From an uncultured Ardenticatenia bacterium (lineage in GTDB: Bacteria; Chloroflexota; Anaerolineae; 4572-78; NAK82): a stretch of 36,948 nucleotides of DNA. The stretch lies in assembly GCA_937127125.1 (NCBI GenBank), contig CAKZLO010000078.1, positions 1 to 36,948 on the forward strand. The letters run 5' to 3'. Both the position numbers and the translations under genes were made by a program. The notes under the pieces were generated by a model. The model saw only the letters and a program-made list of their open reading frames with translations, was not told the origin of the DNA and did no database searches. Below are positions 1 to 36,948 of the stretch, one piece after another. Position 1 is the stretch's first letter. Every line of letters starts with the position of its first letter.

Positions 1-54
1 GTGTGTAATGTGTGTAAAGTGTGTAAAGTGTGTAAAAAGTGTAATGTGTGTAAT
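1..54. repeat. Imperfect short tandem repeat
   Basis: Six consecutive copies of a GTGTGTAAT/GTGTGTAAA unit, with lengths 9, 9, 9, 11, 7 and 9, fill the first 54 bases. A Cys/Val-rich reading frame (MCNVCKVCK...) runs through it, but this is simply the translation of the repeat and I do not call it a gene. The repeat may continue to the left of the window. The rest of the stretch to position 179 shows nothing I can name. Confidence 0.75.
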
Positions 55-179
55 CAGGTAAACATTCCAGCAACTTTGTGCTACCCTGCGATGGGGTACT
101 CAGGACTGCCGACCCGCCGGCATCCGCACCGCTTGACCTCACTCCACTGTCCACACTGCAACTCAATGGCGTGCAGCGC

Positions 180-1328
180 TTACGGCGCGACCGTCACGCG
201 CAGCAGTCGATCGTCGTCGGCTGTCGGCCGACCGCGACCATCGCGATTGCTGGTCAACACGTAGATCGCACCGTCCGGCCCCTCGACTACGTCGCGCAGG
301 CGACCGTATTCCCCTTTCAGGTAGGTCTCGAAGGCAGCGGCGCGACCTGGATCCGCCTCATCCAGCACCACGCGGTACAGCGCCTGACCGCGCAGGCCCA
401 CGAACAGCAGCGAGCCGGCCCACGCTCCCGCGCTCACAAAGGTGGCCCCGGACGGTGCCCATGTGTCGCTCTCCCCGCTCTGCACCACGGGCGCTTCCAT
501 CCCGGCACGTGTCTCGTCACCGGTGATGACAGGCCAGCCGTAGTTGTGACCCGGCCGAATCCAGTTCACCTCGTCCCGGCAGCAACCCTGGCCGAGGCCA
601 GAGCCGGGGCCGTGGTCGGTGGCGTACAGGTAAGCGCTGCCCGGCTGCCAGGCCAGCCCCTGGGGGTTGCGCAGCCCGATGGCGTAGACCGGCGAGTCCG
701 GCCACGGGTTGTCGGCCGGGATGCCGCCGTCCGCGTCGAAGCGCAGAATCTTGCCCGCCAGTGAGGTGACGTCTTGCGCATATGCCGGCACCGTTGCATC
801 ACCCGCCGTCACATACAGGAAGCCGTCCGGGCCGAACTTGAGCCGTGCCCCGGCGTGAAAGCGCGCCGACGGGATGTCATCACGCAAGACGACGTCTGGC
901 AGCCCACGACCGGTCGCCGGGTCATCACGCAGACGCTCCAGCCGGTTGCGCCAGCCGCCTGTGCCCGCCTCATAGGTATAGACAATGTAGACGTAGCCGT
1001 TGTTGGCGAAGTCAGGATGCAGCGCCAGCCCCATCAGCCCAGCTTCGCCACCCGTCGCGACCGCCACGGTGTACCACGGTTCGGGTTGCAGCTGCCCCTG
1101 GGCAATGACGCGGATGCGGCCTGGCCGCTCGGTGACGAAAATGCGACCATCCGGGCTGAAGGCCAGGGCCCAGGGCGCCTCTAGACCGGTGGCAATGACC
1201 TCCACCTGCAACGCAGGAGCCGCCGCTCCCTGACCAGCCGGTGTTGCCCCCACCGAGCCGCTTGCAAAAGCTGCCAGCACCAGCACAGCAGCCATCAGAA
1301 CATCCCTGCCAGATCTCCATCGGTTCAT
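180..1328 (-). CDS. PQQ-dependent sugar dehydrogenase (glucose/sorbosone dehydrogenase family)
   Basis: A 382-residue protein of the soluble PQQ aldose dehydrogenase family, a six-bladed beta-propeller that oxidises aldose sugars with pyrroloquinoline quinone. A signal peptide with a hydrophobic core at about residues 11-28 ends in an Ala-rich stretch, so the enzyme is probably exported. Family marks are the GLEAPWALAFSPDG opening blade (49-61), FHAGARLKFGPDG with the likely catalytic His158, YAIGLRNPQGLA with Arg220, and DEVNWIRPGHNYGWP (252-266). The length is normal for the family. The ATG at 1328 follows a purine-rich GAGG about 10 bases upstream and a near-consensus promoter at 1387-1415. 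No PQQ biosynthesis gene is in the window, so the source of the cofactor is unknown. The substrate is not predictable. Confidence 0.9.
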   Translation of the reverse strand: MNRWRSGRDVLMAAVLVLAAFASGSVGATPAGQGAAAPALQVEVIATGLEAPWALAFSPDGRIFVTERPGRIRVIAQGQLQPEPWYTVAVATGGEAGLMGLALHPDFANNGYVYIVYTYEAGTGGWRNRLERLRDDPATGRGLPDVVLRDDIPSARFHAGARLKFGPDGFLYVTAGDATVPAYAQDVTSLAGKILRFDADGGIPADNPWPDSPVYAIGLRNPQGLAWQPGSAYLYATDHGPGSGLGQGCCRDEVNWIRPGHNYGWPVITGDETRAGMEAPVVQSGESDTWAPSGATFVSAGAWAGSLLFVGLRGQALYRVVLDEADPGRAAAFETYLKGEYGRLRDVVEGPDGAIYVLTSNRDGRGRPTADDDRLLRVTVAP

Positions 1329-1386
1329 CGCTCACATGCCTCGTTCTCCCCAGCCTGTCGGAGCAGGCGCATGGGTATTTACAGAT

Positions 1387-1415
1387 ATAGTATACCACAT
1401 TTATACACTTGTCAA
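1387..1415 (-). promoter_or_regulatory. Sigma-70-type promoter for the sugar dehydrogenase
   Basis: Read on the minus strand: -35 TTGACA (1410-1415), a 17-base spacer, and -10 TACTAT (1387-1392). This is a perfect -35 box and a 5/6 -10 box at ideal spacing, with about 50 bases to the ATG at 1328. Confidence 0.8.
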
Positions 1416-1493
1416 ACGTGACCCACCTGTCGCCAGCCGCCTATGCACCGGCAGCGCTGTGTGGCGCTCTCTGTCGATGGCATCGCGCAGGGC

Positions 1494-1522
1494 TTGACAC
1501 ATAGCACTTCCCCGGCGATAAT
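1494..1522 (+). promoter_or_regulatory. Sigma-70-type promoter for the isomerase-family gene
   Basis: Plus strand: -35 TTGACA (1494-1499), 17-base spacer, -10 GATAAT (1517-1522). The leader to the ATG at 1568 is about 40 bases and contains an AGGAGG ribosome-binding site at 1553-1558. This promoter diverges from that of the sugar dehydrogenase. Confidence 0.8.
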
Positions 1523-1567
1523 CGAGCCCGACTAGACATTGTTCATCCCTCCAGGAGGATAACCACT

Positions 1568-2980
1568 ATGGCGACCACGAAGAAAACCACGTTTGGCGTG
1601 ATTATTGGCACGCGCGACTTCTTTCCTGCGGAACCGGTGCGACGCAGCCGCCAGGAGGTGCTCTCGCTGCTGGCCGCGCTGGACATCGACACCGTCATCC
1701 TGGGTGAGCAGGACACCCCCATGGGCGCTGTGGAGACGTGGGAACAGTCCAAGAAGTGTGCTGCCCTGTTCCGCGCCCATCGCGACCGCATTGACGGCAT
1801 CCTGGTGATCCTGCCCGTCTTCGGCCCGGAGAAAGGGATTGCCGATGCCATCCAGCTCGCCGAGCTGAACGTGCCGGTTCTGGTGCAGGCCTACCCGGAC
1901 GATCTGAGCCGTCTCAGCGTCGAAGAGCGCGGCGATGCCTTCTGCGGCAAGATTTCTGTGTGCAACAACCTCTACCAGTATGGCATCCCCTTCTCCCTCA
2001 CCCAGGAACACACCGTACACCCTGCCCACGAGAGCTTCAAGGCCGACCTGCAATGGTTTGCCGGTGTCTGCCGTGTGGTAAGGGGCTTGCGTCGGGCACG
2101 CCTGGGCGCGGTGGGCGCGCGTCCGAACCTGTTCAACACGGTGCGCTACAGCGAAAAGCTGTTGCAATCCTATGGCATCAGCGTCTCCACGGCAGACCTC
2201 TCCGAGCTGTTCGGCCCAGCCGAGAAGCTCGCCGACAACGACACACGGGTGCAGGCGAAGCTGACCGCGTTGCGCGAGTACGTCGACACCAGCGGCGTCC
2301 CCGGGGAAGCATTGGTCAAAATCGCTCGCCTGGGCGTGGTGCTCGATGACTGGATTGCGGAGCACGAAGTGGATGCCATCGCCTTCCAGTGCTGGACGTC
2401 CATTCAGAAAAACTATGGCGTCAACGCCTGCGTCCTGCTCAGCATGTTGAGCGAGCAGCTGCTTCCGGCAGCGTGTGAGGTGGATGTCACCGGGGCGCTC
2501 TCGATGTATGCCTTGCAGCTGGCTTCCGGCAAGCCCAGCGCGCTGGTGGACTGGAACAACAATTATGGGGATGCGCGCGACAAGTGTGTCTTGTTCCACT
2601 GCGGCAACTGGGCGCGCAGCTATTTCGACGAGGTGAAGATGGCCTATGGCGAGATTCTGGCCACTACGCTGGGCGTCGAACACACCTATGGCACGATATC
2701 CGGTCGCGCCAGGCCCTCACCCCTGACTTTTGCTCGCATCACCACTGATGATCGCTACGGCAGCATCCGTGCCTACGTGGGCGAGGGACGCCTCACCGCG
2801 GATCCACTGGACACTTTTGGCAGCCGGGCTGTCGCCGAGGTGCCCAATTTGCGTGAGCTATTGCACTACATTTGCAAGAATGGGTTCGAGCACCACTGCG
2901 CCATCAACCCCTCGCTCTCAGCCAGCATCCTCCACGAAGCCTTCGAGAATTATTTCGACTGGGAGGTCTACCGCGCCTGA
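1568..2980 (+). CDS. L-fucose/L-arabinose isomerase family protein
   Basis: A 470-residue protein resembling the fucose isomerase-like family (COG2407 type), cytosolic metal-dependent enzymes that interconvert aldoses and ketoses. The N-terminal two thirds look like the Rossmann-like domains (for example DGILVILPVFG at 76-86). The C-terminal part carries the likely metal ligands in CEVDVTGALSMYAL (Glu304, Asp306) and LFHCGNW (His344), matching the family's Glu-Asp-His set. The start is well fixed: AGGAGG lies 9 bases before the ATG, and the promoter is near-consensus. The gene stands alone and ends at a hairpin shared with the convergent neighbour. Neighbouring sugar dehydrogenase suggests sugar catabolism, but the actual substrate, and whether it isomerises at all, cannot be read from the sequence. 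Confidence 0.85.
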   Translation: MATTKKTTFGVIIGTRDFFPAEPVRRSRQEVLSLLAALDIDTVILGEQDTPMGAVETWEQSKKCAALFRAHRDRIDGILVILPVFGPEKGIADAIQLAELNVPVLVQAYPDDLSRLSVEERGDAFCGKISVCNNLYQYGIPFSLTQEHTVHPAHESFKADLQWFAGVCRVVRGLRRARLGAVGARPNLFNTVRYSEKLLQSYGISVSTADLSELFGPAEKLADNDTRVQAKLTALREYVDTSGVPGEALVKIARLGVVLDDWIAEHEVDAIAFQCWTSIQKNYGVNACVLLSMLSEQLLPAACEVDVTGALSMYALQLASGKPSALVDWNNNYGDARDKCVLFHCGNWARSYFDEVKMAYGEILATTLGVEHTYGTISGRARPSPLTFARITTDDRYGSIRAYVGEGRLTADPLDTFGSRAVAEVPNLRELLHYICKNGFEHHCAINPSLSASILHEAFENYFDWEVYRA

Positions 2981-3029
2981 GAGCTCTGTGCGCAGTGACT
3001 GGCAGCGTTGACGCGCCGTGACGACGGGC

Positions 3030-3074
3030 AAAAAGTGCTCCGCGGGGATGCCATTGGGTGCTCTCCGCGGAGCA
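3030..3074 (-). terminator. Rho-independent terminator between convergent genes
   Basis: A 10-bp perfect inverted repeat TGCTCCGCGG (3036-3045) / CCGCGGAGCA (3065-3074) with a 19-base loop lies between the convergent isomerase and FG-GAP genes. Read on the minus strand it is followed by five T residues (3030-3034), the classic layout, so it most likely ends the FG-GAP transcript. On the plus strand there is no T-run, so action on the isomerase transcript is less certain. Confidence 0.75.
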
Positions 3075-3103
3075 TAATGTGTTCACCCGGATAGGGGGAT
3101 GCG

Positions 3104-4471
3104 CTAGCGGCTGATCACGGGCAGATGCACCGCGTAATCGGCGCGGAAGAAGAGGTAAGCGGCGCCGGTGTTGACCACGCTGTCACGGTTGGCATAGGGA
3201 GCGCCGACCAGCAAGAGATCCCCTCGTGCGGCGACCGCAAAGCCAAACCGATCGCCCGCCCGACCGTCTGAAGCCACCAGCTTGGCCGTCTGCCCCCATG
3301 CGTCGGCGCCGCCGGCATCCCGCTCGAAGACGTAAGCGGCGCCGCGGTAGATATCTCCTCCGACCTCGGCCAGATTAGCCCCCACGATGGCCGCATTGCC
3401 GTCCAGGCCCACCGCGTAGCCGAAGTGATCACCCGCAGCACCATCGTTTGCTGTCAGCCTTGCCACCTGGCCCCACTGATCCGCGCCGCCGACATTCCGT
3501 CCGAAGACGCAGGCGGCGCCATTACCGGGTGACACGCTGCCACTGGGACTTCCCGGCTGGTATGCTCCGACCAGCAGGGTGTCGCCGTCCAGCGCCAGGG
3601 ACATGCCGAACCGGTCATACGCCTGCGAGGGGGAAGGCAAGATTTTCTTGATTTGATTCCACTGACTGCCGCTGCGATAGAAGACATAGGCGGCGCCTGT
3701 GTCAAACGCGCTGCCCGTGTTGGCCCATGGCGCCCCCACCACGATGGTGTCGCCGTCCACGGCCACCGCGCGGCCGAACAGGTCTTGGGTGATCAGCGTG
3801 GTTGCAGTCAGCACAGCCGTCTGCGCCCAGCTGTCCGGGGTGCTGGCGGTGAACACATAGGCTGCACCGGCGTCTCTGACGTTGTTGACCTCCTTCTCCG
3901 CCGCGCCGACGACAATGGTGTTCCCGTCTATCGCTACCGTGGTGCCCAGACGGTCTTTGTTCGTGAAGACATCGCTGGCGGTCAGCTTGGCCACCTGCCT
4001 CCAATTACCCGCACCATCCCCATCGCGCCGAAATACATAGGCGGCGCCGGCTTCCTGCCAGCCACCCACACCTGCATACGGCGCACCGACGACGATCTTG
4101 TCGCCACTGATGGCGACGGCGTAGCCGAAACGGTCGCCCAGCTGGCCATCATCGGCTCGCAACTCCTTGACCTCCGTCCAGCCACTTCCGGTGCGTTTGA
4201 AGACAAATGCACTGCCGTTGGTCGCCTCGGTGGTGGTGAAATGTGGCGCGCCGACCACCAGATAGTCCCCATCACGTGCCACCGACCAGCCGAAGTTGTC
4301 GTGCCGGGTCATGCTCCCCCCCAGCTTTTGGAGCGGCGCAATCACCTGGCCCGCCACGCCCTCGGGCGATTGCGCGAATGCCCCGCTGCCGGGCAGGTAC
4401 AGTGCCATCAGCAACCCGCCCGCCAGCGCCAAAAATGCCCCCAGGACGATCCCGCGTCTCATAGTCGTCAT
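3104..4471 (-). CDS. Secreted FG-GAP repeat (integrin alpha-like) protein
   Basis: A 455-residue exported protein built from about six or seven FG-GAP-type repeats. The recurring pattern is D(R/H)FGxxVAxxGDxxVVGAP followed by GAAYVF, predicted to form a single beta-propeller. Each repeat has the Asp-rich, Gly-rich loop that in this family often binds calcium. The N-terminus (MTTMRRG, then a hydrophobic segment at about residues 7-33 ending in AFAQ) is a signal peptide. The protein ends in a short hydrophobic tail, AVHLPVISR. The start has AAGGAG 7 bases upstream. Function is not predictable beyond a surface or adhesive role. The gene is on the same strand as the TPR protein, 88 bases downstream of it. 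Confidence 0.85.
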   Translation of the reverse strand: MTTMRRGIVLGAFLALAGGLLMALYLPGSGAFAQSPEGVAGQVIAPLQKLGGSMTRHDNFGWSVARDGDYLVVGAPHFTTTEATNGSAFVFKRTGSGWTEVKELRADDGQLGDRFGYAVAISGDKIVVGAPYAGVGGWQEAGAAYVFRRDGDGAGNWRQVAKLTASDVFTNKDRLGTTVAIDGNTIVVGAAEKEVNNVRDAGAAYVFTASTPDSWAQTAVLTATTLITQDLFGRAVAVDGDTIVVGAPWANTGSAFDTGAAYVFYRSGSQWNQIKKILPSPSQAYDRFGMSLALDGDTLLVGAYQPGSPSGSVSPGNGAACVFGRNVGGADQWGQVARLTANDGAAGDHFGYAVGLDGNAAIVGANLAEVGGDIYRGAAYVFERDAGGADAWGQTAKLVASDGRAGDRFGFAVAARGDLLLVGAPYANRDSVVNTGAAYLFFRADYAVHLPVISR

Positions 4472-4559
4472 CTCCTTGCTCCTTCTTGCCGGGCCACCTC
4501 AGCATAGCAGAGATAGCATCAGGCAGCAAGCCATCGTTCTAGACCAGCCGTCCGGCATG

Positions 4560-6221
4560 CTACGGCGTGCCTGTGGGCGAGGGGGTGGTGCTCCCCTCTG
4601 GGCACTCCGCCAGACCCTGCCATGCCGGGTTGGTGGGGCCGGGGTCGATATCGAGGGAGATGCGCAGCCATGGCACTCCTTTGCTGCATTGGCCAAGATG
4701 CACATAGGAGAAGCCCAACAAATAGTAGTACTCCACCGGTGCCGGATGCACATCCCGGAAGCTGAAGGTCAACGCAGCATTGCCCGAGGCATCCGGTTGC
4801 AGGTCGCCCACATCCATCGTTTTGCCCGGCCACATCAACAGTTGCATTTTGTATGGCTGTGCCGGCGACGGCGGCAGGGAAGAGAGCTGCACCTCCAGCC
4901 GCCCGCCCCCCTGTAGGTGTAGCACGGCGGTTCCTCTGGTCTGCAGGAAGGGGTTGGGTGGCGCAGGCGTGCCCACGGTAGGGGATGGTGCAGGTGTGGA
5001 AGCAGGTGGTGGCGGGGCCACTGCCATTGCTTGCTCCAGTCGAGCAGCCAACAGATCGCCACACATCAGATCAGTGTCCCGTGTGAGCTTGCGCTCGGCC
5101 GCCACCGGATACAGCTCGACGGTCAGACTATCCACACCCTCGCGATAGAGCGGCTGGAACTCACCGCGCATCACTTCAACCGGGCGTGGCGGATCGTAAC
5201 TGGTATCTTGTGCCAGCAGGCTCATCCGGCGCGCACGCGTGAGGTACTCGCGCTGAGAGAGCTGGATGGCACGCTGGAAGGTTGTAATGGCATCCTCGTA
5301 ATGCTGTGTGACATAGTAGACGATCCCCAAGTTTCCCCATGCCTTCGCATCCTCGGGGTCAATCGTGACCGCCTGCTCCAGATACTCCACCGCGCGGTTG
5401 ACATCGCCCTTGAGGTAGTATGTCCAGCCCAGTTGATTATACGGTTCGGAGTTGTTCGGATCGATGCGGATGGCGCGCTCGAGGCGGTCTATCGCTTCTT
5501 TATACTTGCCGACCGCACGATAGTTGCGCGCTGCGCTGATATACAATGGGGCGAGGCGCGGATGCAATCGGATGGCGTTCTCATATGCTTCGACTGCCTT
5601 GCTGAAACGTCCTTGCATCTCATAGGCATAGCCTTGATTGCGATGCGCGTCCATGCTCTGGTAGTTCAGGTCCACCGCTTGCTGGGCATACCGGCGTGCT
5701 GCCGTCCAGTTGCCCAGATCGGCATACACCTCCGAGAGGTAAGCATACGCCTCCGCATAGCGTTCATCCATCTCGAGGGCACATTCGCAGACATCCAGCG
5801 CTTCTGCGTAGAGACCTTCCCAATCCAGAGCACGACACAGGATTGCCACCGCCTGAGGGCTGTGCGGCGCAAGCATCACCGCCTTCCTGGCTGCGGCAAC
5901 CGCCTCGGCGGTGCGTTCGCGCAAAATGAGCAGTTGCGCCAAGCGTGTGTAGACAACCGGCTCATCGGGTAACAACCTAGTCGCCTGCTGATACGCAGAG
6001 ATCGCCTCGTCCAGTTGTCCTTCGCCATAATATCCTTCCCCTGCCGCTATGTAGTAGGAAGCGGGCCAGGTGGGAGTGGGTGTTGGCTCAAAGGGATTGG
6101 CCCAGCTGGGCCGATGTGTATCGATGTAGTACACCATAAGCGTCGCTGCCAGGATCATAAGCAGCAGGAGGATGGTCAACCGTGGCGTGCGGCGGCGACG
6201 CGGTCTGGAACCGAGATACAT
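4560..6221 (-). CDS. Membrane-anchored tetratricopeptide-repeat protein
   Basis: A 553-residue protein. A basic N-terminus (RPRRRRTPR) is followed by one transmembrane helix at about residues 15-33, so the bulk should lie outside the cytoplasm. Residues about 55-325 form roughly eight TPR units of the form A(I/L)xxYxxAIRLxP, giving a protein-protein interaction scaffold. A Pro-rich linker (about 403-424) leads to a C-terminal region with a beta-rich look and a further TPR-like end (VEYYYLLGFSYVHLGQC). The start has GAAGG about 11 bases before the ATG. It sits between the polysaccharide cluster and the FG-GAP gene on the same strand. A role in surface assembly or polysaccharide export is possible, but that rests on position only. 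Confidence 0.85.
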   Translation of the reverse strand: MYLGSRPRRRRTPRLTILLLLMILAATLMVYYIDTHRPSWANPFEPTPTPTWPASYYIAAGEGYYGEGQLDEAISAYQQATRLLPDEPVVYTRLAQLLILRERTAEAVAAARKAVMLAPHSPQAVAILCRALDWEGLYAEALDVCECALEMDERYAEAYAYLSEVYADLGNWTAARRYAQQAVDLNYQSMDAHRNQGYAYEMQGRFSKAVEAYENAIRLHPRLAPLYISAARNYRAVGKYKEAIDRLERAIRIDPNNSEPYNQLGWTYYLKGDVNRAVEYLEQAVTIDPEDAKAWGNLGIVYYVTQHYEDAITTFQRAIQLSQREYLTRARRMSLLAQDTSYDPPRPVEVMRGEFQPLYREGVDSLTVELYPVAAERKLTRDTDLMCGDLLAARLEQAMAVAPPPPASTPAPSPTVGTPAPPNPFLQTRGTAVLHLQGGGRLEVQLSSLPPSPAQPYKMQLLMWPGKTMDVGDLQPDASGNAALTFSFRDVHPAPVEYYYLLGFSYVHLGQCSKGVPWLRISLDIDPGPTNPAWQGLAECPEGSTTPSPTGTP

Positions 6222-6284
6222 CTTGTGAGGGCCTTCTTCCGTCCGACTACGCGAAATAGCACAAATCCATATTCCTGATACCTC

Positions 6285-6313
6285 ATTGTAGCATGGGGAG
6301 AAGGGTCATACAA
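6285..6313 (-). promoter_or_regulatory. Possible promoter for the TPR gene
   Basis: Minus strand: -10 TACAAT (6285-6290, 5/6), 17-base spacer, -35 TTGTAT (6308-6313, only 3/6). The -35 overlaps the stop region of the upstream glycosyltransferase. It would separate the TPR and FG-GAP genes from the glycan operon. Confidence 0.4.
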
Positions 6314-7427
6314 CTCGTTTTGTCGTGCGCCGTCTGGTGGCAGCCCCTTCCAATGCATCCTGGTAAACCGCCTCCACCCCGCGAATCATGCGTTCGACGG
6401 TGAAGCTTTGCTCGACGCGGGCACGACCCGCCTGGCCCATAGCGTCGCGGACTGAACGATCGCGAAAATGTTCCACAGCAGCTGCCAGCGCGGCAACATC
6501 ATTGGGTGGCACCACCAGCCCGGTGACGCCATGCTGCACAATCCACGAGGTGCCAGTGCCCAGTTCGGTGGTGATGCACGGCAAACCGCTCGCCATTGCC
6601 TCTAGGAGCACGGTTCCAAACGCCTCGGCTCGCGCGTTTGCGGGCAGCACGAACACATCCGCCTGGCGATACCACTCGGGCAGCTCGGCATCTGGCACAT
6701 CACCGACGAAGCGCACCCTGTCTCCCAGTTGCAGTGCCTGCGCCAGCGTCTCCCACGGCCTGCGCATGGGGCCGTCGCCCACAATGGTCAGCTGGGCATC
6801 CGACAGCTGCACCAGTGCCTGCAACAGGACATCCAGCCCTTTGTAGTAACGCAGCCGCCCGACGAAGAGAAGACGCAGCCCATCGCCTGCCTGCCTGGTT
6901 GCAGGGGAGAACTGGCTCACGTCGACCCCCAATGGTACCACAGCGCATTTGTAAGCCACTGGTCGCAGCCATGGCGAGGTCTCAATGTACTGTGGGCTGG
7001 TGGCGATGATGCGGTCGGCGGCGCGCAACACATATCGCAGCAATGGGCCATAGAGCTGCAGCCACCCACGTTGTCGCACCACATCGGAGTGGTGGGTGAT
7101 CACGGTGACACTGCCGCGCCGCAACAGCCAGGCGGCCACCTCACCGAGCGGATAGGGTGCGTGCACGTGCACCACATCGGCGCGCTGATGCAGGAAATGC
7201 CACGGTTGCGCCAGGCTGATCGGCATAGAAGCGCGTGTGGTGAGACGACCCGCCTTGATGATGCGCACACCGTTCAGCATCTCGCAGCGGGTCTGTCGGC
7301 CCGGATCGCACACCAGGACAGTCACCTCGTGTCCTGCAGCGACTTGCGCCTCGGCCAGCACGCGGATGTGGTTCTCGATGCCGCCCAGAACGGGAAAGTA
7401 GTCCTTATACAGGTGGAGGATGTGCAT
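6306..7427 (-). CDS. Glycosyltransferase family 4
   Basis: A 373-residue GT-B-fold retaining glycosyltransferase, the last gene of the polysaccharide block. The N-domain begins MHILHLYKDYFPVLGGIE, with the Gly-rich acceptor-side loop typical of GT4. The C-domain shows LLFVGRLRYYKG (187-197) for nucleotide-sugar phosphate contacts and the EX7E motif (Glu268 and Glu276 in EAFGTVLLEAM). I chose the ATG at 7427 because GGAG lies 8 bases upstream; a GTG at 7433 in frame is the alternative. The donor and linkage cannot be predicted. A 69-base gap to the next gene upstream holds nothing recognisable. Confidence 0.9.
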   Translation of the reverse strand: MHILHLYKDYFPVLGGIENHIRVLAEAQVAAGHEVTVLVCDPGRQTRCEMLNGVRIIKAGRLTTRASMPISLAQPWHFLHQRADVVHVHAPYPLGEVAAWLLRRGSVTVITHHSDVVRQRGWLQLYGPLLRYVLRAADRIIATSPQYIETSPWLRPVAYKCAVVPLGVDVSQFSPATRQAGDGLRLLFVGRLRYYKGLDVLLQALVQLSDAQLTIVGDGPMRRPWETLAQALQLGDRVRFVGDVPDAELPEWYRQADVFVLPANARAEAFGTVLLEAMASGLPCITTELGTGTSWIVQHGVTGLVVPPNDVAALAAAVEHFRDRSVRDAMGQAGRARVEQSFTVERMIRGVEAVYQDALEGAATRRRTTKRVV

Positions 7428-7502
7428 GATCACGTCTCCGGCGCGCTGGCAAACGCATCAACGAATTGGGAAATGCAAAAAGGTCCCTTCCGCTGGTCAC
7501 CG

Positions 7503-8621
7503 CTACATAATTGCCAGCTTGGCATATTGTTCCGCCGTGGCAGCGGCAGTGCACTCCCAGCTGAAGGACATAGCCCGTTGGCGGCCGCGCATCGCAAGAT
7601 CCCCACGCAGATCGCTATCCCGCAATAGCTGAGTCAGGGCAGCGCCTATGCATTCTACCCGATGTGGGTCAAACATCAAAGCAGCATCGCCAGCGACCTC
7701 CGGCAAGCTGGCCACGTCAGAACAGGCGACTGGTGTCCCGCAGGCCATCGCCTCCAGCACAGGCAGGCCAAAGCCTTCGTACAGGCTGGGAAAGACAAAA
7801 CAGTGCGCGCCGCCGTAAAGCGCTGGCAGGTCGTCATCAGCGACAGGACCTAGAAACAGGATGCGGTCGCGGATGTCCAGCGCTTCCGCGGCCTGGCGCG
7901 CCTGGGGATAGCGCACATCCCACGGGCCGGCCACCACCAGATGCACGTCGGGGAAACGCGGAGCGGTCGCGGCCCAGGCCTGCACCAGCCGCACCAGGTT
8001 CTTGTGGGGCTTGTTGCTCCCAACATACAGCACATAACGCGATGGCAGTCCATACACCTGGCGCACGCGCTCGATCTCGATGAGGGGTTGCGGCTGGAAG
8101 CGAGCATCAGCCGCCTGCGGGATGACAACGATTTTCGTCGACGTGATCCTTAGATGACACAGTAAATCGTTTCGGGTGGCATGCGAAACAGCCAACACAA
8201 CCGTGGCAGCGTGCAGGGCCAGCACATGGGCCAGGCGGAAGACCAGGCGCTGCCATGCCGTGAAACAAGATGGGAACAGGAGTGGGATGATGTCGTGGCA
8301 GGTCAGCACAGATGGCATGCCGGGTCGATAGGGCATCAGGTAATAGGGGCTGTGGTAGACGTGTGCCTGAGACTGGCGCAGAGCACGGGGCACCACCCAT
8401 TGCTGGCGCAGCGAGAAGGGTGAGGCAGGACAAGCCAGCGTCGGCAACGGCGGCAGCTGCAGGCGGCCGGGTTGCGCCCCCGGATCGACCAGCAGTTGCA
8501 CATCGGGACGCTCGTCCAGCCGCATCAGGCCACGCGCCAGGCTGGTCACATAGCGGCCGATCCCCGGGAAATGGTCATTCGCCGTGCGTGCGTCGAGGAT
8601 AACCAAAAATGAATCTGTCAT
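7503..8621 (-). CDS. Glycosyltransferase family 4
   Basis: A 372-residue GT4 enzyme resembling mannosyltransferases of the WbaZ/MtfB type: it opens with ILDARTANDHFPGIGRY and has YVGSNKPHKN (199-208) in the nucleotide-binding part. The EX7E pair is intact (Glu282, Glu290 in EGFGLPVLEAM). The ATG at 8621 forms a 4-base ATGA overlap with the stop of the upstream glycosyltransferase, which argues for translational coupling and against the TTG three codons earlier. The WbaZ-like resemblance suggests a mannose or deoxy-mannose donor, as an inference from family likeness only. Confidence 0.9.
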   Translation of the reverse strand: MTDSFLVILDARTANDHFPGIGRYVTSLARGLMRLDERPDVQLLVDPGAQPGRLQLPPLPTLACPASPFSLRQQWVVPRALRQSQAHVYHSPYYLMPYRPGMPSVLTCHDIIPLLFPSCFTAWQRLVFRLAHVLALHAATVVLAVSHATRNDLLCHLRITSTKIVVIPQAADARFQPQPLIEIERVRQVYGLPSRYVLYVGSNKPHKNLVRLVQAWAATAPRFPDVHLVVAGPWDVRYPQARQAAEALDIRDRILFLGPVADDDLPALYGGAHCFVFPSLYEGFGLPVLEAMACGTPVACSDVASLPEVAGDAALMFDPHRVECIGAALTQLLRDSDLRGDLAMRGRQRAMSFSWECTAAATAEQYAKLAIM

Positions 8622-9766
8622 TCCTTGCAATCAGCCGAGCAGAGAGCTCGCTTGTACACTTCAACAGTTTTCTGGGCGATGGTCTCCCAGGTATGTTCCC
8701 GCACAAAGGTTGTAGCTTGTTCCAGAGACCTCTTTCGCATAAAGGCATCCTGAACAACAGCCTGTATCTGAGCCGCAAGCGATCCAGGGTCACCGCTGCG
8801 GAACAACGCCACACCGGCTCCCGCTTCCGCCAGCTCACGGTGCGGAGGGATGTCCGAGATCACCAAGGGGGCTTTCATAGCCGCCAGCCCCATGAGCACA
8901 GAGTATGAAAAATCCGCGCGAGTATTCGGATAGACCAGCACATCACATGCATCGAAATGCGCCGATAGGTCGGAGAACTCCAGATATCCCGTGATGCGCA
9001 CGCGATGGTGCAGGCGCAGCTGGTCGATCTTGCGCTCGATGGCCTGCAGCGCACCACGGTCACCCGGCCGTCTGATCCCGCCGGCAATCAGCAACACATA
9101 CTCCTCCGGCAGCATAGCCAGCGCCTCGAGCATCACGGTATGTCCCTTAGCAGCTGCGATGAAGCCAAACTGGCCGATGATCTGCCTGTCCTGCCATCCC
9201 CACAGGCGACGTAACTGCTCCCCTCCTTCGGGCGGTGGCATCTCAGGCATGCCCGCCGGGATGACGTTGATTTTCTCCGGCCAGATGCCGCGCCGCACCA
9301 GCTGCTCCTTCATATGCGCATTCAGCACAATGATCTGGTCGGCCACGTCAAATGTGTCACGATTGAGGTATCTTGCGTAGGGCCCCAGCCAACGTTGATA
9401 AAGTGCCCACTTGAACCGGCGGATCGAACGCATCGGCTCGGGTTCGACCGGCACGTACGGGCCATCAAAGCTGACGTGCCGCGTGATGACCAGCGGGCGA
9501 TGTATGGGTCTGATGAAGGTGCTGAAGTGATTGCGCCACGGAAGAAGATAGCCGAAGAAGGTGTACTCGTGCTGGATGTGCGCCACGTCCCCCTGATTCA
9601 TCATGTGTCCCCAACGCGCGTAGTCCGTCCGCGGGTGGCGTTGGCGGTCAAACGGGATAACGGTGACGTCCACCCCCTCGAGGGCCCGTAATGCTTTAAT
9701 CAGTTGCTGCGCGTAATCAGCGATTCCGCATCGCACCTGCCAGGAGGTGAACATCGTAATGTGCAT
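8618..9766 (-). CDS. Glycosyltransferase family 4-like, degenerate EX7E
   Basis: A 382-residue GT-B glycosyltransferase. N-terminal MHITMFTSWQVRCGIADYAQQL has the CGIA(D/E)Y loop seen in many surface-polysaccharide GT4 enzymes. The central IIGQFGFIAAAKGH corresponds to the phosphate-binding loop. Where the EX7E motif is expected the sequence reads RADFSYSVLMGLAAM, so both glutamates are replaced. The enzyme may use other residues or be a diverged subfamily. The start ATG has GAGG about 6-8 bases upstream. It overlaps the next gene by 4 bases and lies 6 bases after the preceding one. Confidence 0.85.
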   Translation of the reverse strand: MHITMFTSWQVRCGIADYAQQLIKALRALEGVDVTVIPFDRQRHPRTDYARWGHMMNQGDVAHIQHEYTFFGYLLPWRNHFSTFIRPIHRPLVITRHVSFDGPYVPVEPEPMRSIRRFKWALYQRWLGPYARYLNRDTFDVADQIIVLNAHMKEQLVRRGIWPEKINVIPAGMPEMPPPEGGEQLRRLWGWQDRQIIGQFGFIAAAKGHTVMLEALAMLPEEYVLLIAGGIRRPGDRGALQAIERKIDQLRLHHRVRITGYLEFSDLSAHFDACDVLVYPNTRADFSYSVLMGLAAMKAPLVISDIPPHRELAEAGAGVALFRSGDPGSLAAQIQAVVQDAFMRKRSLEQATTFVREHTWETIAQKTVEVYKRALCSADCKE

Positions 9767-9772
9767 ACAGCC

Positions 9773-10726
9773 TCACCTCGCTTGAGATCCTCTTTCGACG
9801 GGATATGGGGCGAGGACCTCTCGCATCATATGCCAATGAAATCTCACCTCGGGCCAGCACCTGCGACCCACCGCGGAGGCCAGCACAATCAACTCCCTGG
9901 CAACCAGCAGCAGTTGAACGCCCACCTGCGCCGCACGCGAGTGATGTTTGGCAAAATAATAGCGCAGGCTGCGCAGGCCGGCGACGTACGCCGTCTCGGA
10001 CAGATTTTGGCTGGTGCCGCGCCAGCGATGGATCACCTGCGCCTGCGGAACATAATAGATCCCATAGCCCGCCTCTCCGATGCGCTTGCACCAGTCCACG
10101 TCTTCGTAGTAAGCAAAGAACCCTTCATCAAAGCCACCAACCAGCTGATAGACCTCTCGACGCACCATCATAGCGGCTCCGGAGATCTCACCGACGCTCA
10201 CCACCTGATGATAGTCGCGACCCAGCTGGAGGTAGAGGTCTCGCTTCCACAAACGGTAAGCTCGCGTCATCGCCAGCGCCACACTCCAAAAGGAGGGCAG
10301 CGGACGTCCCGAAGGCTGTAGGGATCCATCCTCGTTGAGCAGTTGTGGTCCACACATCCCGGCCTCAGGATGGGCATCCATAAAATGCACCAGAGCCTTC
10401 AGCGCTCCGGGTAGGGCCTGCGTGTCCGAATTGAGCAGCAGCAGGTAGCGACCGCTGGCTGCTTGCATCCCTATATTGCAGGCTTTGGCATACCCCACGT
10501 TCTCGGGGTTAACAATCAGCTGCACGCTCGGAAACAGCTGGCTCACCATAGAGACCGTGTCATCAGCGGAGGCGTTGTCCACAACGATGAGCTCGGTGGG
10601 ACCGTCCAAACTGACGCTGTCGGCCACGACGGACTCAAGGCACATGCGCGTAAGATCGCACGTATTAAAGGTGACCACGATGATGGACACATCAGGACGG
10701 GAGGTGCTACCGGGCGGAGTCTCCAT
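9773..10726 (-). CDS. Glycosyltransferase family 2 (rhamnosyltransferase-like)
   Basis: A 317-residue inverting GT-A glycosyltransferase of the WbbL/rhamnosyltransferase type. After a short tail, VSIIVVTFNTCDLT starts the nucleotide-binding fold. LLLLNSDTQ supplies the DxD-like metal site, and GFDEGFFAYYEDVDWCKR is the family's C-terminal acceptor/base region. The hydrophobic C-terminal part may lie on the membrane. An AGGAC lies 7 bases before the ATG. It is a paralogue of the gene at 11393-12304, with a methyltransferase between them, which suggests alternating sugar addition and methylation in one repeat unit. Confidence 0.9.
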   Translation of the reverse strand: METPPGSTSRPDVSIIVVTFNTCDLTRMCLESVVADSVSLDGPTELIVVDNASADDTVSMVSQLFPSVQLIVNPENVGYAKACNIGMQAASGRYLLLLNSDTQALPGALKALVHFMDAHPEAGMCGPQLLNEDGSLQPSGRPLPSFWSVALAMTRAYRLWKRDLYLQLGRDYHQVVSVGEISGAAMMVRREVYQLVGGFDEGFFAYYEDVDWCKRIGEAGYGIYYVPQAQVIHRWRGTSQNLSETAYVAGLRSLRYYFAKHHSRAAQVGVQLLLVARELIVLASAVGRRCWPEVRFHWHMMREVLAPYPVERGSQAR

Positions 10727-10744
10727 GGCAGTCCTGCAATACCG

Positions 10745-11383
10745 CTACGTGGTTGCTGCAGCCCGCAGCACGATCTGGTATCCCATCAAACCGGGCCAGA
10801 ACCTTGCAATGTGCGGCTTGTAAACGATTGCCTCTTCCACAACGCGATACCCGGCTAGCTCCACCATAGCTCGCGCTGACCGTCGCGTGAACCAGCGCAA
10901 GTGCGAACGGTCCATCAGGTACCCATTGGTATATTCGAAGCGTCCTAATAGCAGGTTCAACCGGACACTCCAATGCGCTACGTTTGGCACGGATAACAGG
11001 ACGTTGCCAGATGGCATCAAGTGCGAGCGCAGGAGCTCCAACACTGACCATGGGTCCACCAGGTGCTCAAGCACGTCAGCGAACACAATATAATCAAATG
11101 GTGCGTATCTGACGGCCTCTTGCAGTGTTGAGCCATCCTCAATGCTACCGATGATCAGGTGATCAAAAGCGTCGCGAGCCGCTTCAAGTGCCTCTGGCAT
11201 TACTTCTACTCCGACCGTGTGGCAGCTCTTCGAGACTTTCAGATAGCGACTGATCACCCCATCCCCTGGACCCACCTCAAGCACAGACGCGCCCTCTCTG
11301 ACCCATCGGCTGATAATGGCACGCGGGTCATTACGAGCGTTGGGATCAAATGAGCCGCCGTACAGGTGTTTTCGCCACTGCAT
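10745..11383 (-). CDS. Class I SAM-dependent methyltransferase
   Basis: A 212-residue methyltransferase with the Rossmann-type SAM site. Motif I is VLEVGPGDGVISRYL (about 35-49), an acidic residue follows in VGVEVMPEAL, motif II/III is FDYIVFADVLEHLVDP, and then comes SVPNVAHW. It matches the small methyltransferases found inside polysaccharide clusters, where they may methylate a sugar hydroxyl or cap the chain. The target is inferred only from its position between two GT2 genes (18 and 9 bases away). Confidence 0.85.
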   Translation of the reverse strand: MQWRKHLYGGSFDPNARNDPRAIISRWVREGASVLEVGPGDGVISRYLKVSKSCHTVGVEVMPEALEAARDAFDHLIIGSIEDGSTLQEAVRYAPFDYIVFADVLEHLVDPWSVLELLRSHLMPSGNVLLSVPNVAHWSVRLNLLLGRFEYTNGYLMDRSHLRWFTRRSARAMVELAGYRVVEEAIVYKPHIARFWPGLMGYQIVLRAAATT

Positions 11384-11392
11384 GTCTCTGCG

Positions 11393-12304
11393 CTAGCTCG
11401 CTTCTGCCGCAATCCGCGGCATAGGCAGTCGCATCAGTTCCATGAAAACGCGCCGCTGTTCTCCACTGCGTGTCATCAGATAGCGCGGCATCAGCGCCAG
11501 CACGGTCGCCCAACGGATGGCCTGCCGTCGTGCCGGCGAGTAGTATATGGCGCAGAATTGGTACAATCCATAGTACATCTGGCGCGTGCGTCCAGCCAAT
11601 GGACTCTGGCTTTCCAGATGGATCACGGTAGCGTGAGGATCAAACATGACTCGCCACCCCGCTCTGCGCATCCGCCAACACCATTCCATGTCCTCGGCAT
11701 AGAAAGGAAAAAGGTCTTCTGCATAGCCACCCACTTGTTGCGCTGCGCTGGCACGCACGATGAGACAGGCGCCGGTCAGCCAGTCGACTTCCATCACCTC
11801 TGTATGCGGACTGCACAGCGGATAAATTCGCCCGATCCAGGGATTGCCACGCAACAGACGCCACAGGCCAGAGGCCTCGAGGAAGTGGCTCAATGGGGTG
11901 GGGAAGTTGCGACAAGAGGGCTGCAACCTGCCGTCGGGGTGGACCAGCCGTGGGCCGGCAATGCCAACATCAGGATGAGCATCCATAAAGCGGACCAGCT
12001 CCTGGAGTGCACCGGGCATAACCACGGTGTCCGAATTGAGAGGCATCAGATAACGTCCGGTGGCGTGTGCCATTAACCGATTTTGGTTGGCTGCGAAGCC
12101 CATAGGCTGCTCGTTCTGCCACACGCGCACGAACGGCGCCCGTTCCGAGAGCTGCGCCATACGATCGGTGTCGTCACGCGTGTTGTTGACGACCAACACC
12201 TCTATCGCGATATCCACAGCGCTGTCCACAACCGAGGCCACGCAGGCCTCGGTCAGTTCCGGTGTAAGGTGATTGACGATGCAAACGCTGACTTCAGGGG
12301 GCAT
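11393..12304 (-). CDS. Glycosyltransferase family 2 (rhamnosyltransferase-like)
   Basis: A 303-residue GT2 enzyme of the WbbL type. VSVCIVNHLTPELT begins the GT-A fold, YLMPLNSDTVVMPG carries the DxD-like site, and FPFYAEDMEWCWRMRRAGW is the ED-x-D/E-W motif of rhamnosyltransferase-like GT2 proteins. The C-terminus is basic and partly hydrophobic. The ATG at 12304 is preceded by an 83-base gap in which I see no clear promoter. It is a paralogue of the gene at 9773-10726. Confidence 0.9.
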   Translation of the reverse strand: MPPEVSVCIVNHLTPELTEACVASVVDSAVDIAIEVLVVNNTRDDTDRMAQLSERAPFVRVWQNEQPMGFAANQNRLMAHATGRYLMPLNSDTVVMPGALQELVRFMDAHPDVGIAGPRLVHPDGRLQPSCRNFPTPLSHFLEASGLWRLLRGNPWIGRIYPLCSPHTEVMEVDWLTGACLIVRASAAQQVGGYAEDLFPFYAEDMEWCWRMRRAGWRVMFDPHATVIHLESQSPLAGRTRQMYYGLYQFCAIYYSPARRQAIRWATVLALMPRYLMTRSGEQRRVFMELMRLPMPRIAAEAS

Positions 12305-12387
12305 CTACATCTCAGAACAGCGTAACGATGTACACAGTTGATCCACTAGCCCAAGAAGGATTAGCAGCCCACTCAAGCACGAAGCCA

Positions 12388-13185
12388 TTACTGTAAGGTA
12401 CCTTGTGGAGTTGCATTTGCCTCTTCGTGCTCAAACATATACCACAAGCTCCACAGTTTGGCCTGAAGGACAAAGTAGTAAACAGCCATCAAAATGGCCA
12501 GGATAAGGCCATGGCCACCATCTCGAAAACCCTGCAATCGAATATATTGTCCCCCAAAAGCACGCGCTGCACCTAACAACGCCAGAAATAGATTGGCTCG
12601 CTTGCCTTGCGCAAACATTTCGGCAGCTTCTTGATCGGTGTAGCGGTTCATCTTGTTCAGAAAAGCAGCTATGCTGGTGTGCGAGTAATGTAACATGGGA
12701 TTGTGCAGCTTCCCAACCCTGCCCGTAGTCACCACAGCTCTCTCGTGGACCGTCCCCTGCCACCTCGCTACTTTGGCCCGAGACAATCGTACAGGAGCCT
12801 GATAGGGCCAGGATCCATATCGCACGAACTTCCCAAACATCCAGTCTCGTATATAGATGCGATAGCCGTCTGCCAGACACACCGGATCCCGGCGCAGCAG
12901 CTCCTGTATCTCCGCCTGCAAGGCTGGCGTAATGCGCTCGTCGGCGTCCAGGTCGAGTACCCATTCACCGCTTGCCAACGAGCGGCCATAATTTCTTTGT
13001 TCAGCCATTCCATTACAGGGGTGGAACACCACCTTATCAGTGTAGCGACGGGCGATCTCACAGGTCGCATCGGTGCTGCCGCTATCTACTACGATGATCT
13101 CATTCGCCCATTTCACGCTTTCAAGGCAAGCTTCGATGTTAGCAGCCTCGTTGAAGGTTAAGACGACAACGCTCAGGGTTGCCAT
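12388..13185 (-). CDS. Glycosyltransferase family 2 (WaaE/KdtX-like)
   Basis: A 265-residue GT2 enzyme of the type found in lipopolysaccharide core and capsule loci. LSVVVLTFNEAANIEACLESV and EIIVVDSGSTDAT form the nucleotide-binding site, VLDLDADER is the metal-binding DxD element, and QGTVHERAVV follows as in WaaE-like proteins. A hydrophobic segment lies near the C-terminus (AILMAVYYFVLQAKL). I place the start at the ATG at 13185 because GGAGG lies 7 bases upstream; a TTG at 13200 would abut the preceding stop. It is coupled to the flippase gene. Confidence 0.88.
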   Translation of the reverse strand: MATLSVVVLTFNEAANIEACLESVKWANEIIVVDSGSTDATCEIARRYTDKVVFHPCNGMAEQRNYGRSLASGEWVLDLDADERITPALQAEIQELLRRDPVCLADGYRIYIRDWMFGKFVRYGSWPYQAPVRLSRAKVARWQGTVHERAVVTTGRVGKLHNPMLHYSHTSIAAFLNKMNRYTDQEAAEMFAQGKRANLFLALLGAARAFGGQYIRLQGFRDGGHGLILAILMAVYYFVLQAKLWSLWYMFEHEEANATPQGTLQ

Positions 13186-13200
13186 CGGCCAACCTCCCAA

Positions 13201-14787
13201 TCATGGGGTTCCTGCAACCAGCCTCTGCCATACATACCGAATGCGGTCAACCGTCTCTGCTGGGCGCAAAACGTATAACAGAGCGAAAAAGACACCCAGG
13301 CACAACATCCCAACAATAGTCAGATGCAGCAATGGGGAAAACTGGTCAAGGTTGAACCGCTCTGTCAACCCTATGAGCACGGCAGCAGTTAACGCACCAG
13401 CCAGGTATGGCGCCACGAACACCTCACGGAGTGATAGGGGAAGCTGCGAGAAGATGTACTGCACGCTGACCAGCAAAGCGGTTGCCATCGTCGCTGCCAC
13501 GCCGATCAATGTGCCAGTCACTCCCAACCAGATGGTAAGTGGCGTGCCCACAATGACCAGGACTGCTGCCTGAATCGAGGTGAGAGTGATCACAACACGC
13601 GAGTGCCCCAACGCTGCAGACAACCAGAAGCTGAGATTCACAATGGGCCAAACGAACGCATAAAGCGCAAGGAATTGGAGAAAAGGCACACTGGCCAGCC
13701 AAGCTGGCCCATATAGGACGGACACAATGCTCCGTGCGCCGAAGAACAGAACCAGCACAATCGGGATACCGAGGGCCAGCAGCAACCATAGAGACAGCCG
13801 GACGGCGTGGGTGAGCCGGGGTCGATCCTCTTTCACCTTGGCGAATGTGACGAATGCTACCCGACCCACCACCAGGGTGAGTAAGAGATGAGGCCACGTC
13901 GCGATCCGATAGGCGCGATCGTAGTACCCAAGCACAGAGTAGCCCACAAAGGTGCCGATCAGAAAGTTATCGAATTGATTGACCACAGCGGAAAGCGTCG
14001 TCAATGACAACCCAATAGGAATGCCTCGGCGCAGCAGATGACGCGCCAGATCACCACTGAACTGCCACCGCCAGGTAAAGAGCTGGGGGCATCTGCGCCA
14101 GCACATCCACAATATCCCCATCCCCGAGACAACCATACTCAGGCCGTTGATCGCAAGCAGGGCGCGAATGCCCATCCCCATAAACACCATGGCAATAGCA
14201 GTAGAATATGCCACGATAGATGCCAGCACGCTGACAACCGTCAGACGGCTCAGGTGGAAATCCTTTTCCAACACCATGGAGAGTGGGGCGAAAGTCGCAG
14301 CAAGACATTCGAACGTGACCAGCACCACCAGTGTGACTGACACCTCTCGAGCATAGCCGATGGGCCACAACACCAGCGCGACCAGAAGGCTCAAGATCAT
14401 CGAGAGGATGGCTACGAAAACATCCACCGTGAGATAGGTGCCTAATAATGTGCCATCGGTTCTGGCCTCGCGAATGGCGGCGTAGTGCAATCCCACCTTG
14501 GGGCGCAAGTTGATCAGGCTGCTCCAAAATGTGCCAAGCGCAAAATAGCCAAACACTTCCGGGCCGAGGAGACGGGTTATGATCAATACAGCAGCAAAAC
14601 CGATAATCTGGTTCGCGTAGGTGCCCAGACCAACCCAAAGCGTGCTGCGCACGGCCACATGCGCCAGATGGGCACCGGTCAACGCTGTCCCAGCCGCTAC
14701 ACTCTCCTCCTCATTGCCAATGGGGCCGACTGGCACAGAACGAGGCAGATACCCAGAGCTGGGGACCTCAGGCTCTCTATCGCTCAT
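13201..14787 (-). CDS. Polysaccharide flippase (Wzx/MOP superfamily)
   Basis: A 528-residue integral membrane protein with about 12-14 hydrophobic segments, the size and pattern of Wzx/RfbX/TuaB-type lipid-linked oligosaccharide flippases. Near the N-terminus, LWVGLGTYANQIIGFAAVLIITRLLGPEVFGYFALG is characteristic of the MOP fold (amphipathic helix, then LGPExFG). It would move undecaprenyl-linked repeat units across the membrane for the neighbouring glycosyltransferases. The ATG at 14787 is preferred over a TTG at 14799. A Wzy-like polymerase is not recognisable in the window, though the large GT-C protein at 20428 is multi-spanning. Confidence 0.88.
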   Translation of the reverse strand: MSDREPEVPSSGYLPRSVPVGPIGNEEESVAAGTALTGAHLAHVAVRSTLWVGLGTYANQIIGFAAVLIITRLLGPEVFGYFALGTFWSSLINLRPKVGLHYAAIREARTDGTLLGTYLTVDVFVAILSMILSLLVALVLWPIGYAREVSVTLVVLVTFECLAATFAPLSMVLEKDFHLSRLTVVSVLASIVAYSTAIAMVFMGMGIRALLAINGLSMVVSGMGILWMCWRRCPQLFTWRWQFSGDLARHLLRRGIPIGLSLTTLSAVVNQFDNFLIGTFVGYSVLGYYDRAYRIATWPHLLLTLVVGRVAFVTFAKVKEDRPRLTHAVRLSLWLLLALGIPIVLVLFFGARSIVSVLYGPAWLASVPFLQFLALYAFVWPIVNLSFWLSAALGHSRVVITLTSIQAAVLVIVGTPLTIWLGVTGTLIGVAATMATALLVSVQYIFSQLPLSLREVFVAPYLAGALTAAVLIGLTERFNLDQFSPLLHLTIVGMLCLGVFFALLYVLRPAETVDRIRYVWQRLVAGTP

Positions 14788-14835
14788 CGCATATTCCAAA
14801 TGCCCTGATGTTGCCCTCAGAGGCGAGCAAGCGTT

Positions 14836-15972
14836 TCACCTCACCGCCTCAATCACCTCGGCCAGGCGGTCTACCATTGTCGCGAAGACGGCACGCTGGC
14901 GCACCGTTATCTGACCGCCACTGCGCAACGTCGCCCGCAAAAGAGGATCATCCAGCAGAGCACGGATGGCCTCGCGCAACGCAGCACGGTCTCCCGGCGG
15001 CACCAACCGCCCATTGAACCCATCCTCGATCCAGTCCACAACGCCTCCCGTGGCCGCCGCCAATACTGGCACTCCCACGGCCCACGCCTCCAACAACGCC
15101 GAGGGGCTGCCCGGGTGATGTGCGTTCAACACACACAGGTCAGCGGCACGCATCCAACCTAGCAAGACGCCACGCTCCGGCCATCCGACAAACTTCACCT
15201 GCTCCTCCAGGCGCAATCGACGCGCCAGCTGCTCCAGCGTGGCGCGCTGCGGGCCGTCACCGACGACCAACAGCCCGACATCGTCCCACGCGATCAGCGT
15301 AGCCAGCAGCTCGTCCACCCCCTGCCAGGCCGTCAGGCGGCCAACCGTGATCAGCCGCAAGGGTGTCTCCGGCCCCGGCCACGACGTGGACACCTCCGCT
15401 ACAGGAATGAACGCATCCGGCACCACCTGAATGCGCCCGGCCGGCACCCCCCAGCCGTTCACCAGATCCCGCATCGACTGGCAGGGCACTAGGACGACGC
15501 GCATGCGGCTCAGCACTTGACTGCGCCAGCGACGTGCCCGCTCGAGGCGCCAGTGATAGCGCTTGCGCTGAAACGTGGCATAGTCCTCATCAATCCATCC
15601 TTGATCGGTGAGATATTCCCACAAGGCGTCACCCGTCACGCGCGCGACCATCGGCCGGCGCAGCAGGCGATTGAGCGAGCTCACCTCCGCCAGCAATCCG
15701 TCTGCGAACACAACCCGCGCCCAGCGCATGTGCATAAATAGGCGCACCGTCCGATGCCAGAAATGGCGCACGTTAAGGCGTTCCACGCGAAACGGGTACT
15801 CGGCATCCGTAGCAGCTGCTTCCTTGTAGACAGAGGTCACCACACGCACTGGGTAGCCGCGTTCCGCCAGCGCCTGCGCGACTGCCGGCACATAGGCCAC
15901 CGACTCTCCCACGTGCGGAGGAAAGTTATCTGTGGTGATCAGGATGCGCGCCGGCGACCTCCCCTTGCTCAC
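14836..15972 (-). CDS. Glycosyltransferase family 4-like
   Basis: A 378-residue GT-B protein. ILITTDNFPPHVGESVAY is the N-domain start, LITVGRLTAWQGVDELL is the nucleotide-binding loop, and LLVVGDGPQRATLEQL follows. In the EX7E region the sequence is HPGSPSALLEAWA, so the second Glu is kept and the first is Pro. The start is a GTG at 15972, with GAGGAGGGG just upstream, in a 4-base GTGA overlap with the uridine kinase stop. This ties the kinase to the polysaccharide block. The acceptor and donor are unknown. Confidence 0.87.
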   Translation of the reverse strand: MSKGRSPARILITTDNFPPHVGESVAYVPAVAQALAERGYPVRVVTSVYKEAAATDAEYPFRVERLNVRHFWHRTVRLFMHMRWARVVFADGLLAEVSSLNRLLRRPMVARVTGDALWEYLTDQGWIDEDYATFQRKRYHWRLERARRWRSQVLSRMRVVLVPCQSMRDLVNGWGVPAGRIQVVPDAFIPVAEVSTSWPGPETPLRLITVGRLTAWQGVDELLATLIAWDDVGLLVVGDGPQRATLEQLARRLRLEEQVKFVGWPERGVLLGWMRAADLCVLNAHHPGSPSALLEAWAVGVPVLAAATGGVVDWIEDGFNGRLVPPGDRAALREAIRALLDDPLLRATLRSGGQITVRQRAVFATMVDRLAEVIEAVR

Positions 15973-16610
15973 GTCCCCTCCTCTGTCTCCGTGCCCAACA
16001 GCTTCTGGACGCGCGCCACAATCATCTCGATGGCGGTCTCGTTGAAGCCACCCGACGGGATGATGATGTCGGCATAGCGCTTGCTCGGCTCGACAAATTC
16101 CAGATGCATCGGGCGCACTGTCTCCAGATACTGGTGGATGACCGACTCCAGCGTGCGCCCCCGCTCACGCAGATCCCGCTGCAGCCGTCGGATCAGGCGC
16201 ATGTCCGCATCAGTGTCCACGTAGAGCTTGATGTCCATCATATCCCGCAGCTGGCGATCCACGAAAATCAGAATTCCCTCCACCAGGACCACGGGGCGCG
16301 GTTCGACATAGCGTGTGCGACCGGTGCGTGTGTAGGTAGTAAAGTCGTAGATGGGCACCTCCACCGGCTGACCGGCCTGCAGCTGCCGCAGGTGTTCCAC
16401 CAGCAGCTCGGTCTCCAGTGCGTCGGGATGGTCGAAGTTCATGCGGGCGCGCTCCTCCAACGGCAGGTGGCTCAGGTCGCGATAGTACGAGTCGTGCTGA
16501 ATGTAGGCGATGTGCTCGCGACCCACGCGTCTCAGAATGGCCTCCGCGACCGTGCTCTTGCCCGAAGCTGTACCCCCAGCCACCCCAATGATGATCGGCT
16601 TCACTGTCAT
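15969..16610 (-). CDS. udk: Uridine kinase
   Basis: A 213-residue uridine/cytidine kinase that phosphorylates uridine or cytidine to UMP or CMP with ATP or GTP in pyrimidine salvage. The P-loop GGTASGKST is at residues 12-20. HDSYYRDLSHLP and NFDHPDALE are the nucleoside-binding stretches, followed by PIYDFTTYTRT and VLVEGILIF, all as in Udk. The length is standard. The ATG at 16610 fits the family start; a GTG at 16634 would add eight residues with no similarity. Its overlap with a glycosyltransferase and closeness to a second kinase-like gene suggest a link to UDP-sugar supply, an inference only. Confidence 0.92.
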   Translation of the reverse strand: MTVKPIIIGVAGGTASGKSTVAEAILRRVGREHIAYIQHDSYYRDLSHLPLEERARMNFDHPDALETELLVEHLRQLQAGQPVEVPIYDFTTYTRTGRTRYVEPRPVVLVEGILIFVDRQLRDMMDIKLYVDTDADMRLIRRLQRDLRERGRTLESVIHQYLETVRPMHLEFVEPSKRYADIIIPSGGFNETAIEMIVARVQKLLGTETEEGT

Positions 16611-16663
16611 CCCTCGCGTGGTCGCAGTGCCCACGGGCAGTTCATTCCCCGCATCCTCGAGGC

Positions 16664-17044
16664 TTACTCCCGATGAGCTGTGTTTCCGATGGAGATCTCG
16701 CCCTCATCCAAGCCATACTTGAACATCAGCTGCTTGAAGGCATTTCGGTTGATCAGTTTGATTTTCACCTCTGGATATAGCTCACGCAATCGGCGCAATT
16801 TGCGATGTTTGCGCGTGATGAGGTGCTGTTCCATGGTGGTGATCTCAATGTACAGATCCTGCTCCGGCAGGTAGAAATCGGGTGTGAACGCCTCGGTGAC
16901 GTTGCCGTTCTCGTCCCAAGCCAGTGCAAACGCTCGTGGTTCGTACTGCCAGGGGATTTGGTAGAAATCCAGGATACGTGCGAATTCCTGCTCACTGGGG
17001 TGAGAGAACACCACGTCGCAGCGTGGAGCGTCCTGCTGCGTCAT
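16664..17044 (-). CDS. Small conserved protein with a PD-(D/E)XK nuclease-like core
   Basis: A 126-residue protein I cannot name. The core TPDFYLPEQDLYIEIT (54-69) resembles the PD-(D/E)XK nuclease fold. Glu19/Glu20 lie upstream, Asp56 is in PDF, and Glu67 is in the position of the D/E, but the usual Lys two residues later is Thr69. A basic helix (RKHRKLRRLRELYP, 78-91) and IKLINRNAFKQLMFKYGL follow. Catalysis is therefore doubtful; it may bind nucleic acid or nucleotide without cutting. The start overlaps the stop of the kinase-like gene by 4 bases (17041-17044), so the two are translationally coupled and probably work together. Confidence 0.7.
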   Translation of the reverse strand: MTQQDAPRCDVVFSHPSEQEFARILDFYQIPWQYEPRAFALAWDENGNVTEAFTPDFYLPEQDLYIEITTMEQHLITRKHRKLRRLRELYPEVKIKLINRNAFKQLMFKYGLDEGEISIGNTAHRE

Positions 17045-17607
17045 AAACCTCCAATTTCCCGCAACGCCTGGATGATCAGCGCGGCCGCCCGGTCCAACGG
17101 CAGCAGCCCAGTATTGACAATCAGATGATATAACGACGGATCATTTATGTCAAGGTGATAACTGCGCCGTACGTAACGCGCCCTAGACCGGCTGCTCGTC
17201 TCCATCCATGCCATGGCGGCTTCCCGACTCAGGTTACGTTCTTGTTGCAACCAGCTGAGGCGCAGTTCCAACGGCGCCACCACGCGCACGTGTAACACAT
17301 CGGGGCGCCCACGCAAGACCACCTGACCGCCCCGACCGACGATGACCACATTGCCGGCGTCGGCCAGCTCACGGATGATGCGCTCCACCTGTTTCTGGTA
17401 AGCGCGCCACTCACGTGTTGAGGGGCAAATGCCGAATAGGCCCAGCTCATCCACTTCGGCCAGGGCCACCTCCGGCACGCCAGCCTTGCGTGCCGCCTGG
17501 TTGATTAGCTCACGGCTGACCAGCCGCCAGCCCAGCTGCTGGGCCACCAGGGCAGCCAGCTCGTCGCCGCGACTGCTCACCTGCCGCGACACAGTGATGG
17601 CGCTCAT
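17041..17607 (-). CDS. Cytidylate kinase-like protein with altered P-loop
   Basis: A 188-residue protein resembling the cytidylate-kinase-like family (Pfam Cytidylate_kin2). MSAITVSRQVSSRGDELAALVAQQLGW matches the family's opening beta-loop-helix, but the nucleotide loop reads SSRGDE and lacks the Gly-rich GxxGxGK(S/T) of classical kinases. VVIVGRGGQVVL and VLHVRVVAPLELRL follow, with the basic lid segment RSRARYVRRSY near the end. The ATG at 17607 has GAGG about 6 bases upstream. The reaction is unproven; binding of CMP-like or other nucleotides is inferred. Coupled by ATGA overlap to the small nuclease-like protein. Confidence 0.75.
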   Translation of the reverse strand: MSAITVSRQVSSRGDELAALVAQQLGWRLVSRELINQAARKAGVPEVALAEVDELGLFGICPSTREWRAYQKQVERIIRELADAGNVVIVGRGGQVVLRGRPDVLHVRVVAPLELRLSWLQQERNLSREAAMAWMETSSRSRARYVRRSYHLDINDPSLYHLIVNTGLLPLDRAAALIIQALREIGGL

Positions 17608-17678
17608 CGCGACCTCATAACGCTGTAACAGCAGCACTGACGGGGCGATGCAACGGTTACAACCTTGCTCGTCCGGGA

Positions 17679-18194
17679 TCAGGTAGCTTGTTGTGCCACA
17701 GGCACTGTTGCCAATTTCCCATTGAGATATTTGGCAAAAAGCACCAGATCATCCCCGCTAGCATAGAAATCGTGGATGACGGCTTGGCGCTCATAACCAC
17801 ACGCCTCATAAAAGCGTCGAGTCGCTTGATAATTGGGCTTTCCGGATGTCTCGATCAGCAGCAACGTTCCGCCGCCCACCCGCACACCCGCTTCGACACA
17901 GGCCAACAGAGCGCGGCCAAGGCCATGTGCCTGCATTTCCGGGTGCACCGCGATCCAGTGTAAGTCGTAGGCGCTTTTCGTCAAAGGGTGTAATCCGTAG
18001 CATGCGAAGCCCACCACGCGCCCGCTGTCGTGACAAACCAGAAAGTGATACTCACTTGCATCTTGCTTATCTAGGTAATCATTCCACAGCTCCTGCACAC
18101 ACGCCTTCTCGGCGGAATTGAAGATATCGATTCTGGAGACGATCTCCAGAATGCCCGGTCCATCTTCAGGCCGGGCAGCATGGATCTCAATCAT
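17679..18194 (-). CDS. GNAT family N-acetyltransferase
   Basis: A 171-residue acyl-CoA-dependent acyltransferase. MIEIHAARPEDGPGILEI is the GNAT opening, VGFACYGLHP is beta4, and WIAVHPEMQAHGLGRALL carries the acetyl-CoA pyrophosphate loop (Q-x-x-G-x-G). NYQATRRFYEACGYE is the conserved end. The ATG at 18194 overlaps the stop of the second ATP-grasp gene as ATGA; longer frames reading back into that gene are not supported. Being third in a coupled ATP-grasp/ATP-grasp/GNAT operon, it probably modifies, or adds an acyl or aminoacyl group to, the ligase product. That is an inference from context. The next gene follows after 71 bases. Confidence 0.88.
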   Translation of the reverse strand: MIEIHAARPEDGPGILEIVSRIDIFNSAEKACVQELWNDYLDKQDASEYHFLVCHDSGRVVGFACYGLHPLTKSAYDLHWIAVHPEMQAHGLGRALLACVEAGVRVGGGTLLLIETSGKPNYQATRRFYEACGYERQAVIHDFYASGDDLVLFAKYLNGKLATVPVAQQAT

Positions 18195-19306
18195 ACATGT
18201 TTCGCTCCTATGGAAAGAAGCAAAATGTGTTCGATCATATCCTCGTAGCTGTATCCGGCAGCGCGAGCGGCGCGATAGAAACCGGCGTCTGGTGACAGGT
18301 CGGGATTGCAATTGACCTCCACCACCATGGGCAAACCATCCTGGCCGATGCGCATATCGACACGGGCATAGCTGCGACAACCGATCGCCTTCCAGCTCAG
18401 ACGCGCAGTCTGCACGATGCGCTCCGCCAGGGGCTCCTCCACCCGTGCCGGGCACTGCACCGGCGTGTGCGTGTACTCGAACGACCCCTCTTCCCACTTG
18501 GCCGCAAAGGATACAATGCGTTCGCAAGGATTGGCAAAAGCGCTAAAATCCACCTCGGCCAACGGCAACACCTCAACCGGGTCACCCCACAGCGCCACGT
18601 TGAATTCGCGCCCATCGATGAATTGTTCCACCAACGCTGCCTGACGATACCTCTCCACTACATAGGCCACGCGGTCGCGCACTGCCTGCACGTGCGAAAC
18701 CACAGCCTCTGGTCCGATGCCCAGGCTGGCATCTTCGGCCACCGGTTTGATAATCACCGGAAATTGCAGTCCCTCAAGCGAGTTGCTCTTGACCTCATCC
18801 GGGTGTCGGAACACCTTCCACGGAGGTGTGGCGACCCCGTGTCCGACCAGCAGCTGCTTGGCGCGTGCCTTGTTCAATGAGCGACTGAGCGCATCGCCCT
18901 CACAGCCGGTGAAGCGATACCCCATAGCTTCGAGCGCCCAGGCGATGCGCGCATCCTCAAACAATCTGCCCTCCAACCCTTCGCCCAGGTTAAACACCAC
19001 CCATTCCGTGGGCGGATAGGGCAACAGTGCCATCTCCACCTCCATAGACGCTCGGGTGACCGGATTGGCGGACAGACACGACGCGAGCACATCGTTCTCC
19101 AGCATACCCCCGCTGGGCGCGATTGGCACCAGGGCTGTGCGGTACCCCTTGCGTTGCAACGCGGCGGCAACGGCATGGGCACATTGCACCACCTCCTGAT
19201 CTGCTATCAGGTCACGCGGTTCACCTTTCATCAACTGAGTGCTATGATTGTACAGCACCACGACACCGGGCGGCTCCTGGTCGTCTGAGAGCATCCTGAA
19301 TATCAC
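18191..19306 (-). CDS. ATP-grasp ligase, D-alanine-D-alanine ligase-like (second paralogue)
   Basis: A 371-residue ATP-grasp protein related to D-Ala-D-Ala ligases. An N-terminal pre-ATP-grasp part contains VFNLGEGLEGR, the equivalent of the Ddl substrate-binding N-x-x-E-G. The ATP-grasp core has FPVIIKPVAEDASLGIG (ATP lysine and Gly/Ser loop) and VEQFIDGREFNVALWG. The metal site lies near the C-terminus in VVEVNCNPDLSPDAGF (Glu and Asn). Canonical Ddl reads EINTLPG at this point, so the substrate may differ. The GTG at 19306 overlaps the upstream stop as GTGA; an ATG at 19294 is also possible. It is coupled to both neighbours. Expected chemistry is carboxylate activation as an acyl phosphate and amide bond formation; the substrates are unknown. 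Confidence 0.85.
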   Translation of the reverse strand: MIFRMLSDDQEPPGVVVLYNHSTQLMKGEPRDLIADQEVVQCAHAVAAALQRKGYRTALVPIAPSGGMLENDVLASCLSANPVTRASMEVEMALLPYPPTEWVVFNLGEGLEGRLFEDARIAWALEAMGYRFTGCEGDALSRSLNKARAKQLLVGHGVATPPWKVFRHPDEVKSNSLEGLQFPVIIKPVAEDASLGIGPEAVVSHVQAVRDRVAYVVERYRQAALVEQFIDGREFNVALWGDPVEVLPLAEVDFSAFANPCERIVSFAAKWEEGSFEYTHTPVQCPARVEEPLAERIVQTARLSWKAIGCRSYARVDMRIGQDGLPMVVEVNCNPDLSPDAGFYRAARAAGYSYEDMIEHILLLSIGAKHV

Positions 19307-20373
19307 CCCCTTTTCTGATCAAGGCCATAACGCCGAATAGCTTCGTTCAAAATGCGATTGATCAGCTCTTCGTAACGCCATCCGTCGGCAGCGGCTTCCA
19401 GGCACAGGTCGGAGTATTCGGGATTGAGGCCCGGGAGCGGGTTGATCTCCAGGATATAGGGCTTTTCGTTGTCGTTCACATCCAGTCGGAAATCCACCCG
19501 CGCCACATCGAGACAGCCCGTCACCCGAAAAGTGGCCGCGGCCAGCCAGTTGAGCTGTTCCACCTGCTCCGGACGTAGCGGAGCAGGACATATATAGTGA
19601 AAATCGTGCACCAGATCTACCTTGATACGTCCTGTATACACCCCTCCTTCATCCGGTGGATACGCCGCCATATTGACTTCCAAGGGTGGGAAAAGATGCA
19701 GTCCACCGAACATGCGCGAGGCGCTGTCATCGTCCGGCACCCGACGCGCCGCCGGTCTGGTCAGATTGCCCACCAGGCCCACCGTCACCTCGCGCCCTTC
19801 GATGAAGCGCTCGACCAGTGCGGGCTGGTTGTAGCGCTCAAAGATGCGCTTGAGCTGAGTGCGCAGTTCCGCCTCGTTGTGGACGATCGACTCGCCCGAA
19901 ATTCCCATGCCCGTCCCCTCACGACTGGGCTTCACAAAACACGGAAAGTCCATCGTCGAGCAATCCAGCTCCTCATCCAGGCGCTCGAAGACCTGGAAAG
20001 GTGGCGTGGGCAAGTCATGGTAGGTCAGGACGCGCTTGGTCATCGGTTTATCGAGGCAAAGCGCCAGGGTCAGCACCCGCGAGCCGGTGTAGGGGATGCG
20101 CATGAATTCAAGGATGGCAGGCACCTGTGCCTCGCGCGAGTCGCCGAAATGACCCTCGCAGATGTTGAAACAGATGTCCGGCCGAAGCTTTTCCAGGTTG
20201 TCGATCAGGGTGCGATCGCCTTCCAAGAAGGTGACCCGGTGCCCGTTCGACTCCAGCGCACGCATAATGGCCTCGATCGTTTCCTCAGCATCCAGGTCGT
20301 CCCACATGTCGGGCGGCATTCCCTCCCAGACCGGGGCGTTCTTCTTCAGATTTGCTAACAATGCTACCTGCAT
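19303..20373 (-). CDS. ATP-grasp ligase, D-alanine-D-alanine ligase-like (first paralogue)
   Basis: A 356-residue ATP-grasp ligase, first gene of a three-gene coupled module. PDICFNICEGHFGDSRE is the Ddl-type N-x-x-E-G substrate loop. FPCFVKPSREGTGMGIS is the ATP-binding stretch, VERFIEGREVTVGLVG follows, and the Mg site is LEINPLPGLNP, close to the Ddl ExNxxPG signature. It keeps this signature better than its partner does. The ATG at 20373 has AGAGGAG nearly touching it. A true cell-wall Ddl would normally be a single gene with mur or van neighbours. A pair with a GNAT points instead to a dipeptide or short-peptide (or amino-acid conjugate) pathway, which is an inference. Confidence 0.87.
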   Translation of the reverse strand: MQVALLANLKKNAPVWEGMPPDMWDDLDAEETIEAIMRALESNGHRVTFLEGDRTLIDNLEKLRPDICFNICEGHFGDSREAQVPAILEFMRIPYTGSRVLTLALCLDKPMTKRVLTYHDLPTPPFQVFERLDEELDCSTMDFPCFVKPSREGTGMGISGESIVHNEAELRTQLKRIFERYNQPALVERFIEGREVTVGLVGNLTRPAARRVPDDDSASRMFGGLHLFPPLEVNMAAYPPDEGGVYTGRIKVDLVHDFHYICPAPLRPEQVEQLNWLAAATFRVTGCLDVARVDFRLDVNDNEKPYILEINPLPGLNPEYSDLCLEAAADGWRYEELINRILNEAIRRYGLDQKRG

Positions 20374-20427
20374 CTCCTCTCAAACCCCACCAGATCAAAG
20401 AATGTCTCGATTCCCACATCACTGCCC

Positions 20428-22605
20428 TTACGGCAGGTCTAGCTCCCCTATCGGAATGGCAAAATCCTCATACACGCTGCCATCTGCACGGCCAGCGCGC
20501 ACACGTTCCATATTGTAGTCGTACATGCCAGCCACGACGGCGTAACGTCCCGGCGGCAGGTCGGATGGCAAGGCGATGTCGTGCGCATCCGCATAGACCC
20601 AACCGCGCTGCCAGGTGTGCGTGGGCAGCTGGCCGTTAGCCGGGAAGCTGTCGTGGCCGGCAATGAAACGTCCTGTCGCATCCAGGATATGCGTGAAAAC
20701 GGTGAAGCTTTCGGTGGGAGGCGCCGCGGCCCACCAGTACAACGTCACGCGTGTGTGATGCTCGGGCATCTTCTCGACTGCGCTGCCGATCAGGTTGATC
20801 CCATTCGTCAGGCGTGCCAGCGGTGGCGGAGGCGCACCGCCTCCGTGTCGGGCGACCAGCGCCAGCTGATAATTGTTCGCAAAGCGGTAGCGTATCAGGG
20901 CATACCCGAGCTGCGAGGGGAGGGCTCTTGTCGTCTCGCCCTCTTGCTGGAAGACGAACCACAGCGTCTGGGCGCTGGCAAGAGCCTCTTCGAGAGCCCG
21001 ATTGCGTGCCCCCGCTGGCAAATTCACGCCCCCCAGGACGCGTATCACGTAGGCGCCACCCAGATAGGGCCTGAACTGACGCAGCATGCGATGGTCTTCT
21101 AAGATCAACGTGCCGGCCTGTGCGCGCGCCTGTTGGGTGTCCAGGTACCCGATCAGGGGTGCGGCCGGGTCCTGTTGCAATTGTCGCTGCGCATAACTTT
21201 GCGCCACACTGGGCAACCCAGCCAGCAGCCCGACGCCCACCAGGATGCTCAGCGCAGCCGGTGCATAGCGGCGCACACCCGCCAGCCGCGCCAGCGTCGA
21301 AGGCCATATGACGAAGGCGAATTCCAGCGCCAGCACACCCAGAGTCAACCAGCGCGTCACCACCACCCCTACTAGGAGCTGCCGCGCATCCGGCACAAGC
21401 ACAAAGTACACCGGCTGCTCCAGCACATTCAACAGGGTGAGCAACAGGCTGTAGACCACACCGCGCCGATTGGGGAATAGGAGAATCACAAAGGGCAGCA
21501 GGTAGACCAGGAACTGCGGACTGTAGCCTTTGGAATAGAGCAGGAAGAAGGTGACGGTGAAACCGGTCAGGGCGATCACGTTGCGCGGCTGGGTGTAATC
21601 GGCTCGCTGCAGCCATATCACGGCATACAGCACGAGGAAGATCAGCGCAATCAGCCACCACGGCAATGTGGCCGCGTGGACGGCAAAAGCGCTCTCCGTG
21701 GCGTTGAGGCGGTCGCCGCCCACGACGCCGAAGCCGTAGTACCCTTCTATGATGGCCCAGACCGTCTCCCAGGAGGAGCGCCCGAGCGCGGCGCGCCCCA
21801 TGGTGAGCAACCAAGCCGGCTGCACCACCAAGAAAGGCGCCGCCAATACTAAAACCGCGAGCGCAGCACCCACCACGTAGAGCGCCCCATCGCGCAACCC
21901 GCTGCGTCGATCGGCCGCAAGGCTCCATAGCTGGCGCACGGCAACAGGGAGAAAGATGGCCGGTATCAGCTTGACCATGAAGCCGACACCAGTGGCAACC
22001 GCTGAGCGCACCAGCTGCTCGCGCAACGCGCAGTGCAGCGCCAGCAACAGGAAAAAGAGAGCGACGCTGTCAAAGAACCCCAACATGGTGTAGAGCGGGA
22101 CAAACAACAAGGCATACAACCAGACGGGACGCAACACAGCGCTGCGCGATCCTGCCGCGCCGTACAGCCGTTTGGAGAGCGCGTAGATGAGTGCCAGGTT
22201 GCCTGCCTCAAACAGCACGTAGATGCTCCCCAATATCACAACAAACCACAGGCGGGGATCATCCGTCCAGGCGGGCAGGTGCAGGCTCAACTGATAAGCG
22301 CCCACAGCCACCCATGGCAGCAGAGGTGGCCATTCCAGCCAGTAATGCAAGAAAGGATACAAACCGTAATCAGAAAGCGAGGCAAAACCGAGGAACGTGT
22401 CGAAGTCGGACCAATCGCGGATGAAGCCACCCGGCCGCAGCAACACCAGCGCCAACCAGCGAAACACCAGGAACAGCAGAAACACCCAGACAAAGCCGAG
22501 TGCTGGCTGCCTGGGCATGTCCGCTGCATCAGCCCCTGGTTGCGGAGGAGGTTTGTGTGCCTCAATCAGTTCGCTGTCCATCGTAGTATAGTGCGTATAG
22601 TTCAT
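20428..22605 (-). CDS. Large GT-C-type membrane glycosyltransferase with C-terminal soluble domain
   Basis: A 725-residue protein. After a short cytoplasmic tail there are about 10-12 hydrophobic helices through residue about 500. An early loop, FIRDWSDFDTF, holds the acidic pair typical of GT-C enzymes that use polyprenyl-phosphate sugars. The last 220 residues are soluble and beta-rich (VTLYWWAAAPPTESFTVFTHI, GRYAVVAGMYD). That domain resembles ones appended to membrane glycosyltransferases in related bacteria. The ATG at 22605 is preferred: AGGAT lies about 9 bases upstream, overlapping the rnhA stop, whereas longer frames run into rnhA. It could alternatively be a polymerase-like protein of the glycan locus. 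Confidence 0.8.
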   Translation of the reverse strand: MNYTHYTTMDSELIEAHKPPPQPGADAADMPRQPALGFVWVFLLFLVFRWLALVLLRPGGFIRDWSDFDTFLGFASLSDYGLYPFLHYWLEWPPLLPWVAVGAYQLSLHLPAWTDDPRLWFVVILGSIYVLFEAGNLALIYALSKRLYGAAGSRSAVLRPVWLYALLFVPLYTMLGFFDSVALFFLLLALHCALREQLVRSAVATGVGFMVKLIPAIFLPVAVRQLWSLAADRRSGLRDGALYVVGAALAVLVLAAPFLVVQPAWLLTMGRAALGRSSWETVWAIIEGYYGFGVVGGDRLNATESAFAVHAATLPWWLIALIFLVLYAVIWLQRADYTQPRNVIALTGFTVTFFLLYSKGYSPQFLVYLLPFVILLFPNRRGVVYSLLLTLLNVLEQPVYFVLVPDARQLLVGVVVTRWLTLGVLALEFAFVIWPSTLARLAGVRRYAPAALSILVGVGLLAGLPSVAQSYAQRQLQQDPAAPLIGYLDTQQARAQAGTLILEDHRMLRQFRPYLGGAYVIRVLGGVNLPAGARNRALEEALASAQTLWFVFQQEGETTRALPSQLGYALIRYRFANNYQLALVARHGGGAPPPPLARLTNGINLIGSAVEKMPEHHTRVTLYWWAAAPPTESFTVFTHILDATGRFIAGHDSFPANGQLPTHTWQRGWVYADAHDIALPSDLPPGRYAVVAGMYDYNMERVRAGRADGSVYEDFAIPIGELDLP

Positions 22606-22616
22606 GTAGATACATC

Positions 22617-23105
22617 CTACTGCTGGCGCGCCGCATTCCGGCCGCCGTGTTCCCTGGCGAGAGCTGCCCTCGCTAGGCGGTCCACATAAGTGTTCCAGTA
22701 GCTGTCGGCGTGTCCGCGCACCCAATGCCACGTAATCTGATGATATCGCATCAGCTGCGCGAGACGACGCCACAAATCCTGGTTCTTAACCGGAGTACGT
22801 CGTGATGTTTTCCAGTTTCGTCTCTCCCAGTCCGGCAGCCATTCAGTGATTCCGCGACGCAAGTATTCTGAGTCGGTGTACAGATGAACGCGGTGTGGAC
22901 CGCGCAGTGCTGCCAGCGCTTCGATGGCCGCGCGCAACTCCATGCGGTTGTTGGTCGTGCGTCGCTCGCTGCCAACCAGCTCCTGAGGATGGCGACCGGT
23001 CAACAGCACCGCAGCCCATCCCCCGGGGCCGGGGTTGGGATCGCATGCGCCATCCGTGTAGATGACGACTTCCGGGAGGGACAAAGTCGCGTCGTCACCT
23101 ATCAT
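22617..23105 (-). CDS. rnhA: Ribonuclease HI
   Basis: A 162-residue RNase H that cuts the RNA strand of RNA-DNA hybrids, for example primers and R-loops. All four catalytic acids are visible: Asp18 in YTDGACDPNPGPGG, Glu56 in TNNRMELRA, Asp78 in YTDSEYL, and Asp142 in YVDRLAR. The flexible-loop His132 is in VRGHAD. The substrate handle WERRNWKTSRRTPVKN is present, so it is the full bacterial type. It lies in the middle of the glycan gene run, 11 bases from the membrane glycosyltransferase. An AT-rich promoter-like stretch is upstream. Confidence 0.95.
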   Translation of the reverse strand: MIGDDATLSLPEVVIYTDGACDPNPGPGGWAAVLLTGRHPQELVGSERRTTNNRMELRAAIEALAALRGPHRVHLYTDSEYLRRGITEWLPDWERRNWKTSRRTPVKNQDLWRRLAQLMRYHQITWHWVRGHADSYWNTYVDRLARAALAREHGGRNAARQQ

Positions 23106-23189
23106 CTGCGGAGGTCGCTATCATTCTTTATGCACGCGGCGTACTCGAAGCGACAATTGCGGTGCCCCTGTGTGGCGTGCTAAGATATT

Positions 23190-23220
23190 ATTATATAGCT
23201 AAATTATGCCAAGCATGCAA
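23190..23220 (-). promoter_or_regulatory. AT-rich promoter-like region upstream of rnhA
   Basis: The 228-base gap between rnhA and the upstream glycosyltransferase holds a conspicuously AT-rich patch. On the minus strand, TATAAT (23190-23195) lies 19 bases after TTGCAT (23215-23220). A 17-base pairing of TTGCAT with TATATA is also possible. The boxes or the spacing are imperfect in either reading. No clear terminator for the upstream glycosyltransferase is visible in the rest of the gap. Confidence 0.45.
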
Positions 23221-23333
23221 AAAGCAAAAGGTATTATAGCGAAACCTGTCAAGTCGTGCTGCGCTTGCCTCGCACGCTGGATGGGCTTTCCATCGAGGCG
23301 GGACGGTCATCAAGGCGTTGGGCGAGGATGTGG

Positions 23334-24092
23334 CTACTGCATGCGCCCCAGCCCGAAGCTCAGACGCAACTTGAGAATGGCCCACGTGTACTGGATGAAA
23401 GTGCTCAGGAACTGAGTCTTGCTGTGTCCGCGTTGTCGCAAGCGGTAGAAGACGGGTATCTCCAGCATGCGCCAGCCGCGCCGCCAGCCCACCATCAGCA
23501 GGCGAATGAAATAGTCCCCGTAGCCGTAGAAAATGCGATCCAAATCCAGCTCAAACAGGCGACTGCGGTAGATAGCAAAGAAGCCACTCAGATTATCCCA
23601 CACCCGTGTGCCGAACAGAAAGCGCAGGCCCAAGTTGTAGATAAAGCTGAATACATAGCGGACGCGATCCTCCATCCCGCCACGCATTACGAAGCGCGAT
23701 CCGATCACCACATCATAGTACTCCAGGAACTTGATCAGCTGCGGGATCACGGCGGGGTCGTGGTTGAAGTCGGTGTCCATAAAGACCAGCACTTCGCCAC
23801 TGCTATGCTCGGCGGCAAAACGCAATGCCGTGGCGAGACCGCGTTCGTTCTGGCGCACATATAACTTCACGCGCGGATCGTTGCCGAAGACCTCGCGCAC
23901 CACATCCGCAGTGCCATCCGGGCTGTTGTCATCCACGATGATGACTTCGTAATTGAAGCCCTGCGCCTCCAGATGCTGGTGAATTGCCTGCACGAGCTCG
24001 ACAATGTTGTCGCGCTCCTTGTAGGTGGGCAACAGGATGGAAGCCATCGCTTTAGGTGGAGGATGCTGGTTGTTCCCTGGTGGTTGCATCAT
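23334..24092 (-). CDS. Polyprenyl-phosphate sugar transferase (DPM1-like glycosyltransferase family 2)
   Basis: A 252-residue GT2 enzyme resembling dolichyl-phosphate mannosyltransferase. ASILLPTYKERDNI, VIIVDDNSPDGTADVV and VFMDTDFNHDP (DxD) are the signature elements, followed by VVIGSRFV and RQRGHSKTQF. It would charge a polyprenyl phosphate with a sugar from GDP-mannose or UDP-glucose. It ends without the transmembrane helices some homologues carry. The ATG at 24092 abuts the upstream stop; the ATG at 24047 is just before the conserved core and may be the true start, and neither has a strong ribosome-binding site. Its product could feed the GT-C membrane enzyme downstream in the same run. 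Confidence 0.9.
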   Translation of the reverse strand: MMQPPGNNQHPPPKAMASILLPTYKERDNIVELVQAIHQHLEAQGFNYEVIIVDDNSPDGTADVVREVFGNDPRVKLYVRQNERGLATALRFAAEHSSGEVLVFMDTDFNHDPAVIPQLIKFLEYYDVVIGSRFVMRGGMEDRVRYVFSFIYNLGLRFLFGTRVWDNLSGFFAIYRSRLFELDLDRIFYGYGDYFIRLLMVGWRRGWRMLEIPVFYRLRQRGHSKTQFLSTFIQYTWAILKLRLSFGLGRMQ

Positions 24093-24938
24093 TCACATAT
24101 AACGTGCCAGATCAAAAATGGTACCATAGCGCGCGCCACGCGCACGAAACCGACGTTGGTCCGCCCGCCCGGGCCAAGAATGATAGCTGGCCTCGCGCTC
24201 ATCCTGGGGGATGCGCGGCGGATTGCCCGCCTCGATGAGCGCAACACCCTGCTCCAACAGGCGAGCCCCCACCACAGCACTGCGATAGGCCAGCGAGGTG
24301 ATCGTGTCATCCGGCTGCACCGCGATCGCTTCCTGCAAGAGGATGGGGCCGGTGTCGAATGCCTCATCCACCCAGTGCAGGGTTACACCCGTCTCGCGTT
24401 CACCGTTGGCGAGCACCCAAAAGTAGGGAAACAGTCCCCGATTGCGCGGCAGGAGCGCTGGATGAATGTTCAAACACCCCATGCGGGGCAAGTTGATCAC
24501 CTCGCGCTTGATCAGCTGGTTCAGGTAGATTGAGATGATCAGGTCGGGTTGCCAGGCGCGCAACACAGCCAGCGTCTGCGGAGCGTTGACATCGCGGGAA
24601 CCGACCACCGGGATGCCGTAGCGCCTTTCGATCTCGCGCAACCCAGGCACCCGTGGCGTCCGCCCAATCAGGTGAAAGGCCATGGCCATCGCACGCGTCT
24701 GAAAGAGCTCCAGCGCCTTGCGCCCCACAAAGCGCCAGCCGGTGCGGCGCAGCAGATACCACAGCGCACCCAACAGAGAGCGGCCATGGATGAGGCAATC
24801 GGAGCGCACAATGCCCACCACCTGACCAGGACGCACCTGAATCAGGTGGTGGGTCATCAGGTTCGCGTACAAACTCTCGTAGGTCAGAATAACAATGCGC
24901 ACTGGTAATTGCCTCTTCAGCCGCGATGACGCAGCCAT
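24093..24938 (-). CDS. Sugar N-formyltransferase-like protein (formyltransferase family)
   Basis: A 281-residue protein with the formyltransferase catalytic domain. The triad is visible: Asn and His in LNIHPALLPRNRG, and the Asp in VDEAFDTGPILLQ. LIISIYLNQLIKREVINLP lies before it, as in methionyl-tRNA formyltransferase and sugar formyltransferases. It is too short at the C-terminus for a normal Met-tRNA formyltransferase with its OB domain. It also sits directly after a sugar aminotransferase, so N-formylation of an amino sugar from N10-formyltetrahydrofolate is the better call, comparable to WbkC in Brucella. The exact substrate is inferred. No Shine-Dalgarno is obvious before the ATG at 24938. 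Confidence 0.75.
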   Translation of the reverse strand: MAASSRLKRQLPVRIVILTYESLYANLMTHHLIQVRPGQVVGIVRSDCLIHGRSLLGALWYLLRRTGWRFVGRKALELFQTRAMAMAFHLIGRTPRVPGLREIERRYGIPVVGSRDVNAPQTLAVLRAWQPDLIISIYLNQLIKREVINLPRMGCLNIHPALLPRNRGLFPYFWVLANGERETGVTLHWVDEAFDTGPILLQEAIAVQPDDTITSLAYRSAVVGARLLEQGVALIEAGNPPRIPQDEREASYHSWPGRADQRRFRARGARYGTIFDLARYM

Positions 24939-24972
24939 CTACACAGGAGGGTATCCCGAGATTCGTCCATGC

Positions 24973-26067
24973 TCAATCTCGGGCCAGCTCCACAATCGCA
25001 TCGCACACGGCATCGATCTCCGCCGGCGTCAGCGCCGAACCGGAGGGCAAATTGATGCCCTTGCGCGCGATCTCCTCCGCCACCGGCAGGGATTGCCCGC
25101 GATCGTACATGGGCAGCCGATGGAGTGGATAGAAAACTGGCCTGGTCTCGATGCCACGTTCGCGCAGGCGTGCCATCAGCGCGTCGCGCGACATGCCGTA
25201 GGCATCCTCGATCAGAACGGTGTACATCCAGTAGACATTCGTCGCCCACTCGGCACACGGCGGCAGGGTGATGCCCGGCACGCCTGCCAGACGGCGGCTG
25301 TAATGTTGGGCGTTGCGCAGCCGCGCGGCAATGAGCTCCTCAATGCGTTCCAGCTGTGCGACGCCCACTGCTGCCTGCAGGTTCGTCATACGGTAATTGT
25401 AGCCGATTTCCGCGTGCCAGTAGGGATTCTCGGGCGCTTTGGCCTGATTCTCCAGATAATAACAGCGCTCTATCAGGTCGGCGTCGTCGCTGACGATCAT
25501 GCCACCTTCGCCGGTGGTGATGATCTTATTGCCGTAGAAGCTGAACACGGCTGCATCGCCCAGCGAGCCGACGCGACGACCTTTGTAACGTGCTCCATGG
25601 GCCTCGGCAGCGTCCTCGATCAATATCAAACCGTGTTCATCCGCCAGCGCACGCAGCGCATCCATATCGGCAGGATGGCCATAGAGATGGACCGCGATGA
25701 TCGCCCGCGTGCGTGGGGTGATGGCGCGCGCCACCTCCTCTGGATCTATGGTCCAGGTGACCGGATCGGAGTCCACGAAGACGGGCTGCGCACCTGTGTA
25801 CGCCACAGCGTTGCCTGTCGCGACAAAGGTCAGGCTGGGCACGATCACCTCATCCCCGGCGCCGATGCCCAGCGCTGCCAGCACCAGATGCAACGCCACG
25901 GTGCCGTTATGCGTGGCGACGCTGCGACGCACCCCACAATAGGCGGCGAATTCCCTCTCGAAGCGTCGCACGTACTCCCCCAGCGAGGAAATCCAGCCAC
26001 TGCGGATGCAATCGGACACATATTCCAGCTCTTTTTCGCCCAAGACGGGGGCCGCGATTGGGATCAT
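24973..26067 (-). CDS. DegT/DnrJ/EryC1 sugar aminotransferase, GDP-perosamine synthase-like
   Basis: A 364-residue PLP-dependent aminotransferase that acts on keto-sugar nucleotides. The PLP lysine is Lys181 in FYGNKIITTGEGG. Asp152 in EDAAEAHG pairs with the pyridine nitrogen. The EIGYNYRMTNLQAA element is typical of perosamine synthases (Per/RfbE), as is the opening IPIAAPVLGEKELEYV...GWISS. It would convert GDP-4-keto-6-deoxymannose to GDP-perosamine with glutamate if the assignment is right. No GDP-mannose dehydratase is in the window. The start ATG overlaps the upstream stop as ATGA. A sugar formyltransferase-like gene follows 34 bases on, giving an aminate-then-formylate pair. Confidence 0.85.
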   Translation of the reverse strand: MIPIAAPVLGEKELEYVSDCIRSGWISSLGEYVRRFEREFAAYCGVRRSVATHNGTVALHLVLAALGIGAGDEVIVPSLTFVATGNAVAYTGAQPVFVDSDPVTWTIDPEEVARAITPRTRAIIAVHLYGHPADMDALRALADEHGLILIEDAAEAHGARYKGRRVGSLGDAAVFSFYGNKIITTGEGGMIVSDDADLIERCYYLENQAKAPENPYWHAEIGYNYRMTNLQAAVGVAQLERIEELIAARLRNAQHYSRRLAGVPGITLPPCAEWATNVYWMYTVLIEDAYGMSRDALMARLRERGIETRPVFYPLHRLPMYDRGQSLPVAEEIARKGINLPSGSALTPAEIDAVCDAIVELARD

Positions 26068-27395
26068 AGCTGTCTGTCTGTGCGTCTGGCGTAGGGCTGG
26101 GGCGCCACGAAATAGGCGCGACAGGCCTCATCGATGATCTCGGGCGTCAACTGGTAGGGCATCCCAGCATAATCACACAAGCCGACCACGATGCGCAAGA
26201 TGTCGCGCGGATGCACCGCCTGCAGCGCACGCCCGGGCCGGTAGTACCATTCCTGGAGAAGATGCAGAAAGGAGGCGCGGTCGAAGGGCACCTTGAGCTG
26301 ACGGCACATGCCGACGAACAGCTGGTAATACATCCTCTCGTCGGGACTGGGCACTTCCACCTTGATCTGGATGCGCCGCAGGAAGGCATCATCCACCAGT
26401 TCGGTGGGGTCCAGGTTGGTGCTGAAGACAATCAGCTGCTTGAAAGGCACCTGAAAGGTCTGGCCGGTGCGCAGGCGAAATGTGTCGATGTGCGTTTCCA
26501 GCGGCACAATCCAGCGGTTGAGCAGATCGATGGGACGCATCTGCTGACGCCCGAAGTCATCGATCAGGAACATGCCACCGTTCGCTTTCATTTGCAGAGG
26601 CGCCTCGTAGAAACCTGTGATGGGGTCAAACCGTAGGTCCAAGCTATCCAGCTTTAGCTCGCCACCCACCATCACCACCGGCCGACGATACTGATTCCAG
26701 CGCAGATCGATGTTGAAAGCTGCCCGCTCCACGGATACCTCACGGTGCACCAGTGCATCGTAGACCTGGATGATCTGGTTGCTCACGGTTACGGCGTAAG
26801 GCAGCCAGATCAGATCGCTACCAGAGACCAGCTCGGCGACAGCCTGTGCGATGGTAGTCTTGCCATTGCCGGGCGGTCCATACAGGAAGAGCGAGGTGCC
26901 TGCATTGATGGCCGGGCCGATCCGCCGGTCAAAACCCTCCGGCAACACCAGATGGCTGAGCGCTTCCTTGACCTGAGCGGGAGTGACCAGCGAACGGCGT
27001 GCCTGCAGCAGGATGGCCTTGCTGTACTTGGTCAAGGGCACCGGCAGCGGGCCGACATACTGCGTCCGTTCCATGGCGTCGCGGGCGCGCGCTTTGCCCT
27101 CCTCGGTCAGGCGATAGACATAGGCGCGCCGCCCGATGCGGCCTGTCGCGCCGGGCACTTCCACCAGATGGTCGGTCTGCATGGCAAGCAACAGGTCGTC
27201 CAACACCTTGAAGGGAACACACAACACCTGTTCCATGCGCGTGACCGGCGTGTCACCTTCGACGAACATCAGCCGCAAGATGAGGTCCACCAGCAGCCCC
27301 TGAGGCACATCCAGCTCGGCCAGACTGGCAGGGGGGGCGAGCAATGCCAGCAGAGTTCGATCCAGCTCAGGACCTTGGTTCGTGAATGAAGCCAT
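26064..27395 (-). CDS. AAA+ ATPase with N-terminal winged-helix-like region
   Basis: A 443-residue cytoplasmic ATPase that I cannot name. Residues about 1-110 look helical and winged-helix-like (MQTDHLVEVPGATGRIGRRAYVYRLTEEGKARA resembles a DNA- or protein-binding wing). The AAA+ core has Walker A LYGPPGNGKT (171-180), Walker B FLIDD (276-280), sensor 1 FSTNLDP with Asn327, and an arginine-finger candidate in FLRRIQ (340-341). The gene begins the long minus-strand run, overlaps the sugar aminotransferase by ATGA, and has a good promoter upstream. The role is unknown; a remodelling ATPase linked to secretion or assembly of the glycan is a guess from context. Confidence 0.8.
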   Translation of the reverse strand: MASFTNQGPELDRTLLALLAPPASLAELDVPQGLLVDLILRLMFVEGDTPVTRMEQVLCVPFKVLDDLLLAMQTDHLVEVPGATGRIGRRAYVYRLTEEGKARARDAMERTQYVGPLPVPLTKYSKAILLQARRSLVTPAQVKEALSHLVLPEGFDRRIGPAINAGTSLFLYGPPGNGKTTIAQAVAELVSGSDLIWLPYAVTVSNQIIQVYDALVHREVSVERAAFNIDLRWNQYRRPVVMVGGELKLDSLDLRFDPITGFYEAPLQMKANGGMFLIDDFGRQQMRPIDLLNRWIVPLETHIDTFRLRTGQTFQVPFKQLIVFSTNLDPTELVDDAFLRRIQIKVEVPSPDERMYYQLFVGMCRQLKVPFDRASFLHLLQEWYYRPGRALQAVHPRDILRIVVGLCDYAGMPYQLTPEIIDEACRAYFVAPQPYARRTDRQL

Positions 27396-27437
27396 AGGGA
27401 TTCTCGGCGTCTCCTCGGTACACCCGCAATGGTGGCA

Positions 27438-27466
27438 ATCTTACCCCTTTTCTGCAGTGCTGGCAA
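27438..27466 (-). promoter_or_regulatory. Promoter for the AAA+ ATPase and following glycan run
   Basis: Minus strand: -35 TTGCCA (27461-27466, 5/6), 17-base spacer, -10 TAAGAT (27438-27443, 4/6), about 40 bases before the ATG at 27395. It is the best promoter candidate upstream of the 21-gene minus-strand run. Confidence 0.6.
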
Positions 27467-27571
27467 ACGTTGTGGAGAGAGATGCTCTGCTGACAGACAG
27501 GGCGGATGACGCCGGCACCGCACCGCCAGGCCCATCCCGGCCCGAAGCTGTGTCACCTCGCCTGTCGCAAC

Positions 27572-27600
27572 TTGGCTGCGTCGCCCCTCTCGTGTATCAT
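27572..27600 (+). promoter_or_regulatory. Promoter for the thioesterase gene
   Basis: Plus strand: -35 TTGGCT (27572-27577, 4/6), 17-base spacer, -10 TATCAT (27595-27600, 5/6). Transcription would start about 27 bases before the ATG at 27634. It diverges from the ATPase promoter. Confidence 0.6.
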
Positions 27601-27633
27601 GGATGGGTGATCGCAGCAGCAGGACAACTCACG

Positions 27634-28098
27634 ATGACTCCGGATGAATGGTTTGCTTTTCTCCGTCAGGACTTTGCTCGCGGCTTTCCGGCTTATTGCG
27701 GCATCGAGGTGACCCATGTGGCGCACGGCGTCTTTGAAACGCGCTTGAATGTGCGCCCCGAACATCAGCAGCAGGATGGCTTCGTGCACGCCGGCGTGAT
27801 GGCCACCATGGCCGATCATACGGGCGGCTACGCTGCGTTCACCATTGTGCCGCCGGACCGGCGCGTGCTGACGATCGAGTTCAAGATCAACTTCCTGCGG
27901 CCGGCGGCCGGGCAGCAGTTGCTCTGTCGCGCGCGGGTGATCAACGGGGGCCGGCGCATCATCGTCTCGGAGGCGGACGTGTTCTCCGTCGCGGACGGCG
28001 CGGAGAAGCATGTGGCGCGCGCCCTGGTGACGCTGATGGCCGTCGAGGCCGACCGCACGCGCCGCACGGAACAGAGACACCCCGAGCTGTGCGCGTGA
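27634..28098 (+). CDS. PaaI-type hotdog-fold thioesterase
   Basis: A 154-residue acyl-CoA thioesterase of the PaaI/YbgC hotdog type. The active-site stretch is VHAGVMATMADHTGGYAA (51-68), with His52, Gly54 and Asp61 in the expected order. VLTIEFKINFLRPAAG (about 77-92) is the typical second beta strand region. The ATG at 27634 has AGGA about 9 bases upstream and a good promoter before it; a longer in-frame extension upstream crosses the promoter and has no family similarity. It stands alone on the plus strand between two minus-strand operons. Its substrate is unknown, aryl or short-chain acyl-CoA being usual for the family. Confidence 0.88.
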   Translation: MTPDEWFAFLRQDFARGFPAYCGIEVTHVAHGVFETRLNVRPEHQQQDGFVHAGVMATMADHTGGYAAFTIVPPDRRVLTIEFKINFLRPAAGQQLLCRARVINGGRRIIVSEADVFSVADGAEKHVARALVTLMAVEADRTRRTEQRHPELCA

Positions 28099-28114
28099 GC
28101 AAGCGGCATCACAA

Positions 28115-28297
28115 CCGCTCCCTGACGGTCGCGGCTCAGTTTCGATCCGAGCCACGCGCGCCCGTAGGGGCGCATTAAATTGCGCCCGCACACGCCGCTC
28201 CCTGACGGTCGTGGCTCAGTTTCGATCCGAGCCACGCGCGCCCGTAGGGGCGCATTAAATTGCGCCCGCACACGCCGCTCCCTCACGGTCGCGGCTC
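28115..28297. repeat. 80-bp tandem repeat with internal hairpins
   Basis: Two full 80-base copies (28115-28194 and 28195-28274) differ at one visible base (CGGTCGCGG versus CGGTCGTGG), followed by the first 23 bases of a third with one more change. Each unit holds two hairpins: GTGGCTC/GAGCCAC (in unit 2 at 28211-28217/28229-28235) and GGGCGCA-TTAAAT-TGCGCCC (28168-28187 and 28248-28267). Unit 1 has CGGCTC in place of TGGCTC in the first arm. The block lies between convergent genes and may be a genome-wide dispersed REP-like element. It may also act as transcription terminator or mRNA stabiliser. Confidence 0.85.
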
Positions 28298-28326
28298 GGG
28301 TTCGATGGTGACGTTACCCGAGCCGC
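28291..28326. terminator. Long perfect hairpin between convergent genes, terminator-like
   Basis: An 11-bp perfect inverted repeat GCGGCTCGGGT (28291-28301) / ACCCGAGCCGC (28316-28326) with a 14-base loop grows out of the third, partial copy of the 80-bp repeat. There is no T-run on either side, so intrinsic termination is uncertain. It may be the diverged hairpin of the repeat family. Confidence 0.5.
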
Positions 28327-28362
28327 ATCAACACCAGCGCCTCAGCCGCACCCTTCCACCCA

Positions 28363-29166
28363 CTACCCAATCACTGTCCCCACCGCCTCACCCAACAACG
28401 CATCGCGCACATGGCCAGCCACCGCGCCCGAGACGATGCTCACCTGCAGCGCCCGATCGTACGCGACCAACTCCACCATCGCCCGCACCTTGCTCAGCAT
28501 CCCTCCCGTCACGTCCACCGCGTGGGATGCCCCTAGCGCAGCACTCACTTCCACCCACTGATCAGGGGTGATACGCGCAATGTGGCGCGCCGTGGGATCG
28601 CGCAAGGGATCGCGCTCGTACACGCCATCTACTATGCCGGCCAGCACAATGCGCACCGGCCGCAGATGACGCGCCAGCCAGGCAAAGATTTGCTCCGTGG
28701 AGATGATGGTGAACCCCTTTTCCTCGTCCATGGCTACGTCGCCATACACCACCGGCACCAGTCCGGCCCCCAGCGCACGCCGCAGCGGCCCCAGCGCCAT
28801 GCGGCACAGCCTGCCACCTCGACACACCGCAGAAGCGGACGGCTGGAAGCTCACCGCGGACACCCCTTCCTCCAGCAGCCAGCGGACGACCAGGCGGTTG
28901 AGCTGAGCGGCCGCATCGGCGGTTTCGACGAACCCGCGCCAGCTGGTGGCATCGCGCCAGCCCTCATGGGTGCGATAGCGGTGCGCCACCATGTGTCCAA
29001 ACGAGCCCGACCCGTGCCCGACGACCAGGCGCATCTCAGGCCGCCTGTGCAACGCCTCGAGGATCTCGCGCGCCAGCCGGCGCACCACATCCTCGCGCGC
29101 GGCGAAGGGGGTTTCCTTGTCGGTGATCACCGAGCCACCCAGCTTGAGAAACGCCAGCTCAGCCAT
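28363..29166 (-). CDS. ipk: Isopentenyl phosphate kinase
   Basis: A 267-residue amino-acid-kinase-fold enzyme that phosphorylates isopentenyl phosphate to isopentenyl diphosphate, the last step of the alternative (archaeal-type) mevalonate route. LKLGGSVITDKE (7-18) holds the ATP-binding Lys8 and Gly-Gly. GHGSGSFGH (50-58) ends in His58, the family's key His by analogy with archaeal IPK. VYGDVAMDEEKGFTIISTEQI and DVTGGMLSKVRAM are the conserved C-terminal parts. The ATG at 29166 overlaps the upstream stop by 8 bases and precedes the conserved core. Chloroflexus relatives such as Roseiflexus are known to carry IPK. No other mevalonate gene is in the window. Confidence 0.9.
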   Translation of the reverse strand: MAELAFLKLGGSVITDKETPFAAREDVVRRLAREILEALHRRPEMRLVVGHGSGSFGHMVAHRYRTHEGWRDATSWRGFVETADAAAQLNRLVVRWLLEEGVSAVSFQPSASAVCRGGRLCRMALGPLRRALGAGLVPVVYGDVAMDEEKGFTIISTEQIFAWLARHLRPVRIVLAGIVDGVYERDPLRDPTARHIARITPDQWVEVSAALGASHAVDVTGGMLSKVRAMVELVAYDRALQVSIVSGAVAGHVRDALLGEAVGTVIG

Positions 29167-30025
29167 CGCGCGGCGCCCCCTCGACCACACCCAGCACGTA
29201 GCGATGATGCGCCCAGACCAGCTTAAGCCGCCACGGGATGGGCAGATCCTCCAACCAGGCATAGCGCATCACCCGTTCACCCAAGTCGGGCTGCACACCC
29301 AGATAATAGGCCATGGTGCTCCACTGCCAGCGCGCTCCGCTGAAGCGTGCGCGCAGCCGCGCGCTGCCGATGCCAAGGCGACGCAGCACTTCCGCCGCCG
29401 GCATCACTGTGTCGGGCCAGGGCGGGATGTCCATCACTCCCTCCTCGATCAGGCGCACCCCAGCATCACTCAGCACACGCTTGATGCGTCGCACATCCAC
29501 CCAGTCCTCAGCCACCGTGCGAAAGAAGTCGCGCTCCAACACATACTTGCGCAACAGGTAGCCGGGCTGCAACGGATTGGGCATGGCGACGAAGACCAGC
29601 CGACGGCTGACGCGCACCAGCTCGCGCAGCAGGCTGGCTGCATCCGGCAGATACCACAACCCGGCCCACTGCCAGGCCAGATCAAATGAAGCATCCGCAA
29701 ACGGCAGGCGGGTGAAGTCTGGATGCCACACCAGGCGCACCGGCAGGTTCAGCTCTTCCCAGATGCGACGGACGCCTACCAGGCGTTCGGCCACGCAGTC
29801 CACCAGGGTCACGGCGCAGCCGCGGCGCGCCAGCTGCACACTGTTGATGCCGCTCACGCCGGCCATGCCGTAGAGGGGGGCTTCCAATGCTGAGCGAATG
29901 CCAAAGCGCTCCACCAAACGTTCCAGATAGCGGTTCAGCACCAGCCGCTCATAGACCAGGCCGAGCCCTTCGTTGTAATCGGTGAGATAGCGTTTCCAGG
30001 CGGGTTCTTCTGCGATGCCTGTCAT
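29159..30025 (-). CDS. Class I SAM-dependent methyltransferase-like protein
   Basis: A 288-residue protein with a methyltransferase fold. ALEAPLYGMAGVSGINSVQLARRG occupies the SAM-loop position (in a diverged form), CAVTLVDCVAERL has the acidic ribose-binding residue, and LPFADASFDLAWQWAGLWYL is the post-motif II region. LLRELVRVSRRLVFVAMPNP is motif III-like. I chose the ATG at 30025 because GAGAGG lies about 7 bases upstream; an ATG at 30040 is in frame. The usual E/D-x-G-x-G-x-G loop is altered, so activity needs checking. Cotranscribed with a GT-C protein and IPK. Confidence 0.75.
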   Translation of the reverse strand: MTGIAEEPAWKRYLTDYNEGLGLVYERLVLNRYLERLVERFGIRSALEAPLYGMAGVSGINSVQLARRGCAVTLVDCVAERLVGVRRIWEELNLPVRLVWHPDFTRLPFADASFDLAWQWAGLWYLPDAASLLRELVRVSRRLVFVAMPNPLQPGYLLRKYVLERDFFRTVAEDWVDVRRIKRVLSDAGVRLIEEGVMDIPPWPDTVMPAAEVLRRLGIGSARLRARFSGARWQWSTMAYYLGVQPDLGERVMRYAWLEDLPIPWRLKLVWAHHRYVLGVVEGAPRDG

Positions 30026-30044
30026 CGGGCAACCTCTCATGATC

Positions 30045-31787
30045 TCAGCGCGGGTCCAGAGGTTTGGGGGGATTCCGGGCGCTTCCCTGCGGCACCAACC
30101 GTGTGGCACCCAGCACGGGCCGGCCGCTCCGCTCGTAAAAGGCGGCGACGATGTCCTCCTCCAGCCCCATGGGCCGATAGAGCGCCTTGAACTCCTGGCT
30201 GCGGTCGAAGATGATCTCCTCCGGCGCGCGCCACAAATAGATGCTTTCTGGCTGGTGGATAAAGCGCTCCAGGCGGGCCATCAGCGCGGCATCGGGCTGC
30301 CACTGGTAGCCGAAGGCTTCCACCGGCCGCACCTCGCCGCGGGTGAGGAAGTTCACCGAGGCGGCAATGCCCCAATCCATCGCCACTACCGGCAGCGCTC
30401 CCGACTCGCCCGCCGCGTGTTCGCGGCTGAACCCCACCAGCCAGTCTGCCAGATCATATATGGCATCCGAGTGGGCGCTCAATCCGCCACTGCGCGCCAG
30501 CGCCTGGTGGTAGCGCAGGTCGTTCATCCCGCCCATAGCCCAGGCCGCGCCGACCAGCACCAGCACGCCCAAGACGAAGACGGGCAGGTGACGCCTGCGC
30601 TGCATTCTTGTCCCGGCCCCTCTATCGTCGCTCTGCTCATGCCCACGGACGGCGCGGAGCATGCACGCAACAGCGCAACCCAGCGCCAAAGCCGGCCACG
30701 GCGACAGCACTGCGAAATGAGTCACCCACAACGCTGAAACGGTGGCACAGCTGGATAGCAGCACCCCGACGATGACGACAAAAGGCACCAACGCGCCATA
30801 TCCCGGCTGCGGACCGCGCCGGATGGCCCAGAGAGTGCCCACGAAAGCAGCAGTGAATGCCAGCGGGGCGAACCAGTTGTCGTAGCTGCCGCCCAGGTAC
30901 CACAGGTGCCCACCGGTTAACAGGACAAGCAGCTGCCCGACGCGCACAGCCAAGTTCGCCAAGTAGGCCAGATTGTTGATGCCGTAATACGAGACGGTCA
31001 GGTTCTCTGTGATGCTCTCCAACGTGCCGCCTGTCTGCACGTTGTAGGCGATCAGGGGCGCGCATCCTACCAGGCAACCCAGGCTGCCCCAGGCGACGGC
31101 TGCGCCCACAGCTCGCCTCTGATTTGCATGGCGCACCGTCTCCCGCCAGCGTCCGCGCCAGCGCAGCAGCCCCACCACCAGCGCGGCCAGCGCCAGTCCC
31201 ACCGCCAGCCAGAGAAAGAGCAGCTTGGCATATACCCCCAGGCCGAGCAGCAACCCGCCGGCGAAGGCGTAGCGCAGGTCGCCGCGTCGCCACCAACGCA
31301 GCCATGCCCACGCCGCCGCCAGGCCCAGCGTCGCAGTCACCGAGGTGACGAAGACGCCTTGACGGCTCCAGAAGACAAAGGTGGGGTCGAGCGCCAGCAG
31401 CCACGCAGCAAGGCTGCCCGCCAGCGGTGCAACCAGCTCACCCGCCAGCCGATAAGCCAGATACAGGGTGAGCGCGCCCAGAAGGATGCCCATCAAGCGC
31501 ACAGCCTCCACACCCGGGCCGAGGGTCAGGAAGAGGGGCAGCGCCATGTAGGTGTTGAGCGCGCCGATGTAGTCCTGCGTCATCAGCGGCAGCTGCCATC
31601 CTCCCATGCGCAGGCCATTGTCGCGGAATGCGGTCACCGGCTGGCCCAGCACCAGCTGCATCGCCGGCAGCACGTCGAATGCTTCATCGTAGTGGAGACC
31701 GGGCAAGGTCAGCTGCCAGCCCGCTGCAGCGAGGTAAAGCAGCAAGGCCAGGGCAAAAACGACACGGCACAGCAGGCGGTCGGGCAT
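30045..31787 (-). CDS. GT-C membrane glycosyltransferase (GT39/ArnT-like)
   Basis: A 580-residue multi-spanning protein with about 10-12 transmembrane helices. GLHYDEAFDVLP in the first extracytoplasmic loop supplies the Asp-Glu pair typical of GT39/PMT-like enzymes that transfer sugars from polyprenyl phosphate. The C-terminal 130 residues are more soluble. The ATG at 31787 follows the stop of the upstream FecR-like gene by 2 bases; longer frames read back into that gene and are not supported. Donor and acceptor are unknown. The operon also encodes IPK, which makes the isoprenoid precursor of such lipid carriers. Confidence 0.82.
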   Translation of the reverse strand: MPDRLLCRVVFALALLLYLAAAGWQLTLPGLHYDEAFDVLPAMQLVLGQPVTAFRDNGLRMGGWQLPLMTQDYIGALNTYMALPLFLTLGPGVEAVRLMGILLGALTLYLAYRLAGELVAPLAGSLAAWLLALDPTFVFWSRQGVFVTSVTATLGLAAAWAWLRWWRRGDLRYAFAGGLLLGLGVYAKLLFLWLAVGLALAALVVGLLRWRGRWRETVRHANQRRAVGAAVAWGSLGCLVGCAPLIAYNVQTGGTLESITENLTVSYYGINNLAYLANLAVRVGQLLVLLTGGHLWYLGGSYDNWFAPLAFTAAFVGTLWAIRRGPQPGYGALVPFVVIVGVLLSSCATVSALWVTHFAVLSPWPALALGCAVACMLRAVRGHEQSDDRGAGTRMQRRRHLPVFVLGVLVLVGAAWAMGGMNDLRYHQALARSGGLSAHSDAIYDLADWLVGFSREHAAGESGALPVVAMDWGIAASVNFLTRGEVRPVEAFGYQWQPDAALMARLERFIHQPESIYLWRAPEEIIFDRSQEFKALYRPMGLEEDIVAAFYERSGRPVLGATRLVPQGSARNPPKPLDPR

Positions 31788-31789
31788 CC

Positions 31790-33019
31790 CTATTCTTGCG
31801 CTAACAGAGTGACGTTGGTCACATAGGCATCGTACAGCCAGCCCGAGCCGTAGAGGCGGATGAACTTGAGATAGACCGGCTTCGCCGTGCTCAGACTGTC
31901 CAGCAGGTTGGGCGACTCGAAAGGATACCACACACCGCGCACAATGCGGCGGCTGGAGTTGAACGGTGTGTCATGGAGGATCCAATCCGGCGGCGCCGGC
32001 GCGTAGTAGAAACCGTAGTACCAGTCGCGGTCGGTGCCGTCCGCCTCGTCGTATGCCAGGTGCACCATCAGGGGAAACTCGGAACCGAGCGTGCCCCCGC
32101 CGGGCAGGCTCTGTGAGTTGATGCGCACGTCCAGCAGCACGCGCAGCGATTCGAAATCCTGGATGTTCTTATTGAGATACTGGATGATGCCGACTTCGCT
32201 GTGTACGTTGTCCTGGCCACTGCTCTGCAGCTGCAAGGCAGTCTGGACGCCAGTGCTCACCGTGCGCAGCGTTGCGGTGACCACGCCAGTGGGTGGCTCA
32301 ACGCGATAGACGTGCCAGCCGTTCTCCAGCGGTTGCGAAAAGTCACCGTTCACCAGCAAGTTTCTCTCGGCCGGCAGTGGCCCCACAGGTGGCTCACCGT
32401 GGGGCAGGATGGCACGCTGCCCGGGACCGAGCATGAGCGTTCCCTCTGCGGCGGTGACCTGCGCCAGACCGATGCGGGTGGTGATGTGGGTCTCCGCCTC
32501 GGCCTCTTCCAGCGAATAGCTGCCTTCACTCAGCCGAGCACTCATGTGCGAGCAGTAGATCTCGAAGTGCATCTCCCGCCCATTGTTGCTCATCGTCCTT
32601 GTCAGCGGGGCGGCGCGCACCCGACCACGCTCCAGCTCCACAATGATCGTGTCCGGCTGCTGCCCGCTGGAGAAGCGAGGCGAGCGGACGCGGTGGATAA
32701 CCACGCTGGCGTTCTCGTACAGGGTCAGCAGGCTTTCGTTGAAGAAGGTCACGATGGCCTGGGCATTGCTATCGGTGCTGACGCGTGTGTTCTCCTCGAC
32801 CCGCAGGGTGGCGCCGTCGGGAACAGGGATCGGGGTGTTTGCCTGCAGCGGCTGGACGAGCACGGTGCCGTGCACAGAGGTGACGGAAGATTGCTCGGCG
32901 TTGGTAGCATTGAGCACATACGAGCGGATGCCCAGCGGGATGCCGACCACCAAGGCGCAGAAGGTGGCAAACGCCAGCAACAACACGGTCCAGGCGAGTC
33001 GTTCGGGATTATCCCTCAT
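31790..33019 (-). CDS. FecR-like membrane-anchored protein
   Basis: A 409-residue protein with one transmembrane helix at about residues 9-31 (LAWTVLLLAFATFCALVVGI) near the N-terminus, so the rest is probably outside. Residues about 45-210 look like a FecR domain: VTSVHGTVLVQ, a VRVEENTRVSTDSNAQAIVTFF-like stretch, and GLAQVTAAEGTLMLGPGQRAIL. The remainder is beta-rich (NLLVNGDFSQPLENGWHVYR) and resembles a carbohydrate-binding-like jelly-roll segment. The function is unknown; a sensor or surface role is possible. The ATG at 33019 has AAGGA about 10 bases upstream. It is the first gene of the operon leading to IPK. Confidence 0.75.
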   Translation of the reverse strand: MRDNPERLAWTVLLLAFATFCALVVGIPLGIRSYVLNATNAEQSSVTSVHGTVLVQPLQANTPIPVPDGATLRVEENTRVSTDSNAQAIVTFFNESLLTLYENASVVIHRVRSPRFSSGQQPDTIIVELERGRVRAAPLTRTMSNNGREMHFEIYCSHMSARLSEGSYSLEEAEAETHITTRIGLAQVTAAEGTLMLGPGQRAILPHGEPPVGPLPAERNLLVNGDFSQPLENGWHVYRVEPPTGVVTATLRTVSTGVQTALQLQSSGQDNVHSEVGIIQYLNKNIQDFESLRVLLDVRINSQSLPGGGTLGSEFPLMVHLAYDEADGTDRDWYYGFYYAPAPPDWILHDTPFNSSRRIVRGVWYPFESPNLLDSLSTAKPVYLKFIRLYGSGWLYDAYVTNVTLLAQE

Positions 33020-33056
33020 GGGTGGGCCATCCTTGGGGGGCAGGCATCGGCTTGCG

Positions 33057-33971
33057 TCACAGTCCGTCCAGGCGGTAGAGGCCGGCCTTGCGCGCCAGAG
33101 AGACCGCCTGCTCCCATTCGGCGCGCGTGATGCGGCGGCTCAGCTCGGGATATTCGCACGCTTTGTAGGCCGGCCGATACTGATCCATCAGGTTCAGATA
33201 GGTGTGCGGCGAGATTTCGCGGGCCAGAAATTCGATGATACGCTCGGTGCCGGCCAGGTTTTCCGGCAGAATCAGGTGGCGCACCAGCAGGCCACGTCGT
33301 GCCAGCCCGTTTTGATCAATGACCAGATCGCCCACTTGACGGTGCATCTCACGCACCGCCGCCTGATTGACCTGGGGATAGTTGGCAATCCCCGAATAAC
33401 GGCGCGCGATCGCGGCGTCGACATATTTCATATCAGGCATGTAGATGTCGACCACCCCATCCAGGATGCGCAGCATGGTGAGCGAATCGTAGCCGCCACT
33501 GTTATACACCAGCGGCAGGCGCAATCCTGCCTGCGCCGCAATCAACACCGCCAGCAAGATCTGCGGCACGACATGGCTGGGCGAAACGAAGTTGATGTTG
33601 TGACACCCCATTTCCTGCAATTCGAGCATGATCGCTGCCAGCCGTTGCGGGGTGACCGGAGCGCCTTCGTCCAGCTGGCTGATCTCATAATTCTGACAGA
33701 ATTTGCACTTCAGGTTGCAGCCGGTGAAGAAAATCGTGCCCGATCCGCGCCAGCCGCGCAACACGCTCTCCTCGCCCAGATGGGGGCCATAGCTGGCGAC
33801 GCCAGCCAGTTCCCCCACGCGACAAAAGCCCAGCTCACCGGCGCGCCGATTGACCTTGCACACCCATGGGCACACGTCGCATTGCGTCAGGTGTTCATAG
33901 GCCACAGCGGCGCGCCGCGCGAGCTCACCGCTCTCCAAAAGTTTTACATAAGCAGGTTCCCAAATTTCCAT
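33057..33971 (-). CDS. Radical SAM protein, PflX-like
   Basis: A 304-residue iron-sulfur enzyme of the PflA/PflX type (COG1313-like). CDVCPWVCKVNRRAGELGFC (Cys31, 34, 38, 50) is an accessory Cys cluster. The radical SAM motif is CNLKCKFC (Cys85, 89, 92), followed by QNYEISQ. NINFVSPSHVVPQIL and VYNSGGYDSLTMLRILDGVVDIYMPDMKY follow as in PflX. Members of the wider family activate glycyl radical enzymes or act on unknown substrates. The specific partner is not in the window. It is the first of two PflA-type radical SAM genes here. The ATG at 33971 has no strong ribosome-binding site. Confidence 0.88.
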   Translation of the reverse strand: MEIWEPAYVKLLESGELARRAAVAYEHLTQCDVCPWVCKVNRRAGELGFCRVGELAGVASYGPHLGEESVLRGWRGSGTIFFTGCNLKCKFCQNYEISQLDEGAPVTPQRLAAIMLELQEMGCHNINFVSPSHVVPQILLAVLIAAQAGLRLPLVYNSGGYDSLTMLRILDGVVDIYMPDMKYVDAAIARRYSGIANYPQVNQAAVREMHRQVGDLVIDQNGLARRGLLVRHLILPENLAGTERIIEFLAREISPHTYLNLMDQYRPAYKACEYPELSRRITRAEWEQAVSLARKAGLYRLDGL

Positions 33972-34039
33972 ACCAATGTGATACCCTGGTCAAACTCCCG
34001 ACCAATGCCCTCACCCCGTCCTGCGCCCGTCGGCGACGC

Positions 34040-34456
34040 TCACATTTCCTCGATGATTTGATACTCGCTGCTGAGCTCCACTGCCTTCGCCAGGGTGGCA
34101 CCCACCGAGCAATACTTCTCCTCAGACAGTCGGATGGCGTCCGCCACCGCTTTCTCGGACAGGTCGCGCCCGCGCACAATGTAGCGCACGTGGATCTTGC
34201 GAAAAGTCCACGGCGGCTCGGCATCTTGTTCCCCGCTCACCTGCACTTCCAGCCCGGTCAGCTTTTGGCGCTTCTTTTGCAGGATGTTCACCACGTCCAC
34301 TGCGCTGCAGCTCCCCACGGCGGCCAAGAGGAGGTCGCTGGGCTTCATTCCGACGCCGTTCTCCTCATCCTGGGTCGAAAGCACCACGGAATGCTTGCTG
34401 CTGTCCACGGCAAGAAACTGTCCCTTAGTAATCCACCGTACGGTTGCGCTGGCCAT
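34040..34456 (-). CDS. OsmC/Ohr family peroxidase-like protein
   Basis: A 138-residue protein of the OsmC/YhfA family. The two redox cysteines are Cys50 in VGSCSAVDVV and Cys116 in KYCSVGATL, the normal places for this thiol peroxidase fold. SDLLLAAVGSCSA and IRLSEEKYCSV are the family signatures. OsmC-like proteins reduce organic hydroperoxides. The ATG at 34456 is preceded by AGGAAAGGGG. A perfect TTGACA promoter lies upstream, divergent from the selenocysteine-candidate peroxiredoxin. The next gene leftward is the PflX-like radical SAM protein. Confidence 0.9.
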   Translation of the reverse strand: MASATVRWITKGQFLAVDSSKHSVVLSTQDEENGVGMKPSDLLLAAVGSCSAVDVVNILQKKRQKLTGLEVQVSGEQDAEPPWTFRKIHVRYIVRGRDLSEKAVADAIRLSEEKYCSVGATLAKAVELSSEYQIIEEM

Positions 34457-34491
34457 GAGCCCCTTTCCTCGCTTTTATGGTTGGCTTGCTT

Positions 34492-34519
34492 ATCTTACCC
34501 AGCAAATCATCACTGTCAA
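34492..34519 (-). promoter_or_regulatory. Promoter for the OsmC-like gene
   Basis: Minus strand: -35 TTGACA (34514-34519, perfect), 16-base spacer, -10 TAAGAT (34492-34497, 4/6), about 36 bases before the ATG at 34456. Confidence 0.65.
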
Positions 34520-34539
34520 GCATTGCGTGGCGCCACATA

Positions 34540-34548
34540 TGCTATAAT
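34540..34548 (+). promoter_or_regulatory. Extended -10 promoter for the peroxiredoxin-like gene
   Basis: Plus strand: TGC followed by a perfect TATAAT (34543-34548), the extended -10 type in which a -35 box can be weak. No good -35 is seen. The leader to the ATG at 34599 is about 45 bases with GAGGAG at 34582-34587. Confidence 0.6.
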
Positions 34549-34598
34549 ATGTATTAAGGAAGGTGACAATTCAGATTGTGCGAGGAGAAGAAACTGCT

Positions 34599-35123
34599 AT
34601 GGCACGCCGCGTAGAGCTCAACACGCCGGCACCCGACTTCACCCTCACCGACTGGCAGGGTCAACCGGTGCAGCTCTCCCAGTTTCGGGGCAGGCAGCAT
34701 GTGGTGCTGGTCTTCAATCGCGGTTTCGTCTGACCATTCTGCCGCCGGCATATGGCGCAGTTGCGTCAGGGGTATCAGGATTTTGTCGCGCGCGGCGCCC
34801 AGATCATCGTGGTCGGCCCAGAGGATGCCGCTGCCTTTCGCGCCGTGTGGGAACGGGAACGCTTGCCTTTCATCGGACTGCCCGATCCTCGTCACTCGGT
34901 GTTGCGTTTATACGGTCAGGAGGTGAACCTGTTCAAGCTCGGCCGCATGCCCGCCCAGGTGATCGTGGATCGCGCAGGGATGGTGCGCTTTGTGCACTAC
35001 GGCCACACCATGGCCGACATCCCCAGTAATGGGGAGCTGCTGGCGATTTTGGACGCGCTAAACGCCTCGGACACCACCCGCGATGCTAACAACGGCAGCT
35101 CACCAACACGTCCGGAGGCCTGA
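34599..35123 (+). CDS. Peroxiredoxin-like (AhpC/TSA) protein, candidate selenoprotein with in-frame TGA at codon 45
   Basis: A thioredoxin-fold peroxiredoxin-like protein of 174 residues if TGA at 34731-34733 is read through. Before it, APDFTLTDWQGQPVQLSQFRG and VVLVFNRGFV are the AhpC/TSA opening. After it, PFCRRHMAQLRQGYQDF, GAQIIVVGPEDAAAFRAVW and GRMPAQVIVDRAGMVRFVHYGHT continue the same domain in the same frame with no shift. The TGA takes the place of the first Cys in the family's CPxC site, giving U-P-F-C with Cys48. GAGGAG lies 11 bases before the ATG. The chain is split into two pieces only by this codon, so either it is selenocysteine or the gene carries a point mutation or sequencing error. 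A stem-loop follows directly. No sel genes are in the window. Confidence 0.75.
34739..34760 (+). promoter_or_regulatory. Candidate bacterial SECIS stem-loop after the TGA
   Basis: Five bases after the TGA, CTGC(C)GCC (34739-34746) pairs with GGCGCAG (34754-34760): seven base pairs with one bulged C, around a seven-base apical loop GGCATAT (34747-34753). The loop starts with GG, and its first G is 16 bases from the T of TGA, in the range usual for bacterial SECIS elements. GC-rich coding DNA can form such stems by chance, so this is supportive, not decisive. Confidence 0.55.
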
Positions 35124-35149
35124 AGTCGAGCGCGGGAGAGGAGGGTCCG

Positions 35150-36238
35150 GTGTCAACCTGTCGTCTGTGTGGCACACGCTCTCCACTCATCATGCAACAG
35201 CTGGGCGTTTGCCGCGCCTGCATTCGGGAGCGCTTTGCCGAGGCGCGTCCGCTGATCGAAGCGGCCCACGCGGCCACGCGGCGCGAATTCGACCTGCCGG
35301 AGAAACCGCCCGCGACGGAAGGGGGATGTGCCTGCCACCTGTGCGCCCGAGAGTGCACGCTCGGGCCGGGTGAACGCAGCTACTGCGGCTTGCGCGTCAA
35401 CCGCGATGGACACCTGGTGCATCTGGCGGGGACGCCAGAACGAGGACTGCTCGAGTGGTATCGGGACCCTCTACCCACCAACTGTGTTGCGGAATGGGTG
35501 TGCGCGGCCAGCCGCCAGCCCGACCGTTTTCGCTCCACCTTCGGCCAGCACAACCTGGCCGTGTTCTACTGTAGCTGCACGTTCAACTGCCTGTATTGCC
35601 AGAACTGGCACTTCCGCGAAGCCGACCCCCAGCAGGAAAGGACGATCAGCGCCCGGCAATTGGCCAGCTGTGCCAACGAACGGACGTTTTGCGTCTGCTT
35701 CTTCGGGGGCGATCCAGCCAGCCAGATGCCCCATGCGCTGGCGGTGGGCCGTCTGCTGGCGCAACGGGGCATCGCGGTCTGCTGGGAGACCGCTGGCTCG
35801 CAACATCCCCGTCTGATGGAGCAGGCGGTGCGCCTGTCGCTGGAAACTGGCGGCACGGTCAAGTTTGACCTGAAAGCCTACCATGAAGATGTGCATTTCG
35901 CCCTGACCGGCGCGAGCAACCGGCGCACGCTGGAGAACTTCGCCCGCGCCGCGGAGCGTTTCGCCGAGCGCCCCGATCCCCCTCTGGTGGTGGCGAGCAC
36001 GCTTCTGGTGCCCGGTTATGTCACGCCAGATGAGGTTGCCGAGATTGCCCGTTTCATCGCCCACATCAATCCCCACATCCCGTATGCCCTGCTCGCTTTC
36101 GCGCCCCAGTTCTACGCCGCTGATCTGCGCTTCACTTCCGTCCGCCACGCCGAGGAGGCGCTGCGGCGGGCACAGGCGGCCGGCCTGACCAACGTGCGCA
36201 TCGGCAACCGGCATATCCTATCCTATCAGAACGGCTGA
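35150..36238 (+). CDS. Radical SAM protein, PflA/AmmeMemoRadiSam-like, with N-terminal zinc-ribbon-like Cys pairs
   Basis: A 362-residue iron-sulfur protein. The N-terminus has CRLC (Cys4, 7) and CRAC (Cys21, 24), a zinc-ribbon-like pair. A second set is Cys62, 65, 69, 79 in the CHLCARECT...YC stretch, as in COG1180 PflA-related proteins. The radical SAM motif is CTFNCLYC (Cys143, 147, 150), followed by QNWHFREAD. FFGGDPASQMPHAL and CWETAG match the SAM-binding and barrel strands, and VKFDLKAYHE follows. The GTG at 35150 has a strong GAGAGGAGGG about 4 bases upstream. It lies 26 bases after the peroxiredoxin-like gene on the same strand, so the two are probably cotranscribed. Its substrate is unknown. 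Confidence 0.85.
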   Translation: MSTCRLCGTRSPLIMQQLGVCRACIRERFAEARPLIEAAHAATRREFDLPEKPPATEGGCACHLCARECTLGPGERSYCGLRVNRDGHLVHLAGTPERGLLEWYRDPLPTNCVAEWVCAASRQPDRFRSTFGQHNLAVFYCSCTFNCLYCQNWHFREADPQQERTISARQLASCANERTFCVCFFGGDPASQMPHALAVGRLLAQRGIAVCWETAGSQHPRLMEQAVRLSLETGGTVKFDLKAYHEDVHFALTGASNRRTLENFARAAERFAERPDPPLVVASTLLVPGYVTPDEVAEIARFIAHINPHIPYALLAFAPQFYAADLRFTSVRHAEEALRRAQAAGLTNVRIGNRHILSYQNG

Positions 36239-36339
36239 CGGCCTCCCTCGCTGCGTGCCGTTCGGGACATCATCCGGCCCGCTATGGCAGACATGGGGTG
36301 TGCCAACGCTGTCACGGTTCCACAATCACCCTGGTTACC

Positions 36340-36368
36340 TTGACTTCCTGAGGCATTGGTGGTAGACT
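36340..36368 (+). promoter_or_regulatory. Promoter for ftsH
   Basis: Plus strand: -35 TTGACT (36340-36345, 5/6), 17-base spacer, -10 TAGACT (36363-36368, 4/6), with about 55 bases of leader to the start. The remainder of the 183-base gap after the radical SAM gene shows no clear terminator. Confidence 0.6.
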
Positions 36369-36421
36369 TTTTTTAGATTTCCAGACCAGTTTAGGTTTGA
36401 TTGTTAAGTTCTGACAGGTAG

Positions 36422-36948
36422 ATGCGAGCAATGAGGTGGTCACGTCTCATTTACATATTCCTGCTGCTGATGGTAGGGATGTTTCTGTACTCCTATCTCT
36501 TCTGGCAGTCAGGCAGCTCCGAGACGGTTGAGCTGAACCGGGTGGCACGGCTGGCCCAAAGTGGCGATGTCAAGAAGATCGTCGTGCGTGGGGATGAGCT
36601 GGAAGTCACGCTGGCCGGCGGCGGCAAGCTGAAAACCTACAAGGAAAGTCGGCTCGGTGTCCTTGAGACCTTGCAGAAGCTGGGCGTCGCGCAAACTCAG
36701 CTGCAGAAGATTCAGCTCGAAGTGGCACCGCCCAGCTGGTGGACCGGGTGGCTGAACATTCTGAGTGCCATACTGCCCCTGCTGCTCATCGGCGTGTTCT
36801 TCTTCCTGATATTCCGCCAGGCGCAGGGCGCCGGCAACCAGGCATTGACCTTTGGCAAGAGCCGGGCGCGCATGTTCACCGGCGACAAGCCCACCGTCAC
36901 CTTCGACGACGTCGCCGGCGTGGACGAGGCGAAGCACGAACTGGCCGA
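36422..36948 (+). CDS. ftsH: ATP-dependent zinc metalloprotease FtsH (N-terminal part, cut by window end)
   Basis: The first 175 residues of FtsH, the membrane-bound AAA+ protease that degrades misassembled membrane and regulatory proteins. A first transmembrane helix (LIYIFLLLMVGMFLYSYLFW) is followed by the periplasmic domain (VELNRVARLAQSGDVKKIVVRGDELEVTL). The second helix is ILPLLLIGVFFFLIF, then FGKSRARMF and the start of the AAA+ domain, VTFDDVAGVDEAKHEL. Walker A, zinc site and the rest lie beyond 36948. An ATG at 36422 is in frame with one at 36431 and either could be used. It has its own promoter. Confidence 0.93.
   Translation, partial: MRAMRWSRLIYIFLLLMVGMFLYSYLFWQSGSSETVELNRVARLAQSGDVKKIVVRGDELEVTLAGGGKLKTYKESRLGVLETLQKLGVAQTQLQKIQLEVAPPSWWTGWLNILSAILPLLLIGVFFFLIFRQAQGAGNQALTFGKSRARMFTGDKPTVTFDDVAGVDEAKHELA

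Follow-up and report, generated by a model that had tools for sequence, protein, structure and literature searches.

A KamA-associated module of two Ddl-fold ligases and a GNAT acetyltransferase in Chloroflexota as a candidate for beta-lysine peptide synthesis

Introduction

What might two diverged relatives of D-alanine--D-alanine ligase (Ddl) make when they are encoded head to tail with a GNAT acetyltransferase? Such an arrangement occurs in an uncultured Ardenticatenia bacterium of the phylum Chloroflexota, on a contig of 36,948 nucleotides that is referred to here in its entirety as the window (CAKZLO010000078.1, assembly GCA_937127125.1). Model-based annotation labels these genes D-alanine--D-alanine ligases. 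The original prediction, made from the sequence of the window, described a ligase–ligase–GNAT module that forms a peptide or conjugate and is distinct from the cell-wall Ddl, and this distinction is supported by the present analysis. The prediction also called for a comparison of gene order across genomes, which identified the lysine 2,3-aminomutase KamA as the recurrent partner of the module. This link offers a concrete alternative function for genes annotated as Ddl, and a beta-lysine reading of the module points to a family of beta-amino-acid peptides that would be new.

Gene organization of the module

The two ligases, termed GrA and GrB, and the acetyltransferase were confirmed by open reading frames and Pfam matches as three genes in tandem (Table 1). 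GrA homologs across Anaerolineae are 60-76% identical, and GrB and GNAT recur together through the phylum Chloroflexota, so that all three genes are clearly real.

Table 1. Coordinates and family matches of the module and its flanking genes in the window
Feature	Coordinates	Strand	Remarks
GrA, Ddl-fold ATP-grasp ligase, module gene 1	20373-19303	minus	356 aa; PF07478 Dala_Dala_lig_C 6.6e-30
GrB, Ddl-fold ATP-grasp ligase, module gene 2	19306-18191	minus	371 aa; PF07478 5.4e-28
GNAT acetyltransferase, module gene 3	18194-17679	minus	171 aa; PF13508 6.8e-14
CmkL, cytidylate-kinase-like flanking gene	17041..17637	minus	PF13189 (Cytidylate_kin2) 4.8e-39; 41-base gap to module
Y126, flanking gene, overlaps CmkL	16664..17044	minus	126 aa; no Pfam or NCBIfam match
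GT87-type membrane protein, upstream flank	20428..22773	minus	PF09594 6.5e-7; common only to L009

Four-base overlaps had been predicted at both junctions. The ATGA overlap between GrB and GNAT holds and is kept in the closest relative, L009 (88% identical), while the GTGA between GrA and GrB is present as letters and is probably not the true junction. In L009 there is no start codon at the GTGA position and GrB begins at an ATG behind GGGGGTGAT, which likewise precedes ATG 19294 in the window; the GrA/GrB junction is therefore likelier to be an 8-base gap. Judged from these sequences, ATG 19294 appears a likelier start for GrB than the listed GTG 19306. A scan for promoters and terminators found no clear boundary within the module.

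The GNAT protein carries the acetyl-CoA loop (Q/R-x-x-G-x-G/A) in the form QAHGLG. Its nearest solved relative is PDB 2r7h (118 bits), which is labelled 'putative D-alanine N-acetyltransferase'. Assignment to AblB, the acetyltransferase of the AblA/AblB pair, was ruled out by a score of 26 bits against the TIGR03827 cut-off of 205.1, and RimI was ruled out by a score under its cut-off.

Divergence of both ligases from the cell-wall Ddl

The genome of the window encodes a separate, true Ddl on contig C10 (373 bits with TIGR01205, cut-off 245.65), as a check suggested in the original prediction was able to establish. It lies in a cluster with murG and murC, identified by search, and with ftsA and ftsZ, recognized by reading translations, so that GrA and GrB are not the only Ddl-type genes of their genome. 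With the same model, GrA scores 151 and GrB 119 bits, both under the cut-off. The fold is clearly shared: the AlphaFold models (pLDDT 90 for GrA and 82 for GrB) matched Ddl or D-Ala-D-Lac ligases in all 50 PDB matches listed for both.

Alignment with the Ddl of the same genome showed that the ATP and metal positions are conserved in GrA and GrB, whereas the substrate positions are replaced. The loop EVNCNPDLSP of GrB had been described as a changed metal/substrate loop; its substrate part is indeed altered, as is the corresponding loop of GrA, but the metal ligands E330 and N332 are kept. In E. coli DdlB numbering, the residues that we take to be substrate residues are Ser150, Tyr216 and Leu282. 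Ser150 has become Thr in GrA and Ala in GrB, and Tyr216 has become Val and Trp, respectively, while the Ddl of this genome retains Ser and Tyr. Position 282, Leu or Met in Ddl (Met in that of this genome), is Gly in the GrB of the window and Asp in every aligned GrA (Asp322 in the window), a substitution that would suit a cationic substrate.

The tree of 51 ligases is consistent with this divergence. Six true Ddl sequences constitute a single clade (100/100), set off by a long branch from both the GrA and GrB groups, and 15 GrBs form another clade (99/90). GrA falls into two groups that are not joined into one resolved clade. The GrA of the window lies among those of Anaerolineae, and its GrB among operonic GrBs.

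Recurrent association with lysine 2,3-aminomutase

Of 80 Anaerolineae loci, about 19 have a gene for a KamA-family radical SAM protein directly in front of GrA. Longer operons combine KamA with the rest of the module, in the order KamA-GrA-GrA-GNAT-GrB (L073, L084, L086), KamA-GrA-GrB-GNAT (the small Dehalococcoidia-like genomes L102, L103, L105-L114 and L116, as well as G136 with a weakly matching GrB) or KamA-GrA-GrB-GNAT-GrB (G208, G276). At many GrA loci, KamA and GrB/GNAT are both missing from the neighbouring positions. In G064, G072 and G096, GrB-GNAT stands alone while KamA and GrA are encoded elsewhere, on different contigs, and in the genome of the window KamA is found at C10:20104-21300, unlinked to the module.

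Co-occurrence extends beyond adjacency. Among 62 Chloroflexota genomes, a set chosen partly on GrB hits, 49 contain both GrA and KamA, none contains GrA without KamA, two contain KamA without GrA, and 11 contain neither (Fisher p = 1.5e-10, with genomes counted as independent despite their shared ancestry). A strong GNAT homolog accompanies GrB in 26/26 genomes, and five other genomes have a GNAT homolog clearly without GrB.

By its residues, the KamA of this genome is assigned as a lysine 2,3-aminomutase. It matches the lysine 2,3-aminomutase 2a5h with 511 bits over 404 residues, contains the CxxxCxxC cluster motif, and keeps Asp293 and Asp330, presumably the lysine-binding residues of the lysine 2,3-aminomutase structure. 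Both aspartates are kept in 26/27 KamAs examined, the exception being that of L074, which lies on the opposite strand and is not adjacent to GrA. Scores with TIGR03820 (cut-off 525.4) were 524 for the KamA of this genome, 535 for that of L086 and 459-485 for the operon KamAs of the small genomes where complete, and most Anaerolineae KamAs exceed the cut-off. Every tested KamA scored far under the glutamate and arginine aminomutase cut-offs, with the lysine model favoured.

Other uses of KamA were also considered. Beta-lysylation of EF-P was rejected, since the EpmB model gave 247 against a cut-off of 369.3, and AblB (TIGR03827) had no match in the genome of the window at E 0.001. A search for lysine 5,6-aminomutase, as a marker of lysine fermentation, was uninformative, as it matched no control genome. 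ATP-grasps of rhizobial symbiotic plasmids, with about 35% identity to GrA, give no functional clue, because no GNAT or KamA is listed alongside them in the two records inspected.

Retention in genomes without peptidoglycan

KamA and GrA are present together in 17 small near-complete genomes, 14 of which also contain GrB and GNAT. MurG had no match in any of these 17 genomes, and all MurC hits were far under the cut-off. Their best Ddl-family matches were the GrA/GrB-type ligases themselves, all under the Ddl cut-off, and no true Ddl was found in them. Judged by size and gene content, the 17 genomes probably belong to Dehalococcoidia, namely to Dehalococcoides, Dehalogenimonas and related bacteria, a group reported to have no peptidoglycan (PMC10284905). 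The same 2023 study described ddl as 'widely present within the class' and recorded the loss of core peptidoglycan genes in orders 10-25 (PMC10284905). The published 'ddl' of these wall-less orders may correspond to the KamA-linked ligases.

A proposed pathway and alternative readings

Taken together, the tie to KamA and the presence of the same genes in wall-less bacteria suggest that the product is probably a small acetylated beta-lysine peptide. The module would then supply the ligation and capping steps of a pathway to such a peptide, a proposal that we regard as finely balanced. It draws on gene content, synteny, co-occurrence, fold, the ATP and metal residues, the altered substrate residues, and the genomes that lack MurG and Ddl. 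In the presumed order of steps, KamA, encoded on C10, would convert L-lysine, its likely substrate, to beta-lysine. GrA, as a Ddl-type enzyme, would activate one amino acid as an acyl phosphate and couple it with another, with beta-lysine as either partner, and GrB would form a second amide bond. GNAT would finally acetylate a free amine of the product, its presumed site of action, and the resulting acetylated di- or tripeptide would be small and cytosolic.

Such a compound could plausibly serve as a compatible solute or as a storage or stress metabolite akin to N-epsilon-acetyl-beta-lysine. By analogy, a function as a solute is a reasonable starting hypothesis, because N-epsilon-acetyl-beta-lysine is a known compatible solute (PMC1224877). 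Several observations speak against the pathway. KamA is encoded apart from the module here and might have a different function, its score falls short of the TIGR03820 cut-off, many GrA loci lack an adjacent KamA or GrB/GNAT, and GNAT occurs in five genomes without GrB.

A broader proposal, to which we give less than even odds, is that a widespread and undescribed Chloroflexota pathway for acetylated beta-lysine peptides employs two neofunctionalised Ddl enzymes. The pathway would have been kept after the loss of peptidoglycan, been recorded as 'ddl' in wall-less Dehalococcoidia, and used a LysW-type carrier in some lineages.

The separation of KamA from the module in the genome of the window and in G064, G072 and G096 also fits a peptide unrelated to beta-lysine, made for instance from D- or ordinary L-amino acids, in which case the link to KamA would stem from common ancestry or from a separate function of KamA. 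D-amino acids are frequent substrates of Ddl-fold enzymes, and the D-alanine N-acetyltransferase label of the solved relative of GNAT agrees with this reading. We nevertheless find it fairly unlikely, as KamA-GrA operons are repeated in distant families, every GrA-containing genome has KamA (49/49), and the KamA of this genome is not the EF-P enzyme by model score, nor was an AblB found with it in the genome.

Small acidic zinc ribbons that adjoin GrA or KamA-GrA in some relatives raise another reading, which we consider unlikely. Here GrA would attach lysine or beta-lysine to a LysW-type acidic zinc ribbon, or decorate an acidic tail, with the tethered product as the substrate of GrB and GNAT. 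LysW-like zinc ribbons that score above the Pfam cut-off stand next to GrA or KamA-GrA in L012, L014, L031, L034 and L059, with further zinc-ribbon look-alikes in L013, L017, L027, L030, L032 and L033. A rubredoxin-like acidic type precedes KamA-GrA in L035, L043 and L046 and, by sequence pattern, in L040 and L052. However, the genome of the window has one LysW, with the canonical EDWGE tail, located by a LysX-type gene far from the module, and no such acidic ribbon was detected in L009 or beside the operons of L073, L084 and L086. The GrA-linked ribbons share no conserved C-terminus, and LysX belongs to the RimK branch of ligases rather than to the Ddl branch.

The surroundings of the module in the window had suggested a third possibility, namely that its product decorates a glycan. 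The flanks are as originally described, with the GT87-type membrane protein upstream and the Cytidylate_kin2 gene and a uridine kinase downstream. The presence of GT87-type, GT4 and flippase genes around the module would fit the addition of amino acids or a peptide to the surface glycan of the neighbouring glycosyltransferases. This exact neighbourhood is nonetheless shared only with L009, so it is uninformative on function and was rejected as a functional clue, and in other relatives the same ligases stand in unrelated contexts. With KamA as the recurrent partner, the decoration guess is not supported, and a glycan role now seems highly unlikely. CmkL is located at most a few kb from GrA in L055, L057, L063, L065 and L146, and Y126 travels with it; neither is thought to be part of the pathway.

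There is, in our view, only a very slim chance that the product is a beta-lysine-containing metallophore. In G020, a Fur-family gene, a ZnuA-type gene and ABC-transporter genes come immediately after KamA-GrA, and a Thioflavicoccus plasmid cluster combines an ATP-grasp and KamA with SbnA, an ornithine cyclodeaminase-like gene and a diaminobutyrate transaminase. Yet neither a metal-uptake transporter nor a Fur-type regulator adjoins the module in the window, and none was seen beside the operon of L128 and L129.

Finally, a reading of GrA and GrB as ordinary or redundant D-Ala-D-Ala ligases, which their fold and Pfam family would permit, is practically untenable in light of the separate true Ddl, their scores and substrate residues, the tree and the MurG-less genomes.

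Comparison with known systems

GrA and GrB have the same fold as Ddl (TIGR01205) and keep the ATP-grasp lysines together with the ATP- and metal-binding Arg, Asp, Glu and Asn. They differ from it in scoring under the family cut-off, in the replacement of Ser150, Tyr216 and Leu282, in the linkage of their homologs to KamA rather than to mur/fts genes, and in the occurrence of these homologs in genomes without peptidoglycan genes.

N-acetylglutaminylglutamine amide (NAGGN) is an N-acetylated dipeptide solute; its ligase is fused from GNAT and ATP-grasp parts and works with an asparagine synthetase. NAGGN synthesis shares with the module the combination of ATP-grasp and GNAT, whereas the module has separate genes, two ligases and KamA as recurrent partner. 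No NAGGN-type fusion or asparagine synthetase was present among the ten genes annotated around the module. The solute NAGGN is named in PMC1224877.

In literature searches that paired KamA or aminomutase with ATP-grasp, no relevant work was found. Predicted operons that make peptides with ATP-grasp amidoligases and GNAT proteins were reportedly surveyed by Iyer, Aravind and colleagues in 2009. Like the module, such predicted operons join tandem peptide ligases with amino-acid-modifying enzymes (related: PMC2922099), and the KamA-GrA-GrB-GNAT arrangement may already be contained in the 2009 survey. PMC2922099 itself mentions no aminomutase. An acetylated beta-lysine peptide product is probably undescribed, as far as can be checked and with the 2009 survey compared by its title alone.

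The LysW/LysX carrier system likewise pairs an ATP-grasp with an acidic zinc-ribbon protein, a pairing seen for the module in some relatives only. In contrast to that system, the ligases of the module are Ddl-type and not RimK-type, and no carrier gene belongs to the module in the window.

The small genome G020 contains a true AblA-AblB reading frame besides its KamA-GrA pair. The AblA/AblB system (PMC1224877) resembles the proposed pathway in joining a lysine 2,3-aminomutase with a GNAT acetyltransferase; the module differs from it in that its GNAT is not AblB and in having two extra ATP-grasp ligases.

Small acidic proteins and neighbouring genes

At some loci, one of two types of small acidic protein accompanies GrA, the first Ddl-fold ATP-grasp ligase, or the pair that it forms with the lysine 2,3-aminomutase-type gene KamA. 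The LysW-like zinc ribbons carry acidic tails, yet their C-termini are not conserved. The second type combines a rubredoxin-like zinc site with a long Asp/Glu tail, and look-alikes occur at L040 and L052.

Features of the ATP-grasp neighbourhoods
Feature	Position	Remark
LysW-like acidic zinc ribbon, above Pfam cut-off	L012:4281-4523	adjoins GrA or KamA-GrA
Same	L034:7114-7398	same
Same	L031:3270-3548	same
Same	L014:5065-5310	same
Same	L059:271-522	same
Rubredoxin-like acidic protein	L035:4246-4512	precedes KamA-GrA
Same	L043:3454-3717	same
Same	L046:2670-2963	same
Y126, 126 aa	window 16664-17044	pairs with cytidylate-kinase-like gene
Lone rhizobial-plasmid ATP-grasp gene	L089:9896-10906	
Same	L090:9998-10996	

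The KamA-GrA pair of genome G020 (L144:4740-10084) runs directly into a gene for a Fur-family regulator, one for a ZnuA-type binding protein and ABC transporter genes, an order that hints at a metal link. Apart from this pair, G020 has a single long 784-aa frame (G020:C1:174396-176477) in which a match to lysine 2,3-aminomutase AblA is followed by one to the acetyltransferase AblB; it seems to be a fusion gene for acetyl-beta-lysine synthesis. Y126 has no match in Pfam or NCBIfam; its pairing recurs in L009, L055, L057, L063, L065 and L146.

Related ATP-grasp genes and clusters with several of them

The rhizobial-plasmid ATP-grasp genes, including that of NGR234 pNGR234a, are ~35% identical to GrA and lie near GrB, the second ligase, in the tree. 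On a Thioflavicoccus plasmid (L091:4653-10134), an ATP-grasp gene shares its cluster with KamA and SbnA as well as genes for a diaminobutyrate transaminase and an ornithine cyclodeaminase-like protein. Clusters of two or three ATP-grasp genes with a GNAT gene occur at L127, L135, L137, L138 and L126, and G262 has two clusters of this kind; this variety looks as if the product differed between lineages.
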